The translations under genes were made by a program, and so were the position numbers. Below, one piece after another: positions 1-64,000 of a stretch of 64,000 nt of DNA; the stretch's first letter is position 1, and each line of letters begins with the position of its first letter. The notes beneath the pieces were generated by a model, which was not told where the DNA came from, ran no database searches, and worked only from the letters and a program-made list of their open reading frames with translations. This DNA comes from Aromatoleum toluvorans (GTDB taxonomy: Bacteria; Pseudomonadota; Gammaproteobacteria; Burkholderiales; Rhodocyclaceae), in NCBI RefSeq assembly GCF_012910905.1, contig NZ_WTVN01000025.1:1-64000 (forward strand), read 5' to 3'.

Positions 1-935
1 CCCTCCCCCGGCTTGCCGAGCCAGCGCAGCAGGTTGCGGATGTCCTGCTGGACGCGGGCGCATTGCTGTTCCAGTTCGGCGACCACCGTGTGGAGATCCG
101 GCTGCTGCGCGGTCCGGCGCAGCAGGTAGGTCGCATCCGCGCGCATCGCAGTGAGCGACTGGCCGAGTTCGTCGTGCAGCTCGCGGGCAATGTGCGCGCG
201 CTCGTCCTCCTGCAGGGTCAGCAGCCTCAGGCTGAGCAGGCGCCGCTCCTCCTGGATCTGTCCCAATGCAGCCGCGAGGTGGTTGAGGGCGCGCGCGATC
301 ACGTCCAGTTCGCGGACCGGCATCGCCGGCAACCGCGTCCGGTAGTCCTGACGCTCGAACGCGCCGATCGCATCCAGGATCTGGCGCAGCGGTGCGAAGG
401 CATGGCGCACGGCCCAGTACAGGGCGGCCAGCAGGCCGACGCTGTAGAGCAGCAACACGCCCGTGACCCCGACGACATCGTCGAAGGCTTCCCGCTGCTC
501 GCTGAACGGCTGCGTGGTCAACGCGACGCGAAAAGTGCGCCCGTCGGCACGCTCCAGGAGCCAGGTTGATTCAGTGACCGCCTGCCGCCGCGACAGAAGA
601 CCCTGCAGCCACAGGAAGGGCCGCATCGCCGCCGACGGGGCGGGCTCGGCACGCGAGCGCGCCAGCACCTCGCCGCTCTTCGCATCCTCGAGCCGGAATT
701 CGAGATGGCGCAGGCGCCCCACGTTGCGCAGCGCCCCGATCTGCGCCTCGAGCGCGCCGTCCGGCGCGTGCTGCAAGGCGGCGAGCTGGTGGCCGAGGAG
801 CGCGAGCTGCGTGGCGGCCAGCCCCTCCCGGCGGACATCCGACCCCGCGCGCCACACTGCAAGGAGCAGGACGCACAGCAGGCAGGCGAACGATATGACC
901 GCGGCGCGGCGCACCAGCACGTGGGTGAGTTCCAT
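1..935 (-). CDS. MoxY/NarX-type sensor histidine kinase (C-terminus cut by window edge)
   Basis: Membrane sensor kinase of the HisKA_3 family, which passes phosphate to a LuxR/FixJ-type response regulator. The frame opens at an ATG (933-935) and stays open to base 1. The order is: an N-terminal membrane segment (about residues 12-27); a periplasmic stretch resembling the LapD/MoxY sensor domain (an RHLEFRLED-like segment followed by a GEVLARS segment); a second membrane segment; a HAMP-like linker; then the H-box ARELHDELGQSLTAMRAD carrying the phospho-acceptor His. The ATPase domain lies outside the window. It is divergent from the TonB receptor at 1114, so a regulatory link is possible but unproven. 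The kinase class is secure; the ligand is unknown. Confidence 0.85.
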   Translation of the reverse strand, partial: MELTHVLVRRAAVISFACLLCVLLLAVWRAGSDVRREGLAATQLALLGHQLAALQHAPDGALEAQIGALRNVGRLRHLEFRLEDAKSGEVLARSRAEPAPSAAMRPFLWLQGLLSRRQAVTESTWLLERADGRTFRVALTTQPFSEQREAFDDVVGVTGVLLLYSVGLLAALYWAVRHAFAPLRQILDAIGAFERQDYRTRLPAMPVRELDVIARALNHLAAALGQIQEERRLLSLRLLTLQEDERAHIARELHDELGQSLTAMRADATYLLRRTAQQPDLHTVVAELEQQCARVQQDIRNLLRWLGKPGE

Positions 936-1070
936 GAGGGCAGTATCCCATCGGCCCTACGCCCCGCACATCGAGAAAATCAGGAATTTTTCCTATGGAA
1001 GGCGACGCGCGGCATGCGTACGCTGAAGCATGCATCCGGCAGGCTCACGGAGCATCGAGTCGCCCCACCG

Positions 1071-1096
1071 CCAATAGCTCCAGCCAATAATTCCAG
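1071..1096. repeat. 13-bp imperfect tandem repeat in a leader region
   Basis: Two copies of a 13-bp unit (CCAATAGCTCCAG at 1071-1083 and CCAATAATTCCAG at 1084-1096) stand immediately before the ribosome-binding site of the TonB receptor at 1114. A third partial copy starts at 1097. Upstream at 983-995 there is a short AGGAA-TTT-TTCCT inverted repeat. No function is evident; copy number could vary by slippage. Confidence 0.5.
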
Positions 1097-1113
1097 CCAA
1101 CGAGAGGAAGCCC

Positions 1114-3411
1114 ATGCAGTACGCCCCCCCGGTACCGATCCGCAAACCGCTCGCGATCCTGATCGCCCTCCTCGGAGCCGTCACCACGGCCAGCGCCGCC
1201 GAAACGGTCGAACTCGCGCCGGTGGAGGTCGTCGGCACCACGCCCTTGCCGGGGATCAACCTCCCGAAGGATCAGGTTCCCGCCAACGTCCAGCTGATGA
1301 ACAGCCGGCAACTGCGCGACGCCGGCGGCCCATCGCTGGCCGAGAACCTGCAGCGCAAGATGCCGAGCGTCAATGTGAACGAGGTCCAGGGCAATCCCTA
1401 CCAGGCCGATCTCAATTACCGCGGCTTTTCCGCCTCGCCGCTGCTCGGCACCCCGCAGGGCCTGTCGGTATTCCTCGACGGCGTGCGCGTCAACGAACCC
1501 TTCGGCGACGTCGTGAACTGGGACCTGATCCCGCAGACGGCGATTGCCACGATGACGCTCGTGCCGGGCTCCAACCCCCTTTACGGCCTCAACACCCTGG
1601 GCGGCGCGCTGGCGCTGCAGACCAAGCGCGGCGACACGCACCCGGGCGGCGCGCTGGAGGTGTACGGCGGCGCCTTCAACCGCCGCGGCGGCTCCATCGA
1701 GCACGGCGGCAAGCGCGGGGAGCTCTCCTGGTACGTCGCGGCCGAGGGCATGAAGGAAGACGGCTGGCGCGATCGCTCCCCCTCCGAAGTCGGCCAGCTG
1801 TTCGGCAAGCTCGCATGGACGAGGGGCGAGACCGATGTGGCGCTCACGCTGGCCCACGCCGATACCGACCTGATCGGCAACGCCCTGGTGCCGGAGAGCA
1901 TCCTGCGCCAGCGGCGCGAAGCGATCTTCACCCATCCCGACCAGACGCGAAACCGCAGCAGCCTGCTGGCGCTGTCCGGCAGCCACTGGCTCAACGACCA
2001 GGACCAGATCTCGGGCACGGTCTACGCGCGGCGCACCCTCACCCGCACGCTGAACGGCGACCTCAACGACGAATTCGGGGACGAGTTCGCCGAATGGGCC
2101 GCTGCCGGCTTTCCCGCCGGAGCGGAACCGGAAAGCGGCGCGCTCAACCGCACCCGTACCGGCCAGACCGCTGCAGGAATCGCGCTGCAGTGGAGCCGCA
2201 TCGCCGGCGCCCACCAGTTCTCGGTCGGCGTGTCCCACGACCGCAGCCACGCCAACTTCCGCCAGAGCGAGCAGGCAGGGGAGCTGACCGCAAACCGCGG
2301 CATTTCCGCGACCGGCGACGAGGAACAGGTGAACAGCCTGCTCGGCCGCACGCGCACCACCAGCCTGTATGCGACCGACACCGTCGCGCTGGCCCCCACC
2401 CTGCACCTCACGGGGTCGCTGCGCTACAACCGCACGCGCGTGATCAACAGCGATCGCATGGGCGACGCACTCAACGGCGATTTCACTTACCACAAGCTCA
2501 ACCCGGCGCTGGGCCTCACCTGGCAGGCGACGCCCGCCCTCACCGTCTATGGCGGCTTCACCCAGGGCAATCGCGCGCCGACGCCGATCGAGCTGGGCTG
2601 CGCCGATCCCGAGAACGCCTGCAGCCTGCCCAACGCGATGGCCGCCGACCCCTTCCTGCGACAGGTCGTCACCCGCACGGTCGAACTCGGCGTGCGCGGC
2701 AAGCTCGCCGGCAACACGCAGTGGAACGCCACGGCCTTCCGCAGCACCAACCGCGACGACATCCTCTTCGTCGGCACCGGCGGCAGCCTCGGTTTTTTCA
2801 CCAACTTCGGGCAGACCCGCCGCCAGGGCGTCGAACTGGGCCTGAGCGGCGAGATCGGCGCCTTCGACTGGCAGGCCAACTACAGCTACCTCGATGCCAC
2901 CTTCCAGTCCTCCGCCTGCCTGCTGGCCGAGAACAACAGCACGGAGGGCCAGGGCGGCTGCCCCGACGACGAGATCCGCGTCGCGCGCGGCGACCGGCTG
3001 CCCGGACTGCCGAAACACAGCCTCAAGCTCGGTGTCGACTGGCACGCCACCGAGGTGCTGCGCGTGGGGGCGGACCTCATCGCATACTCCGGCCGCTACG
3101 TGCGCGGCAACGAGAACAACCGCCATGAACCCGAAGACGGGTTCGAAGGCCGCGGGAAACTTCCCGGATACGGGGTGGTCAATCTTCGCGCGGACTACCA
3201 GTTGGCGCGCGGTTGGACCCTTTTCGGCCGCATCGACAACCTGTTCGACAAGCGCTACGCGACTGCCGGGGCGCTGGCGGAAAACCCCTTCGTCGGCCCC
3301 GACAACGCGTTTGTGGTGGATCCCGGCGAATGGCGCCATGAGCAATTCGTCGCCCCGGGCGCGCCACGCAGCGCGTGGGTTGGCGTGCGTTACGCCTGGA
3401 AGGGCATCTGA
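1114..3411 (+). CDS. TonB-dependent outer-membrane receptor
   Basis: Outer-membrane beta-barrel transporter that takes up an iron complex, vitamin or other scarce ligand using TonB/ExbBD energy. The 765-residue product has a signal peptide ending near ASA-AE (about residue 28). A plug domain follows (about 45-160, with the typical VFLDGVRVNEPFGDVVNWDLIP and GSNPLYGLNTLGGAL segments), then a barrel with repeated aromatic beta strands. The start is favoured by a GAGAGGAAG ribosome-binding site 5-10 bases upstream. The C-terminus (RYAWKGI) lacks the usual terminal Phe, which is slightly unusual. A hairpin lies downstream at 3433-3455. The substrate cannot be read from sequence. Confidence 0.93.
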   Translation: MQYAPPVPIRKPLAILIALLGAVTTASAAETVELAPVEVVGTTPLPGINLPKDQVPANVQLMNSRQLRDAGGPSLAENLQRKMPSVNVNEVQGNPYQADLNYRGFSASPLLGTPQGLSVFLDGVRVNEPFGDVVNWDLIPQTAIATMTLVPGSNPLYGLNTLGGALALQTKRGDTHPGGALEVYGGAFNRRGGSIEHGGKRGELSWYVAAEGMKEDGWRDRSPSEVGQLFGKLAWTRGETDVALTLAHADTDLIGNALVPESILRQRREAIFTHPDQTRNRSSLLALSGSHWLNDQDQISGTVYARRTLTRTLNGDLNDEFGDEFAEWAAAGFPAGAEPESGALNRTRTGQTAAGIALQWSRIAGAHQFSVGVSHDRSHANFRQSEQAGELTANRGISATGDEEQVNSLLGRTRTTSLYATDTVALAPTLHLTGSLRYNRTRVINSDRMGDALNGDFTYHKLNPALGLTWQATPALTVYGGFTQGNRAPTPIELGCADPENACSLPNAMAADPFLRQVVTRTVELGVRGKLAGNTQWNATAFRSTNRDDILFVGTGGSLGFFTNFGQTRRQGVELGLSGEIGAFDWQANYSYLDATFQSSACLLAENNSTEGQGGCPDDEIRVARGDRLPGLPKHSLKLGVDWHATEVLRVGADLIAYSGRYVRGNENNRHEPEDGFEGRGKLPGYGVVNLRADYQLARGWTLFGRIDNLFDKRYATAGALAENPFVGPDNAFVVDPGEWRHEQFVAPGAPRSAWVGVRYAWKGI

Positions 3412-3432
3412 ACCGTTCCTCGCCGCAGGTAC

Positions 3433-3455
3433 GCCATCCCCGGATGCGGGATGGC
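3433..3455 (+). terminator. hairpin after the first TonB receptor
   Basis: Perfect 8-bp stem (GCCATCCC / GGGATGGC) with a 7-base loop, 22 bases after the receptor stop. There is no U-run, so it may be a weak or factor-dependent terminator or an mRNA 3'-end stabiliser. Confidence 0.45.
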
Positions 3456-3545
3456 CCGCGCCGGCAAGTCTTCCTGTCGACGCTGGCATGGAACGAATGG
3501 ATGCCTTGCCGGGCTGCCCTGACCGTGCAGCTCCAGGAGACTGTG

Positions 3546-3875
3546 ATGCCTGCGCGCGCCGACGTCGCCCCTCGCCGCGAACCCCTGCCGCATCGCTGGC
3601 ACGTGCTGCAGATGCTGCGCTCCATGCACGCCGGGCATCCCTTCATACACCTGTGGGATCTCTCCTGCCTCACCCACCTCGAGGGCGCACCGATGGCGGT
3701 GCATTACTTCGGCTTTCTCGAACGCAACGGCTACATCGTGCCCTGCGCGAAGGAAGGGCCGCGCGCGCACTTCTACACCCTGTCGTCCGACGGCGTTGCG
3801 CTGTACGAGGCCGGCGAGCGGTGGTGGCGCTCGCTGCGCTGGCCGCAGAAGTACTTCGTCATCTGGCACGGCTGA
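3546..3875 (+). CDS. small hypothetical protein, possible winged-helix fold
   Basis: A 109-residue soluble protein that I do not recognise. The ATG at 3546 is preceded by CCAGGAGA, a good ribosome-binding site; longer upstream versions lack one. The pattern 'hxxLxxMHAGHPFIHLWDLSxLTHLEGAPMAVHYFGFLERNGYI' followed by two short strand-like segments and an 'SSDGVALYEAGERWWRSL' helix resembles the winged-helix layout of PadR/MarR-like proteins: helices, a recognition helix with an 'FLERNGYI' boundary, a wing, and a C-terminal helix. This is only a resemblance. It sits between two TonB receptors and could regulate them, but nothing in the sequence proves it. Confidence 0.65.
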   Translation: MPARADVAPRREPLPHRWHVLQMLRSMHAGHPFIHLWDLSCLTHLEGAPMAVHYFGFLERNGYIVPCAKEGPRAHFYTLSSDGVALYEAGERWWRSLRWPQKYFVIWHG

Positions 3876-4023
3876 GACGCCCGCCGGACGGCCCTCTGCG
3901 GCCGATCTCATGATTTTCTGTAGCGCGATTCCGTGGAGTCATGGACGCGGGACTGTGCGCGGGCCCGTAAAGTTGGGTACAACCGCCAGACGCGGCGCAC
4001 ACCTATCGACAGGACCCGGAACC

Positions 4024-6216
4024 ATGTTCGCTTCGCCCCGCAGTTCGCTCCCGCCCTACCCGCGCACCCGGCTGCGGCCGCTGCATGTCGCGCTGTGCGC
4101 GGGCCTCGGCGCCGCCCCTGCCTTCGCCGCCGACCCGGTGCCGACGCTCAATCCGGTGGTCGTGACGGGCAGCCGCGTCGAGGCGCAGAGCTTCGATCTG
4201 CCCTTCTCGGTGGATTCGGTCGACATGCGGCCGGTGCAGGCGGGCAACCTCGGCGTGAATGCCTCGGAGGCGCTCGCCGGGGTGCCGGGCCTGGTCGTGC
4301 AGAACCGCCAGAACTACGCGCAGGACCTGCAGATTTCGGTGCGCGGCTTCGGCAGCCGGGCCGCCTTCGGCGTGCGCGGCGTGAAGCTCATCGCGGACGG
4401 CATCCCCGCCAGCACGCCCGACGGACAGGGCCAGGCGGCGACCTTCAACCTCGACACCGCCGAACGCATCGAGGTGATGCGCGGGCCCTTCTCCACCGTG
4501 TATGGCAACCATGCCGGCGGGGTGATCCAGCTCTTCTCGCGCGATCCGCAGGGGGCACCGAGCGTGTATGGCGGGCTGCTCGGCGGCTCGTGGGGCACGA
4601 CCAAGGTCGACATCGGCGCCGAAGGCGAGAAGAACGGCGTGGGCTACCTCGTCGACGCGTCGCGCTTCGATACCGACGGCTACCGCGACCACAGCGCCGC
4701 GACGCGCGACCAGCTGTTCGGCAAGCTCGTCTTCCGGCCCGACCAGGACAGCAAGCTCACGCTCGTCGCGAACGCGCTGCGCCAGGACGATACCCAGGAC
4801 CCGCTCGGTTTGACCTGGGAGACCTTCAAGCGCGATCCGCGCGCCGTCGAGAGCGTGGCCGAGACCTTCGACACCCGCAAGAGCATCGATCACCGCCAGG
4901 CGGGGGCGACCTACGAACGGCGCTTCGGCGCCGGCAGGCTGCAGCTTTCGGCGTATGGGGGCGAACGCAGCGTGACGCAATTCCAGTCGATTCCGGTTGG
5001 CGTTCAGAACAACGATCGGAGCATCGTCAATCCCAGAGCAGGGATCTTTTTCCGGCCCGGTCATTCCGGCGGAGTGGTGGACTTCGACCGCAGCTTCCAC
5101 GGACTGGGCGCAAGGTGGATCCACACGCTGGCCGCCGGGCCCGGCGAGCTGACGCTGACCGGCGGCATCGACTACGACCGCTCGGAAGATGCGCGCAAGG
5201 GTTTCGAGAACTTCCTCGGCCGCGCCAACGCCCCGACCGCGCTGGGGGTGAAGGGGCGGCTGCGCCGCGACGAGACCGACACGGTAACGAGCGTCGATCC
5301 CTACGTGCAGGCAAGCTGGAAACTCGAAAAGTGGACGCTGCAGGCCGGGCTGCGTCACAGCGACGTGAAGTTCGAGGTCGACGACAAGTTCATCACGGCG
5401 GACAACCGGGACGACAGCGGCGACCTCAGCTTCCGCAAGACGACCCCTGCGGTGGGCATCGTCTATCAGCTGAGTCCGGTCGTGAACCTGTACGCCAGCG
5501 CCGCGCGCGGCTTCGAAACCCCGACGCTGGCGGAACTATCGTATTCGGGGGCCAGCGGATCCGATGGTTTCAACTTCGGTCTGAAACCCGCGACCAGCAA
5601 GCAGTATGAACTCGGCGCCAAGGCCTTCGTCGGCGAAAACACGCGCGTGAACCTCGCGGTGTTCGAGATCCGCACAAAGGACGAATTGGTCGTAAACAGC
5701 AATTTGGGAGGTAGAACAACATTCAAGAACGCCGGCTCAACGCTGCGCCAGGGTGTCGAGCTCGCGGCCGAAAGCGAATTTTCGCGCCATTGGCGCGGCA
5801 AACTGGCCCTCACCACCCTGCGTGCCGTCTATGACAAAAGCTTGATCTCGGGTGGCAGCCCTGTCCCCGAGGGCAGGCGCATCCCCGGCATCCCCGCGCT
5901 CTCGGCCTACGCCGAACTCGAATGGAAGCCGCGCGAAGGCCTGTCGGCCGCGGTCGAGACACTGCACCGGAGCAAGGTGTTCGTCGAGGACACCAACGCG
6001 AAGCGCGCCGCGCCCCGCTACACGCTGGCGAACCTGCGCCTCACGGCCGAGCAGCGCTCCGGCGGCTGGACCTTCCGCGAGATGCTGCGCGTGGACAACC
6101 TGTTCGACAAGGAACACATTGCTTCCGTGATCGTCGGCGACGGCAACGACCGTTTCTATGAACCCGGCCCGACCCGCAGCCTGTTCGCGGGCGTGAGGGC
6201 CAACTATCGCTTCTGA
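4024..6216 (+). CDS. TonB-dependent outer-membrane receptor (siderophore/iron type)
   Basis: The 730-residue product has a signal peptide ending near AFA-AD (about residue 35). A TonB box-like segment (PVVVTGSRV) follows, then a plug domain (about 50-165, with VRGFGSRAAFGVRGVKLIADGIP and the plug end MRGPFSTVYGNHAGGVIQLFS). The large barrel ends in the canonical ANYRF terminal strand. The ATG at 4024 fits the signal peptide, with AGGAC nine bases upstream; an upstream extension would bury the signal. The barrel style (ARGFETPTLAEL, DNLFDKEHIASV) matches the ferric-siderophore receptor group, an inference from family flavour. It is followed after 10 bases by the DUF302-like gene, so the two are probably co-transcribed. 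Confidence 0.93.
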   Translation: MFASPRSSLPPYPRTRLRPLHVALCAGLGAAPAFAADPVPTLNPVVVTGSRVEAQSFDLPFSVDSVDMRPVQAGNLGVNASEALAGVPGLVVQNRQNYAQDLQISVRGFGSRAAFGVRGVKLIADGIPASTPDGQGQAATFNLDTAERIEVMRGPFSTVYGNHAGGVIQLFSRDPQGAPSVYGGLLGGSWGTTKVDIGAEGEKNGVGYLVDASRFDTDGYRDHSAATRDQLFGKLVFRPDQDSKLTLVANALRQDDTQDPLGLTWETFKRDPRAVESVAETFDTRKSIDHRQAGATYERRFGAGRLQLSAYGGERSVTQFQSIPVGVQNNDRSIVNPRAGIFFRPGHSGGVVDFDRSFHGLGARWIHTLAAGPGELTLTGGIDYDRSEDARKGFENFLGRANAPTALGVKGRLRRDETDTVTSVDPYVQASWKLEKWTLQAGLRHSDVKFEVDDKFITADNRDDSGDLSFRKTTPAVGIVYQLSPVVNLYASAARGFETPTLAELSYSGASGSDGFNFGLKPATSKQYELGAKAFVGENTRVNLAVFEIRTKDELVVNSNLGGRTTFKNAGSTLRQGVELAAESEFSRHWRGKLALTTLRAVYDKSLISGGSPVPEGRRIPGIPALSAYAELEWKPREGLSAAVETLHRSKVFVEDTNAKRAAPRYTLANLRLTAEQRSGGWTFREMLRVDNLFDKEHIASVIVGDGNDRFYEPGPTRSLFAGVRANYRF

Positions 6217-6226
6217 CCTCGGCCCC

Positions 6227-6748
6227 GTGCTCCTCCTCCTTCGCGGTGACCGTCTTCGCCCTGCCCGGCTCGTACGGGCGGGGCTCGTTTTTTGGCTCGC
6301 GGCCCTGCTGTCGTGCCTTGCCGTGGCACGCGCGGCCGACAGCGAACTCATCGAGCGCGAACTGCAGCCGCTCGCCTATGCCGACGCCCGCACGGCGCTG
6401 CTCGACGCCTTCGTCGAAGAGGGCCTCGCACCCCCCGCGGTAAGCCAGTTCGGCGAGATGCTGGCCCGCACCGCGCGGGACCTCGGACACCGCGCGGATC
6501 TCTACGAGCAGGCGGAGATCTTCTCCTTCTGCAGCGCGCAGGTGTCCGGTCGCATGGTCGCCGAGGACGTCCGCCACATCGCGCTGTGTCCGATGACGAT
6601 TGCGCTGTACACGCTGCCGGGCCGTCCGCGCACGGTCTTCCTGGTGTCGCGCCCGCCGGCGCTGCAGACGCCGGGCGGAGAGTTCGCGCGCGCGCTGCTG
6701 CGCCGGATCGTCGAACGCGTGCTTGACAACGCAGGCCTGCACCGCTGA
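6227..6748 (+). CDS. secreted DUF302-like protein
   Basis: A 173-residue protein with a GTG start 10 bases after the receptor stop. An N-terminal hydrophobic segment (about 18-36) ends in ARA-AD, a typical signal-peptide cleavage site, so it is probably periplasmic. The second half carries the pattern 'FSFCSAQVSGRMVAEDVRHIALCPMTIALYT': a Cys, then about 22 residues later Cys-Pro, followed by a strand. This resembles the DUF302 fold, often found near respiratory or stress genes. The assignment is by pattern only. Its position suggests it is co-transcribed with the TonB receptor upstream. A hairpin at 6779-6800 closes the unit. Confidence 0.7.
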   Translation: MLLLLRGDRLRPARLVRAGLVFWLAALLSCLAVARAADSELIERELQPLAYADARTALLDAFVEEGLAPPAVSQFGEMLARTARDLGHRADLYEQAEIFSFCSAQVSGRMVAEDVRHIALCPMTIALYTLPGRPRTVFLVSRPPALQTPGGEFARALLRRIVERVLDNAGLHR

Positions 6749-6778
6749 GGATCATCCGCCTCGCACCCGCGCAGTGCG

Positions 6779-6800
6779 TTCCGGGACACGATTCCCGGAA
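6779..6800 (+). terminator. hairpin downstream of the DUF302-like gene
   Basis: Perfect 8-bp arms TTCCGGGA / TCCCGGAA with a 6-base loop, 30 bases after the stop. It is followed by AAAA rather than a T-run, so intrinsic termination on the plus strand is uncertain. Confidence 0.45.
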
Positions 6801-6892
6801 AACTGGCGCCAGAGCGTCGGTTCTACGCCATTTGGGTCGCCAATGCGCTAGATTGCAGGGTATTCGCTCGTTCCCAATGAAGCAGGTGGTGT

Positions 6893-9800
6893 GTGAAAGC
6901 TCCGCAGCTCAACCGGGTCGTCCTGATCGCGTACGCCGCTGTAATCGGCCTCGCGCTCTTCGGCTTCTATGAGCTGTGGTCGTTCCGCGTCGCCGCGGCG
7001 CTGCGCCTGTCGGGCGAGAGCCTGCATGCGATGAGCAATTCGCTCGACGCCACCGCGAAATCCGCCACCGACCACGTGGCCATCCTCCGCGTCGAAGCCG
7101 AACGCGCGCTGCACGACGAAGCGGTGCACGCCCCCAACCCGCTGCGCAAGGGTTTCGCCACCTTCCCCGGACCGGGCCTGTTCGCGACGACGCAGCTGCC
7201 CGATGAAGTGCCGCCCGGGCTGGGCGCCTACGTCTTCGGCCGCGGCGATCCCGCGGCGCTTCCGCGCGAGATGGACCATGAAATCGAAGTCGCACTGCAC
7301 CTGATACCCGTCTTCCAGCGCGTCCACAAGAACATTCCGCAGGTGGCCTGGGTGTATTACTTGTCGCGTTCCGGCTTCATCTGCGTCTATCCGCTCGAAG
7401 CGCAGCGGGAATACCTGTCGTGGCGCGACGAAATCCTCACCCATCCGATCGTCGCGGACGCTGCGCCGGAGAACAATCCCGAACGCAAGCCGCGCTGGAG
7501 CGCGGCCTATGTCGATGAGGCCGGCAAGGGCATGATGAGTTCGCTGACGTCGCCCGTCTTCGACGCGGCAGGACGCTTCCGCGCCGTCGTCGCCCTCGAC
7601 ATCACGCTCGCGAACCTGAACGGCTACCTGTCGGGGCCCGGGCTGGAGATCGGCCGCGTGTTCGTCGCCAACGACCGGGGCCAGCTTCTGGCCGATCCGG
7701 TCATCGTGACGCCGGGCGATGCCGACGTACGCCTGGTCGACCGCAGCCTGCCGCGCGAACTCGTCGGCCGCCTGCCCGGCCCCGGGACGATGACGCCAGG
7801 TTACGACGAGCACGACGGCTGGCTGCTCAAGGGATTGCACCTGGAGAACGCGCCGTGGGCGGTCTATCACGTCGTCGATCGCTCCGCCCTCGGCTGGGCG
7901 ACGCTGCTGCACATGCACGTCGAGCTCATCGCGATGCTGCTGATCGTGCTGTCCATCGTGCTGCTGGAACAGCGCCGCCGCGCCGCGCACCGCCTGCGCC
8001 TCTTCAAGGTGGCAGTCGATGCGAGCACGTCGGGCATCGTGATCACCGACCGCTCGTCGGTGATCGAGTACACGAATCCCGCCTTCTCGCGCATCACCGG
8101 CTACCCCGCCGCCGAGGCGCTGGGCAGGACGCCGGCGCTGTTCCGCTCCGACCGCATGCCGCGCGAGGTCTACGCGGAACTGTGGAAAGTGATCCTGGGC
8201 GGCGAAAGCTGGCAGGGCGAACTCCTCAACCGCCGCAAGGACGGGGACCTGTACTGGAGCGACCTGCGCATCGCACCGATCCTCTCGCCCCGCGGGGAGC
8301 CGCAACAATTCGTCGGCCTGATGAACGACGTCACCGAGCGCAAGCGCATCGAGACGCGGATGAACCAGGCGATGGTCGTGTTCAACGCCTCCAGCCAGGG
8401 CATCATGACGACGGACGCGCATTGCGTGATCACCGCCGTCAACCCGGCCTTCACCGCGATCACCGGCTACACCGCCGAAGAGGTGCTGGGGCACAAGCCG
8501 TCGATGCTCGGTTCCGGCCGCCACGACGCGAGCTTCTACGGCAACATGTGGGATTCCCTCGCCCGCGCCGGGCAGTGGGAATCGGAGATCTGGAACCGGC
8601 GCAAGAACGGCGAAATCTATCCGCAGTGGCAGACGATTTCGGCCGTCCATGACCAGCACGGCAACCTCACCGGCTACATCTCGCTGTTCAACGACATCAC
8701 CCAGCGCAAGCAGCAGGAAGAGGCGATCTGGCGGCAGGCGAACTTCGACCCGCTCACGAACCTCGCCAACCGCAGCCTGCTGCAGGACCGCCTCGACCAG
8801 GCCCTCACACACGCCCGCCGCAACCGCGCGCGCGTGGGCCTGCTGTTCCTCGATCTGGACGGCTTCAAGTGGATCAACGACACGCTGGGCCACGACATCG
8901 GCGATGAACTGCTGATCGAGGTGGCGCGCCGGGTAACCTTCTGCGTGCGCGAGCAGGACACCGTGGCGCGCTTCGGCGGCGACGAGTTCACGATCATCGT
9001 GCAGGACCTCGCCGAACCGGACGACCTCAACGCCATCGCCGAAAAGATCGTGAGCGTGCTGCGCGATCCGTTCTTTCTCGGCGGGATCCAGCATCGCATG
9101 TCCGGCAGCATCGGCATCACCGTGTATCCGGACGACGGCGAGGACGTGCAGACGCTGTTCCGCAACGCCGACATCGCGATGTACAAGTCCAAGCAGGCCG
9201 GCAAGAACCGCTTCCAGTTCTATGCCCGCGACATGCAAAGCGACGCCCTCGCGCGCCTGCAGCTCGAAGCGGACCTGCGCATCGCGCTCGAACGGCAGGC
9301 CTTCTCGCTGCACTACCAGCCCATCGTCGAAGCCGACAGCGGCGAACTGGTCGGCGCCGAGGCGCTGATCCGCTGGATCCACCCCGAGCGCGGCCCGGTC
9401 TCGCCGCTGGAGTTCATCCCCGTCGCCGAGGACAGCGGGCTCATCATCGGTATCGGCGAATGGGCGCTGCGCGAAGCGGCGCGGCAGTCGCGCCAGTGGC
9501 GCGATGGCGGGCATGCGGCGCTGCGCCTCGCGGTGAACATGTCCGGCGTGCAGTTCCGCGAGGCCGGCCTGCCCGACCTCGTCGGCGAAGTCCTCGCCGA
9601 GTTCGGCATCGACCGCGGCGGGCTGATGGTCGAGATCACCGAGTCGGTGCTGATGGGCGGCAGCGAATCGATGGAATCGCGCATGCGTGCGATCAAGGCG
9701 CTGGGTATCGGCTACGCGCTCGACGACTTCGGCACCGGCTTCTCCTCGCTGTCCTACCTCAAGCGCTTCCCCGTCGACGTCGTCAAGATCGACCGCAGCT

Positions 9801-10081
9801 TCGTCGCCGGCTGCCCGGACGACCGCAACGACGCGCACCTGGTCGAGGCGATCATCAACATGGCGCACAGCCTGGGCCTGCAGGTCACCGCGGAAGGGGT
9901 GGAAACCGCGGAACAGGTCGCCTTCCTGCGCGAACTGGGCTGCGACTTCCTGCAGGGATACCTGATCGGCAAACCACTCCCCGCCGAAGGGTTCGAAGGC
10001 ATGCTGGAGCAGCATTTCCTCCTGCCCGCGGCGCACAAGCGTCCGCGCTGGCGCAACAGGTCGAGGATGCCGGCGCGGTGA
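6893..10081 (+). CDS. membrane-anchored dual PAS, GGDEF and EAL c-di-GMP protein
   Basis: A 1,062-residue inner-membrane protein that can make and/or degrade cyclic di-GMP. A membrane segment (about 8-27) is followed by a large periplasmic Cache-like region to about 330, and a second membrane segment at about 340-362. PAS1 (about 370-490) and PAS2 (about 495-615) follow. The GGDEF domain has an intact RFGGDEF at about 693-699, so cyclase activity is plausible. The EAL domain has GAEALIRW (E823-A-L) plus the downstream DDFGTG and KIDRSFV motifs, so phosphodiesterase activity is plausible. The GTG start (GTG AAA GCT) follows GAAGCAGGTG. It is monocistronic. Both catalytic motifs look complete; which activity dominates cannot be told. 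Confidence 0.95.
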   Translation: MKAPQLNRVVLIAYAAVIGLALFGFYELWSFRVAAALRLSGESLHAMSNSLDATAKSATDHVAILRVEAERALHDEAVHAPNPLRKGFATFPGPGLFATTQLPDEVPPGLGAYVFGRGDPAALPREMDHEIEVALHLIPVFQRVHKNIPQVAWVYYLSRSGFICVYPLEAQREYLSWRDEILTHPIVADAAPENNPERKPRWSAAYVDEAGKGMMSSLTSPVFDAAGRFRAVVALDITLANLNGYLSGPGLEIGRVFVANDRGQLLADPVIVTPGDADVRLVDRSLPRELVGRLPGPGTMTPGYDEHDGWLLKGLHLENAPWAVYHVVDRSALGWATLLHMHVELIAMLLIVLSIVLLEQRRRAAHRLRLFKVAVDASTSGIVITDRSSVIEYTNPAFSRITGYPAAEALGRTPALFRSDRMPREVYAELWKVILGGESWQGELLNRRKDGDLYWSDLRIAPILSPRGEPQQFVGLMNDVTERKRIETRMNQAMVVFNASSQGIMTTDAHCVITAVNPAFTAITGYTAEEVLGHKPSMLGSGRHDASFYGNMWDSLARAGQWESEIWNRRKNGEIYPQWQTISAVHDQHGNLTGYISLFNDITQRKQQEEAIWRQANFDPLTNLANRSLLQDRLDQALTHARRNRARVGLLFLDLDGFKWINDTLGHDIGDELLIEVARRVTFCVREQDTVARFGGDEFTIIVQDLAEPDDLNAIAEKIVSVLRDPFFLGGIQHRMSGSIGITVYPDDGEDVQTLFRNADIAMYKSKQAGKNRFQFYARDMQSDALARLQLEADLRIALERQAFSLHYQPIVEADSGELVGAEALIRWIHPERGPVSPLEFIPVAEDSGLIIGIGEWALREAARQSRQWRDGGHAALRLAVNMSGVQFREAGLPDLVGEVLAEFGIDRGGLMVEITESVLMGGSESMESRMRAIKALGIGYALDDFGTGFSSLSYLKRFPVDVVKIDRSFVAGCPDDRNDAHLVEAIINMAHSLGLQVTAEGVETAEQVAFLRELGCDFLQGYLIGKPLPAEGFEGMLEQHFLLPAAHKRPRWRNRSRMPAR

Positions 10082-10227
10082 CCCCGTGCCCTCGCGGGCA
10101 ATAGCGATCGACGGCGTCAACCGGACGCACAGGGGCGCACCCCGTACGCGCCACCGCCAAACCATTCGTCATGAACAGAAAAGTGGCGCAGCCCGCGTCT
10201 GCGCTGGCTTTGGCGAATTCACCCAAT

Positions 10228-10251
10228 ATGCATTAAATATTTTTAATGCAT
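10228..10251. promoter_or_regulatory. perfect AT-rich palindrome upstream of the carbonic-anhydrase-like gene
   Basis: Arms ATGCATTAAA (10228-10237) and TTTAATGCAT (10242-10251) are perfectly complementary around a TATT spacer, in an otherwise GC-rich region, 72 bases before the likely start at 10324. This looks like an operator for a dimeric regulator. The ATGCATT/AATGCAT half-sites recall NsrR-type sites, but the spacing is wider than the usual NsrR site, so the regulator is left open. Confidence 0.55.
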
Positions 10252-10323
10252 GTCTCTGAAAATTTCATCGGTATACCATTCGGCCCGCACTCATACCGAC
10301 ATCCATCAATAACACCTCGAACA

Positions 10324-10893
10324 ATGGACACTCACGACCACTGCAACTGCACGCACAAGCCGGCCGCAGATCACTCCGGGGCCCGTCGCAACTTCCTCAC
10401 GCGGGCCACGCTCGCCGCCGGCGTCGCCCTGCTCGGCGCCGTCGCGCCGAGCCGTCCTGCGCTCGCCGGCGGCCACACCGACATCCTGCTGCTCACCTGC
10501 ATGGACTTCCGCCTCATGGACAGCGTCGAGCACTACATGGCGAACCGCGGCCTCACGCACAAGTACGACCACATCGTGCTGGCGGGTGCCTCGCTCGGCG
10601 CGCTGACCGACAAGTATCCAGCGTGGAACCGCACCTTCTGGGATCACCTCGCCGTCGCCATCCAGCTGCATGACGTCAAGAAGGTCGTCGTCATGGACCA
10701 CCGCGACTGCGGTGCCTACAAGGCGATTCTCGGCGAAGACCTGGCGCCGGACCCCGTGCGCGAGTCCGAAGTGCATCGCGACCACCTCGAGCGCCTTGCC
10801 GCCGCGATCAAGGACCTGCACCCCGGCCTGCAGGTCGAGACCCTGCTGATGGCCCTCGACGGGTCGGTCGAGGCGATCGGGAACTTCGCCTGA
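10324..10893 (+). CDS. Tat-exported beta-carbonic-anhydrase-like protein
   Basis: A 189-residue protein related to beta-class carbonic anhydrases (CO2 + H2O to bicarbonate). The zinc-site pattern is visible: Cys59-x-Asp61-x-Arg63 (CMDFR) and His126-x-x-Cys129 (HRDCG). The N-terminus carries a twin-arginine signal (ARRNFL at about 20-25, a hydrophobic stretch 30-47, ALAGG), so the folded metalloprotein should reach the periplasm. The ATG at 10324 puts the RR motif at a normal distance; an earlier in-frame start at 10246 would fall inside the upstream palindrome. A periplasmic location is unusual for the beta class. The enzyme could serve CO2 conversion at the cell surface or have diverged in function. 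Confidence 0.85.
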   Translation: MDTHDHCNCTHKPAADHSGARRNFLTRATLAAGVALLGAVAPSRPALAGGHTDILLLTCMDFRLMDSVEHYMANRGLTHKYDHIVLAGASLGALTDKYPAWNRTFWDHLAVAIQLHDVKKVVVMDHRDCGAYKAILGEDLAPDPVRESEVHRDHLERLAAAIKDLHPGLQVETLLMALDGSVEAIGNFA

Positions 10894-10899
10894 TACACC

Positions 10900-10918
10900 G
10901 CCCGCGCGAGCCGCGGGC
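10900..10918 (+). terminator. hairpin after the carbonic-anhydrase-like gene
   Basis: Perfect 7-bp stem GCCCGCG / CGCGGGC with a 5-base loop, starting 7 bases after the stop; no T-run. A second inverted repeat (GTCCACG / CGTGGAC, 10939-10960) abuts the promoter of the heat-shock pair. Confidence 0.45.
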
Positions 10919-10959
10919 GCGCCCCATCCTCCTTCGGCGTCCACGCCGCAAGACGTGGA

Positions 10960-10988
10960 CTTGAACTCCGGTCAACCGCCTCTATATC
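10960..10988 (+). promoter_or_regulatory. heat-shock (sigma-32-like) promoter of the small Hsp pair
   Basis: CTTGAAC (10960-10966), a 12-base spacer and CCTCTATA (10979-10986) approximate the sigma-32 pattern CTTGAAA-N11-15-CCCCATNT. The same bases also read as a sigma-70 promoter (TTGAAC, 16 bp, TATATC). The location about 55 bases upstream of the first Hsp20 start supports it. Confidence 0.5.
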
Positions 10989-11042
10989 CGGAGTCATGGG
11001 TGTTGCACGCGGACACCCGTCCCTGTCCGATGGAGGATCATC

Positions 11043-11483
11043 ATGTTCTACCGATCACTGTTTCCCCGCGACCTGGTCTCCGAGCTGGATCGCCTGCAGC
11101 GCGAGATGCAGCAGGCCTACGAGTTCTCCCCCAGCATCCGCGGTCTCGCGCGAGGGGGCTTTCCGGCGATGAATGTCGGCAACACGCCGCATTCGGTCGA
11201 GATCTACGCCTTCGCCCCGGGCATCGACCCGGCGACGATCGACGTGCAGCTCGAAAAGGGCGTGCTGACGATCGCCGGCGAACGCGCGAGCGTTCTCCCC
11301 CCGCAGGACGCGAACGCCACGGTGCACATCGACGAGCGCTTCAGCGGCCGTTTCCGCCGCGTCGTGACGCTGCCCGACGACGCCGACCCGAACGCCGTGT
11401 CGGCAAAGTACCGCGACGGCGTGCTGCACGTCAGCGTCCAGCGCCGGCAGGCCGCCCAGCCGCGCCGCATCAGCATCGAGTGA
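11043..11483 (+). CDS. Hsp20-family small heat-shock protein (first of a pair)
   Basis: A 146-residue ATP-independent holdase chaperone that binds unfolding proteins in the cytoplasm. The alpha-crystallin domain spans about residues 40-138 (VEIYAFAPGID..IDVQLEKGVLTIAGER...AKYRDGVLHVSV). The A-x-x-x-DGVL signature is intact, and the C-terminus ends with the ISI version of the I-x-I anchor. GGAGGATCATC precedes the ATG. It is 13 bases upstream of a second Hsp20 gene, so the two form an operon behind the heat-shock-like promoter at 10960. Confidence 0.95.
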   Translation: MFYRSLFPRDLVSELDRLQREMQQAYEFSPSIRGLARGGFPAMNVGNTPHSVEIYAFAPGIDPATIDVQLEKGVLTIAGERASVLPPQDANATVHIDERFSGRFRRVVTLPDDADPNAVSAKYRDGVLHVSVQRRQAAQPRRISIE

Positions 11484-11496
11484 GGAGGAACCGGAC

Positions 11497-11877
11497 ATGA
11501 ACGACAACACCAACGTCACCCGCAAGCCCGAAACCCCGGCCAGCGACATGGCGCTGATGCCGCCGGTGGATGTCATCGAGGATGCCGGCGGGATCACGCT
11601 GTACGCCGACCTGCCGGGCGTGCCGAAGGACCGGCTGAGCCTGCTGGTCGAAGGCGACACGCTGACGATCGAAGGCGAAGTGAGCCTCGTTGCGCCCGAA
11701 GGCATGGAATCGGTGCATGCCGAAGTCAGCCTGCCGCGCTATCGCCGCGTGTTCAAGCTGTCGAAGGAACTTGACGCGAACAAGGTCTCGGCCGAGTTCA
11801 ACCAGGGCGCACTGAAGCTGCGCATCCCGAAGGCCGAACACGCACAGCCGCGCAAGATCGAGATCGCCGTGGCGTAA
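11497..11877 (+). CDS. Hsp20-family small heat-shock protein (second of a pair)
   Basis: A 126-residue small heat-shock protein. The alpha-crystallin domain covers about residues 22-115 (PPVDVIEDAGGITLYADLPGV ... AEFNQGALKLRIPK), and a C-terminal I-E-I anchor motif is present. A strong AGGAGGAACC site precedes the ATG, and the gene is coupled to the first Hsp20 by a 13-base gap. The two are divergent in sequence, so they are probably functionally distinct partners (as IbpA/IbpB or class A/B pairs are) rather than a recent duplication. It ends 6 bases from the converging rtcB gene. Confidence 0.95.
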   Translation: MNDNTNVTRKPETPASDMALMPPVDVIEDAGGITLYADLPGVPKDRLSLLVEGDTLTIEGEVSLVAPEGMESVHAEVSLPRYRRVFKLSKELDANKVSAEFNQGALKLRIPKAEHAQPRKIEIAVA

Positions 11878-11883
11878 GGCCGG

Positions 11884-13314
11884 TCAGCCCTTCACGCAGA
11901 CCAGCGGCGCGAGCCGCGCGACCTTCATGGCGAGCCCGGCGCGCTCGGCCGCATCGACCACCGCGCCGACATCCTTGTACGCGAGCGGCGCCTCCTCGGC
12001 GACGCCGCGCCAGCTCGGGCTGCGGATCAGGATGCCGCGCGCCGCGAGGTCGTCGACGACAGCGCGGCCGTGCCAGCGGCGCAGCGCTTCGCTGCGGCTC
12101 ATCGCCCGTCCGGCACCGTGGCACGCGGAGGCAAACGCGCGCTCCCCGGTGCCGGCGGCGCCGGCGAGGATCCACGACGCCGTGCCCATGCTGCCGCCGA
12201 TCAACACCGGCTGGCCGGCGTCGCGGTACTCGCGCGGCAGCTCGGCATGCCCCGGGCCGAATGCGCGCGTCGCCCCCTTGCGATGCACGAAGAGGCGGCG
12301 GTGCGCGTCGCCGACGCGGTGCGTCTCCTCCTTGCAGGTGTTGTGCGACACGTCGTAGAGGATGGGCAGGCGCACGCGCGGGAAGACCTGGGCGAAGGCT
12401 TCGCGCGCAAGGTGCGTGAGGATCTGCCGGTTCGCCAGCGCGCAGTTGATCCCGGCGCGCATCGCGCCGAGGTAGCGCTGGCCCAGCGTCGAGTTCAGCG
12501 GTGCGCACGCGAGCTCGCGATCGGGCAGCGCGATGCCGGCGTCGCGGGCGGCGATCACCATCTCGCGCAGGTAGTCGGTGCCGATCTGGTGCCCGAGGCC
12601 GCGCGAACCGCAATGGATGCTGACGACGACGTCGCCCCGTGCCAGCCCGTACGCGCGCGCCGCCGCGGCATCGAACACCTCGTCGACGACCTGCACTTCG
12701 AGATAGTGGTTGCCCGAGCCGAGGGTGCCCATCTCGTCGCGCTGGCGCTTCTTCGCCATGTCCGAGACTGCGCGCGGATCGGCGCCCGCAGCGCAGCCGG
12801 ATTCCTCGATGTGGGCGAGGTCGGCCTCGCTGCCGTAGCCTTCGGCCACCGCCCAGCGCGCGCCGCCCCTGAGCATCGCATCCATCCCGGCGCCGGCCAG
12901 GCGCAGGGCGCCAGTGCTGCCGACGCCGGCCGGGATGCGCGCGTACAGCACGTCGGCAAGGCGCTTCTTGTGCGCCTCGACGTCCGCACGCGTCAGCCCC
13001 GTATGCAACGTGCGCACGCCGCAGGAGATGTCGAAGCCCACCCCCCCGGCCGACACCACGCCACCCTCATCGGCGTCGAAGGCCGCCACCCCGCCGATCG
13101 GGAAGCCGTAGCCCCAATGTGCGTCGGGCATCGCATACGCGGCGCCGACGATGCCGGGCAGGCTCGCGACGTTGGCGACCTGTTCGGCGACCTTCTCGTC
13201 CATCGCCTCCATCAGCTCGCGCGATGCGAAGATCACGCCGGGAACGCGCATGCGCCCGCTCGCGGGCAGCTCCCATGCATGCGGACCGTGTTGCCGGAAT
13301 CTTCGGAGTTCCAT
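11884..13314 (-). CDS. rtcB: RtcB RNA-splicing ligase
   Basis: GTP- and Mn2+-dependent RNA ligase joining 2',3'-cyclic-phosphate (or 3'-phosphate) and 5'-OH RNA ends in RNA repair. The 476-residue length is normal for the family. Visible hallmarks are AYAMPDAHWGYGFPIGG (about 60-76), VGFDISCGVR with the metal-binding Cys, GSGNHYLEVQ, SIHCGSRGLGHQ, YDVSHNTCKEE and ACHGAGRAMSR. The His of the last motif (about 399) is the residue guanylylated in the family. Archease, its activating partner, is encoded 57 bases upstream on the same strand, so the two are probably one transcript. No RtcR regulator is present in the window. Confidence 0.97.
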   Translation of the reverse strand: MELRRFRQHGPHAWELPASGRMRVPGVIFASRELMEAMDEKVAEQVANVASLPGIVGAAYAMPDAHWGYGFPIGGVAAFDADEGGVVSAGGVGFDISCGVRTLHTGLTRADVEAHKKRLADVLYARIPAGVGSTGALRLAGAGMDAMLRGGARWAVAEGYGSEADLAHIEESGCAAGADPRAVSDMAKKRQRDEMGTLGSGNHYLEVQVVDEVFDAAAARAYGLARGDVVVSIHCGSRGLGHQIGTDYLREMVIAARDAGIALPDRELACAPLNSTLGQRYLGAMRAGINCALANRQILTHLAREAFAQVFPRVRLPILYDVSHNTCKEETHRVGDAHRRLFVHRKGATRAFGPGHAELPREYRDAGQPVLIGGSMGTASWILAGAAGTGERAFASACHGAGRAMSRSEALRRWHGRAVVDDLAARGILIRSPSWRGVAEEAPLAYKDVGAVVDAAERAGLAMKVARLAPLVCVKG

Positions 13315-13371
13315 GACCCGCCTCCTGCGTCCGCCTGCCTATTCCAGCATAGCCAAAGCCGGGCGGCGTGC

Positions 13372-13797
13372 TCAGACATCCACCACGCACTGTGCGACCC
13401 AGACGCCGTCGGCGCCGTGCACGACCGCGAGTTCGCAGAACGACGCCCCCTTCACTTCGGCGGCGGGCTGATGGCGCGCGACATCGACCGCCTCGCCCCA
13501 GGCCGTCGCCGCGAGCCGGAAACCGCCGGCATCGGCCTCGATCCGGACGTCGAAGCGCGAGAACAGCATGCGCCGCGTCGCCATCTCGAACACCAGCGCG
13601 TTGAGCCAGTCGACGAGCAGCAGCTCCAGGTCCGGCGCGGCGCACGCAACGCCCACCGGCGCGCGTGCCGCAACGCCCGCCGGATCGCAGATCACCGCGG
13701 TCAGCGCGGTGGCCGCCCCCGCGAACGCTTGCGCCAGCGTCGCGCCGCTGCCACGCACGCCGATGTCAGCCTCGTGCCCGAAGGTCTGCCACGCCAT
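13372..13797 (-). CDS. archease (RtcB activator)
   Basis: A 141-residue protein of the archease family. It lets RtcB turn over many times by promoting its guanylylation. Family marks are the N-terminal HEADIGVRGSGATLAQAF, the central ELLLVDWLNALVFEM helix and the C-terminal EVKGASFCELAVV strand-helix, with the acidic residues (Asp near position 11, C-terminal Asp) that bind metal. It lies immediately upstream of rtcB. The divergent lipoprotein gene begins 91 bases away; the AT-rich stretch 13851-13862 in between is the likely promoter zone for both directions. Confidence 0.95.
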   Translation of the reverse strand: MAWQTFGHEADIGVRGSGATLAQAFAGAATALTAVICDPAGVAARAPVGVACAAPDLELLLVDWLNALVFEMATRRMLFSRFDVRIEADAGGFRLAATAWGEAVDVARHQPAAEVKGASFCELAVVHGADGVWVAQCVVDV

Positions 13798-13888
13798 TCC
13801 GCCCGTCCTCCCGCCTGCGCGGCGCCGCGAACCGGCGCGGCACCGTTCTTATGATATTTTAATCGCCGCCCATCACGAGGATGACCCG

Positions 13889-14557
13889 ATGCAGACCCGT
13901 TTTCCGTGGCCGCTCCTGCCGGCCGTCGCCCTTGCGCTGCTCGTCTCCGCCTGCGGCGTTGCACCCACGGCCCCGACTGCCCCCACCGCCGGGCGCGAAG
14001 GCGAACGCTTCGCCTACCGTGGCGGCGACGTCGCCCTCGCACAGCGCGGCGACTCCTGCGAACTGACGCTGCGCGGCACGCTCGCGCCAGCGGCCGTCTC
14101 CTCGCTGACGCTCGCGCACGAGGCAGCTTCGAAGCGTTCCTGCCGCAGCAAGTGGGTCGTGCTCGACATCGCGGACGGCAGCGTCGGCGCGGCGATCACG
14201 GTGGGCTCGATGCTGCGCAACCGCGGCTACAACACGCGCATCGCGCCGGGAAGCGCCTGCCACACGCCCTGCCTGCTCGTCTTCGCGGCGGGCGCCGAAC
14301 GCGAGATTCCTGCCGGCACCCCGTCCGCGCGCCTCGGCTTCTCGCAGATTCCGCCCGACGAGGATTTCGGCAAGGCCGGCTGCGAAACCGCGCTCGACAA
14401 CCGCCAGCTCCTCAACCTCGCACGCTATCTGCGCGCGATGCTGCCCGCCACGTCCGCCGACTACATGCTGCAGAAGATACGCGCGACGGACTGCCGCAGC
14501 GTGCGTGAGCTGCCGGCGCGAGAAGCCGTCACGGCAGGACTCGCAACAAAGGGCTAA
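13889..14557 (+). CDS. ClpP-like periplasmic lipoprotein (COG3904-like)
   Basis: A 222-residue lipoprotein. Its signal peptide ends in the lipobox LVSA-Cys22. The body (about 55-205) contains 'WVVLDIADGSVGAAITVGSMLRNRGYNTRIAPGS', then 'CHTPCLLVFAAGAEREIPA', and 'ARLGFSQI'. This is the layout of ClpP/crotonase-fold periplasmic proteins grouped as COG3904. In true ClpP a catalytic Ser lies in the segment corresponding to C-x-x-x-C-LLVFAAG; here Cys and Thr occupy the area, so proteolytic activity is doubtful. ACGAGG sits 8 bases before the ATG. The acyl-ligase fusion gene starts 57 bases downstream on the same strand and may be co-transcribed. Confidence 0.75.
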   Translation: MQTRFPWPLLPAVALALLVSACGVAPTAPTAPTAGREGERFAYRGGDVALAQRGDSCELTLRGTLAPAAVSSLTLAHEAASKRSCRSKWVVLDIADGSVGAAITVGSMLRNRGYNTRIAPGSACHTPCLLVFAAGAEREIPAGTPSARLGFSQIPPDEDFGKAGCETALDNRQLLNLARYLRAMLPATSADYMLQKIRATDCRSVRELPAREAVTAGLATKG

Positions 14558-14614
14558 AAAGGGGGTGACCCGGTCCGCTTGCGCTGCGGCGGGCCTGGCG
14601 GTCGGAGCCTCACG

Positions 14615-17401
14615 ATGGCGCCATCCCTTCCAGTGATCGACGCGGCCGGACTGCTCGAGATCGTGCGCGCGCTCGTCAGCGAGCTGCGCCCCGGCAAGCC
14701 GCCCGACGCCACGCTCGACAGCCACCTCGAACGCGACCTCGGGCTCGATAGCCTCGCGCGCGTCGAACTGCTCGCGCGCATCGAACACGCCGCTCGCGTG
14801 CAGCTGCCGGACGGCACCCTTGAAGCGGCGGAGACGCCCCGCCAGCTTCTCGCCGCGCTGCGCGCCGCCCGGCCCGAAGCCGTCACGGATCCGCCCGGCG
14901 TCGTTGCCGCCGCGGAGACCGCGCGCATCGAGGCCCCCACCGCTGCCGCCACCCTCGTCGACGTGCTGCAATGGCACGCCGAACACTCGCCGCAGCACAT
15001 CCACATCCGCCTGCTCCACGACGACGCCGAAATCGGCACGCTCACGCACCGGCAGCTGCTGGAGGGCGCGACGCGCATCGCCGCCGGCCTGCGGCACGCG
15101 GGCGTCGCGCCCGGCGACGCGGTCGCGATCATGCTGCCGACCTCGCTGGAGTTCTTCACGAGCTTCTACGGTGCGCTGCTCGCCGGCGGGGTGCCCGTGC
15201 CGATGTATCCGCCGACACGCCCGTCGCAGCTCGAGGATCACCTGCGCCGCCAGTCCGGCATCCTCGAAAGCTGCCGCGCGCCGGTACTCGTCACCGATGC
15301 GCAGGTCCAGCAGGTCGCCCGCCTGATCTCGACCCCGTCGGGCAGTCTCAGGTACACGCTCACCGCGCACGAACTCGCCAACCACCACGGCGACCCGGAG
15401 CCTGCCGCGCGGCGGGCGGACGAGCTCGCGCTGCTGCAATACACCTCGGGCAGCACCGGCAACCCGAAGGGTGTGATGCTCACCCACGCGAACCTGCTGG
15501 CGAACATCCGCGCCTGGAGCCGCTCGATCGCCATCACCGCCGACGACGTGACCGTGAGCTGGCTGCCCCTCTATCACGACATGGGCCTGATCGCGGCGTG
15601 GCTCGGCAGCCTGTACAACGGCTGCCCGCTGGTGCTGATGTCGCCGCTGGACTTCCTGTCCCGCCCCGTGCGCTGGCTGCGCACCCTGCACCGCTACCAC
15701 GGCACGCTCTCCGCGGCGCCGAATTTCGCCTACGAGCTCGTCCTGAAGCACGTGGAAGAACGCGAACTCGCCGGACTCGACCTGTCGCGCTGGCGATTCA
15801 CGGCGAACGGCGCCGAACCGGTCAATCCCGACACCATCGAGCGTTTCAGCGAACGCCTGGCCCCGTATGGCCTGCGCCGCGAAGCGATGACCCCCGCCTA
15901 CGGGCTCGCCGAGAACGCGGTCGGCCTCGCCGTGCCGCCCATCGGACGCGGCCCGCGCATCGACCGCGTCGCGCGCGATGCCTTCTCCCGCGGCGAGGCG
16001 ATCCGGGCACCCGAGGACGACGCCGGCGCGATCCGCTTCGTCGGCTGCGGCCAGCCGCTGCCGGGCCACGACCTGCGCATCGTCGCGCCGAGTGGCGACG
16101 AGCTTCCCGATCGCCGCGTCGGGCGCATCGAATTCCGCGGCCCGTCCGCGACCACCGGCTACCTGCACAACACCGGGGAAACCCGCAAGCTGCTGCGCGG
16201 CAGCTGGCTCGACACCGGCGACCTCGGCTACCTCGCGGAAGGCGAGCTCTTCGTGACCGGCCGCGTCAAGGACATGATCATCCGCGGCGGGCGCAACCTG
16301 TACCCCTACGAGCTCGAAGACGCGATCGGCGCGCTCCCCGGCGTGCGCCGCGGCTGCGTCGCGGTGTTCGGCGTCCCCGATCCCGCGACGGCGAGCGAAC
16401 GCCTCGTCGCCGTGGTCGAGACGCGGACGGCCGACGAGGCCGAACGCCGCGATCTCGAACATGCGGTCGGCGCGCTCGCCGTCGACCTGCTGGGCGTGCC
16501 GCTCGACGCCGTCGTGCTCGCGCCGCCGCACAGCGTGCTGAAGACCTCCAGCGGCAAGATCCGCCGGGCCGCAACGCGGGAGCTGTACCAGAGCGGCGTG
16601 CTCGGCCGGCAGCACAGCGTGCGCGTGCAGATGCTGCGCCTCGCCGCACTCGCCGCCGCCCGCAACACGGGGCAGGCCCTGCGGCGCGCCGGTGCCGCCC
16701 TGTGGGCCGCGTGGGCGTGGACGATCCTCGTGCTGCTCGCGGTCCCGGTGTGGTTCGCCGTCGCGACGCTGCGCCGCCCGGCCACCGCCTGGCAGCTCAG
16801 CCGCACCGGCGCGCGCCTGCTCGCCGCGCTGAGCGGCATCCGCATCGACGTCCGCGGCCTGGCCAACCTGCCCGCCGCGGCGCCCTGCATCGTCGTCGCG
16901 AACCACTCGAGCTATCTCGACGGCCTGGTCGCGGCGGCGGCCCTGCCCCGCCCCTTCGTCTTCGTCGCGAAGCGCGAGCTCCTCGGCAGCGCCATCGCGC
17001 GCCGCTTCCTGCAGGGCCTGGGTACGGAATTCATCGAGCGCTTCGCGGTCCAGGACAGCGCAGACGCCGCGCAGCGGCTCGCCGAACGCGCACGGCTGGG
17101 AACCGCGCTGTTCTACTTCCCCGAAGGCACTTTCATGCGCCGCCCCGGCCTGCAGGAATTCCGCCTCGGCGCCTTCCTCGCCGCCTGCGCGGCCGAACTG
17201 CCGGTCGTGCCGGTGACGATTTGCGGCACGCGCGCCGTGCTGCCCGACGGGACATGGCTCCCGCGGCGCGGGCCGGTGAGAGTGACGATCGGCCGTCCGA
17301 TCCTGCCGCAGGGCAAGGACTGGAACGCGGCGCTCGCGCTGCGCGACGCCGCGCGCAAGGAAATCCTCGAGCACTGCGGCGAACCCGACGCCATGGCCTG
17401 A
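14615..17401 (+). CDS. ACP - fatty acyl-AMP ligase - acyltransferase fusion
   Basis: A 928-residue three-part enzyme. Residues 1-85 are an acyl-carrier domain (DLGLDSLARVEL; Ser46 is the phosphopantetheine site). About 105-670 is a fatty acyl-AMP ligase: P-loop YTSGSTGNPKGVML near 275, the FAAL-type SWLPLYHDMGLI, DTGDLGY, RVKDMIIRGGRNLYPYELE, and the SSGKIRR Lys. A hydrophobic segment near 705-722 is followed by a PlsC-type acyltransferase with NHSSYLD (H764-x4-D769) and FPEGTFMR. The protein could activate a fatty acid, load it on its own ACP and transfer it to a lyso-lipid or other acceptor at the membrane. ATG 14615 has a GGAG site; an upstream TTG start has none. Compare E. coli Aas, where the acyltransferase is N-terminal and no ACP is fused. 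Confidence 0.92.
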   Translation: MAPSLPVIDAAGLLEIVRALVSELRPGKPPDATLDSHLERDLGLDSLARVELLARIEHAARVQLPDGTLEAAETPRQLLAALRAARPEAVTDPPGVVAAAETARIEAPTAAATLVDVLQWHAEHSPQHIHIRLLHDDAEIGTLTHRQLLEGATRIAAGLRHAGVAPGDAVAIMLPTSLEFFTSFYGALLAGGVPVPMYPPTRPSQLEDHLRRQSGILESCRAPVLVTDAQVQQVARLISTPSGSLRYTLTAHELANHHGDPEPAARRADELALLQYTSGSTGNPKGVMLTHANLLANIRAWSRSIAITADDVTVSWLPLYHDMGLIAAWLGSLYNGCPLVLMSPLDFLSRPVRWLRTLHRYHGTLSAAPNFAYELVLKHVEERELAGLDLSRWRFTANGAEPVNPDTIERFSERLAPYGLRREAMTPAYGLAENAVGLAVPPIGRGPRIDRVARDAFSRGEAIRAPEDDAGAIRFVGCGQPLPGHDLRIVAPSGDELPDRRVGRIEFRGPSATTGYLHNTGETRKLLRGSWLDTGDLGYLAEGELFVTGRVKDMIIRGGRNLYPYELEDAIGALPGVRRGCVAVFGVPDPATASERLVAVVETRTADEAERRDLEHAVGALAVDLLGVPLDAVVLAPPHSVLKTSSGKIRRAATRELYQSGVLGRQHSVRVQMLRLAALAAARNTGQALRRAGAALWAAWAWTILVLLAVPVWFAVATLRRPATAWQLSRTGARLLAALSGIRIDVRGLANLPAAAPCIVVANHSSYLDGLVAAAALPRPFVFVAKRELLGSAIARRFLQGLGTEFIERFAVQDSADAAQRLAERARLGTALFYFPEGTFMRRPGLQEFRLGAFLAACAAELPVVPVTICGTRAVLPDGTWLPRRGPVRVTIGRPILPQGKDWNAALALRDAARKEILEHCGEPDAMA

Positions 17402-17408
17402 TCACGCC

Positions 17409-17431
17409 GGCGCCGCCGCGGCGGCGGCGCC
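17409..17431. terminator. GC-rich hairpin between convergent genes
   Basis: A 9-bp stem (GGCGCCGCC / GGCGGCGCC) with a 5-base loop fills most of the 50-bp gap between the convergent fusion gene and the acyl-CoA synthetase gene. There is no clear T-run, but it may serve both directions. Confidence 0.5.
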
Positions 17432-17451
17432 CGGGCCTGCGCTCGCCGCCC

Positions 17452-19014
17452 CTACTTGTAGCGCTCCCGCAGCTCGCGCTTCAGCAGCTTGCCCGACGCG
17501 TTGCGCGGCATCTCGTCGACGAAGTGGATGCGCTTGGGGACCTTGAACGGCGCGAGGCGGGCATGGACGTGCGCGGTCAGCTCCTCCGCCGTTGCCGCCT
17601 CGCCCTGCCGGAGTGCGACGACCGCGGCGACGGCCTCGATCCAGCGCTCGTCCGGCAGGCCGATCACGGCCACTTCGGCGACCGCGGGGTGGGTGTAGAG
17701 GCATTCCTCGACCTCGCGGCTCGCCACGACCACGCCCCCGGTCTTGATGATGTCCTTGATGCGGTCGGTGATGTAGAGGTAGCCGCCCTCGTCGAAATAG
17801 CCGACGTCCCCGGAGCGGAACCAGCCGTCGGCGAAACTGGCCGCGGTTTCCTCCGGCTTGTCCCAGTAGCCGCTCATCAGCTGCGGCGAGCGATGCACGA
17901 TCTCGCCCATCCGGCCCGGCGGCACGTCCCGCATGTCGGTATCGACGATGCGGGTTTCGACGTTGAAGATCGGCCGCCCCGCAGACGCCGGCCGCTCGGC
18001 ATGCTCCTCGGGGCGCAGCACCGTCGCGAGCGGCGCGATCTCGCTCTGGCCGTAGCAGTTGTACAGCGCGAGCCCGGGCAGGCGCGTGGCGAGTTCCTGC
18101 AGCACCGGCACCGGCATGATGGACGCGCCGTAGTAGCCCTTCTTCAGCGACGCCAGCGCCGCGGGATCGAAGCCCGGATGGCGCAGGAAGGCGATCCACA
18201 CCGTCGGCGGCGCGAAGAAGGACGTCACCCGCTCGCGCGCGATCAGCTCGAAGCACGGCTCAGGTAGCGGCGCCTGCACCAGCAGCGTGGTCGCACCAAC
18301 CAGCAGCTGCGGCATCAGGAACACGTGCATCTGCGCCGAGTGGTACAGCGGCAGCGCCGCGAGCGAGCGGTCCTCGCCGCGGATGTCGGTGGCGAGCAGC
18401 GTGCTGGTGTATTCCGCGAGCAGGGCGCGATGGCTCATCATCGCCCCCTTGGGCGCCGCGGTCGTGCCCGAGGTGTAGAGCAGCTGCACGATGTCCTCCT
18501 CGTCGCCGTCGATCTCGGGCGCCGCCACCTCGCCGCCGGCGCCGGCCCAGGCGAGCACGTCGCGCCCGTCGCCGCCGTGCAGCGTGCCGCGCCATTCGCA
18601 GGCCAGCTCCGGGCCGAGCGCCTCGACATGGGTCGCCATGTCGGGGTCGCAGAACAGCGCCCGCGCGCCCGACTGCCCGACGATGTAGCCCAGCTCGGCG
18701 TCGCGCAGCGCGTAATTGACCGGCACGTGGATCAGGCCCGCCTTCACGCAGGCGAGCCACAGCAGCACGTAGGCGTCGGAATTGCGGCCGTAGGCCGCGA
18801 CCCGGTCGCCGCGCGCGAGCCCGAGCTCGAGCAGGCGGTGCGCGACGCGGTTCGCACCGCACTCGAGCTCGTCGTAGCGCCAGCTGCGGCCTTCGAAGCG
18901 CAGCGCCTCGCGTTCGGGGTTGCGGCGCACCGAACGCGCGAAAGCGTCGCCGATCAGGTTGCGCCCCGCCCGCCGCGCCTGTACCGAACCCGTCATCCTG
19001 TTCATTCCAGTCAT
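17452..19014 (-). CDS. acyl-CoA synthetase (AMP-forming)
   Basis: A 520-residue ligase activating a carboxylic acid to its CoA thioester through an acyl-adenylate in the cytoplasm. Motifs seen are the P-loop LLYTSGTTAAPKGAMMSH (about 185-202), YNCYGQSE (adenylate-binding), WFRSGDVGYFDEGGYLYITDR, KDIIKTGG and the catalytic Lys in RNASGKLLKRELR at the C-terminus. It is the last gene of a three-gene minus-strand operon behind the acyl-CoA dehydrogenase and thiolase genes, so it probably feeds beta-oxidation-like breakdown of a medium/long-chain, branched or aromatic acid. The gap to the thiolase is about 130 bases. Substrate is not predictable from sequence. Confidence 0.93.
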   Translation of the reverse strand: MTGMNRMTGSVQARRAGRNLIGDAFARSVRRNPEREALRFEGRSWRYDELECGANRVAHRLLELGLARGDRVAAYGRNSDAYVLLWLACVKAGLIHVPVNYALRDAELGYIVGQSGARALFCDPDMATHVEALGPELACEWRGTLHGGDGRDVLAWAGAGGEVAAPEIDGDEEDIVQLLYTSGTTAAPKGAMMSHRALLAEYTSTLLATDIRGEDRSLAALPLYHSAQMHVFLMPQLLVGATTLLVQAPLPEPCFELIARERVTSFFAPPTVWIAFLRHPGFDPAALASLKKGYYGASIMPVPVLQELATRLPGLALYNCYGQSEIAPLATVLRPEEHAERPASAGRPIFNVETRIVDTDMRDVPPGRMGEIVHRSPQLMSGYWDKPEETAASFADGWFRSGDVGYFDEGGYLYITDRIKDIIKTGGVVVASREVEECLYTHPAVAEVAVIGLPDERWIEAVAAVVALRQGEAATAEELTAHVHARLAPFKVPKRIHFVDEMPRNASGKLLKRELRERYK

Positions 19015-19143
19015 TCTTCGGTCTCCTCTTCGATCCGGCTCCGGCAGGCTGCCGGGCCGCCTTGCCGCCGTCGTAATACCGGCGCCGCCCGCCAGCTTCC
19101 CGGGCGGGCCCTCCTCGCTCTCGAAACGCGGCCCGCCGGCCGA

Positions 19144-20334
19144 TCAGAGCCGTTCGACGACGGTCGCGGTGGCCATGCCGTGGCCGATGCACATGACCTG
19201 CAGGCCGAACCGGCCGTCGCGGTGTTCAAGGCCGGCAAGCATCTTCGCCATCAGGCCCGCGCCGGTGCCGCCCAGCGGATGGCCGTGGGCGATCGCGCCG
19301 CCCCACGGATTGAAGCGCTCCATGTCGGGCTCGAACTCGCGCACGAAGCACAGCGCGACGCTGGCGAAGGCCTCGTTCAGCTCGATCCAGTCGAGGTCGC
19401 GCATCGACAACCCGGCAAGCTCCAGCGCACGGCGCGCGGCGGGAATGACGCCGGTGAGCTGCATCACCGGATCCGAGCCGACCGCGACGCGGGCGCGGAA
19501 GCGGGCGCGCGGGCGGATGCCGAGCGCCTCGGCCGCGGCCCGGCTGCCGACCAGCACCGCGGAGGCGCCGTCCGACATCTGGCTGGCGTTGGCGGCGGTC
19601 ACGCCCCCCTCGCCCGGCCGGCGGAACACCGGCTGCATGCCGCGCATGCGCTCGGCGTCGATCGCGGCACGGATGCCCTCGTCGTGCGCCAGCGTGATCG
19701 CCGCGCCTTCCTTGTCCACGCCCTTCAGCGGCAGGATCTCCGCATGCAGTCCCGCGGCGCGCGCCGCCTCCGCGCGGCGGTGGCTCTCCATCGCGTAGTC
19801 GTCCATCTCGGCGCGCGAGATCCGCCACGCGTCGGCGACACGCTCGGCGCTCTCGACCTGGTGCGGGATCGCGTAGCGGGCGGCGATATCGGGGTGCAGG
19901 CCGTCGAAGCCGCGGAAATCGCCCTTGCCGAGCGTCAGGTCGAGGAACATCGGCACCCGGCTCATGCTCTCGACGCCGCAGCCGATCGCGAAGTCGAGGT
20001 CGCCCGCCGCGACCGCCTGCGCCGCCGCATGCACGGCGAACTGGCTGGAGCCGCACATGCGGTTCATCGACACGCCGGGCACTTCGGCCGGCAGGCCGGC
20101 CAGCAGCGCGGCCTGGCGCGCGATGTTGGCGCCCTGCTCGCCGGCCTGGCTGACGCAGCCGGCGAGCACGTCGCCGACCCGCTCGCCCGGCAAGCCGGTG
20201 CGCGCGAGCACGCCGCCGATCGCGGCGGCCAGCAGCTCGTCGGGGCGGGTGTCGCGCAGCGCGCCGCCGCGGCGGCCGAAAGGCGTGCGCACGGCGCCCA
20301 GAATCAGCGCCTCGTTCAGGTGGTACTGGCTCAT
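19144..20334 (-). CDS. thiolase (acetyl-CoA C-acyltransferase)
   Basis: A 396-residue enzyme cleaving 3-ketoacyl-CoA with CoA (or the reverse condensation). The catalytic residues are visible: acylated Cys94 in SMNRMCGSSQ, His352 in AHGHPLGGTG and Cys382 in MCIGHGMAT. The ATG at 20334 (MSQYHLNEALI) is preceded by GGAGGAGC at the right distance; upstream in-frame extension would run into the dehydrogenase gene. Only 16 bases separate it from that gene, so they are co-transcribed. Function: last step of fatty-acid beta-oxidation in this gene set. Confidence 0.95.
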   Translation of the reverse strand: MSQYHLNEALILGAVRTPFGRRGGALRDTRPDELLAAAIGGVLARTGLPGERVGDVLAGCVSQAGEQGANIARQAALLAGLPAEVPGVSMNRMCGSSQFAVHAAAQAVAAGDLDFAIGCGVESMSRVPMFLDLTLGKGDFRGFDGLHPDIAARYAIPHQVESAERVADAWRISRAEMDDYAMESHRRAEAARAAGLHAEILPLKGVDKEGAAITLAHDEGIRAAIDAERMRGMQPVFRRPGEGGVTAANASQMSDGASAVLVGSRAAAEALGIRPRARFRARVAVGSDPVMQLTGVIPAARRALELAGLSMRDLDWIELNEAFASVALCFVREFEPDMERFNPWGGAIAHGHPLGGTGAGLMAKMLAGLEHRDGRFGLQVMCIGHGMATATVVERL

Positions 20335-20350
20335 TCGATGCTCCTCCGGT

Positions 20351-21487
<1,137 letters not shown>

Positions 21488-21818
21488 GTTTCCTCCTTCG
21501 AGCCCCGTCCGCGGGACGACGGCTCCGATTCCCCCGGAGCACGCCCGACGGCAGCCCGCCGGGTCGTGTCTCGCAGATAGGCTTTGTCCCGTCCTGCCAA
21601 CCGTTCCGTCTTCACGCGCCCCGTCCTGCGGCGCATCGATGGCGACGACATCGGCAATCCTGGCTGCAGAATGCTGTTCCAGCACTGGAACCCGATTCAT
21701 TCTTCGGCTTCTTCGGGAATCCATACTAGGGCGTATGGTCGGGAATGTGGATGACCGGGAACGCCTACCGATTGATAATATCTGCCACTCCATCGAGCCC
21801 GGCGATAGCCGTTTCCGC
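21488..21818. promoter_or_regulatory. divergent control region between dehydrogenase operon and AraC-type gene
   Basis: A 331-bp stretch without a convincing gene. It is less GC-rich than its surroundings from about 21690 to 21790. It contains an inverted repeat CCATAC (21721-21726) / GTATGG (21733-21738) and an AT-rich TTGATAATATC near 21774. Both divergent promoters should lie here, and the AraC-type protein is the obvious candidate to bind it. Confidence 0.5.
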
Positions 21819-22835
21819 ATGAGTGCACCTTCCGTCACCGTTCCGATCCGCTTGGTCGGCGAAGTCATGCGCCGGCTGGAGGGGCAGCGCCCCCTCGTCG
21901 CCGAGTGCATCCGGCAGGCCGGCATCGCGCCGGCGCTCCTCGATCAGGAATCCGCGCGCGTCACGGTGGAACAGTTCGCCGCGTTCTACCGGACCCTCGC
22001 GCTCGAGCTCGACGACGAGACGCCGGGCCTTTTCGCGCGCCCGCTGCGCCGGGGCACGCTCAAGTTCCTGTGCCTCGGCCTGCTGGACGCCGGCAACCTG
22101 CGCGTGGCCCTGCATCGCTTCGGCCAGTTCTTCCGCCTGGTGCTGGACGAGATCCATTTCGAGATGGCCGACGAGGACGGACTCACCCGCATCGCCCTCG
22201 TCGAGCGTGCCGGGCTCGGCGAAGGCCGCGTGCTGATCCTCGAGCTGATGCTGCTGCTGGTGCAGGGCATCGCGTCGTGGCTGATCGGGCGCAAGCTGCA
22301 GTTCGCGCACGTCGACCTCGCCTACCCCGCGCCCCCCCACGCGAGCGAGTACCCCAACATGTACGCCGGGCCGGCACGTTTCGACCGTCCCGTCTCGGCG
22401 CTGTGGATCACGCCCGGCCTGATGGGGCTCCCGATCCGGCAGGACAAGGCGGCGCTGTCGGCCTTCCTGCGCCGGGCGCCGATGGACTGGATCCACGTGT
22501 CGGTCGGCGAACGCGTCGTCACGCATCGCGTGCGCGATCTGCTCGAGGCCCGCCTCGGCGAACCTTTGACCGTCGACGACGTCGCGAAGGCCCTGCACAT
22601 GTCGCCGCGCACCCTCGCACGCCGGCTGGACGCCGAGGGCACGCATTTCCAGGCCGTGAAGGACGCGCTCCGGCGCGACGTCGCGATCGCCCGCATCGCG
22701 CGCACGGATGCCCCCATCGCGACGATCGGCGCCGACCTCGGCTTCGACGACCCGGCCGCCTTCAACCGCGCGTTCAGGCGATGGACCGGCACCCCGCCGG
22801 GCACCTATCGCCGGCACGGCGGCATGCCGACGTAG
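21819..22835 (+). CDS. AraC-family transcriptional regulator (Arabinose_bd/OruR-like)
   Basis: A 338-residue regulator. Residues about 15-205 match the N-terminal ligand-binding region of the OruR/ArgR-like AraC group (a helix-rich segment with '[28 protein letters not shown]'). Residues about 240-335 hold the double helix-turn-helix ([38 protein letters not shown] ... [35 protein letters not shown]). It is divergently transcribed from the dehydrogenase-thiolase-ligase operon, so it is the likely ligand-responsive activator of that operon. ATG 21819 starts the domain normally. Confidence 0.93.
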
Positions 22836-22941
22836 ACGCCTGGCGTGGACACGCGATCTGCAAGCCGATGATCCGCTCGACGCCGAGGCCATCGCGGTGC
22901 GAACATCCGTAAAGCAACAATCAGAATTTCCGGGAGCCGAA

Positions 22942-23139
22942 ATGCCAGAGCACTTCCAGTGGGTCCCCTTCCTGCTTGCCATCACCCTGCTGACCATGAC
23001 GCCGGGCGTGGATACCTTCATGGTGATCCGTAATGCGGCGCGCGGCGGCTGGCGCGGCCGCGCGTGGCGCGCTGTCTGGACGGCATCGCCGGAATGATGT
23101 TGCTGGGGTTCGGGGCGAAGCTCGCGTCCAGTCAGTAGC
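22942..23139 (+). pseudogene. internally deleted LysE/RhtB exporter gene
   Basis: The ATG at 22942 opens a LysE-type N-terminus (FLLAITLLTMTPGVDTFMVIRNAARGGWR, about 39 residues), which then runs into a different frame and stops at 23097. In the second frame, about 23070-23139 encodes a typical LysE C-terminus (LDGIAGMMLLGFGAKLASSQ, then stop). The roughly 140-150 middle residues of a normal 205-residue LysE protein are missing, so this is a deletion scar, not a functional amino-acid exporter. Confidence 0.85.
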
Positions 23140-23171
23140 GCCTCGACTGAAACTTCGCGCGAGGAGAAAAG

Positions 23172-24815
23172 GTGCCAGGCGACTCGACCGAAAGCCCGTC
23201 CGCCCTCGCCCCGCTGCGCCAGCCCGTGTTCCGCATGTTGTGGCTCGCCTGGCTCGCGGCGAACGTCACGATGTGGATGAACGACGTCGCCTCGGCCTGG
23301 CTGATGACTTCACTGTCCGGCAGCGCCTTCATGGTGGCGATGGTGCAGGCCGCCTCGACGCTGCCGGTGTTCGTGCTCGGCCTGCCGAGCGGCGCGCTCG
23401 CCGACATCATCGACCGGCGCAGGTATTTCGCCGCGACGCAGCTATGGGTCGCGATCGTCGCCGTGGTGCTGAGCGGGCTGGCCTTCACCGGTCGGCTCAC
23501 CGCCGAACTGCTGCTCGCGCTCACCTTCGCCAACGGCATCGGCCTCGCGCTGCGCTGGCCGGTGTTCGCCGCGATCATCCCGGACCTCGTGCCGCGCCCC
23601 GAGCTGCCGGCCGCGCTGGCGCTGAACGGCGTCGCGATGAACATGTCGCGCATCATCGGGCCGGTCGTCGCCGGGACCTTGATCGCCAGCGCCGGCAGTG
23701 CCTACGTGTTCCTGCTCAACTCGCTGCTGGCGATCGTCGCCTTCACGCTGATCCTGCTCTGGCGCTCCGAACCGAAAGTCAGCACCCTGCCAGGCGAGCG
23801 ATTCGTCGCCGCGATGCGCGTCGGCCTGCAGCACGTCATGCAGTCGCCGCCGATGCGCGCCGTGCTTGCGCGCATCTTCCTCTTCTTCCTGCAATCCACG
23901 TCCCTCACCGCCCTGCTTCCGCTCGTCGCGCGCGACGTGCACGGCGGCGGCGCCGGCGCCTACACCACGCTGCTCGCGGCCATGGGCAGCGGCGCGATCA
24001 TCGCGGCGCTCAACCTCACGCGTCTGCGGCAGCGGCTCGAACGCGAAGCCTTCGTGCGCTGGAGCACGCTCCTGCATGCCGCGTGCGCGGTCATCGTGGT
24101 GCTCGTGCCGACGCTGTGGATCGCCGTGCCGGCCATGATCGTGGCCGGCATGGCCTGGATCTCCGCCGCGAACTCGCTCACCGTGGTCGCGCAGATGGGG
24201 CTGCCCAACTGGGTACGCGCCCGCGGCATGTCGATCTACCAGATGGCGCTGATGGGCGGCAGTGCCGTCGGTGCGGCCCTGTGGGGCTACGTCGCGACCC
24301 TCACGTCGGTCACGACCAGCATCCTCGTGGCCTCCGTGGTCGGCCCGGCCCTGCTGCTACTGACGCGCCGCCATGTCACGATCGGCGCGCATGACGAGGA
24401 TCTGACCCCCGCCCGGCCCACCGTACTCGTACCCCCGCCGGTGATCGAGATCCCGCCCGACAAGGGGCCGGTGATGGTGACCATCGAGTACCTGATCGAT
24501 CCGGCGCGCGCGGCCGATTTCAATGCCGTGATGCAGGAAACCCGCCGCGCCCGCCTGCGCCAAGGGGCCCTTTCGTGGGGCCTGTTCCGCGACACGACGC
24601 GGCCCGAGCGCTACATCGAATACTTCCTCGACGAGAACTGGGTCGAGCACCAGCGGCGCCTCGAACGCTTCACCGCGGCCGATCTCGGCCTGCGCGAACG
24701 CCGGCTCGCCTTCCACGTCGGCCCCGAGGCGCAGCAGATGCGCCGCTATGTCGCCGAAGCCGTCGGCGGCCGGGCGGACACCTCGGACATGCGCCAGGCA
24801 GGCGCCGCGAGCTGA
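23172..24815 (+). CDS. MFS exporter (MFS_3/EntS type) with C-terminal monooxygenase-like domain
   Basis: A 547-residue inner-membrane transporter. About 15-405 is a twelve-helix MFS_3 unit like EntS-type exporters (first helix FRMLWLAWLAANVTMWMNDVASAWLM; GLPSGALADIIDRRRY is the loop 2-3 signature; second half from LARIFLFFLQSTSLTALLPL). After a Pro-rich linker (about 430-445), the C-terminal 90 residues ('VMVTIEYLIDPARAADFNAVMQETRRARLRQGALSWGLFRD') resemble an ABM/dimeric alpha-beta barrel domain. The GTG start has GAGGAGA 6 bases upstream. Such MFS-ABM fusions are known in proteobacteria; the substrate is unknown. Confidence 0.88.
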   Translation: MPGDSTESPSALAPLRQPVFRMLWLAWLAANVTMWMNDVASAWLMTSLSGSAFMVAMVQAASTLPVFVLGLPSGALADIIDRRRYFAATQLWVAIVAVVLSGLAFTGRLTAELLLALTFANGIGLALRWPVFAAIIPDLVPRPELPAALALNGVAMNMSRIIGPVVAGTLIASAGSAYVFLLNSLLAIVAFTLILLWRSEPKVSTLPGERFVAAMRVGLQHVMQSPPMRAVLARIFLFFLQSTSLTALLPLVARDVHGGGAGAYTTLLAAMGSGAIIAALNLTRLRQRLEREAFVRWSTLLHAACAVIVVLVPTLWIAVPAMIVAGMAWISAANSLTVVAQMGLPNWVRARGMSIYQMALMGGSAVGAALWGYVATLTSVTTSILVASVVGPALLLLTRRHVTIGAHDEDLTPARPTVLVPPPVIEIPPDKGPVMVTIEYLIDPARAADFNAVMQETRRARLRQGALSWGLFRDTTRPERYIEYFLDENWVEHQRRLERFTAADLGLRERRLAFHVGPEAQQMRRYVAEAVGGRADTSDMRQAGAAS

Positions 24816-24834
24816 CGCGCGGCGCCAGTTCCGC

Positions 24835-25488
24835 TCACTTGTCGGCGGTCGCGATGCCGACGCGGATCGCGTAGCGCACGAGGCCGGGGATGTCGTGGAT
24901 GTCGAGACGCTCCATGAGCTTGGTGCGGTGGGTTTCGACGGTCTTGGTGCTCAGGTGCAGGCGCGCGGCGATGTCCTTGGTGCTGAACCCTTCGACGATG
25001 AGCTGGAGGATCTCGCGCTGGCGCGGAGTCAGCTGCACCGCGGTGCCCTGCTCGTCGCCGACCCGGTTCATGTAGCTTTCGACGACCTGCTTCGAGATCG
25101 GCGGGCTCAGGTAGGTCTCGCCGTTCATGACGGCCTTCAGCGCGAGTTCGAGCTCCAGCGTCGCGGAGTCCTTGAGCAGGTAGCCGGCCGCGCCCGAGCG
25201 CAGCGCCTGCAGCACGTATTCCTCGCTGGCGTGCATCGACAGCATGATGATGCGGATCTTCGGGTGGCTCTTGCGGATGCGCGCCGTGGCTTCGAGGCCG
25301 TTGAGGCCGCGCATCGCGATGTCCATCAGGATCAGGTCGGGGTTGTGGGTGCGCAGCAGGGCGATCGCCTCGCGGCCGTCGCTCGCCTCGGCCACGACCT
25401 CGACGCCGCCGAAGCTCTCGAGCAGCGAACGGATGCCGGCGCGCACCAGGGTGTGGTCGTCGGCGACGAGCACGGAGATCGGTTTCAT
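24835..25488 (-). CDS. NarL/LuxR-type response regulator
   Basis: A 217-residue two-component output protein. The receiver domain (1-120) has the acidic pair D10-D11 and phospho-acceptor Asp56 (LILMDIAM), with Lys in LLKDSATLE. The LuxR helix-turn-helix occupies about 150-210 (LTPRQREILQLIVEGFSTKDIAARLHLSTKTVETHRTKLMERLDI). The ATG overlaps the stop of the kinase gene upstream (ATGA, 4 bp), showing translational coupling. The HisKA_3 kinase at 25485-27590 is therefore its likely cognate partner. Last gene of a four-gene signalling operon. Confidence 0.96.
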   Translation of the reverse strand: MKPISVLVADDHTLVRAGIRSLLESFGGVEVVAEASDGREAIALLRTHNPDLILMDIAMRGLNGLEATARIRKSHPKIRIIMLSMHASEEYVLQALRSGAAGYLLKDSATLELELALKAVMNGETYLSPPISKQVVESYMNRVGDEQGTAVQLTPRQREILQLIVEGFSTKDIAARLHLSTKTVETHRTKLMERLDIHDIPGLVRYAIRVGIATADK

Positions 25489-27590
25489 CGCATTTCCTCC
25501 GCATGTCGGTTCTCGGTGCGCCGCCGCCGCGGGGGCAGTGGGAAGGCGGCGCGGATCTCGGTGCCCGCCCCCGGCTCGGCGCTGATTTCGAGGCGGCCGC
25601 CGACGAGCATGACGCGTTCCTGCATGCCGAGCAGACCGACGCTGCCGCCCTTGGCCGCGAGCCCGCGCGCGGTCTGCACGTCGAAGCCGCCGCCGTCGTC
25701 GCGCACGCTCAGGTGCAGCTCGCCGTCGCGCTTGCCGAGAAAGATCCACACCTGCTGCGCCCGCGCGTGGCGCACGACGTTGGTCAGCGCTTCCTGCGCG
25801 ACGCGGAAGCACGCGGTCTCGATCGCCGGGTGCAGGCGTCGCGGCAGCGGGCTCGCAACGAAATGCGGGGTGATGCCGGAAATCTTGGCCTGGCGGTCCA
25901 CATGCCAGCGCAGCGCCGCAACCAGCCCGAGCTCCTCGAGCTGCGGCGGGCGCAGGTCGAGCGACAGGCTGCGCACCTGGCTCAGGGTGTGTTCGACGAT
26001 ATGCACGCACTCCTTCAGGCGGCGCGTCTGATCGTCCGACTCGGCCTGCTGCAGTGCGAACTCGATGTTGATCTTCATCGCCGTGAGCGCCTGGCCGATT
26101 TCGTCGTGCAGTTCGTGCGCGATGCGGCGGCGCTCCACTTCCTGGGCTTCGAGCACGCGCTGCGACAGCAGCTGCATCCGCTGGCTCGCCTCCTCGAGGC
26201 GCGTCTTCGCACGCTCGCGCTCGGTGACGTCGCGGATCGCGGCCGTCACCAGCAGCCCTTCCTCCGCCTCGAGCGGGCTGAGGCTGATCTCGACCGGAAA
26301 CTCTCCGCCATCCCTGCGCCGGCCGCGCAGTTCGAGGCCGAGCGCGCCCATCGGCCGGTTCGTGGGCGCGCTGCCGTAGTGGTGGCGGTGCTGCGCATGC
26401 TGCCCGCGCAGGCGCTCGGGCACGAGGATTTCCAGCGATTCGCCCAGCAGTTCGCCGCGGGCGTATCCGAACAAGGCTTCGGTCTGCGAGTTCGCAAAGA
26501 TGATCCGGCCGCCAGCATCGGCCACGACCATCGCGTCGGGGGCCGCCTCGAGCAGGCCGCGGAACTTGCGCTCGGCCCGCAGGCGTTCGCCCACCTCGCG
26601 CTGCAGCTTCGCGGCGTGCCGCTCGAGCAGCGCATACATCTGCGCGTTCTCGTAGCCGATGATGGCCTGCGCCGCGAGCGTCAGCGCGGTGCGCTCGTCC
26701 GCTTCGCCAAAGGCCGCGGCACCGAGCTTGTCGCCGAAATACAGCCAGCCGTAGCGCCTGCGCGTCGACACCAGCGGCACGCCGAGGAAGGCGGAAAGGG
26801 GCGGATGGCCGGGCGGCAGGCCGGCCGCGATCGCGGCGGGTTCGGCGAGCCGCACCGGGCGCCTGTCCTGCATCAGGCGCGCGAGCAGCGCGGCAGGCGC
26901 GACCGGCGGCTGCGCGAGGCCCGCGGGCAGCGGCAAGTCGACCGAACTGGCCACGTAGTGGCGCAAGCGCTCCGCATCCCGTCCGAAGACGGCCACGGCA
27001 GCGTAGCGGGTTCCCATCAGCTTGCGCGCGGCGTGACAGAACAATTCCATCAATTGCTGCGGGTCGCGTTCCGCGACCAGATCGAAACCGAGTTCGAGCA
27101 GCGCGGCGAGCTGCAGGCTGACGCCTTCGAGGTTGAGCAGCTGCTCGGCCGCCGATTCGGGTTCGAGTCGGGTCTCTTCAGGTTCGGGCTCCGTGGCAAC
27201 GGCCGCGGCCGGCGCCGAAGCATCCGCGCCGAGCGCGCCCGCGACGGCGTCGAGAATCTCCTGCGGCCGGCTCGGCTTCGACAGCACGCGCGTGACGCCC
27301 ACCCCCTGCGCCAGCGTCCGGGCCTCGCCGAGCCGGTAGGTCGCGGTATAGAAGATCACCGGAATGCCTCTCAGGGCCGGATCGGCGCGCATGTGCTCCA
27401 CCATCGTGCAGCCGTCCATGCCGGGCATCAGGATGTCGCTGATCACGAGCTCGGGCCGCTCGGCGCGCGCCAGTTCGAGTCCCTGCAGGCCGTCGGCGGC
27501 CTCCAGCAGGCGGTGGCCGGCGTAGCCGAGCAGGGTCACGAGAAACTGCCGGTTCGTGGGGCGGTCGTCGACGACCAGGATCTTGCTCAT
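25485..27590 (-). CDS. hybrid sensor kinase: REC-GAF-PAS-HisKA_3-HATPase
   Basis: A 701-residue soluble kinase. An N-terminal receiver (1-120, Asp52 in VISDILMPGMDG) comes first. Then a GAF-like domain (about 165-315), a PAS domain (about 338-460; APDAMVVADAGGRIIFANSQ), the HisKA_3 H-box RRRIAHELHDEIGQALTAM with His492, and a NarX-type ATPase (VVRHARAQQVW, DDGGGFD, GLLGMQERV). No membrane segment is seen, so it senses a cytoplasmic signal and/or is gated by phosphorylation of its own receiver, perhaps from the PAS-array kinase upstream in the operon. Both ends overlap neighbours by ATGA (27587-27590 and 25485-25488). Confidence 0.94.
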   Translation of the reverse strand: MSKILVVDDRPTNRQFLVTLLGYAGHRLLEAADGLQGLELARAERPELVISDILMPGMDGCTMVEHMRADPALRGIPVIFYTATYRLGEARTLAQGVGVTRVLSKPSRPQEILDAVAGALGADASAPAAAVATEPEPEETRLEPESAAEQLLNLEGVSLQLAALLELGFDLVAERDPQQLMELFCHAARKLMGTRYAAVAVFGRDAERLRHYVASSVDLPLPAGLAQPPVAPAALLARLMQDRRPVRLAEPAAIAAGLPPGHPPLSAFLGVPLVSTRRRYGWLYFGDKLGAAAFGEADERTALTLAAQAIIGYENAQMYALLERHAAKLQREVGERLRAERKFRGLLEAAPDAMVVADAGGRIIFANSQTEALFGYARGELLGESLEILVPERLRGQHAQHRHHYGSAPTNRPMGALGLELRGRRRDGGEFPVEISLSPLEAEEGLLVTAAIRDVTERERAKTRLEEASQRMQLLSQRVLEAQEVERRRIAHELHDEIGQALTAMKINIEFALQQAESDDQTRRLKECVHIVEHTLSQVRSLSLDLRPPQLEELGLVAALRWHVDRQAKISGITPHFVASPLPRRLHPAIETACFRVAQEALTNVVRHARAQQVWIFLGKRDGELHLSVRDDGGGFDVQTARGLAAKGGSVGLLGMQERVMLVGGRLEISAEPGAGTEIRAAFPLPPRRRRTENRHAEEMR

Positions 27591-28009
27591 GAGCCGTCGC
27601 CGGGCTGGACCGGTGCCTTGCGTCCGCTGCCCGTCCGCCGCCTGCGGTGCAGGAAGGTTTCGAGCTGACCGACGAAAGCGCGCGGCACGATGGGTTTCGG
27701 GATGTAGCCGTCGAAGCCGGCGGCGAGCACCCGTTCCTGGTCACCGACCATCGCGTACGCGGTCACCGCCACCAGCGGTATCGGTTCGAGGCGCGGGTCG
27801 CCCTTGAGGCGGCGCGCGACCTCGTAGCCGTCGATGCCGGGCATCTGGATGTCGCAGACGATCAGGTCGGGTTTCTCGCGCTCGGCGGCCTCGATGCCGG
27901 ATATCCCGCTCTCGGCGGTGATCGGCGTGTGGCCGAAGGCGGTGATGAGATAGCTCATCAGGTTGCGGTTCGGCGCATTGTCCTCGATGACCAGGATGCG
28001 TGCCCCCAT
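27587..28009 (-). CDS. stand-alone CheY-like receiver protein
   Basis: A 140-residue single receiver domain: acidic pocket ED near residues 9-10, phospho-acceptor Asp53 in LIVCDIQMPGIDGYEV, Thr in VAVTAYAM, Lys in YIPKPI. A basic, proline-rich tail follows from about residue 122. It starts 9 bases after the stop of the PAS-array kinase and its stop overlaps the start of the REC-GAF-PAS kinase (ATGA), so it is embedded in the operon. It is likely a DivK-like phosphotransfer or adaptor element between the two kinases. Confidence 0.94.
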   Translation of the reverse strand: MGARILVIEDNAPNRNLMSYLITAFGHTPITAESGISGIEAAEREKPDLIVCDIQMPGIDGYEVARRLKGDPRLEPIPLVAVTAYAMVGDQERVLAAGFDGYIPKPIVPRAFVGQLETFLHRRRRTGSGRKAPVQPGDGS

Positions 28010-28018
28010 GGCGTTCGC

Positions 28019-31000
28019 TCACTCGTGCGCGGGACTCGCGGCGATCGCCACCGAGTGCCGTGCCCGGCGGTCGCCGTGCACCGACTCGGCGTCGCCCGTC
28101 GCCCGGTGCAGCGGCAGGAACAGGCTGAAGCGGCTGCCGCGGCCGTACTCGCTCGCGAATGCGATGTGCGCCCCGATCAGTCCGGCCAGGCGCTGGCACA
28201 GGTGCAGCCCGAGCCCCGTGCCTTCCTCGCGATTCACGGTGCCGACCTGCTGGAACGCCTGGAAGAGCTTGGCCTGATCCTCGGGCTGGATGCCGACCCC
28301 GGTATCGACGACATCGACTCTGGCCATCGCCTGTCCATTCTCCTCGCATTCAGCCACTTCGACGCGCACGCTGCCGCGTTCGGTGAACTTGACCGCGTTG
28401 TTCGCGAAGTTGATCAGGATCTGGCTGAAGGCCCGCCGATCGGTGTGCACAACCACGCGCCGCCGCGGCTGCTTGACGGCGAAGCGGATGCCACGGCTCT
28501 CGGCAAGCGGTGCAAGCGCGGCGGCGACCTCGTTCACCACTTCCTGGCAGACCACCGGGGTCGGGTGGAGTTCCACCTTGCCGGACTCGATCTTCGCGAG
28601 GTCGAGCAGGTCGTTGATCAGCGACAGCAGATGCTGTGCGCTCATCTCGACGGTGCTGAGCTGCGTCTGCTGGTCCTCGGTGAGCGGTCCGGGCAGTTCC
28701 ATCAGCAGCGTGCCGGTGTAGCCGATGATCGCATTGAGCGGCGTGCGCAGCTCGTGGCTGATGCTCGCAAGGAAGCGGTCCTTGGCGAGGTTGGCGTTTT
28801 CCAGCTCGAGGTTCTTTTCCTGCAAGGCCTGCTCGAAGATCGTGCGCTCGGTGATGTCGCGCGCGGCGGCGAACACCCCGCGCAGCTCGCCGGACTGGTC
28901 GGTGAAGGTCGTCGCGTTGTAGCTCACGACGGTCTGGTTGCCATCCTTGTTCCGCACCGTGAGCTCGTAGTTCGTCACGCGCCCCTCCTGCAGCACCAGC
29001 CGGATCGCCTCGTCGGCCCGCGCCGGCTCGGTGACATAGTTCCGGCACGGCGTGCCGATCAGCTCCTCGCGCGTGCAGCCGGTCAGGATCTCCATCTGCT
29101 GGTTGACGTCGCTGATCACGCCCAGCGCGTCGGTCGTCATCATCGCGTCGATGTTCGATTCGATCAGCGAGCGCGTGTAGATCTGCTGGGCGCGCAGCTG
29201 CCCTTCGAGTTCCTTCTGCGCCGTGATGTCGCGCGCCACGGCGAGGATGCCCAGCGGGGCACCGGCCGCATCGGTGAACACGCCGGCGTTGAAGCTCACC
29301 ATCAGGCGGCGGCCCGCGCGGGTCACGAGGACCAGCTCGTAACCGATCACGCGCCGTTCGGCGAGCGTCTGCACGACGGCGGCGCGCGCGCGGCCCGGCT
29401 CGGTGAAGTAACCCTGGAACGGCGAGTTCAGCAGATGCTTGCGGGTGAAGCCGGTAAGCCGCGTCGCCTCCTCATTCACGTCCGTGATGAGGCCGTCGGG
29501 GGCAATCGCAAACAGCGCATCGGGCGAAGCTTCGATCAGCGAGCGGTTGTAGGCCTGCTGCTCGACGACCTGGTTCTGCAGCCGCGACTGCTCGGAGACG
29601 TCGCGCGCGGACGCGAAGATGCCGGCAATCCGCCCGTCGGCGCCGCGGAACACCGAGGCGTTGACCGAAACGGTCGCCTTGCGCCCGCTCTTCGCGCGCA
29701 GCACCAGCGCATAGTTGGTGACCACGCCCTCGGCCAGCGTGCGGCGCAGGCCCAGGTCCGCGCTCGCCGGATCGCTGAAATACTGCTTGAACGGCGTGCC
29801 GACCAGTTCGCCGCGCGGAGTGCCGGACAGGCGGCACATGCTCTCGTTGACGTCGGTGATGAAGCCCTCGGGGTCCACGGTGACGAGGCCGTCGACCGAA
29901 GCCTCGATGAGGCCGCGCAGGTAGGTCTGCTGCTCGCGCAGCTGCTCCTCGAGGCGCACGCGGTCGGTGATGTCGCGCGCCGACGCGAAGATGCCGCGCA
30001 CGAGCCCGGCCGCATCCTTGAACACCGACGCGTTGAACGACACCTGCAGTTCGCGCCGCGAGCGCGCCACCAGGGTCAGCGCCAATTCCGTGACGTAGCC
30101 GACCTCGAGCGTCTGCTCGACGCCCGCGCGCGCCTGCTCGGGCGACGTGAAGTAGTCGGAGAACGGCGAACCGAGCAGCTCCGTACGGCTGTAGCCGGTC
30201 ATGTGGCACATGCGGTCGTTGACGTCGGTGATGAAGCCCTCGGGGTCCACCGTCACGAGTCCGTCCACGGACGATTCGATGAGGCCGCGCAGGTAGCCCT
30301 GCTGCTCGCGCAGCTGCTCCTCGAGTTTTTTCTGCTCGGTGATGTCGCGCGCCGCGGCGAACACCCCCTGCAGCTTGCCGGCCTGGTCGTAGAAGGTCGT
30401 TGCGTTGTACGCGACACGCGTCGTGTCGCCCTTCTTCGAGCTGACCGTGAGCTCGTAGTTGGTTACGCGCCCTTCCTGCAGCACCTGCCGGATCGCCTCC
30501 TCGGCGCGCGCCGCTTCGGTGAAGAACTGCTTGAACGGCAGGCCGATGAGTTCTTCGCGGGCGCAGCCGGTGAGCGTCTCCATCTGGCGGTTGACGTCCG
30601 TGATGATGCCCAGCGGGTCGGTGGTCATCAGGCCGTCGATGTTCGACTCGACCAGCGAGCGGGTGTAGAAATGCGAGTCCTGCAGCTTTTCCTCGAGCTG
30701 CTTGTGCGCCGAGATGTCGCGCGCGGAGGCGAAGATGCCGCGCACGTTGCCGGCGGTGTCGCGGAACACCGCGGCGTTGAGCGAGACGGGCAGCTCGCGG
30801 CCGTCGGCGAGCTGCAGCGTGAGCACGTAGTTGGCGACCGAGCCTTCGCGGAACGTGAGCCGCACGCCTTCGGCCGCCCGTTCCGGGTCGCGGAAATAGG
30901 CGGGGAACGCGGAACCGACGAGCTGGCTGCGCCGCCGGCCGACGAGGCGGCACATCGTCTCGTTCACGTCGGTGATGCGCATCGCCTCGTCGACCGTCAC

Positions 31001-32602
31001 CAGCCCGTCCACCGAGGCTTCGATGAGACCGCGGTTGTAGGCGCGCTCGTCGGCGAGCTGGGTCTGCAGGCGCGCCTGCTCGGTGATGTCGCGCGCCGAG
31101 GCGAAGATGCCGCGCACCGCCCCCGCCGCATCGCGGAAGATCGCCGCGTTAAGCGACACCAGGCGCTCGCGCCCGTCCTGGCCGAGCAGCCTGAGCTCGT
31201 AGTTCGTCACTGCGCCGGTATCGAGCGTCAGGCGCACGCCCTCGGCGGCCCGCTTGTGGTCGGCGAAATAGTCCGGGAAAGGCGAACCGATGAGCGCCTC
31301 GCGCGCGTAGCCGGTCAGGCGGCACATGCTCTCGTTGACGTCGGTGATCACCATCAGCGGATCGACGATGATCAGGCCGTCGAGCGAGGCCTCGATCAGG
31401 CCGCGGTTATAGGTGCGCGCCTCGGCGAGCTGCGCCTGCAGGCGCGCCGGTTCGGTGATGTCGCGCGCGGACGCGAAGATGCCGCGCACGTCGCGCGACG
31501 GGTCGCGGAACACCGAGGCGTTGAACGACACCTGCAGCTCGCGGCGGTCGCGCGTCGCAAGGGTGAGCACGTAGTCGGTGACCACGCCCTTGTCGAGGGT
31601 CTCGCGCACGCCCGCCTCGGCTGCCTCGGCGTCGACGAAGTAGTCCGCAAAGGGCGTGCCGACGAGGTCCTCGCGCCCGTAGCCGGTCATGCGGCACATC
31701 TGCTCGTTCACGTCGGTGATCACGCCGGCCGCGTCGACCGCGATCAGGCCGTCGACCGACGCTTCGATCAGGCCGCGGTTGTAGGCCTCCGATTCGCGCA
31801 ACTGATACTCGAGCTTCTTCTGCTCGGTGATGTCGCGCGCCGACGCGAACACGCCCTGCAGCTTGCCGTGCGCATCACGGAAGGTTGCGGCGTTGTACGA
31901 CACCAGCGTCGTGCGGCCGTCGCGCGCGCGCGCCGTGAGCTCGTAGTTGGTCACGCGGCCGTGCTGTAGCGCCCGCTTGATGCCGGCCTCGGCGCGCCGC
32001 GGATCAGTGAAGTAGAGCTTGAACGGCGAGCCGATCAGCTCCTCGCGGGTATAGCCGGTGAGGGCTTCCATCTGCTGGTTGAGGTCGGTGATGACGCCCA
32101 GCAGGTCGGTCGTCATCAGCGCGTCGATGCTCGATTCGATCAGCGAGCGGGTGTAGAACTGCGTCGCCTGCAGCTCGCCGGCGAGCCGGCTCTCTTCGGA
32201 GATGTCCTTCGAGATCAGCAGATAGCCGTTCACCTTCCCGTTGCCGTCGTGGCGCGGCGTGAGCGTCACGCGTGCGGTGAACTGCTCGCCGCTCTTGCGC
32301 ACCCGCCGCACCGTGCCTTCCCACTTGCCGTCACGCAGCGCGGCGCGCAGGATCTGCTGCGGCAGGCCGGCACGGACGTCTTCGGGGGTATGCAGCATCG
32401 CGCCCGCCGCCCGTCCGACGACATCCTCGGGCGCATAGCCGTAAAGCCGCCGGGCACCTTCGTTCCAGAGCACGATCTTGCCCGAGAGATCCTGGCCGAT
32501 GATCGAATACTCGGTCGACGCCTGCAGGATGCTGGAGATGAATTCCACTGCACTGCCGGCGTCGCCGACGATGTTGCGGTCGAACAGCTGGGTCATGGTC
32601 AT
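28019..32602 (-). CDS. giant PAS-array sensor histidine kinase (ten PAS domains)
   Basis: A 1,527-residue soluble kinase. A distinct first PAS (about 25-145) is followed by nine PAS repeats of exactly 124 residues (about 150-1265). Next come a classical HisKA domain (FLASISHELRTPLNAIIGY, His near 1283) and a HATPase domain (NFANNAVKFTERGS, DTGVGI, GTGLGLHLCQ), with a short basic tail. There are no membrane helices, so input is cytoplasmic (redox, gas, flavin or haem ligands are typical for PAS; none can be read here). It lacks its own receiver but is followed after 9 bases by a free receiver gene. First gene of the operon 32602-24835. Such an indel-free array is unusual. Confidence 0.95.
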   Translation of the reverse strand: MTMTQLFDRNIVGDAGSAVEFISSILQASTEYSIIGQDLSGKIVLWNEGARRLYGYAPEDVVGRAAGAMLHTPEDVRAGLPQQILRAALRDGKWEGTVRRVRKSGEQFTARVTLTPRHDGNGKVNGYLLISKDISEESRLAGELQATQFYTRSLIESSIDALMTTDLLGVITDLNQQMEALTGYTREELIGSPFKLYFTDPRRAEAGIKRALQHGRVTNYELTARARDGRTTLVSYNAATFRDAHGKLQGVFASARDITEQKKLEYQLRESEAYNRGLIEASVDGLIAVDAAGVITDVNEQMCRMTGYGREDLVGTPFADYFVDAEAAEAGVRETLDKGVVTDYVLTLATRDRRELQVSFNASVFRDPSRDVRGIFASARDITEPARLQAQLAEARTYNRGLIEASLDGLIIVDPLMVITDVNESMCRLTGYAREALIGSPFPDYFADHKRAAEGVRLTLDTGAVTNYELRLLGQDGRERLVSLNAAIFRDAAGAVRGIFASARDITEQARLQTQLADERAYNRGLIEASVDGLVTVDEAMRITDVNETMCRLVGRRRSQLVGSAFPAYFRDPERAAEGVRLTFREGSVANYVLTLQLADGRELPVSLNAAVFRDTAGNVRGIFASARDISAHKQLEEKLQDSHFYTRSLVESNIDGLMTTDPLGIITDVNRQMETLTGCAREELIGLPFKQFFTEAARAEEAIRQVLQEGRVTNYELTVSSKKGDTTRVAYNATTFYDQAGKLQGVFAAARDITEQKKLEEQLREQQGYLRGLIESSVDGLVTVDPEGFITDVNDRMCHMTGYSRTELLGSPFSDYFTSPEQARAGVEQTLEVGYVTELALTLVARSRRELQVSFNASVFKDAAGLVRGIFASARDITDRVRLEEQLREQQTYLRGLIEASVDGLVTVDPEGFITDVNESMCRLSGTPRGELVGTPFKQYFSDPASADLGLRRTLAEGVVTNYALVLRAKSGRKATVSVNASVFRGADGRIAGIFASARDVSEQSRLQNQVVEQQAYNRSLIEASPDALFAIAPDGLITDVNEEATRLTGFTRKHLLNSPFQGYFTEPGRARAAVVQTLAERRVIGYELVLVTRAGRRLMVSFNAGVFTDAAGAPLGILAVARDITAQKELEGQLRAQQIYTRSLIESNIDAMMTTDALGVISDVNQQMEILTGCTREELIGTPCRNYVTEPARADEAIRLVLQEGRVTNYELTVRNKDGNQTVVSYNATTFTDQSGELRGVFAAARDITERTIFEQALQEKNLELENANLAKDRFLASISHELRTPLNAIIGYTGTLLMELPGPLTEDQQTQLSTVEMSAQHLLSLINDLLDLAKIESGKVELHPTPVVCQEVVNEVAAALAPLAESRGIRFAVKQPRRRVVVHTDRRAFSQILINFANNAVKFTERGSVRVEVAECEENGQAMARVDVVDTGVGIQPEDQAKLFQAFQQVGTVNREEGTGLGLHLCQRLAGLIGAHIAFASEYGRGSRFSLFLPLHRATGDAESVHGDRRARHSVAIAASPAHE
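28808..32155 (-). repeat. nine tandem 372-bp PAS repeats with a four-unit super-period
   Basis: The conserved Tyr codon opening each repeat (YTR/YNR/YLR) is at 32155, 31783, 31411, 31039, 30667, 30295, 29923, 29551 and 29179 (minus strand): every step is exactly 372 bp. Units 1, 5 and 9 share one type (YNATTF/YNAATF, QGVFAAARDITEQKK); the others share a second type (NASVF/NAAVF, RGIFASARDIT). Units 2/6 and 4/8 also match each other specifically. The array therefore reads A-B1-B2-B3-A-B1-B2-B3-A with a 1,488-bp super-period. Confidence 0.93.
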
Positions 32603-32731
32603 TCCAGGGGATGCGGGAGTGGAGGCACGGATGAAAGCGGCACACGCCGCGCGACGCCGGCACTCCCAATGTCATCATAGCAGTCACCTCCGCGATGGCC
32701 CGGCGGTGCGGACAGGGGATCCGGAAACAAT

Positions 32732-34222
32732 TTATGGCAGGTGGTGTTCGAGATAGGCCGCGTACAGCTGGCAGCGCGGCCGCGCGTCGTGGGCCGAGTT
32801 GCCGGCGAGGATGCCGGCGCTGCGCAGGCGGTAGAAATGCTGCGCCGACGGGCTCGAACGCCCGCGCAGGACCTCGCGCACCGTCTCGCCGAGGCCGCGG
32901 TCCGGATGCAGCGCGAGCAGCAGCCGGCGCAGATGCTCGCCGAACGGGCCGTCATCGAGGCAGCTCTGCTGCTCCAGCGCCGCAAGACCGACACGCGCGG
33001 TCGCCATGCGGTGCAGGCCGTTGCGCACGAGGTAGGGCTGTCCGCCCACAAGGCGGTAGAAACCCGCGAGTTCCGCATCGCTGCGCAGCGGCGCGCCATA
33101 GCACTGGTTGAGGTGCAGCACCTGCTCGAAGTTGAAGTCTTCGAGCGCCAGCCGGGTACCGACGTTGAACGGCGACGGCTGAAGGTCCTCCCTCAGCAGG
33201 TGGGCTTCGGTGGCATAGGCGATCGCCACCGTCAGGCGCGACCACGCCCCGTTGCGGTCGATCGCGCGGGCGTTGTGCCAGGTGCGCAGCAGGCCGAACA
33301 CCTCGTCGGCGAACTCGCATCCGATCAGCCGATCGGCCTCGTCGATCGCCCACACCAGTGGTCCGGTGATGCGCTCGAGGACTTCCTGCAGCATGAAGCG
33401 TTCGAAATTCCGATTGGGCCCGAGCTGCGGATCCCAGTCCGTCTCCGGCCGGACCGCGAGGCCCAGCTGGTCGGCGAGCATGCGCGCGAGCGACTGGTAC
33501 AGGTGATCGAGCGATGCGAGCTGACTCGCGTTAAGCGTCTGCAGGTCGGTCCACACCACGCGCCGTTCGGCCGCGCGGGCGCGATGCACACCCTGCGCGA
33601 GCAGCGAGGTCTTGCCCACCTGCCGCGCGCCCTTGAGCAGCACGAGACTGTCCTGGCGCGCGACGGCGGCATGGAACTCGGCGTCGACGGCGCGCTCGAC
33701 GTAGAACGGCGAGTCGACCTGCACCGCGCCGGTCGGCGGCTCCAGCGCGGTGCGCGCCGGTTCGTCGAGCGGCGGCACGGCGACCTCCACGTCCAGGACG
33801 TCCCCGCGGCCGGCCATGGCGCCTTCGGCGAGCAGGCGATGCACCGCCGCGCACAGCATCTCGCGATGCGCCTCGATCGGCACGGGATGGGCATCGACCC
33901 ACTGGCACGTGCCGAGGTAGTAGCGCAGACGCTGCGGCACCACGTCCTCGACGCGCACCGGCAGGATCGACACCGCGTGCTCGGCCGCCAGGCTCAGCTC
34001 GCGCTTGACGTGCAGCGAGCGGTCGGAGTGGCTCGAAATGATCACCAGCAGCACGCGGCTGCGCGGGATCGCCTCGATGATCGTCTCGTCCCAGTGCTGG
34101 CCGCCGGGAATGTCGCGCGGCGCGATCCAGCAGGGAATGCCGTCCTGTTCCAGGTTCGCGCAGATCGTCGCGGCGTGGCCGCGGTCGCGCTGGGAATAAC
34201 TGATGAAAACCTGATGGTCCAT
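32732..34222 (-). CDS. TIR-domain protein with AAA-like ATPase domain
   Basis: A 496-residue protein. Residues 1-140 form a TIR_2 domain (VFISYSQRDRGHAATICANLEQDGIPCWIAPRDIPGG; VLLVIISSHSD; Glu75 in HVKREL, at the place of the catalytic Glu of NAD-cleaving TIRs). Residues about 165-490 form an AAA-like domain of the PF14516 kind: Walker A GARQVGKT (198-205) and Walker B LVWAIDEADRL (289-299), with a C-terminal helical part. This is the layout of STAND-like sensors that assemble on a trigger and switch on a TIR effector. It lies between the SLOG-like membrane gene (174 bases upstream) and the PAS-array kinase on the same strand. NADase activity and a defence role are inference. Confidence 0.9.
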   Translation of the reverse strand: MDHQVFISYSQRDRGHAATICANLEQDGIPCWIAPRDIPGGQHWDETIIEAIPRSRVLLVIISSHSDRSLHVKRELSLAAEHAVSILPVRVEDVVPQRLRYYLGTCQWVDAHPVPIEAHREMLCAAVHRLLAEGAMAGRGDVLDVEVAVPPLDEPARTALEPPTGAVQVDSPFYVERAVDAEFHAAVARQDSLVLLKGARQVGKTSLLAQGVHRARAAERRVVWTDLQTLNASQLASLDHLYQSLARMLADQLGLAVRPETDWDPQLGPNRNFERFMLQEVLERITGPLVWAIDEADRLIGCEFADEVFGLLRTWHNARAIDRNGAWSRLTVAIAYATEAHLLREDLQPSPFNVGTRLALEDFNFEQVLHLNQCYGAPLRSDAELAGFYRLVGGQPYLVRNGLHRMATARVGLAALEQQSCLDDGPFGEHLRRLLLALHPDRGLGETVREVLRGRSSPSAQHFYRLRSAGILAGNSAHDARPRCQLYAAYLEHHLP

Positions 34223-34396
34223 GTTCCTGTGTCCGATGGTCGGCGCTGCGCCCTGCGGACCGCTCGACGATGTACGGTCGGGATCACCGATGCGGGCGTT
34301 CGTGCGCCAGAATCGGTGCAGGATAGTCCGCGGCGGCGCAAGGAAAAATCAGGCGCTCCCTGAAATTCCGCCGCCGAATGCCTGAACCCTGCGCGC

Positions 34397-36205
34397 TCAG
34401 TTCGGCAGGATCAGGCGGCGCTTCATGAAGATCACGCGCCAGTCGAGCAGTTCGCCGCTCATCGTCTCGGCCGCCTCTTCGGCCGCGCTCGCGAGCCGCT
34501 GCAACGAGCAGGCGCTGCTGCTCCGGAGCCTGCTGCAGAACTCCGACAGCCGCTCGTGCATCGCCGCCGATCGACTCGCGATGCGCTGGAATTCGCCCTG
34601 ATTCAGGATGCCCGAGCAGGCCGCGCTGAACGCCGGCAGCGCCGCAGCGGCGAGCGTCAGCCAGCGGCCGATCTCGCCGTGGATCAGCAGATGGGCGGCG
34701 CAGGCCGCGAGCGTGAGGCCGAACAGGCCGCCGGCGGCGAATTCGGTGCGGCGGGCGATGCGCGCGCAGCGGCGGGCATTGCCGCGGTGGTAGGCGGCCT
34801 GGGCCGGCAGTTCGTGGCACGCGAGATAGCGCGCGTAGGCGGCGAGCAAGCCGCGATCGATGCGAATCGGCAACAGGCCCGCCTCGCGGATCACCGCATT
34901 CAGGTACCAGTTGCCCCAGCCGTCGCGCGGGTCGCCGTCGCGGTGGTGGCCGGGCACCGCCAGCGCCGGTGTCGTGAGGCCGAGCGGCAGCAGGAAACGC
35001 ATGTGCCGCAGCTGTTCGGCGAGCAGGCGGAACTCCATCCAGCGCTGATGCCAGCGGCTGCGGTTGCCGACCACCGTGACCGCGACGATCACCGCAATCA
35101 GCGTCAGCTCGCCGACGATGAAGGGCCCCCATTGCTCCGGCGGCATCCCCAGCGCATAGCCGAGCAGCGAGAAGAGCACCGCCAGCGCCGACAGCAGGTA
35201 ATTGAGCACGAAGGAGCAGCGATAACGCCCCGCGCACCGGCTCGCCGCGCAGTCGGCCCACAGGAAGTGGCGACGGCAGCGCGCGTCGATCTGCGCCGCG
35301 AGTGCGGCCGGCAGCCGCGCATCGTCGTCCGCGCGCGGCGCGGCGCGCGCGGACGCAGCCCCGGTTCCGGCATCGCCCCCCTGCCCCGGCGGCCCGCGGC
35401 GCCCGGCGTCACGCCGCCCGATGAACATGCGGCAGAACGCCGCATATACGGACAGCCAGCGCGCACGCCACGCCGGAACCGCCTGCCACCAGCCGCCGCA
35501 AGGCGCCTCGCGCGGCGGCATCAGGCGCGCTTCGAGCACCTCCGCCAGGCGCTCCAGCGCGCTGCCCTCCCCGGTGGCGGCATCGTCGTCGGGGTCCAGC
35601 AGCAGGCGCAGTTCATGGGGCGCGCCGGCGTGCAGCCACAGCGTGGGAATGCCCCGGCTCAGCGCGTCGCGGACGATCTCCCCGGTGCCGCCCGGACCGC
35701 CCGGATGTGCACCGTTCCAGATCGCGATCAGCACGTCGCTCTGCGCGAGCAGCACGCGCCCGAGCGCCCGGTAGGCGTCGTGACGCGAGATCTCGTCATC
35801 GTGGCGGCCGGGCAGTTCGAACACCGCCGAGGCGCGTGCGAGCAGGCTGCGGAAATCCTCGCGCGAGGCCGCGGCGGCGAAATCCCGCTCGTAGGTCGCG
35901 CGCGGAAACGGCAGCGGACACTGGATCTCCATATCGAGCGCGAGCGCCTCGCCGGCCACCAGGCGGTCGGCCCCTTCCGCAAGCGGCGTGACCACGCGCA
36001 GCAGCGGTGCCCCGCCGGCGTATTCGCTCGCCGCCGCATGTTGCACCGCCTGCGCCGTGCGCCGCAGCGCGGCGAGGATCTCGCGGATCTGCGCGCGCAG
36101 GCGCTCGTCATCGGCGTGCGACAGGCCTTCCGGGCGATGGCCGGTGACGCCGACCCTGAGCGCCAGCCTGATCGCCGGCGCGCGCTTCGATTCATCGCCT
36201 TGCAT
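34397..36205 (-). CDS. SLOG-like N-domain with SLATT-like membrane domain
   Basis: A 602-residue protein. The N-terminal third begins 'LRVGVTGHRPEGL' (about 16-28) and continues with a Rossmann-like pattern (VVTPLAEGADRLVAGEAL; DVLIAIWNG; GIPTLWLHAG) typical of SLOG/LOG-type nucleotide-binding domains. A low-complexity linker lies at about 280-320. The C-terminal part has four predicted membrane helices in two pairs (about 348-375, 383-408, then near 520-565) and the segment WMEFRLLAEQLRHMRFL, which resembles SLATT-type two-helix membrane effectors. The ATG at 36205 has GAGGAGAAG upstream; a longer version lacks support. Paired with the TIR-ATPase gene downstream. Fold assignments are by pattern and need structural confirmation. 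Confidence 0.78.
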   Translation of the reverse strand: MQGDESKRAPAIRLALRVGVTGHRPEGLSHADDERLRAQIREILAALRRTAQAVQHAAASEYAGGAPLLRVVTPLAEGADRLVAGEALALDMEIQCPLPFPRATYERDFAAAASREDFRSLLARASAVFELPGRHDDEISRHDAYRALGRVLLAQSDVLIAIWNGAHPGGPGGTGEIVRDALSRGIPTLWLHAGAPHELRLLLDPDDDAATGEGSALERLAEVLEARLMPPREAPCGGWWQAVPAWRARWLSVYAAFCRMFIGRRDAGRRGPPGQGGDAGTGAASARAAPRADDDARLPAALAAQIDARCRRHFLWADCAASRCAGRYRCSFVLNYLLSALAVLFSLLGYALGMPPEQWGPFIVGELTLIAVIVAVTVVGNRSRWHQRWMEFRLLAEQLRHMRFLLPLGLTTPALAVPGHHRDGDPRDGWGNWYLNAVIREAGLLPIRIDRGLLAAYARYLACHELPAQAAYHRGNARRCARIARRTEFAAGGLFGLTLAACAAHLLIHGEIGRWLTLAAAALPAFSAACSGILNQGEFQRIASRSAAMHERLSEFCSRLRSSSACSLQRLASAAEEAAETMSGELLDWRVIFMKRRLILPN

Positions 36206-36329
36206 GGACTTCTCCTCGTATCGGACATGCCGGCGGCACCCGCGCCGCCCGGCTCGGTGCACAGTTTCCGCGTCGCGGCGGCGAGGCGAAATCGGTCTAA
36301 ACCTGATCCCGAAATCAGTCATCGCCTGA

Positions 36330-36358
36330 TTGTTGGTTTCCGCCGCGATTTTGATAAT
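36330..36358 (+). promoter_or_regulatory. sigma-70-like promoter
   Basis: TTGTTG (36330-36335), a 17-bp spacer and GATAAT (36353-36358) lie 100 bases before the small gene at 36458, in a locally AT-rich patch. They probably drive the two plus-strand genes 36458-37693. The divergent SLOG-like gene starts 125 bases away on the other strand. Confidence 0.5.
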
Positions 36359-36457
36359 TCATCCCACGGCAAGCGGACCAGGCCTCTCGCTGCAAGGGGT
36401 GCCGCACTGATAGGCGGCCCGCACCGTACCTACATACATAACAGGAAGGAGCCCCCA

Positions 36458-36706
36458 ATGAACCTGCGTGAAGACCAGCAACTCTTGGGCAGACACCAAC
36501 CGAGCTTTCGACTGCCGTGGCTGCTGCGTCCGGCGAGCGCCCCCGCTACGCCGCGCCGCGAGAAGGCGGATTTCGAGCACCAGCCGCCCCGCCGGAGCCG
36601 CAACGCGAAGACGAACCCTTCGCCGCGCCTTCCCGCGCCCACCCATGAGTTCAGCGACAGTCTGGCGGGCATCCTCGCCGTCACCCGCAAGGACTTCGGT
36701 CTGTGA
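36458..36706 (+). CDS. small basic hypothetical protein
   Basis: An 82-residue protein I do not recognise. It is rich in Arg, Pro and Ala in the middle and ends with 'HEFSDSLAGILAVTRKDFGL', which looks like a single amphipathic helix. AGGAAGGAG stands 8 bases before the ATG, a strong ribosome-binding site, and a promoter-like element lies 100 bases upstream. It is followed after 54 bases by the gene for a secreted helical protein on the same strand. No signal peptide or membrane segment is evident. Reality of the gene is supported mainly by translation signals and spacing. Confidence 0.55.
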   Translation: MNLREDQQLLGRHQPSFRLPWLLRPASAPATPRREKADFEHQPPRRSRNAKTNPSPRLPAPTHEFSDSLAGILAVTRKDFGL

Positions 36707-36760
36707 CATTTCCCCGACTCTTGAATCGCCCGTGCTGACGCGGGCACAAGGAGAGCAATC

Positions 36761-37693
36761 ATGAAAAGCCATATCACCCTGACGACCCTTACCACCCCGA
36801 CCCCCTTCGTCCGCAACATCGCCCCGGCGCTGTTCGCGATTGCGCTGCCGCTCGCCGGCCTCTCACTGCCAGCCTTTTCGGCCGAACCCACCGGCAGTGG
36901 CAGTACCGGCGCAGCGGCCGCCACCGGCCCGCAGCGTGCGGTGGTCGAACAGAAGCTGCGCCTGCTCGAACAGCTCGCCAACGCGCCGGCCAGCGCGGCC
37001 GAGCCCCCCGAGGCCGCCGACCGCCGCGCGCAGGTCGCCGGACTGGTCGCCGACGCCCGCAAGACGCTCGCGGCAGGGCAGACCGAGCAGGCCGGCAACA
37101 CGCTCGACGAGGCGATCCGGCTCGCGTCCACCGGCGCGCAGCGCAAGGTGCTCAGCGAGAACAGCCACCGCGCCCACCTGCAGGACCTGCTCACGGAGCT
37201 CGAGGCCTACCGCAGCCACGTGCAGCAGCTCGAAAAGGATCCGCAGCTCGGCAGCGCCGCGCAGACGCTGCGCCAGCGCATCGACCAGATGACCGGCGAG
37301 GCCGCCCGGCACAACGCGGCCGGCCGCTTCGGCGACGCGCACCGGCTGCTGACCGCTGCCAACCAGCTCGCGACCAGCGAGCTCGGCAAGATGCGCGACG
37401 GCAAGACGGTCGTCGTCGAGCTGAAGTTCGACAGCCCCGCGGACGAGTTCGCGCACGAGCAACGACGGCTGCAGGATCACCAGATGCTCGTGAAGCTGGC
37501 CCTTGCCGAAGGGCGCGGAGACGGGGACCGGCGTGCGCTGGTCGACAGCAAGGTCGCCGAGAGCGAACGCCTGCGCAACGAAGCCGAGGTCCAGGCTCGG
37601 GGCGGCAGCTACACCGAGGCGGTCGGCACGATGGAAAAAGCCTCCACGGTGCTCGAGCACGCCCTGCGGAACCTCGGCATGCCGGTGTTCTGA
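36761..37693 (+). CDS. exported helical protein of unknown function
   Basis: A 310-residue protein with a long signal peptide (hydrophobic about 20-40, ending AFSAE), so probably periplasmic. The mature part is almost entirely helical and charged: an Ala-rich linker, then repeated TPR-like or coiled-coil segments ('LVADARKTLAAGQTEQAGNTLDEAIRLAS', 'ARHNAAGRFGDAHRLLTAANQLATSELGKMRDGKTVVVELKFDSP', 'EAEVQARGGSYTEAVGTMEKASTVLEHALRNLG'). The 'G-x-xxxA-xxL-x-xA' spacing suggests three helical-hairpin repeats. AAGGAGAG precedes the ATG. It converges on dctB. No family name can be given. Confidence 0.8.
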   Translation: MKSHITLTTLTTPTPFVRNIAPALFAIALPLAGLSLPAFSAEPTGSGSTGAAAATGPQRAVVEQKLRLLEQLANAPASAAEPPEAADRRAQVAGLVADARKTLAAGQTEQAGNTLDEAIRLASTGAQRKVLSENSHRAHLQDLLTELEAYRSHVQQLEKDPQLGSAAQTLRQRIDQMTGEAARHNAAGRFGDAHRLLTAANQLATSELGKMRDGKTVVVELKFDSPADEFAHEQRRLQDHQMLVKLALAEGRGDGDRRALVDSKVAESERLRNEAEVQARGGSYTEAVGTMEKASTVLEHALRNLGMPVF

Positions 37694-37714
37694 TGCAGGT
37701 GACGAACTCGCCGG

Positions 37715-39568
37715 TCAGGGCGCCGGCGCGAGCGGAAGCTCCAGCGTGAAGACGGCACCGCCGTCCGGCTGGTTGGCGCCCTGCAGGCTGCCACCGAAGT
37801 CGCGGACGATGCCGGCGGAAATGGCCAGGCCGAGGCCCAGGCCCTCCCCCGCCGGCTTGGTGGTGAAGAAAGGCTCGAAAAGATGCGGCTGCACCTCGTC
37901 GCTGAGACCCGGCCCATGGTCGCGGACCTGCAGCCGCACCACGCCGTCGGCGCGCTCGCAACGCAGCTCGAGCCGCGGCCGGTCCTGGCCGGCCATCGCA
38001 TCCAGCGCATTGCCGATCAGGTTGACCAGCACCTGCTCCAGCCGGTTGGCGTCGCACATCGCCACGGGCTCGTCGTCGGTGGGGCAGTGCCACTCCACCT
38101 CCACCGCACTGCGCCGCAGGCGGGCCTCGAGCAGCCCCAGGGCATTGTCGATCGCGTGACACAGGCGCACCGGCTCCGACAGTCCGCTCGACCTGCGTGC
38201 GAAGTTGCGCAACTGGCCGGTGATGCGGCCCATGCGGTCGGCCAGATCGGCGATGCGGTCCAGGTTGGCGCGCGCGGTGGCGGCATCACCGCGTTCGAGG
38301 AAGCGCCCGGCATTGGTCGACAGCGTGCGCAGGGCGGCGAGCGGCTGATTCAGCTCGTGGGCGATGCCGGTGGACAGCTGCCCGATCACCGCCAGCTTGC
38401 CGGCCTGCACCAGTTCGTCCTGCGCCGCACGCAGCGTGCGCTCGGCGCGGATGCGCTCGGCGACTTCCGCCTGCAGCTTCTGGTTGGTCGCGGACAGGTC
38501 GACGGTGCGCTCCTCGACCTTGCGTTCCAGTTCGTCGTGCGCCTTCTGCAGCGCCTCGCGCGCCGCCAGCCGGTGGCGCAGGTGGCGGCGGCGGTCGGCG
38601 ACGATGACGCCGAGCATGCACAGGCAGGCGGTAGCGATCGCCGCCAGCGCTGCACGGCTCTGCGCGAGGCTGTCGACCTGCTCGAGCTGCGACATCACGG
38701 TCAGCGTCCACGGCGTGCCCGGCAGCGCACGCGCCTGGGCAAGGAAGCGGCCGCTCACCGGATAGACGGACACGGTCGCCGGCCCCTCGGCGGCGATCCG
38801 CACCAGCCGGGTACCCGGCCCGTAGTCCTCGATGTCGCGCACGCCCAGCGGCTGCAAGGCACGGCGGTTGTATTGCTGGGTATGGTCGAAGGCCGCGCGC
38901 GTCTTGTCGTCCAGCGGGCGCAAGGTGGTGAACTTCCAGCCGGCGACCGCCGACAGGATCACCACGCCATTCTCGTCGGCGACCAGCACCGGCGCCTCCA
39001 CCGTCGACCACGACTTTTCCAGCTGTTCGAGGCTGACCTTGACCACCGCCACGCCCAGGGCTTCATGCTCGCCCGTCAGCATCGCGGCGAGATAGTAGCC
39101 GGGCTCGCCGCGCGTCGTGCCGATGCCGAAGAAGCGGCCGCTGTTGGCGGTCATCGCGTCGCGGAAGTAGGGGCGAAAGGACAGGTCCTCGCCGACGAAG
39201 CTGTCCGGGCGCCGCCAGTTGCTCGCGGCCAGCACCTTCCCGCGCGTGTCCATGACGAAGATCGACAGCGTGCCGGCACGCTCGTTGAGCTGCTCGAGAT
39301 AGGCATTGACGCGCTCGACCGCCGCTCCGTCCGACGGCCGCACCAGGAGATCGAGCACCGACTGCTGGAGGTTCAGCGTGCCGGGCAGGAAGGCGTACTT
39401 GCTGATCTCGCGCTCCAGGCTCGCGGCGTACAGGTCGAGCCGGTGCAGACCGGTCGCCTGCAGCTCGGCGACGCCCAGCCGCTGTGCGACGCGGTAGGCG
39501 CCATAACCGCTCAGCCCGACAAGAACCAGGCAGAACAGCAGCAGCACCAGGGAACGGGAACGGATCAT
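37715..39568 (-). CDS. dctB: C4-dicarboxylate sensor kinase DctB
   Basis: A 617-residue membrane sensor kinase. Helix 1 (about 5-24) is followed by a periplasmic double-PAS (Cache) region (about 25-290; MDTRGKVLAASNWRRPDSFVGEDLSFRPYF and ATVSVYPVSGRFLAQARALPG are typical DctB sensor segments). Helix 2 (about 295-313), a coiled coil (about 325-385), the H-box GIAHELNQPLAALRT with His404, and HATPase boxes (NLIGNALDAM, DHGPGLS, GLGLGLAIS) follow. It should phosphorylate the sigma-54 activator DctD, which is not in the window. Its target dctA lies 0.9 kb upstream behind a -24/-12 promoter. The ATG at 39568 gives a normal N-terminus. Confidence 0.92.
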   Translation of the reverse strand: MIRSRSLVLLLFCLVLVGLSGYGAYRVAQRLGVAELQATGLHRLDLYAASLEREISKYAFLPGTLNLQQSVLDLLVRPSDGAAVERVNAYLEQLNERAGTLSIFVMDTRGKVLAASNWRRPDSFVGEDLSFRPYFRDAMTANSGRFFGIGTTRGEPGYYLAAMLTGEHEALGVAVVKVSLEQLEKSWSTVEAPVLVADENGVVILSAVAGWKFTTLRPLDDKTRAAFDHTQQYNRRALQPLGVRDIEDYGPGTRLVRIAAEGPATVSVYPVSGRFLAQARALPGTPWTLTVMSQLEQVDSLAQSRAALAAIATACLCMLGVIVADRRRHLRHRLAAREALQKAHDELERKVEERTVDLSATNQKLQAEVAERIRAERTLRAAQDELVQAGKLAVIGQLSTGIAHELNQPLAALRTLSTNAGRFLERGDAATARANLDRIADLADRMGRITGQLRNFARRSSGLSEPVRLCHAIDNALGLLEARLRRSAVEVEWHCPTDDEPVAMCDANRLEQVLVNLIGNALDAMAGQDRPRLELRCERADGVVRLQVRDHGPGLSDEVQPHLFEPFFTTKPAGEGLGLGLAISAGIVRDFGGSLQGANQPDGGAVFTLELPLAPAP

Positions 39569-39623
39569 GGGGAAACCGCCGGGTGGAATGGCTATGGTAG
39601 CAGCGTCCTCACGTGGCAAGTCC

Positions 39624-40379
39624 TCACGCGGCAAGATCCGCCAGCTGCTTGACGATCAGCACGACGACCACGCCGAGGAAGGCCTTGCGGATGAAGCCGG
39701 CCCCGTGCTTGAGCGCGAAATGCGTGCCGACATAGGCCCCCGCCAGGTTGCATACCGCCATCGCCAGACCGATCTGCCACAGGATCGGCCCGTGGCTGGC
39801 AAAGAAGGCGATCGCCGAGAGGTTGGTGGCGAAATTGACCATCTTCGCGCTGGCCGATCCCTGCACGAAATCCATGCCGAACAGGCGGATGAAGCCGAAG
39901 ATCAGGAAGCTGCCGGTGCCGGGGCCGAAGAAGCCGTCGTAGACGCCGATGATGCCGCCGAACAGGGCCCCCTTCCAGCGGTCAGCGCGCGTCACCACGC
40001 GGGTCACGCGGTGGCCGAGATCCTTGCGCGCGAACGTGTAGAGCGCCACCGCGATCATCAGCACCACCACCAGCGGGCGCATCGTCTCGCGCGGCAGCAG
40101 CGCCACCAGCGCCGCCCCGCCCCACGCGCCGCCCAGCGCGGCTGCGGTGGCCGGCAGCACGACCAGCCAGGGGATGGACACGCTGCGGCGATAACGCCAC
40201 AGTGCGGCGCCGGTGCCGGCGATGCTCGACACCTTGTTGGTGCCGAACAGGGTCGGGATCGCGGTCTGCGGGAACTGCGACAGCAGCACGGGAATCTGGA
40301 TCAGGCCGCCACCGCCCACCACGGCGTCGACCATGCCGGCGAAGAAGGCAGCGGGAGCGAGGATGTACCAGTCGATCAT
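39624..40379 (-). CDS. TSUP-family membrane permease
   Basis: A 251-residue TauE/SafE (TSUP) family protein with about eight membrane helices and the paired signature 'FAGMVDAVVGGGGLIQIPVLL' (about 13-33) and 'GGIIGVYDGFFGPGTGSFLIF' (about 140-160). Family members export or import sulfonates, sulfite or organic acids. The ATG at 40379 is only 11 bases beyond the dctA terminator hairpin; the alternative ATG at 40412 lies inside the hairpin and is rejected. The gene sits between dctA and dctB, so a link to organic-acid transport is plausible, but the substrate is unknown. Confidence 0.92.
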   Translation of the reverse strand: MIDWYILAPAAFFAGMVDAVVGGGGLIQIPVLLSQFPQTAIPTLFGTNKVSSIAGTGAALWRYRRSVSIPWLVVLPATAAALGGAWGGAALVALLPRETMRPLVVVLMIAVALYTFARKDLGHRVTRVVTRADRWKGALFGGIIGVYDGFFGPGTGSFLIFGFIRLFGMDFVQGSASAKMVNFATNLSAIAFFASHGPILWQIGLAMAVCNLAGAYVGTHFALKHGAGFIRKAFLGVVVVLIVKQLADLAA

Positions 40380-40389
40380 GTCGTTCAGC

Positions 40390-40419
40390 AAAAAGGGCCC
40401 GGTGCACGGCACCGGGCCC
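40390..40419 (-). terminator. intrinsic terminator of dctA
   Basis: A perfect 11-bp stem (GGGCCCGGTGC and its complement) with a 3-base loop, followed on the minus strand by TTTTT. It lies 56 bases after the dctA stop and immediately before the permease gene, so read-through or a promoter inside the dctA tail must serve that gene. Confidence 0.92.
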
Positions 40420-40475
40420 GAGGGTTGATTCTGCGTTTCGGCTCGACCGGCCCCCGGCCGGGACCCCGACCCGCC

Positions 40476-41777
40476 TCAGGCAGCCTGCGGCAACTGCTCG
40501 CCCGGCGCCGGCAGCGCCTCGTCGGCGTCGGCCAGCTCGGGATCGACCGCTTCGACCGCCCCTTCCCACTTTGCCACCACCGCCGTGGCAATGGCGTTGC
40601 CCAGCACGTTGGTTGCGCTGCGCCCCATGTCGAGGAAGTGGTCGACGCCGAGCACCAGCAGCACGCCCGCCTCGGGCAGGCCGAACATCGGCAGCACCGC
40701 GGCGACCACCACCAGCGAAGAACGCGGCACGCCGGCAATGCCCTTGCTCGACACCATCAGCACCAGCAGCATGGTGATCTGGCTCGTCAGCGTCATCTCG
40801 ATGCCATATGCCTGGGCAATGAACAGGGCCGCGAACGTCGTGTAGATCATCGAGCCATCGAGGTTGAAAGAATAACCCAGCGGCAGCACGAAGCCGGTGA
40901 TGCGGTTGCTGACGCCGAACTTCTCGAGCTGCTCCATCACCTTCGGATAGGCCGATTCGCTGGTCGCCGTCGAGAACGCGATCAGCATCGGGCTGCGCAC
41001 CAGCTTGACCAGGCGGAACACTTCGCGGCCGAGAACGAGGTAGCCGCCGAGGATCAGCACCGCCCACAGCGCTCCCAGCGTCAGGTAGAACGCCAGCATG
41101 AACTTGCCGAACACCAGCAGCATGCCCGCGCCCTGCGTCGTGATGACGCCCGCCACCGCCCCGAACACGCCGAACGGCGCCATGCGCATCACGTAGTCGG
41201 TGACCTTGAGCATCACGTGGACGACGTCGTCCATGGTGCCGACCAGCGAGCGCGCCGACTCGTTGTGCAGGTGGCCCAGCGCGAGGCCGAAGAACACCGC
41301 GAAGACGAGGATCTGCAGGATGGAGTTGCTCGCCATCGCCTCGACGATGCTCTTCGGGAACACCTGGATGATGAAGTCCTTGAGGTTGAGCGCGCCGGTC
41401 TTCAGGTTGGTGGCGGTGCCCGCCTCCGGCAGCGCGATGCTCATCCCCACGCCCGGGTGCAGCAGGTTCGCAGCGATCAGGCCGATCGTCAGCGACACCA
41501 GCGACGCGCCGACGAACCACATCAGCGCACGGCCGCCGATGCGCCCGACCGCCTTCGTGTCACCCATGTTGGCGAGGCCGGCCACCAGGGTCGCGAACAC
41601 CAGCGGTGCGATGATCATCTTGATCAGGCGCAGGAAGATGTCGGTCAGCACGCCGAAATAGCCGGCGATCTCCTTCGCGGCCTCCGGGCTGCCCGCCGTC
41701 ATGTTGCAGACATAGCCGACGATCACGCCGAGCACCATCGCGATGACGATCCAGGTCGTCAAGCGGTTCATTTTCAC
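40476..41777 (-). CDS. dctA: dicarboxylate/amino acid:cation symporter (DctA type)
   Basis: A 433-residue DAACS-family secondary transporter coupling uptake of C4-dicarboxylates (possibly glutamate/aspartate) to H+ or Na+. It has multiple membrane helices with the family signatures FSTATSESAYPKVMEQ (re-entrant loop 1), LGYSFNLDGSMIY (helix 7) and SSKGIAGVPRSSLVVV (re-entrant loop 2). The GTG at 41777 is favoured: AAGGAG is 7 bases upstream, versus 13 for the ATG two codons later. The C-terminus is acidic and Pro/Ala-rich. A sigma-54 promoter at 41834-41849 and the nearby dctB support the dicarboxylate assignment over GltP. Confidence 0.9.
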   Translation of the reverse strand: MKMNRLTTWIVIAMVLGVIVGYVCNMTAGSPEAAKEIAGYFGVLTDIFLRLIKMIIAPLVFATLVAGLANMGDTKAVGRIGGRALMWFVGASLVSLTIGLIAANLLHPGVGMSIALPEAGTATNLKTGALNLKDFIIQVFPKSIVEAMASNSILQILVFAVFFGLALGHLHNESARSLVGTMDDVVHVMLKVTDYVMRMAPFGVFGAVAGVITTQGAGMLLVFGKFMLAFYLTLGALWAVLILGGYLVLGREVFRLVKLVRSPMLIAFSTATSESAYPKVMEQLEKFGVSNRITGFVLPLGYSFNLDGSMIYTTFAALFIAQAYGIEMTLTSQITMLLVLMVSSKGIAGVPRSSLVVVAAVLPMFGLPEAGVLLVLGVDHFLDMGRSATNVLGNAIATAVVAKWEGAVEAVDPELADADEALPAPGEQLPQAA

Positions 41778-41833
41778 TGGCAGTCTCCTTTCGTATGCGC
41801 CTCGCCGGGAGGCGGGAAGTGTTGCTTTCCCAT

Positions 41834-41849
41834 TGCACGTGACGTGCCA
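41834..41849 (-). promoter_or_regulatory. sigma-54 (-24/-12) promoter of dctA
   Basis: The minus-strand sequence TGGCACGTCACGTGCA has GG and GC separated by exactly 10 bases, as in the consensus TGGCAC-N5-TTGCA; only one base of the -12 box differs. It is 57 bases before the dctA start. An AT-rich patch (41867-41897) upstream could bind IHF. DctD from elsewhere in the genome is the expected activator. Confidence 0.82.
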
Positions 41850-41923
41850 GCCAGAATGAAATGCAAGCCTATGTTTTATCGAGTTAAATTTTTCTCACAC
41901 GCACCCTCGCGACGAAAATCCGA

Positions 41924-41975
41924 ACAGCCCCCGTCCTGGCCGTTCGGAAATCCGAACGGCCAGGACGGGGGCTGT
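41924..41975. repeat. perfect 25-bp inverted repeat with two-base loop
   Basis: Arms 41924-41948 and 41951-41975 are perfectly complementary over 25 bp around AA. On the minus strand the stem is followed by CGGATTTTCG, so it could end minus-strand transcription. However, no complete minus-strand gene lies upstream: the chrA remnant is on the plus strand. It is about 75 bp upstream of the sigma-54 promoter of dctA. The 333-bp gap 41778-42110 holds otherwise only that promoter and a small inverted repeat at 42086. Confidence 0.9.
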
Positions 41976-42085
41976 CACCGGCATCGATGAAAAGTTCGGC
42001 CCACCCTGCCGGCGCGACCAGTCGCCCCCGGTTGCGGCACGCGACGTCGACGAGATTTGATCGTCACGCACAAATTTATGGATCT

Positions 42086-42103
42086 CTCTACACTCTTGTA
42101 GAG
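42086..42103. promoter_or_regulatory. inverted repeat before the chrA remnant
   Basis: CTCTACA (42086-42092) and TGTAGAG (42097-42103) are perfect 7-bp arms around CTCT, ending 7 bases before the chrA-like start codon at 42111. This is a typical spot for a repressor operator of a metal-resistance gene. The regulator is not in the window. Confidence 0.5.
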
Positions 42104-42110
42104 TTTGCGC

Positions 42111-42365
42111 ATGAATACATGGATTACCGAGGTCGGTTTCTGGCAAGCCTTCGGGTGCAGGCTGAAGCTCTGCTTCATCAGCTTCGGCGGGCCCGCCGGG
42201 CAGATTTCCATCATGCATCGGGAACTGGTGGCGCGCCGGCGCTGGATTTCCGGGCGGCGCCTCCTGCACGCACTCAACTGGGGCATCGCCCCTTCCCGGT
42301 CCGGAGGCCCGGCAGTTGGCGACCTCATCGGCCTCCTTGTGATGACCTTGCCGTGGGCCCGGTGA
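42111..42365 (+). pseudogene. chrA: frameshifted and truncated chromate transporter gene
   Basis: The start encodes a ChrA N-terminus ([27 protein letters not shown], then LLHALN). At about 42275 the frame is lost: the conserved [11 protein letters not shown] appears in the next frame, and LIGLL resumes in the first, so at least two indels are present. The remaining 300 or so residues of a full ChrA are absent. The open frame ends at TGA 42363-42365, overlapping the ATG of the MFS gene (TGATG), so it may persist as a translated leader. No chromate export can be expected. Confidence 0.85.
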
Positions 42366-43594
42366 TGCTCGGTCGGTGGCTGTTGCCCGCGGGCGTCGAT
42401 GGCGCCGCGTTGCCGCTCCTGACCGGCAAGGCCCTGCGCGCGTTCGCGGACGGCTACATGGCGCTCCTGCTGCCCGCCTACCTGCTGGCCCTGGGTTTCG
42501 GGACGCTGGACGTGGGCATCCTGAGCACGGCTACCTTGCTGGGGTCGGCATTTGCGACGCTGGCAGTGGGTTCATGGGGCCATCGCTTCCATCACCGGCG
42601 TCTTCTGCTGGGCGCCGCGTTGCTCATGCTGGGCACCGGCCTGTCCTTCGCCACGTTCTCGGCGTTCTGGCCCCTGCTGCTGGTGGCGTTCGTCGGTACC
42701 CTGAATCCGAGCTCCGGCGATGTCAGCGTGTTCCTGCCGCTGGAGCATGCACGTCTGGCGGAATCGGCTCAAGGTGCCGCGCGGACCGCCGTGTTCGCCC
42801 GCTATTCGTTGCTGGGGGCGCTGTTTGCCGCACTCGGGGCCCTGTCCTCGGGGGCCCCGGAATGGCTGAACGACACGCTGGGACTCGGGCGGCTGGAGGC
42901 CTTCCGGCTCATGTTTGCCGCGTACGGTGTGGTGGGTGGCGTGGTCTGGCTGCTCTATCAGCGGCTGCCCGCCCCGGCGCACGAAGCCGAAGCTGTTGCG
43001 GCGACACCTCTACGCGAATCGCGGCACGTCGTGATCCGTCTGGCGGCGCTGTTCTCCGTAGACGCGTTCGCCGGCGGCCTCGCCATCAACGCGCTGATGA
43101 CGCTGTGGTTCCTGCAACGCTTCGACCTCTCCCTCACCGCGGCCGGGCAATTCTTCTTCTGGTCGGGGCTGTTGTCCGCACTGTCCCAGCTTATTGCACC
43201 CAGGGTCGCTCAACGCATCGGCCTCGTAAATACCATGGTCTTCACCCACATCCCGGCCAGCCTCTGTCTGATCGCGGCAGCGTTCGTTCCGGACGTCCAT
43301 CTGGCAATGGCCTTGCTCTTCGTTCGCGCGCTGCTGTCGCAAATGGACGTACCGGTGCGCAGCGCCTTCGTGATGGAGGTCGTAACGCCCGGCGAGCGGG
43401 CCGCGGCGGCAAGCTATACCGCCGTGCCCCGGAGTCTTGCCTCGGCGGTGAGCCCGACCATTGGCGGCGCGCTCTTTGCCGCAGGCTGGTTTGCCGCCCC
43501 CCTGGTGGCCTGCGGGGTGCTGAAAATCGCGTACGACCTGGCGCTCTGGAAAGCCTTTCGGCGACACCGGCCGGCGGGCCATCAAGCCCCGTGA
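42365..43594 (+). CDS. MFS transporter
   Basis: A 409-residue major-facilitator protein with about twelve hydrophobic helices. The loop 2-3 region is VGSWGHRFHHRRLLL; a central cytoplasmic loop (about 190-215) separates two six-helix halves. The end of the second half (VPVRSAFVMEVVTPGERAAAASYTAVPRSLASAVSP) is of the drug/metabolite exporter type. The ATG at 42365 (or the GTG one codon earlier) overlaps the stop of the chrA remnant. Substrate unknown; the association with chrA suggests that it once belonged to an oxyanion-resistance cassette. Confidence 0.88.
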   Translation: MLGRWLLPAGVDGAALPLLTGKALRAFADGYMALLLPAYLLALGFGTLDVGILSTATLLGSAFATLAVGSWGHRFHHRRLLLGAALLMLGTGLSFATFSAFWPLLLVAFVGTLNPSSGDVSVFLPLEHARLAESAQGAARTAVFARYSLLGALFAALGALSSGAPEWLNDTLGLGRLEAFRLMFAAYGVVGGVVWLLYQRLPAPAHEAEAVAATPLRESRHVVIRLAALFSVDAFAGGLAINALMTLWFLQRFDLSLTAAGQFFFWSGLLSALSQLIAPRVAQRIGLVNTMVFTHIPASLCLIAAAFVPDVHLAMALLFVRALLSQMDVPVRSAFVMEVVTPGERAAAASYTAVPRSLASAVSPTIGGALFAAGWFAAPLVACGVLKIAYDLALWKAFRRHRPAGHQAP

Positions 43595-43687
43595 GCACCG
43601 GAGGTGCGGAACGCCGTTCGCAACACGTCCGATCCAACGGCAAGCACTGTCCGTGCTACGGTACGATTTTCCGCACGAAGCACACCA

Positions 43688-44053
43688 ATGCGCCCGCCGG
43701 CCCCTACCGCTCCACCTGCCGACAGCCGCGGCACGCGCGCCGCGCTGCTCTTTGCCCTGACGGCCGAGCGCCTGTCGGTTTTCTATGCGCACGGCCAATG
43801 GCCTACCGCGGCGCAGGGTACGAGTCTCGTCGCAGATTGGCTCGGCCGCAGCGGGCGCAGTCTCCCGCTGGCAGATCGACGCCACCTGTCGGATCTGAGC
43901 GACCAGTTCGCCCGCCAGATTGCCGGCTCGCTGTCGCGCGAGGCGGGGTTACAGACCGCGCACGAGATGATGGAGGCGCTCGACCCCAGGTACGACTCCG
44001 ACCTGGCCCGCACGCTGATGGCCGAATGCACGAAGCTGCTCGACGCAGCCTGA
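43688..44053 (+). CDS. hypothetical protein
   Basis: A 121-residue soluble protein I do not recognise. A Pro/Ala-rich N-terminus (1-20) is followed by a mostly helical body: 'ALLFALTAERLSVFYAHGQW', 'VADWLGRSGRSLPLADRRHLSDLSDQFARQIAGSLSREAGLQTAHEMMEALDPRYDSDLARTLMAECTKLLDAA'. No signal peptide, Cys pair or catalytic motif is visible. The ATG at 43688 has no strong ribosome-binding site; an earlier in-frame start at 43604 would lengthen a low-complexity N-terminus. It converges on arfB. Codon use is like that of its neighbours, which supports a real gene. Confidence 0.6.
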   Translation: MRPPAPTAPPADSRGTRAALLFALTAERLSVFYAHGQWPTAAQGTSLVADWLGRSGRSLPLADRRHLSDLSDQFARQIAGSLSREAGLQTAHEMMEALDPRYDSDLARTLMAECTKLLDAA

Positions 44054-44107
44054 TTCCTCATCGCTTGCGGCGACGCCCCCGCATGCGCCATCGGCCAGGC
44101 CTACGCC

Positions 44108-44512
44108 CTACTCGTCCACCTTTCCTCGCCCCGCCTTCACCGATGCCCGCCGCGCCTTGCCCTCCAGGCGCCGGGCAACGGAGGCGCGCGTCGGCCGGGT
44201 GGCGCGGCGCGCCTTGGGCGGTGCCGCAACGCGGTTGATCAGCTCCTCCAGCCGCCGCAGCGCCTCCGCCCGGTTTTTCTCCAGGCTGCGGAATTTCTGC
44301 GCCTTGATGATCACGACCCCGTCCTTGCTGATGCGCTGGTCGCCAAGCTGCAGCAGCCGCGCCCGGATGTCCTCCGGCAGGGACGAGGCCGCGATGTCGA
44401 AGCGCAGATGCACTGCGTTCGACACTTTATTGACGTTCTGCCCGCCCGCGCCCTGGGCGCGGATGGCGGTGATCTCGACGTCATCGGGCGAGACGGTCAG
44501 GTGGGAGCGCAT
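44108..44512 (-). CDS. arfB: peptidyl-tRNA hydrolase ArfB (YaeJ), ribosome rescue
   Basis: A 134-residue release-factor-like rescue protein that enters stalled ribosomes lacking a stop codon and hydrolyses the peptidyl-tRNA. The catalytic Gly-Gly-Gln is at 23-25 in RAQGAGGQNVNKVSNAVHLRFD, followed by the family helix region. The long basic C-terminal tail (KARRATRPTRASVARRLEGKARRASVKAGRGK), which reaches into the empty mRNA channel, is present. It lacks the codon-recognition domain of RF1/RF2, as expected. Its start overlaps the end of a small upstream frame by 16 bases. Confidence 0.96.
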   Translation of the reverse strand: MRSHLTVSPDDVEITAIRAQGAGGQNVNKVSNAVHLRFDIAASSLPEDIRARLLQLGDQRISKDGVVIIKAQKFRSLEKNRAEALRRLEELINRVAAPPKARRATRPTRASVARRLEGKARRASVKAGRGKVDE

Positions 44513-44721
44513 CGGCGTCCACCTTGCGGTTCAGGCGTCGGCAAGCGCCGCCCTGCCCGCTGGCGCGCGGCCTCTTCCTTGCGTGCCACATTGATCTGCA
44601 TGACTTCATCCACATCGACACGGCCGATTGCCACCCTGAAGACCCCGGTGAGCGCACGCTCGGGCTGACGCTCGACAAGATCGTCGACCGCCAGCGGTTC
44701 GTTTCTGCTCGGGGTCTTCAC
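44497..44721 (-). CDS. possible small protein between VF530-like gene and arfB
   Basis: A 74-residue frame with a GTG start that overlaps the stop of the VF530-like gene (GTGA) and an end that overlaps the arfB start by 16 bases. The spacing is what one expects of a real operon member. The sequence ([33 protein letters not shown]) has a strand-like and a helical part but no family that I recognise. It could instead be a chance frame in GC-rich DNA. Confidence 0.35.
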
Positions 44722-44999
44722 GTATTGGATCCGCGCCTCGGCGCCTTGCCGTCGGTCGCCGCCGCCGCCGGCCCGGAGGCGGCGCGCAGCGTGTCAAGAT
44801 ACAGCGCCTCCACCTGTTCGCGTGCCCACGGCGTACGGCGCAGGAACTTGAGGCTCGAACCGAGGCTCGGTTCGTGGTTGAAGCAGCGAATGTCGATCCG
44901 CCGCCCGAGCGCCGCCCAGCCGAAGCGCGTCACCAGTTCGGTCAGGATCCGCTCCAGCGTGAGGCCGTGCAGCGGATTGTTGGGCTGGGGTGTTGTCAT
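44718..44999 (-). CDS. VF530-family DNA-binding protein
   Basis: A 93-residue protein of the VF530 family. These are small basic proteins with a double helical fold, reported to bind DNA. Almost the entire family pattern is visible: '[62 protein letters not shown]'. The ATG at 44999 (MTTPQPNN) starts right before the domain; a longer start would add 33 unrelated residues. The C-terminal 20 residues are a disordered, Ala-rich tail. It is probably co-transcribed with the small frame and arfB downstream. Confidence 0.9.
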
Positions 45000-45145
45000 C
45001 GCGTTCACTTGCGTCCAGGCAGGCGGTTGGGTGGATTGATTGCAGCAGGGCGTGGCCCGCGGTGCATGCCCCGAGGCCGGAAACCATATCTTGGCCAAAC
45101 GGCACGGAATAAAGCAATTCGCGGCCGAAAAATATCTCCTACGTC

Positions 45146-45574
45146 TCAGGCAGTTTTCGAGGATTCGCTGAACGGATTCACGCTGCGCACCCCGGTCGAC
45201 TTGAAATCTTCCGTGTTACGCGTGACAACCGTCAGATCGTAGATGAGGGCGATGGCAGCAATCTGCTTGTCGATCGGGCGCTGGGGGCTGGGTGACATGA
45301 GCCTGCCCCAAACCTGCGCGCAGTCGAGGTCGAAGCCCAGAATACGGTCCGAGTAGTCGGCGACCACCGCATCCAGCCAGGCCTCGAGCCGCTCGGCCTG
45401 CTCCCGGTCTCCTCGGCCACGAACGTTCTCCAGCCCGCGGCGAATCTCGCCGATGGTCACCACCGACAGATAGATGTCGTCCGCGGTCAGGGTCGCGAAA
45501 AAGGCGGCCACGCCCGGATTGGCCCGCCCGCCTTTGCGCAGTTCGCTGATGACGTTGGTGTCGAGCAGGTACAT
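45146..45574 (-). CDS. FitB/VapC-type PIN-domain toxin
   Basis: A 142-residue PIN-domain ribonuclease toxin. The acidic metal site is visible: Asp5 in [12 protein letters not shown], Glu43 in [10 protein letters not shown], Asp102 in IDKQIAAIA, and the TRNTEDF segment with the last acidic residue. The ATG overlaps the stop of the antitoxin gene (TGATG), the usual coupling in such modules. When the antitoxin is degraded it would cleave RNA, often tRNA, to stop growth. It sits just outside the left end of the restriction island. Confidence 0.93.
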
Positions 45575-45786
45575 CAGGCCCGCCGGAAGTTGAAGTCTTC
45601 GTCGGTTCCGACATCCGGCATGGCAGCCAGCACTTCCTTGAACGTCCGGCGCGCCGGACGGGCCAGAGCCGCCCGCAGGATTTCGCGGTGTTCCGCTTCG
45701 GCACTGCGTCCATGCCGCGCCGCCGCCTCCTTCAAGGCCTGGGCGATTTCGGGCCCGATGTTGCGAACAATTAGGTTGGTCGCCAT
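45574..45786 (-). CDS. FitA-like ribbon-helix-helix antitoxin
   Basis: A 70-residue antitoxin. The N-terminal ribbon-helix-helix DNA-binding part (MATNLIVRNIGPEIAQALKEAAARHGRSAEAEHREILRAAL) matches FitA/VapB-like proteins, with the 'GRSAEAEHREIL' second helix. The C-terminal 'TFKEVLAAMPDVGTDEDFNFRRA' is the toxin-binding tail. The ATG at 45786 is chosen because the upstream extension would run through the operator. It should repress its own promoter at 45807-45843. Confidence 0.92.
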   Translation of the reverse strand: MATNLIVRNIGPEIAQALKEAAARHGRSAEAEHREILRAALARPARRTFKEVLAAMPDVGTDEDFNFRRA

Positions 45787-45806
45787 GGTGTCGCCCTCAT
45801 GATTAC

Positions 45807-45843
45807 AATGCTTGCATTTTAGCTCACGTCGCAATCATTGCAA
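45807..45843 (-). promoter_or_regulatory. promoter and operator of the toxin-antitoxin pair
   Basis: On the minus strand, TTGCAA (45838-45843), 16 bp and TAAAAT (45816-45821) form a good promoter. The palindrome AATGC-TT-GCATT (45807-45818) overlaps the -10 edge, and a 9-bp direct repeat (GCAATCATT twice, 45831-45848) covers the -35 region. This suits autorepression by the ribbon-helix-helix protein. Confidence 0.65.
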
Positions 45844-45898
45844 TCATTGCTGATCGACCGACCTATCCGGCACGAGCCCGGCAGGAAGCTCGAGCCCC

Positions 45899-46200
45899 TT
45901 ACGACCGAGCGGGAACGAAAATGTAGCCGCACTCCGTATCCCCGTATGCCTTGCTTTGACCAGCGAGCACATGCTGGGCCTTTTCCGCCAGCCGGCCCGA
46001 TTGCGCGTGCCCCCACCGGCAGGGCGAGTCGATGCCGACTGCCATCACACCCAGCTCATCGCACGTGCGGTGCCAGATGTTCGGGCTCGCCGCTGCGGAT
46101 ATTGCAGAGGATCTCGGTACCGCGCAGGACGACGAGGTGGCGGCCCTTCCGGGCACCGCCAATGTCGATGCCGGCCACCGTCAGCGGGCTAGCGAGCACC
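45899..46200 (-). pseudogene. frameshifted, truncated DUF429 gene
   Basis: From about 46200 the minus strand reads VAGIDIGGARKGRHLVVLRGTEILCNIRSGEPEHLA, a DUF429 N-terminus. Near 46070 the frame shifts and continues as RTCDELGVMAVGIDSPCRW ... SGRLAEKAQ, then stops at 45899. Only about 100 of the usual 230-250 residues are left. DUF429 proteins are predicted RNase H-fold nucleases. An intact distant relative lies inside the island at 46670. The rest of the interval to the antitoxin promoter holds nothing that I recognise. Confidence 0.75.
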
Positions 46201-46223
46201 GGGAGAGGAGACCGCGAAGGGTA

Positions 46224-46271
46224 GAAAGAGAAAAGGACCAGTAGGTCACTTTACGTAACTTACTGGTCCTT
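46224..46271 (-). terminator. intrinsic terminator, probably the original tRNA-Ala terminator
   Basis: Perfect 11-bp arms AAGGACCAGTA (46233-46243) and TACTGGTCCTT (46261-46271), with a 17-base loop, are followed on the minus strand by TTTTCTCTTTC. It lies 8 bases beyond the left copy of the tRNA 3'-end repeat, exactly where the terminator of the uninterrupted tRNA gene would be. Confidence 0.75.
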
Positions 46272-46278
46272 AACGGAA

Positions 46279-46303
46279 TTCGTGGTCCGAAAGGCTATCG
46301 AAC
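46279..46303 (-). repeat. left attachment-site remnant (degenerate copy of tRNA-Ala 3' end)
   Basis: Plus-strand TTCGTGGT-CCGAAAGG-(CT)-ATCGAAC matches 56691-56718 (TTCGTGGT-GGA-CCGAAAGG-(GG)-ATCGAAC): 23 identical bases with one 3-base gap and two mismatches, in direct orientation. The right copy is the 3' end of tRNA-Ala. This is the expected duplication at the far end of an element integrated into a tRNA gene, now degenerate. Confidence 0.72.
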
Positions 46304-46669
46304 TCACCCATACAGCCCTTTATTCACAAGGGCAGAATCAAGCCAACGTCTCACGATACCCCCAGACATACCCCCAAGCCCCTGCCGTCTCACCCTGAAA
46401 CTTTCCGCCCCGGCGCAGGCATAAGACGGCGCTTGGCGCGGCCGGTCGGACACCATCCCCAACGCGGGGACGGCTCGACCTTCAGCGACAATCAGGCGAA
46501 CACTTGGCGATCGTTCGGCGAACACTCGATGACACTTTGAAGAATAGAGCCGAATCTTCGAAGGCGGCAAGTAGCCGAACATGGTGAAACCGGGGGCGCC
46601 CGCCCGCCCCGAGTAGTACTGAAGCCGATACGCTCCTCCAAACGATCAACGGGTACGAGCGACTACTCC
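46304..46669. other. gene-free left end of the island
   Basis: No credible gene is seen in these 366 bases. Present are a small hairpin GCCCTT-N7-AAGGGC near 46315, two direct ATACCCCC motifs 12 bp apart (46356-46375), and GGCGAACACT repeated at 46495-46504 and 46517-46526. A 92-residue minus-strand frame exists but looks like chance. This is probably what is left of an attachment and integrase-start region. Confidence 0.5.
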
Positions 46670-47449
46670 TCAGCCAACGCCCAGAATCCATCCCTCGATC
46701 TTCGCGACTGCCACCTGCGGTGGCGACAATGTCGGCATCAGCGCCGTCTGAAGTCGGCCATCCCGATCCGCTTCGCGCAACCAGCTCGCCACGACATAGG
46801 CGTCGTGCTGGTCCGGCGTACGGCCATCTGGGGCGTAGGCGTGCCTCCACAAGGACGGATAGACCTCCGCCACCGCCGAGCGCCCAGCGGGAATCTCCCA
46901 GCCGTCGAAGGGCCAGAAATGCAGTCGCCCGCCAAGTTGCCGGCGCAGGTAGCGCAGCCAAGGGATGCCAGCATGGCTGGACTTCGCCACCGAGCCCTGC
47001 ACGTCGAAATGGAATACGGACTTCGCCTTGCAGCGCTCCTCGCACAGGCGCCGCCAGCGCGAATTGCCGCCCCGCGCCGCGCCGTTACCGTGCAGTCCGT
47101 CGCGGATGAACTCCACGTACATGTGTTCGGCGTCCGTCGGCCAATGGCGCTGAAAATCATAGAGGAACTCGTCCCAGTCAGGCGGCAAGTGATGGCGCTC
47201 GAAATAGCGCAGCGGGAAGGAAAAGCAGTGGTCGATACCGACCAGCGTCGGCACATCCTCCGCCAAGCACTCCGCGAGCCATTCGGCGATGCCGCGGCGC
47301 GTCCAGTATTTGCGCGGACTGGGCGGGGGAGGCACCTCGCCCGCCGCAGTGTCGGCGCTCGCCTGATAGACCCGCAAGCCCTTCAGACTGGCATTGGGCG
47401 TTTCCGCGCCCGAGTAGTCGATGCCGATGTAACGAGAGAATTGCCTCAT
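46670..47449 (-). CDS. DUF429-like predicted nuclease
   Basis: A 259-residue protein with an RNase H-like layout seen in DUF429 proteins: first strand YIGIDYSGAETP (about 7-18, Asp10), second acidic motif TLVGIDHCFSFPLRYFE (about 68-84), then SAVAEVYPSLWRHAY and the C-terminal acidic DQHDAYVVASWL (about 213-224). These acidic residues would bind the catalytic metals. It is the last minus-strand gene of the island, 53 bases after the metallopeptidase gene, so it may be carried as part of the restriction operon. Function is unproven; family members often travel with defence and mobile genes. Confidence 0.78.
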   Translation of the reverse strand: MRQFSRYIGIDYSGAETPNASLKGLRVYQASADTAAGEVPPPPSPRKYWTRRGIAEWLAECLAEDVPTLVGIDHCFSFPLRYFERHHLPPDWDEFLYDFQRHWPTDAEHMYVEFIRDGLHGNGAARGGNSRWRRLCEERCKAKSVFHFDVQGSVAKSSHAGIPWLRYLRRQLGGRLHFWPFDGWEIPAGRSAVAEVYPSLWRHAYAPDGRTPDQHDAYVVASWLREADRDGRLQTALMPTLSPPQVAVAKIEGWILGVG

Positions 47450-47502
47450 GTCCGCCGTCCTGCCGGCGTCAACCGTCGCACGCCGACACCTCGATTTTTA
47501 CC

Positions 47503-48219
47503 CTACTCCTGCCAGCGTTCCGCCGTCAGGGGTAACTCGTTGAGTTCTGCGCGCGCTTCGCGCCAGCACGGGTAGTGCTCGGAAAGAATGGCGACGAAGC
47601 GGTCGCTGTGCGTAGGCTCCAGCAGGTGCACCATCTCATGCACCACGACATACTCCAGCAAGTCCCGCGGCTTCTTCACCAGCTCCGTGTTCAGCCTGAT
47701 ATGGCCGGCGCGGTGATTGCAGCTTCCCCACTTGGTCTTCATCCGCTGCAGGAAATAGCCGCTCACTTTGACGCCCAGCCTCTTCTCCCACTTGTCGATG
47801 AGGACCGGCACAAGAGCGTGCAGCAAGGACTTGTGCCATTGATGGACGACCTCAGCCCGCTTCGCAGAACTCGCGCCAGGCCGCACCGTCAGCGTGATGC
47901 GGCGATGGTCGAGCGCGACCGATGGTTTGGCATCCTCGTAGCGGACGCTCATCAGATAGCGTCTGCCCCAGAGATGATGGGTTTCCCGCTCGACGAACTG
48001 GCGCGGCGCCTCGCGCGCCTGCTCACGCAAACGCGACTGCTGTTCACGAATCCAGCCGAGCTTGGTGATGGCGAAGGCGCGCGCCACTTCCAGCCGCGTT
48101 CCGGTGGGGGCAACCAGCGTCACGCGCCCGCCCGGCGGATGGACCGACAGGTGCACGTTCTTGATCGCCTTGCGGGTCACCGAAATCTCGATGTCGCCCA
48201 ACCGGATCGTCTCGGTCAT
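47503..48219 (-). CDS. YgjP-like zinc metallopeptidase
   Basis: A 238-residue protein of the YgjP/SprT-like (DUF45) family. The C-terminal domain contains the zinc motif [17 protein letters not shown]: His-Glu-x-x-His, with the third His six residues later. The family hallmark [25 protein letters not shown] lies just before it. The N-terminal part (about 1-100) is strand-rich. Its ATG overlaps the hsdR stop (ATGA), so it belongs to the restriction operon. Genes of this family are very commonly the last gene of type I restriction operons; their role there is not settled. Confidence 0.95.
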
Positions 48220-51200
48220 GCGTAGCCCGGCTGCTGCTTGATGATCTCAAAGATAGCGCGGGTTGCATCGCGGTTCCTGCGCATGACCGGGAACAGCGCG
48301 TTGAGTACCTGCGCCTCGCGCGCGGGGTCGCCCTTCCATCCGGCCGGCGCGTGCTCGCGCATCGCGCGGTCGATCGCCAGCGCCAGGAAAGCGCGTTCGT
48401 CGCCATAGGGCGCTGCAGGTTCCGTGGCATGATCGCGCGGCGGCAGGACATCCGGCAGGTTGCGGTAGAGCACGATCGCCTCCGGGTGTCCGTGAAGGAT
48501 CGCCGGCACGCCGGCCACGCTGTGCTTCTGCGCCAACCGCTTCACCAGCGCCTCGGCGCCCCTCAGGAACTGCTCATAGGCCGCCGCGTCATCGCGCGAC
48601 TGCTTGATCAAATCCAGCAGCAGCTTCGACATCTCCGCGTAGAAGCGCGGATCGGTGAGCTGCTCGCGGATGATGGTCTTGCGGACGTTGTTGATGATCC
48701 CTTCGGCGATCGCGTTGCGCGTCAGCCTGCCCTTTTCGTTGAGCTTGCGCGCGATGGCGTCGTGGATGCCGGTCTTGATGATAAGGTCGGTTAGCGACAG
48801 CGAATCCAGGTCGCCCAGCGGGTCCGCCGGATCGGCCTGCACGTAGGTGTTGAGCAGGTGCCGCATGTCGGCCTCGCAGGGCTTGATGTCCAGCTCCTCC
48901 CCGGAGTGCTTCTTGATGGCGTTGCGCGTGTCGCCGTAGAACTCCACGTCCTTCGCCAACGCTGTCGCCTCGGCATCGCTGTAGCCTGCCGCCGCCAGAT
49001 CCTGCGCGAGCTCGGCGTAGGTGCGAACGAAGGTCGCCACCGCCTTGTAGAACGTGATGCGCAGCGGCTCGCTGTCGTTCAGGGCCTGCGGATTGGCGGC
49101 ATCGCCGCAGAAGTAGTGCAGGAACTGCTCGATCTCGCGCGGCAGGGGCACGGGCTCGCACAGGTAGCGCAGCGCCTCGCGCGCGGCGTCGAGCTGCTTC
49201 CTGCCCTCCTTCAGCCAGTCCTTCAGCTCGACGTTGTTGCTGCCGCCGTTGCCCTCATCGATGTCCAGCTCGTCGGAGCTGTAGACCGCGATCGCCTGCT
49301 GCACGTCCTTGAACAGCTCCTTGAAGTCGACGATATGACCGTAGTCCTTGTCGTCGCCGTCGAGGCGGTTGGTGCGGCAGATCGCCTGGAACAGGTTGTG
49401 GTCGTGCAGCTCGTTGTCGAGGTAGATGTAGCTGCAGCTCGGCGCGTCGAAGCCGGTGAGCAGCTTGCTGACCACCACCAGCAGTTTCATGCTGGCCGGC
49501 TCCGCGATGAAGCGGCGCTTCACCTCGTCCTCGTAGGCCTTGGTGGTCTGGCCGCTCTTCAGGACGTGTCGGGTGTAGGTGTCGAACTTGTAGCGCTCGT
49601 CGCTGTTGGCCGGCTCGCGCGAGATGGCGTTGTGGTTGGGATCGAACGAAGTGACGATGCCGCAGTGCGGGCCGAGGCTCGTATTCTGCAACAGCCGGAA
49701 GTAGTGGCAGGCGTCGTAGATGCTCGCAGCGACCAGGATGGCCGTGCCGCGGTCGTTGTTGAGCCGCGGCTTGAGGTCGAAGTCCTCGAGGATGCTGTGG
49801 ATGATGCGCTGCTTGCGCTCGCCGGCGCTCATCAACTCCTGCATCGTCGCCCAGCGCTTGCGCAGGATCGCCTTCTGGAAGTTATTCAGCGCTTTGGTCT
49901 TCTTTTCGAAATAGGCTTCGATGGCCGCGGGCGAGGTGATGCGCTGCGGCACGTCGCGCGCCTCGTACTTGAGGTCGAGCACTACCTTGTCCGCCACCGC
50001 CTCGTGGAACTTGTAGGTGTGGATGTAGGTGCCGAAGATGTCGCGCGTCCTGAGTTTCCGGTCGTCCTTCTTCAACAACGGCGTACCGGTGAAACCGATG
50101 AAGATCGCCCCCTCCAGCCAGCGCTTCATCTGCTTGTTCATGTCGCCGCCCTGGGTACGGTGGCATTCGTCCACGAACACGTAGAAGCGTCCGTGGATGG
50201 GCGGCGGCGGACCCTTCAGGTCGGCCGGATCGAATTTATTGATCAGCGCACACAAGAGGCGCGGCGCGGTGGCACCGAGCTTGGCGACGAACTCCGCGCG
50301 CGTGGTGATGCGCGGGCTGGGGGCGTCCTCGGCCACCACCCCTGCGTTCTTCATCACGCCCTCGATCTGCTTGTCCAGCTCGTCGCGGTCGGTGACGACC
50401 AGAATCCGCGCCTGCGGGTCGTGCTCCAGCAACCACTTGGCGAGCAACACCATCAGGATGCTCTTGCCGCTGCCCTGCGTGTGCCAGATGACGCCGCCTT
50501 CCTGTTGGCGGAGGCGCACCTGCGCCGCCTTCACCGCCGCGAACTGATGCTGGCGCGGCACCTTCTTGATGCCGTTGTCGAAGAGCACGAAGTGGCGCAT
50601 CAGATCCAGCAGGCGCGCCTTGTCGCACAGCTCGGCCAGCGGCCGGTCGAGCAGCGCGCCTTCGGCCAGGCCGACCTTGTCCGGGGCAGCCTTCCACTCG
50701 ACAAAGAACTCCTCGCGCGTCGTCACCGTGCCGTAGCGCAGGCCCTGGCTGTCGTTGCCCGCCAGCAACAGCTGCACCGTGGGGAAGAACGGCAGGTTGA
50801 AGATCACTTCCTGGTTGGTGATGAGCTGGCGGATGCCGTCGGCCACCTGCACCGAGCCGCGCTTGAGCTCGATGACCGCGATAGCGATGCCGTTGAGGTA
50901 CAGCACGAGGTCGGGACGACGTTCATGGCCGCCCTTGAGCGTCACCTCCTCGGCGAGCGCAAAATCGTTCCTGTCCGGCTGCGCCCAGTCGATCAGATGC
51001 ACGGTGTCGTGCGGCTGCCCGGCCGCCACCTGCACCTCCACCCCGTAGCGCAGCAGCTTGTAGCAGCGCAGCGCGGCCTGATAGAGCGTGATGCCGGTGG
51101 TGTCGGCGGCGGCGAGCAGCTTGTGCACGGCAGCGGCGACGTGCGCCTCCGGGTAGCCGCGCGCGAGCAGGTTGGCGCGCAGCAGTTCGGTGTCGACGCC

Positions 51201-51332
51201 GCGGTTGTTCTCGCGCTTGCTCCATTCGCCGAGGTAGCGGTAGCCGAGGCCGTCTGGCCGTGCCGGGTCGGTGAACAGCGCCACGACGCGGTTCTGCGTC
51301 GTGCGTTCGGAACGGGGTGCAGCCTCGCTCAT
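48216..51332 (-). CDS. hsdR: type I restriction enzyme, motor subunit HsdR
   Basis: A 1,038-residue restriction subunit that translocates and cleaves DNA lacking the host methylation. The N-terminal nuclease domain has Asp141 in [11 protein letters not shown] and the Glu-x-Lys in VIELKRG (155-157). The helicase core has Walker A HTQGSGKS (284-291), the DECH box [11 protein letters not shown] (about 370), FIGFTGTPL, and later [23 protein letters not shown] and QAICRTNR. The ATG at 51332 overlaps the DUF1016 gene by 4 bp, and the end overlaps the metallopeptidase gene by 4 bp. All motifs look intact, so the system is probably active. Confidence 0.97.
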
Positions 51333-52387
51333 TCGTCTCCTCCCTTGTCCTGCAACAGGCGCTGCCGCGCCGCTGCGACGGACTGGTGCAGCTTGGCCTG
51401 CAAGGCCTCGCGCGGGGGCAGCACGGTCAGGTATTCGGCGACGTGGATGCCGCTCTTGTCGAGTTCCAGGAGCTCGATCTGCTCCTGCTTCTTGCCGGTG
51501 CACAGGATGATGCCCAGCGGCGAGTTCTCGTCGGCTTCCTGTTCGTGCCGGGCCAGCCAGCGCAGGTAGAGCTCCATCTGGCCCTTGTACTCGGCGCGGA
51601 ACTCGCCGATCTTCAGCTCCACGGCCACCAGGCGCCTGAGCTTGCGGTTGTAGAACAGCAGGTCGATGTAGAAGTCGTCGTTGTCGATCTGCAGCCTTTT
51701 CTGCCGGGCGACGAAGGTGAAGCCGGCGCCCATTTCCAGCAGGAACTGCTCGATCTCGCGCAGGATGGCGTCTTCGAGGTCTTTTTCCAGATAGCGGTCG
51801 TTGAGGCCCAGGAAGTCGAGGATGTAGGGGTCTTTCAACACCAGCGGCGGGCTGATGTCGCCACCGCCGCGCAGCGCGGCGAGTTCCTCCGTCAGCAGCT
51901 GTTCCGGCTGGCGCGACAGGGCGGTGCGCTCGAACAGCATCGTGTCCTTGCGTTCGCGCAGGCGCCGCACGCTCCAGCCTTCCTGCACGCACATCTGGGC
52001 ATAGAAGTCCCGGGCCAGCGGGTCCTTCAGATAGATCAGCTCGAGAAAGTGGCTCCAGGCCAATTGTCTCGACAGCGTCGAGACAATCTGCGCTTCCGGA
52101 AACGCCTCGGCGAAGCGGACCATGTGGTGCAGGTTCTTGACCGAAAAGCCCCGTCCGTATTCGGCGCTCAATTGCCGCCCCAGCGCGGCGACGATCTCCT
52201 CGCCATAACCGGCCCGCTGGCCGCCGAGGATGTCGCGGTGGATGCGCTCGCCCACCTGCCAGTAGAGCAGGGTCAGCTCGGCATTGACGGCCGCCGCCGC
52301 GCGCTGGCGGGCGCCGTCGATCAGCCGCCGCAACTCGGCCACCAGGGCGAGCTGCTGCGGGTCGGGCGTGGGCGTCGTCGTGCTCAT
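51329..52387 (-). CDS. DUF1016 (YhcG-like) PD-(D/E)XK nuclease
   Basis: A 352-residue protein. The N-terminal DUF1016_N helical domain (about 10-170: [43 protein letters not shown]) is followed by a PD-(D/E)XK nuclease domain (about 185-340: [55 protein letters not shown], with the Asp and Glu-x-Lys of the active site). It sits between hsdS and hsdR with 4-bp overlaps on both sides, so it is translated with the restriction system. Such YhcG-like genes are frequent inserts in type I operons; whether it adds a second nuclease activity or aids assembly is not known. Confidence 0.93.
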
Positions 52388-53565
52388 ATCAACCTCGTCC
52401 TGCCGGTGAGCAGCTCCTGCATCATCGCCTGCTTGAGGGCACGGGTCTTGTCGCGGCGGGCTTCGAGCGCGGCGAGTTCGGCGTCCATTTCGGAGAGGAC
52501 GGCGGCGATGGCGGTTTGTTCGTCGCGAAGTGGAACAGGGATCTTGAACGCTTTTAGCCAGCGAAACTCGATGCTCTCAACAGTTGTTCCCGTCTTCAGG
52601 CACTGTTTCAGGATTTGATCGCCGCTCCCAATCAAAGCATGCAACAGGAATGCAGAACTGAACCCCTGAGCCGGGATGAGCGCCTTGATGTCCTGGTTGA
52701 TCGACATCGGAACGATGTTCATAGCGACTGGAAGATACTTCCGGAGTATCCCGCTTCGCGTCACGAGCACGATTGAGTTCGTTGGCAGCATTGTTGTTGC
52801 GCCGTGTTTCACTGCCAATGGAGTGATGGAGAAGCCGGTCTGCTTGAGGAGCACCGACTTCACATCTCCCGACGAAATCCATGGCACGGTTCCACCATGC
52901 CAGTAGTCTGGATTTTGCATTGACGGTGTCATTCCGCCTTTCCATGTGCCAAGCTCATCAAGCCGCTTCACCTCCCAATCGCCTTCGAAGCCGGGGAGGC
53001 GGGTTTGGCCGGTGAGGAGTTGCTGAATGGCGGCCTGTTTGAGGTCGCGCTTCTTGGCGATCAGCTGGTCGAGCTTGGCCAACAGGGTATCCACAACCGA
53101 CAGCGCGGCGGCGATGGCACGTTGTTCAGGGAGCGGCGGGACATCGACTTGGCAACGAGTAACTTGTGGAGCGGTAAGTTGTGCGACTCCAGTGTTCTCC
53201 TGTGCAAATCGTACGACGCCATTTATGTAGCTTGCGAAGAATCGAGCATCGGCTTCGCCCTTCGACCGCAATACCAAGAGACGGCCAATCGGTGTAAACG
53301 AAGACGCTCGAAAAAATGCGAATCCGAGCTCACCGGGCGTTCCGCGAGCCGTGAGAGTAACAGCATCGCCCTCTTCAACCGCATAGCTGGCGTAACCATG
53401 AAGTCCAGAATCAGCGCGTCCGTTCGCATAGACTGGAAACGGATGCTCGGCGTCCTGCTCACGATTCCACCGTGACCATTCAATATCGCCGGCGGCCCGA
53501 ACCTCAAACAGGTCTGAAATCAACTTACGCGGCCAAACCATAGGAGAAGTGTGGCTAGCGGTCAT
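52384..53565 (-). CDS. hsdS: type I restriction enzyme, specificity subunit HsdS
   Basis: A 393-residue target-recognition subunit. Two variable target-recognition domains (about 10-135 and 200-335) alternate with conserved helical spacers. The spacers share repeated motifs: [48 protein letters not shown] (about 142-190) and [50 protein letters not shown] (about 342-392). The DNA coding for both recognition domains (about 52500-52960 and 53110-53540) is visibly less GC-rich than the spacers, a sign of domain exchange. It overlaps hsdM by 11 bp and the DUF1016 gene by 4 bp. The recognition sequence cannot be predicted by eye. Confidence 0.95.
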
Positions 53566-56065
53566 GACTGAATCCCATCCTCATGAGGTGCTGCATGACT
53601 TCGCCATCCAACACCTCCAGTTCAGCCGTAATGTGCGGCAGGGGCGTTGCGTAGCGCTCCGCCAACTGCCGGATGCGCCCCGTGAGCGTCTGCGACACGC
53701 GGTCGAGCTCGCCCTGCACTGCGGCGGCGAGCGTCGCCAGCCACTTGTCGTCCACCACCAGCATCTGCACCTCGGCCTCGGTGAGCTTGGCGTATTTGGC
53801 GTCGAGCTTTTCCTCGAGTGTCTCCTGCGTGGCCTTGATCTGGGCCTTGGTGTCGGCCTGCCGGTCGAGCAGGGCGGCGTACTCGGTCAATGCCGCCCGC
53901 TCCTCGGCGTCATCCGCGTCCTTGCCGATCTCCTTGAGCCGCGCCTTCACGGCCTTGGCGGTGATCTTCTGTTTCTCGCCCTCGCCTTCCATGACCTCGG
54001 CGAGCAGCCCGTCCTCGCCGCCCTGTTCCTCGCGCATTTCGTCCATCTGCTGCTCGACGGCGGACAGCTCGGCCTCCCGCGCGGTGATGGCGTCGCGCTC
54101 GGCGGCGAACCAGCGGTCGATGACCAGCGCCGCGGGCACGAGGTCGGACTTGAAACGCCGCCTGCCGCGCCTGTAGTCCTCCTTTTCGGGCCAGACGAGC
54201 TTGCCTTCCTTGTTCTTCACCTGCCGGATCTCGCGCGGCTTCGCGCCCGACTGCCAGCCGACGGCGGCGATCAGGTAGGCGTCGTCATGCAGCGTCTCGG
54301 CGCAGTAGTCCATCAGGTGCTGGTAGATGTCGTAGGCGTGCACCAGCGGCGCGGCCTCGAAGGCGGCGAGCAGGCTCTCGGAGAGGGTCTCGATCAGTTC
54401 CTTGGGGTGCGCATCCTGTCCGAAGCCTACCATCGCCGGCCGATGGGCGGCGCGCCAGCGGTCGAAGAGGCCGCTCACCTGCGCCTGGAAGGCGGTGAAC
54501 TCGGCGTGGCCGAGGATCGCGGGCTTGACCTCGGCGAGCGGCAGTCTGAGGCGGGCGTAGCCGGGGCGCAGGGAGGCGAAGAGCGCCGCGCGCAGGGCGG
54601 GCATGCGCTGCCAGTAGTCGCCGAGGGCATCGAGGTCGCGCTCGGGGATGCCGCCGCGCAGGTGGCCGTCGATGTCCTGCAGGTCCTCGGGGGAGCTTGA
54701 GTCGATATAGCGCGGCAGGTTGAGGTTGTAGTCGTTCTTCGCGTCGGCGATTTCGGCGAGCGCCACCATTCGGGCATAGCGCGGGTCGCTCTCGTCCTGC
54801 TTGCGGAAGGTGTCGACGATCTTGTGGATGTCCTGGTCGCGCAGGCGGTTCTTGGGGCCATCCTTGCGGAAGCCTTTCGACGCATCGATCATGAAGATGC
54901 CCTTGCGGGCGGCGGCGTTGTCCTTGTCGAGCACGAGGATGCAGGCCGGAATGCCGGTGCCGTAGAAGAGGTTGGCCGGCAGGCCGATGATGCCCTTGAG
55001 GATGCCGGAGCGGACGAGGTTCCGGCGGATGGCCGCCTCGGCATTGCCGCGGAACAGCACGCCGTGCGGCAGGATGCAGGCGGCCTTGCCGGTGCTCTTC
55101 ATGCTGCGGACGATATGCAGCAGGTAGGCGTAGTCGCCCTGCTTCTTGGGCGGCACGCCCCACGCGAAGCGCTTGTGGCGGTCGCCCTCGCCGCTCTCGC
55201 CCAGGGTCATGCCGGTGGACCAGGTCTTGTCGGAGAACGGCGGATTGGCGACGACGTAGTCGTAGGTACGCAGTTGTTCGCCGTCGAGGAAGCGCGGCTT
55301 CACCAGCGTGCCTTCGCCGCCCGAGGCGATGTTGGCTGTGGGGAAGTCGTGCAGGATCATGTTCATCCGCGCCAGACCAGCGGTGGTGCTGTCCTTCTCC
55401 TGCCCTTCGAGGGTGATGTGCTTGCCGGCCTCGGCGGCGACTTTCAGCAGCAGCGAGCCCGAGCCGCAGGTGGGGTCGTAGGCGGTGGTGGCGGCCACCG
55501 TGTTCTCGGGCGAGATGCCGAGCACCTTGGCGATGACGCGGCTGACTTCGGCCGGAGTGTAGAACTGGCCCTTGCTCTTGCCGCTCTCGCTGGCGAAGTG
55601 GCGCATCAGGTACTCGTAGGCGTCGCCGAGAATGTCATCGTGCTCGGCGCGGTTCTGTGAGAAGTCGAGCGCGGGGTTCTCGAAGATGGCGATCAGGTTG
55701 CCGATGCGCTCGACGCGCGCGTGGCCATCGCCGAGCTTGTTGGGGTCGTTGAAGTCGGGGAAGTCGGTGCGAGCGAACTTGTTGCTCGAAGAGTTCGCCT
55801 CGATCAGCTTCTGGATGATGTCGGTGTTGATCTTGTTGCCGATATCGGGGTCGCCCTTGAGCGCGACCATGTCCTTGAAGCTCGCGCCCTTTGGGATGTT
55901 GATCGGCGGCTCGAAGCCGTCGTAGTCGGCGTACTTGTCCGACACGTACTTGATGAACAGCATGAACAGGACGTAGTCCTTGTACTGGCTGGCATCCATG
56001 CCGCCGCGCAGTTCGTCGCACGAGGCCCAGATCGAAGAATAGAGGTCGGATTTCTTGATGGCCAT
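53555..56065 (-). CDS. hsdM: type I DNA methyltransferase subunit HsdM
   Basis: An 836-residue N6-adenine methyltransferase. The N-terminal HsdM_N helical domain (5-150, LYSSIWASCDELRGGMDASQYKDYVLFMLFIKYVSDKY) comes first. The SAM-binding motif I DPTCGSG is at 197-203, the catalytic NPPF (motif IV) at 274-277, and the C-terminal part (about 640-800) is a long coiled coil (ITAKAVKARLKEIGKDADDAEERAALTEYAALLDRQADTKAQI...). The protein is longer than the classical 500-530 residue HsdM because of this C-terminal extension, a known subtype. First complete gene of the restriction operon; its product with HsdS is the modification enzyme. Confidence 0.97.
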   Translation of the reverse strand: MAIKKSDLYSSIWASCDELRGGMDASQYKDYVLFMLFIKYVSDKYADYDGFEPPINIPKGASFKDMVALKGDPDIGNKINTDIIQKLIEANSSSNKFARTDFPDFNDPNKLGDGHARVERIGNLIAIFENPALDFSQNRAEHDDILGDAYEYLMRHFASESGKSKGQFYTPAEVSRVIAKVLGISPENTVAATTAYDPTCGSGSLLLKVAAEAGKHITLEGQEKDSTTAGLARMNMILHDFPTANIASGGEGTLVKPRFLDGEQLRTYDYVVANPPFSDKTWSTGMTLGESGEGDRHKRFAWGVPPKKQGDYAYLLHIVRSMKSTGKAACILPHGVLFRGNAEAAIRRNLVRSGILKGIIGLPANLFYGTGIPACILVLDKDNAAARKGIFMIDASKGFRKDGPKNRLRDQDIHKIVDTFRKQDESDPRYARMVALAEIADAKNDYNLNLPRYIDSSSPEDLQDIDGHLRGGIPERDLDALGDYWQRMPALRAALFASLRPGYARLRLPLAEVKPAILGHAEFTAFQAQVSGLFDRWRAAHRPAMVGFGQDAHPKELIETLSESLLAAFEAAPLVHAYDIYQHLMDYCAETLHDDAYLIAAVGWQSGAKPREIRQVKNKEGKLVWPEKEDYRRGRRRFKSDLVPAALVIDRWFAAERDAITAREAELSAVEQQMDEMREEQGGEDGLLAEVMEGEGEKQKITAKAVKARLKEIGKDADDAEERAALTEYAALLDRQADTKAQIKATQETLEEKLDAKYAKLTEAEVQMLVVDDKWLATLAAAVQGELDRVSQTLTGRIRQLAERYATPLPHITAELEVLDGEVMQHLMRMGFSHDR

Positions 56066-56075
56066 GAAGATTGTC

Positions 56076-56286
56076 TTATCGGGGGAGCTGGTCTGGTTTT
56101 TGGTTTCTTGCGGGCAGGGGAACCCGTTCGCCGATGGCTATGCCGGTGCGTCCGCAATACTCCCGAACCGTCCCTTCCACCATGTCGGCGATGCTGCGGC
56201 GCTCCTGCTCGGCGGCGGCGCGCAGCGCCTCTTTCAGGTCGGGCCAGATACGACAGCTCAGCGTGGGCGGTCTTGCCGGTGGACAT
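56076..56286 (-). pseudogene. frameshifted ribbon-helix-helix (Arc-like) gene upstream of hsdM
   Basis: An ATG at 56284-56286 with AAGGGGAAAGC before it starts MSTGKTAHAELS, a typical start of a small ribbon-helix-helix protein. The continuation LSCRIWPDLKEALRAAAEQERRSIADMVEGTVREYC lies in a different frame, ending at 56076 only 10 bases before hsdM. Joining them needs a net +1 frameshift near 56245. Either the gene is broken, it uses a programmed shift, or one base is a sequencing error. It would be a natural repressor of the hsd operon. Confidence 0.6.
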
Positions 56287-56694
56287 GCTTTCCCCTTGCG
56301 TGGCGCTTTTACTGGGGAAGTGCAGTAATTTACCGGAACGCCAGGGACAATCCAAATGCATGACACACAGGAACTCGGCAGAAAACGCAGGCGATGTGTT
56401 GCGGCTACATGAGGCGCGCGCGTCGGCACCTCTCAACCAGGTTGCGCGTCTTCGACGCTTGCCCAACACGATCCCCAACTGGGCCGCCATGCTGTCAAGC
56501 CCGATCTGTACCAGCGCATCATGTTCTGCCCGCGGTCACTGGAATGTGTGCCAATGCATCCCCTTCGGCTCTGCAGCCGGGGCATGGCACTGGCTTTCAA
56601 TGGCTCAGTCGGAACAACGTGGACGAAAAAAAGCCGGGAAGCCCTTTGTTTATTGGCTTTCCCGGCTTTCTCCGGAACATCCCGGACTTGTTCG
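56287..56694. other. right end of the island, no gene seen
   Basis: Four hundred bases upstream of the restriction operon that hold its promoter and, at the right, the hairpin that now terminates tRNA-Ala. An AT-richer patch at about 56300-56345 is a likely promoter zone. Small frames on both strands here have no recognisable content. Confidence 0.5.
56625..56669 (-). terminator. hairpin with T-run downstream of tRNA-Ala
   Basis: Arms AAAGCCGGGAAGCC (56630-56643) and GGCTTTCCCGGCTTT (56655-56669) pair with one bulged base. On the minus strand the stem is followed by seven T residues (complement of 56626-56632). It terminates tRNA-Ala about 26 bases beyond its 3' end. If the island model holds, this hairpin came with the island. 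Confidence 0.8.
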
Positions 56695-56718
56695 TGGTGG
56701 ACCGAAAGGGGATCGAAC
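56691..56718 (-). repeat. right attachment site (3' end of tRNA-Ala)
   Basis: The tRNA 3' part, including the T-arm and acceptor end, is repeated in degenerate form at 46279-46303 in the same orientation. tRNA 3' ends are the standard target of tyrosine integrases. Confidence 0.7.
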
Positions 56719-56770
56719 CCTCGACCTCTGCATTGCGAACGCAGCGCTCTCCCAGCTGAGCTATCGGCCC
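56695..56770 (-). tRNA. tRNA-Ala (anticodon CGC)
   Basis: A 76-nt cloverleaf with encoded CCA. The acceptor stem GGGCCGA pairs with TCGGTCC and includes the G3-U70 wobble pair that identifies tRNA-Ala. The D-arm contains AGCTCAGCTGGGAGAGC. The anticodon stem-loop is CTGCG-TTCGCAA-TGCAG, giving anticodon CGC for GCG codons. The T-arm holds GGTTCGATCCC-type bases. The gene is read leftwards, and its 3' end forms the right border of the restriction island. Confidence 0.97.
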
Positions 56771-56826
56771 TCAAGAGCGGCGAATTATAGCGGGGCTTTT
56801 CCCGGTTTGGAAGGCCGATTTTTCAC

Positions 56827-57864
56827 TCAGGTTTCATCCCGTTCGGGCAACGGATCTTCGCCGTCCCCCGAACCCACGGCCGCGCGGCCGAGGCGGTCGG
56901 TGATGGCTTGCCAGTCGGGGGTCTCGGGCAGTCCCTCGACGACGATGAAATCTGCGCCACAGGCGTCGAGGTCGCGCAGGTTGGCGTAGAGCCCGTGGGC
57001 GTAGCCGGCCGGATCGCTCGGGGCGTTGCACCAGGTCAGGCGGGCATCCTTGGGATCGGCGCAGGTGCGGGCGAGGACCGCGACGCGGCTGCCTTCGCCG
57101 GCCAGCGTGGCGGCCTCTTCGGCGAGGCGGGCGGCGGGGATCAGTTGCAGCGGCGTGCGCGGCGCGTAGTGGGCGGCGAGCGAGCCGGAGACGCGCGGCT
57201 GGTCCGGCTCGGCCGGGGCGGCGCCCTCCTCCGCGTGCGGCTTGCGCATTTCGGGCCGGCGGCCGATGACGCGGGCGATGTCGTCGGCGGAGATCGCGCC
57301 GGGGCGCAGGATCACGGGCGTGTCGCGCGAGAGGTCGAGGATGGTCGATTCGATGCCGACCTGGCACGGGCCGCCGTCGAGGACCAGCGCGACCTTGTCG
57401 CCGAGCTCCTCGCGCACGTGGGCTGCGGTGGTCGGGCTGATGCGGCCGAAGCGGTTCGCGGACGGGGCAGCGATGCCGGAATCGAAGGCGCGCAGCAGCG
57501 CGAGCGCGACGGGATGGTCGGGCACGCGCAGGCCGACCGTGTCCTGCCCGCCGGTGACGGCGTCGGGAACGCCGTCCTCGCGCTTGAGGATGAGCGTCAG
57601 CGGGCCGGGCCAGAACGCCCTGGCGAGCGCGAGCGCGTCCTTCGGGATGGCGCGCGCCCAGCGTGCGAGGTGCGTGGCGTCGGGCAGATGGACGATCAGC
57701 GGGTGATCCGCCGGCCGGCCCTTGGCGCTGAAGATCTTGCCCACCGCTTCGACGTTCAGCGCATCGGCGGCGAGCCCATACACCGTCTCGGTCGGCATGC
57801 CGACGAGTTCGCCGGCGCGCAGCAGATCGGCGGCGCGCCGGATCTCGTCCGCGGCGACGGACAT
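56827..57864 (-). CDS. threonylcarbamoyl-AMP synthase (Sua5 type)
   Basis: Makes threonylcarbamoyl-AMP from threonine, bicarbonate and ATP for the t6A37 modification of tRNAs reading ANN codons. The N-terminal YrdC domain (about 10-205) shows GELVGMPTETVYGLAADA, KGRPADHPLIVH, WPGPLTLIL, TVGLRVPDHPVAL, PSANRFGRISPTTAAHV and the end LRPGAIS. The C-terminal Sua5 domain (about 235-340) makes this the two-domain form (345 residues), unlike short TsaC. The ATG at 57864 gives a normal start, 8 bases after the purK stop; another ATG at 57888 would overlap purK and cannot be excluded. Confidence 0.95.
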   Translation of the reverse strand: MSVAADEIRRAADLLRAGELVGMPTETVYGLAADALNVEAVGKIFSAKGRPADHPLIVHLPDATHLARWARAIPKDALALARAFWPGPLTLILKREDGVPDAVTGGQDTVGLRVPDHPVALALLRAFDSGIAAPSANRFGRISPTTAAHVREELGDKVALVLDGGPCQVGIESTILDLSRDTPVILRPGAISADDIARVIGRRPEMRKPHAEEGAAPAEPDQPRVSGSLAAHYAPRTPLQLIPAARLAEEAATLAGEGSRVAVLARTCADPKDARLTWCNAPSDPAGYAHGLYANLRDLDACGADFIVVEGLPETPDWQAITDRLGRAAVGSGDGEDPLPERDET

Positions 57865-57874
57865 CGTCGCGCGA

Positions 57875-59026
57875 TCAGTGCGCGTCATCGCGGATGCCGA
57901 TCGCCGCACGCGCCTGCAGCGCGGTGGCGAGCACCTCGGACGCATCCGCGCCGATCACGGTGAAGTGGCCCATCTTGCGGCCGGGGCGGGCGTGGTGCTT
58001 GGCGTACAGGTGCACGCGCAGGTTCGGCACGGCCTGCAGCACGGACCAATCCGGTTCGCGGTAGTTGCCGTCCGCGTCGTACCACAGCTCGCCGAGCAGG
58101 TTCACCATCACCGCGGCGCTGTGGGCGCGCGGCTCGCCGAGCGGCAGGCCGCACAGGGCCTTGACCTGCTGTTCGTACTGGCTGGTGACGCACGCGTCGA
58201 TGGTGTGATGGCCGCTGTTGTGCGGGCGCGGCGCCATCTCGTTGACGAAGAGCTGGCCGCCGCAGACGAAGAACTCGACGCCCAGCGTGCCGACGTAGTC
58301 GAGGCGCTCCGCGATCGTCTGCGCCACTTCGCGCGCACGCTCGGCGAGCACCGGCTCGATGCGCGCCGGCATGATCGTGACGTCGAGGATGCCGTGGCGG
58401 TGGCTGTTCTCGCCGGGCGGGAAGCAGCGGACGTTGCCCGCCTCGTCGCGCGCGAGCACGACCGACATCTCGCTGTCGAGCTTGAGCATCTTCTCGAGCA
58501 CGCAGGATTCGCCGCCGAACTGGTGGAAAGCGTGCAGCGCCTCGTCGCGGTTGGCGACGCGCGCCTGTCCCTTGCCGTCATAGCCGAAGCGGGCGACCTT
58601 GAGCACCGCCGGGAACAGCGCTTCGTCCGCATCGCGCAGGTTCTCGTCGTGGCGGATCACCGCGAAGGGACCGTGCGGGAGATCGTTGTCGGCCAGGAAG
58701 GTCTTTTCCGCGACGCGGTTCTGGCACACCGCGACGGCGCTGGCCGACGGATGGACCGGGACGAACTTCACGAGGTAGTCGAGCGTCGACGCCGGCACGT
58801 TCTCGAATTCCGTCGTCACCGCCGCGCAGCCGTTCGCCAGCTCGTCCAGCGCGGAGTAATCATCGTAGGCGGCGACGATATGGTGGTCGGCGATCAGGCC
58901 CGCGGGGCTGTTCGCGTCGGGGTCGAGCACCCAGACCTTGTAGCCCATTTCGTGGGCGGCAGAAACGAAGAAGCGGCCGAGTTGGCCGCCACCGAGCATT
59001 CCCAGGGTTGCGGGAGGCAGGATCAT
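57875..59026 (-). CDS. purK: N5-carboxyaminoimidazole ribonucleotide synthase PurK
   Basis: A 383-residue ATP-grasp enzyme converting AIR, bicarbonate and ATP to N5-CAIR in purine synthesis. Signatures are the N-terminal LGMLGGGQLGRFF (dinucleotide-like loop), the ATP-grasp region PAVLKVARFGYDGKGQARV, the metal-site segment GVEFFVCGGQLFVNEMAPRPHNSGHHTIDAC, and the C-terminal KMGHFTVIG. It starts one base after the purE stop, so the two are translationally coupled, and it hands its unstable product to PurE. Confidence 0.97.
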   Translation of the reverse strand: MILPPATLGMLGGGQLGRFFVSAAHEMGYKVWVLDPDANSPAGLIADHHIVAAYDDYSALDELANGCAAVTTEFENVPASTLDYLVKFVPVHPSASAVAVCQNRVAEKTFLADNDLPHGPFAVIRHDENLRDADEALFPAVLKVARFGYDGKGQARVANRDEALHAFHQFGGESCVLEKMLKLDSEMSVVLARDEAGNVRCFPPGENSHRHGILDVTIMPARIEPVLAERAREVAQTIAERLDYVGTLGVEFFVCGGQLFVNEMAPRPHNSGHHTIDACVTSQYEQQVKALCGLPLGEPRAHSAAVMVNLLGELWYDADGNYREPDWSVLQAVPNLRVHLYAKHHARPGRKMGHFTVIGADASEVLATALQARAAIGIRDDAH

Positions 59027-59027
59027 C

Positions 59028-59522
59028 TCAGACCTCGTCGAGCGTCATGTCGAGCACCGCCTGGGTCTGGCGGGCGCGGAATTCGTCGAGTTTCTTCGCG
59101 AGCGTGGCATCCTCGTTGGCCAGCAGCGAGACGGCGAAGAGGCCGGCGTTGGCGGCCCCCGCCTCGCCGATCGCGAAGGTCGCGACCGGGATGCCCTTGG
59201 GCATCTGCACAATGGAAAGCAGCGAGTCCTGGCCGGACAGGGCCTTCGATTGCACCGGCACGCCCAGCACGGGGACGGTGGTCTTCGCCGCGACCATGCC
59301 GGGCAGGTGCGCAGCGCCGCCCGCGCCGGCGATGATCGCCTTGAGGCCGCGGCTGCGGGCCATGTCCGCATACGCGAACATCAGGTCCGGGGTGCGGTGT
59401 GCGGAGACGACGCGCGCCTCGTAGGGGACGCCGAATTCCTTCAGGATCTTCGCCGCGGCCTGCATCGTCGGCCAGTCGGAGTTCGATCCCATGATGATGC
59501 CGACGACGGGTTTGTCGCTCAT
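59028..59522 (-). CDS. purE: N5-carboxyaminoimidazole ribonucleotide mutase PurE
   Basis: A 164-residue class I PurE that shifts the carboxyl group of N5-CAIR to give CAIR. The family core is plain: [30 protein letters not shown] (catalytic His), [27 protein letters not shown], and [17 protein letters not shown]. The length is typical. It lies 4 bases after folD and 1 base before purK in an apparent folD-purE-purK-sua5 transcript, which joins one-carbon supply with purine synthesis. Confidence 0.98.
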
Positions 59523-59526
59523 CGCA

Positions 59527-60399
59527 TTAACCTTTCTTGCGCAGGGCGCGTTCGGCCGACTCGACGGTGTTCGCGAGCAGCATGGTGATGGTCATCGGGC
59601 CGACGCCGCCCGGCACGGGCGTGATCGCGGAGGCGACTTCCTTCGCCGCAGCGAAATCCACGTCGCCGCAAAGCTTGCCGGCGTCTGGGCCTTCGGTCAG
59701 GCGGTTGATGCCGACGTCGATGACGACGGCGCCGGGCTTGATCATGTCGGCGGTGACGAAGCGCGGCTTGCCGATCGCGGCGACGAGGATGTCGGCGCGG
59801 CGGGTGTGGAAGGCAAGATCGCGCGTCTTCGAGTGGGTGACGGTGACGGTCGCGCCGGCGTTCGTGAGCAGCATCGCCATCGGCTTGCCGACGATGTTCG
59901 AGCGGCCGATGATGACGGCCTCGGCGCCCTGCACCGGCACCTTCTCCGCTTCGAGCATCTTCATGACGCCGTGCGGCGTGCAGGGCAGGAAGGCTTCCTG
60001 GCCCTGCGACAGGCGGCCGACGTTTTCGGCGTGGAAGCCGTCGACGTCCTTGTCGACGCAGATCGCCTCGAGGACTTCGGCTTCGTTGAACTGTTTCGGC
60101 AGCGGCAGCTGCACGAGGATGCCGTGCACCGCCGGGTCGGCGTTGAGTTCGGCGATCTTCGTCATGACCTGGGCCGCATCGACGTCGACCGCGAAGTCGA
60201 AGCGCAGCGAGCGGATGCCGGCCTTTTCGCAGCCGGAGACCTTGTTGCGCACGTACACCGCGGACGCGGGGTTGTCGCCCACCAGAATCACCGCGAGGCA
60301 GGGTTGCACGCCTTGCGCGGTGAGTTGCGCCGCACGTTGGGCGAGTTCGCCGCGCACGCGCGCGGAAAGCGCGTTGCCGTCGATGATGCGAGCCGTCAT
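59527..60399 (-). CDS. folD: bifunctional methylene-THF dehydrogenase/cyclohydrolase FolD
   Basis: A 290-residue enzyme interconverting 5,10-methylene- and 10-formyl-tetrahydrofolate with NADP+. Signatures include [28 protein letters not shown] (catalytic Lys/Tyr segment), [23 protein letters not shown], the nucleotide-binding [17 protein letters not shown], and [19 protein letters not shown]. It supplies formyl groups for purine synthesis, matching its downstream neighbours purE and purK. The upstream 221-bp gap to iorB should contain the promoter. Confidence 0.98.
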
Positions 60400-60586
60400 G
60401 ATCGAAGCCCTGAATGAAAAACCAAGTATTTTATCGCAGGATCATGGGCTTGTGCGATTCGATTCCGTGGTCTTCGGGGCGTTGGCACCGCCGATGGAGG
60501 ATGGCTTCGCCCCGCCGCGTGCTGCTGCGCGCCTGGTGATCGGATCGCGGCTTGCGGAACCGTTGCGTGTGCAACTCAGCGGGGAT

Positions 60587-60607
60587 GGGCGGGATGAGAT
60601 CCCGCCC
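60587..60607 (-). terminator. hairpin after iorB
   Basis: Perfect 9-bp stem GGGCGGGAT / ATCCCGCCC with a GAG loop, 13 bases beyond the iorB stop on the minus strand. No T-run follows, so it is either a factor-assisted terminator or an mRNA end stabiliser. The remaining gap to folD (60400-60586) holds nothing else recognisable. Confidence 0.55.
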
Positions 60608-60620
60608 CTATTACCGCGAC

Positions 60621-61229
60621 TCAGACGGCTTTGGCCTCGCCGGCAACCGCCCGCCGCCCCGCCTCGAAGGCTTCGCGGTTCGCCTCGACGAGTTGCGGCT
60701 TGCGCGTGCCGAAGCGCGCCAGCACGGCGTCGCGCAGGACTTCGGCGGGAAACGGCAGGCGGTCGGCACAGGCGCCGAGCATCACGGTGTTGCCGAGGCG
60801 GATGTTGCCGAGTTCGAGCGCCAGCGAGGTGGCGTCGAACGCATGCACCGTCAGGCCCAGCGCGCGCATGCGCGCGACGGGATCTTCGGGATAGTCGAAC
60901 AGGCCGAGGTTTACGACCGGCGGGACGATGCGCCCGGAGTTCACCAGCGCGACGCCGCCGGGGCGCAGCATGTGGCTCCAGCGCAGCGCTTCGGCCGACT
61001 CGAAGCCGATCAGGAGATCCGCTTCGCCCGGCACGATCTGCGGCGACAGCACGACGCGACCGAAGCGCAGGTGCGAGGTCACGACGCCGCCGCGCTGGCT
61101 CATGCCCGCGACTTCGGTCTTCTTCACGTCGAAGCCGAGCGAGATCGCCGCTTCGGCGAGGATCTCGGTCGCCGTCATGACGCCCTGCCCGCCGACGCCG
61201 CACACGAGGATGTTGGTGATCTGGGACAT
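60621..61229 (-). CDS. iorB: indolepyruvate ferredoxin oxidoreductase beta subunit
   Basis: A 202-residue gamma-type domain subunit of the 2-oxoacid:ferredoxin oxidoreductase family. It shows the Rossmann-like start ITNILVCGVGGQGVMTATEILAEAA, then KKTEVAGMSQRGGVVTSHLRFG, and ADLLIGFESAEALRW, all typical of IorB. With IorA it oxidatively decarboxylates aryl-pyruvates (indole-, phenyl-, hydroxyphenylpyruvate) to aryl-acetyl-CoA using ferredoxin. It starts 8 bases after the iorA stop. In this type of organism the pair would serve aromatic amino-acid breakdown. Confidence 0.96.
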   Translation of the reverse strand: MSQITNILVCGVGGQGVMTATEILAEAAISLGFDVKKTEVAGMSQRGGVVTSHLRFGRVVLSPQIVPGEADLLIGFESAEALRWSHMLRPGGVALVNSGRIVPPVVNLGLFDYPEDPVARMRALGLTVHAFDATSLALELGNIRLGNTVMLGACADRLPFPAEVLRDAVLARFGTRKPQLVEANREAFEAGRRAVAGEAKAV

Positions 61230-61237
61230 GGCGGCGC

Positions 61238-63109
61238 TCACTTCCTGACGAACTGGACGGAATGGATGGACTGGACGGGCTGCGCGTGCACGATCGCTTC
61301 CGGCGCGCAGGGCTGCACGCACAGGCCGCAGCCGGTGCAGGCGGAAGTCTCGATGCGCACGAAGGAGAGATCGACTTCCTTGCCCGAGGCCTTGACCTCC
61401 TTGCCGCGGCGCGTCACGTGAATCGCCGGGCAGCCGACTTCGACGCAGTTGCCGCAGCCGGTGCAGCGGTCTTCCTCGACCATGTAGGACTTGGCCGGCT
61501 CGTAGTGGTCGATCAGCACGCAGGGGCGATTCGTGATGATGACCGAAGGTTCCTCGATCTTCGTCTCCTCGCGCAGCGCCTTGAACAGCACCGGCAGCTG
61601 GTAGGGATCGACGACGCGGATGCGATCCTTCTTCACGCCGAGCGCCTCGCACAGTTTCGCGAAGTCCACGCGCTGGGTTTCCTCACCGTGGATGTCGCGG
61701 CCGGTGCCGGGGTTGTCCTGGCCGCCGGTCATGCCGACGGCGCGGTTGTCGAGCAGCAGCACGGTGACGTTGCCGCGGTTCCAGGTGATGTCGAGCAGGC
61801 CCTGCATGCCCATGTGCATGAAGGTCGAATCGCCGATCACCGCGACGACCTTCTTGTTCTCGTCGACCTTGCCGCGCCCCTTGTCCATCCCCAGCGCGGT
61901 GCCCATCGACGCGCCCATCGAGATGCAGGTGTCGAGCGCGTTCCACGGGTGGCCGGCGCCCAGCGTGTAGCAGCCGATGTCGCCCGAGATCAGCACGTTG
62001 CGCATCTGCGAGAGCGTGTAATACACGCCCAGGTGCGGGCACGCGACGCACATCGTCGGCGGGCGCGGGAAGACCTGCTGGGGCGGCACGTGCTCGGGTT
62101 CCGGCACGGCCTCGCCGCGCAGGCGCCTGACGGCCGGTTCCAGCACGTCGGGCGCGAGCTCGCCGATGCGCGGCAGCACGTCCTTGCCGTGGCACACGAT
62201 GCCCGCGGCCTTCATTTCGGTTTCCAGCAGCGGCTCAGTTTCCTCGACGACCAGCACGGCGTCGACGGTTGCCGCGAAAGCGCGCAGGCTCTCCAGCGGC
62301 GGCGGACAGGACAGGCCCAGCTTGAACACCGGCGCGTCGGGGAAGGCGTCGCGCACGTGCATGAAGGTCGGCCCCGAGGTGACGAAGCCGATGCGGCGAT
62401 CGCTACCTTCCAGTTGGAAGTTGAGCGGCGAGGCCTCCGCCTCGGCGCGGGCCGCGGCCTCGCGCTGGAACATCGACGGCAGGCGCGGCTTGGCGTTGCC
62501 CGGCACCATGACCCAGTGGCGCGGGTCCTTCACGAAGCCGGCCGGCTCGTGCTCGATGCGGCCGCCGGTCTGCACGACGCCCTTCACATGGCAGATGCGC
62601 GTTGTCAGGCGCAGGATCACCGGGCTCTTCAGGCGTTCGGACAGGTCGAAGGCCGCCAGCGTCATCGCATAGGCTTCCTGCGAATCGGCCGGCTCCAGCA
62701 CCGGCACGTGCGCGAAGCGGCCCCAGTAGCGCGAATCCTGTTCGTTCTGCGACGAGGACATGCCCACGTCGTCGGCCACCGCGATCACCAGCCCGCCTTC
62801 GGTGCCGGTGACGGTGATCGTCATCAGCGCGTCCGAGGCGACGTTCAGGCCCACGTGCTTCATCGCGCAGAACGCGCGGGCGCCGACCATCGATGCGCCG
62901 AGGGCCACTTCCAGCGCGACCTTCTCGTTCACCGACCACTCGGTGTAGAGGTCGGGGTAGCGCGCCAGCACCTCGAGGATCTCGGTGGACGGCGTGCCGG
63001 GGTAGGCGGCGGCGACGCGTGTGCCGGCTTCCCAGACGGCGCGGGCGACCGCGTCGTTGCCGGAGAGGAACAGGCGCGCGGCCGCGGGGACGGGCTGGGT
63101 GGCTGGCAT
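61238..63109 (-). CDS. iorA: indolepyruvate ferredoxin oxidoreductase alpha subunit
   Basis: A 623-residue thiamine-diphosphate and iron-sulfur subunit. The N-terminal pyrimidine-binding domain (about 1-180; SGNDAVARAVWEAGTRVAAAYPGTPSTEILE) comes first. The central TPP domain has GDIGCYTLGAGHPWNALDTCISMGASMGTALG and the metal-binding GDSTFMHMG...NRAVGMTGGQ. The C-terminal ferredoxin-like part has two [4Fe-4S] motifs, CTGCGNCVEVGCP and CTGCGLCVQPCAP. The ATG at 63109 is 31 bases from a 28-bp palindrome (63141-63168), a likely operator. Operon with iorB. The short tail after the last cluster (HAQPVQSIHSVQFVRK) is encoded by a quasi-repetitive TGGACGGAATGGATGGACTG-like stretch. Confidence 0.97.
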   Translation of the reverse strand: MPATQPVPAAARLFLSGNDAVARAVWEAGTRVAAAYPGTPSTEILEVLARYPDLYTEWSVNEKVALEVALGASMVGARAFCAMKHVGLNVASDALMTITVTGTEGGLVIAVADDVGMSSSQNEQDSRYWGRFAHVPVLEPADSQEAYAMTLAAFDLSERLKSPVILRLTTRICHVKGVVQTGGRIEHEPAGFVKDPRHWVMVPGNAKPRLPSMFQREAAARAEAEASPLNFQLEGSDRRIGFVTSGPTFMHVRDAFPDAPVFKLGLSCPPPLESLRAFAATVDAVLVVEETEPLLETEMKAAGIVCHGKDVLPRIGELAPDVLEPAVRRLRGEAVPEPEHVPPQQVFPRPPTMCVACPHLGVYYTLSQMRNVLISGDIGCYTLGAGHPWNALDTCISMGASMGTALGMDKGRGKVDENKKVVAVIGDSTFMHMGMQGLLDITWNRGNVTVLLLDNRAVGMTGGQDNPGTGRDIHGEETQRVDFAKLCEALGVKKDRIRVVDPYQLPVLFKALREETKIEEPSVIITNRPCVLIDHYEPAKSYMVEEDRCTGCGNCVEVGCPAIHVTRRGKEVKASGKEVDLSFVRIETSACTGCGLCVQPCAPEAIVHAQPVQSIHSVQFVRK

Positions 63110-63140
63110 GGGGGGACCCTGGGCAATGTGAATGGGGAGA

Positions 63141-63168
63141 GCAAAGTTTACCGATCGGTCAACTTTGC
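63141..63168. promoter_or_regulatory. 28-bp near-perfect palindrome upstream of iorA (operator candidate)
   Basis: The outer arms GCAAAGTT (63141-63148) and AACTTTGC (63161-63168) flank the self-complementary core ACCGATCGGT (63150-63159). Only one base pair of the 28-bp palindrome (T63149 against C63160) fails. ACCGATCGGT cores are typical of TetR-family operators that control aromatic or acyl-CoA pathways. A TTGACC element on the minus strand overlaps it. Confidence 0.72.
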
Positions 63169-63187
63169 CCCATTGACGAGGATCAAG

Positions 63188-63207
63188 GGCGCGGGAGGTC
63201 CCGCGCC
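63188..63207 (-). terminator. hairpin after the cytochrome c gene
   Basis: Perfect 9-bp stem GGCGCGGGA / TCCCGCGCC with a two-base loop, 61 bases beyond the cytochrome stop on the minus strand. It is followed by CCTTGATCC rather than a T-run. It separates the cytochrome transcript from the iorA control region. Confidence 0.5.
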
Positions 63208-63268
63208 GGGCGGGCGCGCCACGATGTGCCACCCCTTGAACCGCGCCGAAGGGCGCGGTCGGCGGCGC

Positions 63269-63865
63269 TTACTCCATCACGCTGAGGAACAGGGCGACGG
63301 ATTCGATCTCCGGGTCGGCGATGTTCTCGACGACCGTATGCATCACCATGTTCGGCGAGGAGCGCGAATGATCGCGGAACGCGCGCAACTGCGAGGCGAG
63401 GTACTGGGCGTGCTGGCCGGCGAGCCGCGGCAGGTACATCGCGCCGCGGCCCTGCGGACCGTGGCAGGTCGTACACGCCGTCACGCCCTTCGCCGGGATG
63501 CCGGAAAAGTAGATGTGGCGGCCGAGATCGACCTGCACGGGATCGCCTCCCGTCTCGGGCACCATCGGCTTCTCGCTGAAATATTCGGCCAGCGCACGCA
63601 TTTCGCCGCCGGAGAGGTCATTGACGCGTGTGCGCATGCGCTTGCTGGTGCGCACGCCGGTCTTGAAGTTGGCCATCTGCCGCGTGAGATAGTCGACGTT
63701 CTGTCCCGCAAGCTTGGGGAACTCCGCCTCCCCGCTCAGGCCGTTCGTGCCGTGGCACTTGCGACAGCGCTCACGCACCAGCTGCTCCGCCGGCCGATCC
63801 GTTGCGATGGCCGGCGCCACGCAGCCGAGGACGAGAACCGCGACCAGAAACTTCCCGATGCTCAT
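63269..63865 (-). CDS. diheme cytochrome c (c4-like)
   Basis: A 198-residue exported electron carrier. The signal peptide (about 1-22, hydrophobic FLVAVLVLGCVAPAIA) is followed by two tandem cytochrome c domains, each with one haem-binding motif: CRKCH (34-38) and CTTCH (131-135). Met ligand regions near FKTGVR and SSPNMVMH lie in the c4-type positions (PKLAGQNVDYLTRQMANFKTG; PRLAGQHAQYLASQLRAFRDH). It probably shuttles electrons to a terminal oxidase or denitrification enzyme in the periplasm. A FixJ-type regulator gene lies 34 bases upstream on the same strand. Confidence 0.94.
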   Translation of the reverse strand: MSIGKFLVAVLVLGCVAPAIATDRPAEQLVRERCRKCHGTNGLSGEAEFPKLAGQNVDYLTRQMANFKTGVRTSKRMRTRVNDLSGGEMRALAEYFSEKPMVPETGGDPVQVDLGRHIYFSGIPAKGVTACTTCHGPQGRGAMYLPRLAGQHAQYLASQLRAFRDHSRSSPNMVMHTVVENIADPEIESVALFLSVME

Positions 63866-63899
63866 ACCCCTCCCCCAAACCTCAAGGGCGGACCGCCAC

Positions 63900-64000
63900 C
63901 TATCCGCGGCCGCCGATCCCCGGTAAGACCAGCACGTTCTGCACGAGTTCGGCGAGCGAATTCGCCTCCATCTTCTCCATCACCCGCGCCCGATGCACTT
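63900..64000 (-). CDS. C-terminal end of a FixJ-type response regulator (partial)
   Basis: The last 33 codons of a minus-strand gene cut by the window edge. The residues VHRARVMEKMEANSLAELVQNVL match the end of the LuxR-type helix-turn-helix of FixJ/TodT regulators (recognition-helix segment VHR-x-RVMEKM). The rest of the gene lies to the right of the window. It would be the output partner of a sensor kinase that is not visible here. Confidence 0.75.
   Translation of the reverse strand, partial: VHRARVMEKMEANSLAELVQNVLVLPGIGGRG

Follow-up and report, generated by a model that had tools for sequence, protein, structure and literature searches.

The histidine kinase encoded at positions 28019..32602 of the window carries nine PAS units of identical length in front of its kinase core. 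The window is the whole stretch of Aromatoleum toluvorans DNA that was analysed, 64,000 nucleotides in length. The same nine units, in the same order and with the same spacing, occur in kinases of very different bacteria; the array therefore looks old and conserved, and not like a fresh expansion. The kinase gene, its domains and the genes downstream of it are the following:

24835..25488, minus strand: response regulator with a LuxR-type (GerE) DNA-binding domain (Pfam)
25485..27590, minus strand: second kinase, REC-GAF-PAS-HisKA_3-HATPase_c (Pfam)
27587..28009, minus strand: stand-alone receiver (REC), likely partner of the array kinase; Response_reg is the sole Pfam family
28019..32602, minus strand: histidine kinase gene, 1527 aa, PAS, nine PAS units, HisKA and HATPase_c (ORF, Pfam)
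28106..28441, minus strand: HATPase_c, residues 1388-1499 (Pfam PF02518, above cut-off)
28580..28786, minus strand: HisKA (DHp), residues 1273-1341 (Pfam PF00512, above cut-off)
28754..28831, minus strand: linker between the end of unit 9 and the catalytic His, His offset 18, modelled as one helix into DHp
28808..29179, minus strand: PAS unit 9 (type A)
29180..29551, minus strand: PAS unit 8 (outlier)
29552..29923, minus strand: PAS unit 7
29924..30295, minus strand: PAS unit 6
30296..30667, minus strand: PAS unit 5 (type A)
30668..31039, minus strand: PAS unit 4
31040..31411, minus strand: PAS unit 3
31412..31783, minus strand: PAS unit 2
31784..32155, minus strand: PAS unit 1 (type A)
32156..32539, minus strand: PAS at the N-terminus, of another type than the nine units, residues ~22-149 (Pfam; pitch 128 to unit 1)

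The Tyr codons that mark the units start at 32155, 31783, 31411, 31039, 30667, 30295, 29923, 29551 and 29179 on the minus strand (residues 150 to 1142), and all eight spacings between them equal 372 bp, or 124 residues. These positions confirm the initial annotation of the sequence, which had placed nine PAS units at a 372-bp pitch without indels exactly at 28808-32155. Its count of nine is correct for the array, but the upstream tenth PAS of another type was missed; Pfam detects PAS in ten stretches of the kinase. When the protein is compared with itself, identity reaches 39% at a shift of 124 residues; the mean of 1180 shifts is 7% (SD 2.4), and shifts of 123 and 125 give 5%. The nine units align without gaps over 124 columns, and repeat finding on the DNA returned the same 372-nt period. 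The catalytic His is residue 1283, within the motif SHELRTP. The kinase has no convincing transmembrane stretch, as the highest 19-residue hydropathy value, 1.66, lies within a PAS core.

Relatives were collected by looking for six 8-residue words from the kinase in the genomes of 84,980 species, each species being represented once. The scan yielded 43 loci; arrays of other lengths containing one of the words were also detectable, and close relatives are favoured. The 34 complete arrays comprise 32 of these loci, the window (L001) and the congener G013 (L052), while the other eleven (L038-L042, L044, L046 and L048-L051) were left out because of contig ends or frame breaks. One of the latter, on the chromosome of Polaromonas sp. 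P2-4 (L051, 7463-10747), contains nine units with frame shifts between most of them; the spacing is usually 2 nt short, near unit position ~107, which looks like a systematic sequencing error. Exactly nine units are present in 32 of the 34 complete arrays, ten in L032 and eight in L047, the last two being counted here but excluded from the alignment of 32 arrays. The spacing is 124 aa in 263 of 272 cases, 125 in six, and 123, 128 and 117 in one case each. The N-terminal PAS precedes unit 1 at a pitch of 128 or 129 in 28 of the 34 complete arrays; no such domain adjoining unit 1 was detected in the other six. Tuning of the input by repeat number, which had been considered possible, is contradicted by the fixed count. 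An assembly error is very unlikely to have produced the repeats, since the single-contig congener G013 carries the same array, 97% identical to that of the window.

The units cluster by position across phyla. A tree of 306 units requires 31 changes of position label, compared with 222.8 in shuffles, and a tree of 108 units requires eight, the minimum possible; the unit trees do not resolve position 1 from position 5. As judged from this clustering, the common ancestor already had nine distinct positions, which the later spread of the gene has left unhomogenised, and their number, order and pitch have been kept. A recent tandem expansion is at odds with both the grouping by position and the constancy of the count. 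In a comparison of 31 loci, the average identity at each unit position is 73-78%, and 39-48 of its columns are invariant. For one close species pair, the window and G013, omega is 0.04-0.15 for each unit and 0.17 for the kinase core; every one of the nine units is thus under purifying selection in this pair, and none is decaying.

In histidine kinases, the sensor regions are usually regarded as changing fast and the cores as constant. The array family reverses this pattern: its sensor part is kept more strictly than the kinase core. The array is 69-78% identical to that of the window in 30 relatives (98% in G013), compared with 38-65% for the core (94% in G013), and differences from the window amount to 7 gaps per 8995 substitutions in the array and 69 per 3195 in the core. 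For the 32 aligned arrays, all 496 pairwise comparisons show higher conservation in the array than in the core. The distance from the array to the catalytic His divides the cores into two classes, with 18 residues in 23 of the 32 kinases and 11 residues in nine. Array identity is 75.8% across these classes and 76.8% and 77.9% within them, whereas core identity falls to 44.2% across the classes from 62.7-63.3% within. A single clade of the array-bearing cores was rejected with an AU p of about 1e-56 in a quick tree that gave long-branch warnings; six truncated or frame-broken kinases were classed as array-bearing in this tree, and four long-branch rows were left out. Neither core class was recovered as a single clade in the core tree, and for neither was a single clade rejected (AU 0.264 each). 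The trees thus place the array on two classes of core that do not form one clade. In the array tree, the 11-residue class is compatible with a single clade (AU 0.403), so that one exchange may suffice. The genome of the window also encodes a kinase without the array (L002, C29), which has a different sensor and is 55% identical over residues 1217-1498; the REC adjoining it is 50% identical to the REC of the window.

A REC gene on the same strand, between 400 bp before and 1500 bp after the end of the kinase ORF, accompanies 28 of 31 nine-unit relatives. The first downstream REC is 46-61% identical to that of the window in the 18-residue class, apart from L013 (31%) and G013 (94%), and 37-43% identical in the 11-residue class; three loci of the 18-residue class have no downstream REC within reach. 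By these identities, the kinase core and the receiver seem to have changed as if together. Directly upstream of the kinase, at 32732-34222 on the minus strand, the window encodes a TIR + AAA_35 protein with weak matches to defence-related TIR models. Among the loci searched, this gene is a neighbour of the kinase in two cases only, the window species and G013.

In the 32 aligned arrays, indels of one residue are confined to two loops, at unit positions 78-81 and 95. The ten-unit array L032 has an insert of four residues, placed by eye in the first loop (78-81), and a step of 117 that lacks seven linker residues. Its tenth unit belongs to a different subtype (the 'LIEASLDPLVTI' kind, seen also in L053 and L062) and stands seven residues closer than the rest. 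L053 and L062, two further arrays of the subfamily, have a pitch of 117; each also has a spacing of 252, within which lies a PAS of another type. From the last unit to the catalytic His, 58 of 60 related kinases have 11 (10 kinases), 18 (31) or 25 (17) residues; the remaining two have 20 and 22, and their unit matches are weak (31 and 37 bits). Many kinases with a single unit of this PAS subfamily (L064-L072, L074-L076 and others) have the His exactly 25 residues past it. The steps in linker length, 11/18/25 and the pitch of 117, are thus multiples of seven, counted over rows that are not independent; the 60 kinases are mutually related, so the independent heptad events are few. Hydrophobic periodicity in the linker is strongest at 4.5, at the edge of the scan, followed by 3.4-3.5. 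By comparison, then, the changes in length comprise one-residue indels in loops, seven-residue steps in linkers and a single insert of four residues.

The initial annotation had offered strong structural selection for a rigid rod of constant pitch as one explanation of the strict unit length. The changes by seven near helices and the restriction of one-residue indels to loops support selection on pitch in part, but a control narrows the argument: 36 PAS units of the same subfamily from outside nine-unit arrays also show 0 gaps in 1734 substitutions. The fixed length of the core thus belongs to the subfamily in general, which makes a constant pitch weaker evidence for a rod. Length constancy was accordingly not retained as proof of a rod, and a fixed register is supported by the linker steps alone.

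AlphaFold2 models of the array, calculated on 32 arrays, contain the PAS fold and its secondary structure in every unit, and place a helix close to every unit boundary or spanning it. No rod emerged from these monomer models, which have a mean pLDDT of 77, a pTM of 0.24, low linker confidence and no global geometry. In a model of units 8-9 with the kinase (510 residues, pTM 0.42), one helix (234-283) runs from unit 9 through the catalytic His. In Foldseek, the array model matched chains of PpsR best, with ~19% sequence identity and low global TM-scores.

We propose, with moderate confidence, that the kinase forms a dimeric, parallel PAS column whose helices are in register with the kinase helix, which agrees with the arguments made for YF1 and S-helices (PMC6798134, PMC1592074, PMC3949515). 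Two chains would assemble in parallel, with each PAS domain standing on the C-terminal helix of the preceding unit, and the exit helix of unit 9 would continue into the DHp helix bearing the catalytic His. A change of state in one or a few of the PAS domains may twist or shift the column along its length, and this movement would toggle the enzyme between kinase and phosphatase activity. Linkers would tolerate whole heptads only because heptads keep the helix-to-helix angle constant. The phosphate probably passes to the adjacent REC protein, and this REC, the downstream REC-GAF-PAS kinase and the LuxR-type regulator may constitute a relay. More tentatively, and with considerable reservation, we suggest that the array is a self-standing, transferable column with fixed stages, which is conserved above the level of the enzyme, has spread over about ten phyla and is joined to different kinase-receiver pairs through junctions that differ by one heptad, the outputs being exchangeable in register.

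Other explanations of the array have to be weighed against this proposal. The array might be a stacked multi-sensor, also mentioned in the initial annotation, in which several or all of the nine PAS domains have ligands or cofactors of their own and their inputs are combined by the kinase. This would be compatible with the column, and it is in keeping with the conservation of every unit position and with the differences between positions; many PAS domains, however, are interaction or transmission modules, as described in the available text of PMC3949515, and we regard multiple sensing as rather unlikely. We are similarly doubtful that selection does not act on the array as such, the PAS subfamily fixing the core length and nine units persisting as diverged units cannot recombine. 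The gap-free units outside the arrays agree with such an account, as does the shortness of the exact matches between window units, the longest in-register run being 35 nt and most being below 27. The fixed number of nine may indeed be due in part to units too diverged to recombine. This account nevertheless leaves unexplained the seven-residue steps in the linkers, the purifying selection on every unit and the higher conservation of the array than of the kinase. A passive scaffold or spacer, which positions the kinase or recruits partners and passes little signal, could combine high conservation with no known ligand; we consider it improbable, as a tether accounts less well than allosteric coupling for the seven-residue steps at the kinase junction and for the helix predicted to continue into DHp.

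The remaining alternative to the proposed column concerns the origin of the array. The initial annotation had described a four-unit block, A-B1-B2-B3, present twice and followed by a final A, and had offered recent block duplication with drift as a cause; the duplication might also be older and date from the family ancestor. Units 1, 5 and 9 are of one type, with 65-69% aa identity to one another and 42-57% to the other units, and they form a clade across species with support of 98/99 in a 108-row tree and 100/98 in a 63-row tree. The other pairs fared worse. Units 2 and 6 are moderately supported (92/95) in the 63-row tree but form no clade in the 108-row tree, and {3,7} and {4,8} were not recovered, though not rejected either (absent from the 63-row tree, with AU values of 0.449 and 0.476). 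In the 108-row tree, units 3 and 4 are sisters (87/77), unit 7 branches deepest among the non-A units and unit 8 groups with units 1, 5 and 9 (98/94). Within the window, the pairing 2/6, 3/7, 4/8 ranks 7th of 15 by protein identity and 5th by DNA. The resemblance of unit 4 to unit 8 does not hold: they are 48% identical, and the closest to unit 4 is unit 3 (64%). Unit 8 is an outlier, with 47-54% identity to units 1-7 and 42% to unit 9. A permutation test for a periodicity of four gave p = 0.005, with three of the six within-class pairs, the most alike, coming from units 1, 5 and 9. The super-repeat pattern is symmetric, so that counting the units from the opposite end makes no difference. A recent duplication is refuted by the grouping of units by position across phyla, by the near-saturated third codon positions, which are 45-72% identical between different window units, and by the fixed count of nine. 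For an ancient duplication, the tree constrained to the full scheme (54 rows, two constraint trees, 124 columns) was 14.6 log units worse than the free tree, with an AU p of 0.186; by this test, such an event is neither shown nor excluded. Taking both ages together, we judge block duplication improbable.

The distribution of the array is uneven. Only one of 16 genomes of the same genus, G013, contains a match at E 1e-100 (97%), and among 398 genomes from the phylum of the window only the window's own matches at E 1e-150. The 29 rows with a phylum label span ten phyla; most are MAGs and possibly misbinned. Named strains with the array are Aquabacterium terrae, Sediminibacterium and Chitinophaga; the cultured Aquabacterium terrae and Chitinophaga sp. 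CF118 have intact copies with nine units. The array tree fits the phyla in part, with 14 changes against a minimum of 9 and a shuffled mean of 19.8, and a single clade of the five Acidobacteriota-labelled rows was rejected (p = 0.0015). The operon is absent from the 17 kb beyond the MFS gene in three congeners (G010, G002 and G015). Compared with G002, the window is variable from about 24800 to 56700; the G002 homologues of window positions 23.2-24.8 kb and 56.7-63.5 kb lie ~9 kb apart, compared with 32 kb in the window. A tblastn search of 72,556 plasmid records at a strict threshold of E 1e-100 gave no match. Horizontal transfer of the array kinase is the natural reading of these sequence data, although no vehicle was found. 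On the same comparisons, the family is old, rare and patchily spread.

Poly-HAMP arrays are long tandem arrays of one signalling domain; HAMP domains form coiled-coil bundles, whereas PAS domains are globular units connected by helices. Soluble multi-PAS histidine kinases (PAS S-box with HisKA/HATPase_c) share with the array kinase the domains, their order, the core and an adjoining REC gene. They differ from it in that the family described here has nine units of near-equal length, fixed in number and order across labelled phyla, and a sensor conserved more strongly than the core. Kinases with a single unit of the same PAS subfamily are gap-free against the window units and have His offsets of 18 or 25. 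They were found in 25 other genomes of 299 searched, mostly with one detected unit per protein; 14 candidates per genome were scored, so arrays may be undercounted. The available text of PMC6798134 describes a heptad-dependent effect of linker length in YF1 as well as regularly spaced tandem PAS/GAF domains, and mentions tandem HAMP. Seven-residue linker steps at the PAS-DHp junction are common to the array kinases and the PAS/LOV kinases covered there, YF1-type and others, whose linkers are coiled coils; the array kinases have nine stages, and their sevens are known from comparison of natural proteins. Helices joining successive PAS domains, as in the array model, are also present in the PpsR triple-PAS protein and in tandem PAS domains connected by S-helices, according to the available parts of PMC3949515 and PMC1592074, the latter describing S-helices between PAS domains; PpsR differs in having three PAS domains and a DNA-binding output. 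No description of a kinase family with nine or ten PAS domains was found in the open-access literature searched. A match to 'nine PAS domains' in the accessible text of PMC10468136 uses these words in another sense. Within the open-access literature, the fixed nine-stage form, the conservation of the array above that of the kinase and the change of output by one heptad look new.

With nine stages, two exchangeable outputs and steps of seven residues, the family would provide a long-distance test of the helix-register model of signalling. It also raises the question of what maintains nine PAS domains here when one or two are enough in other proteins.
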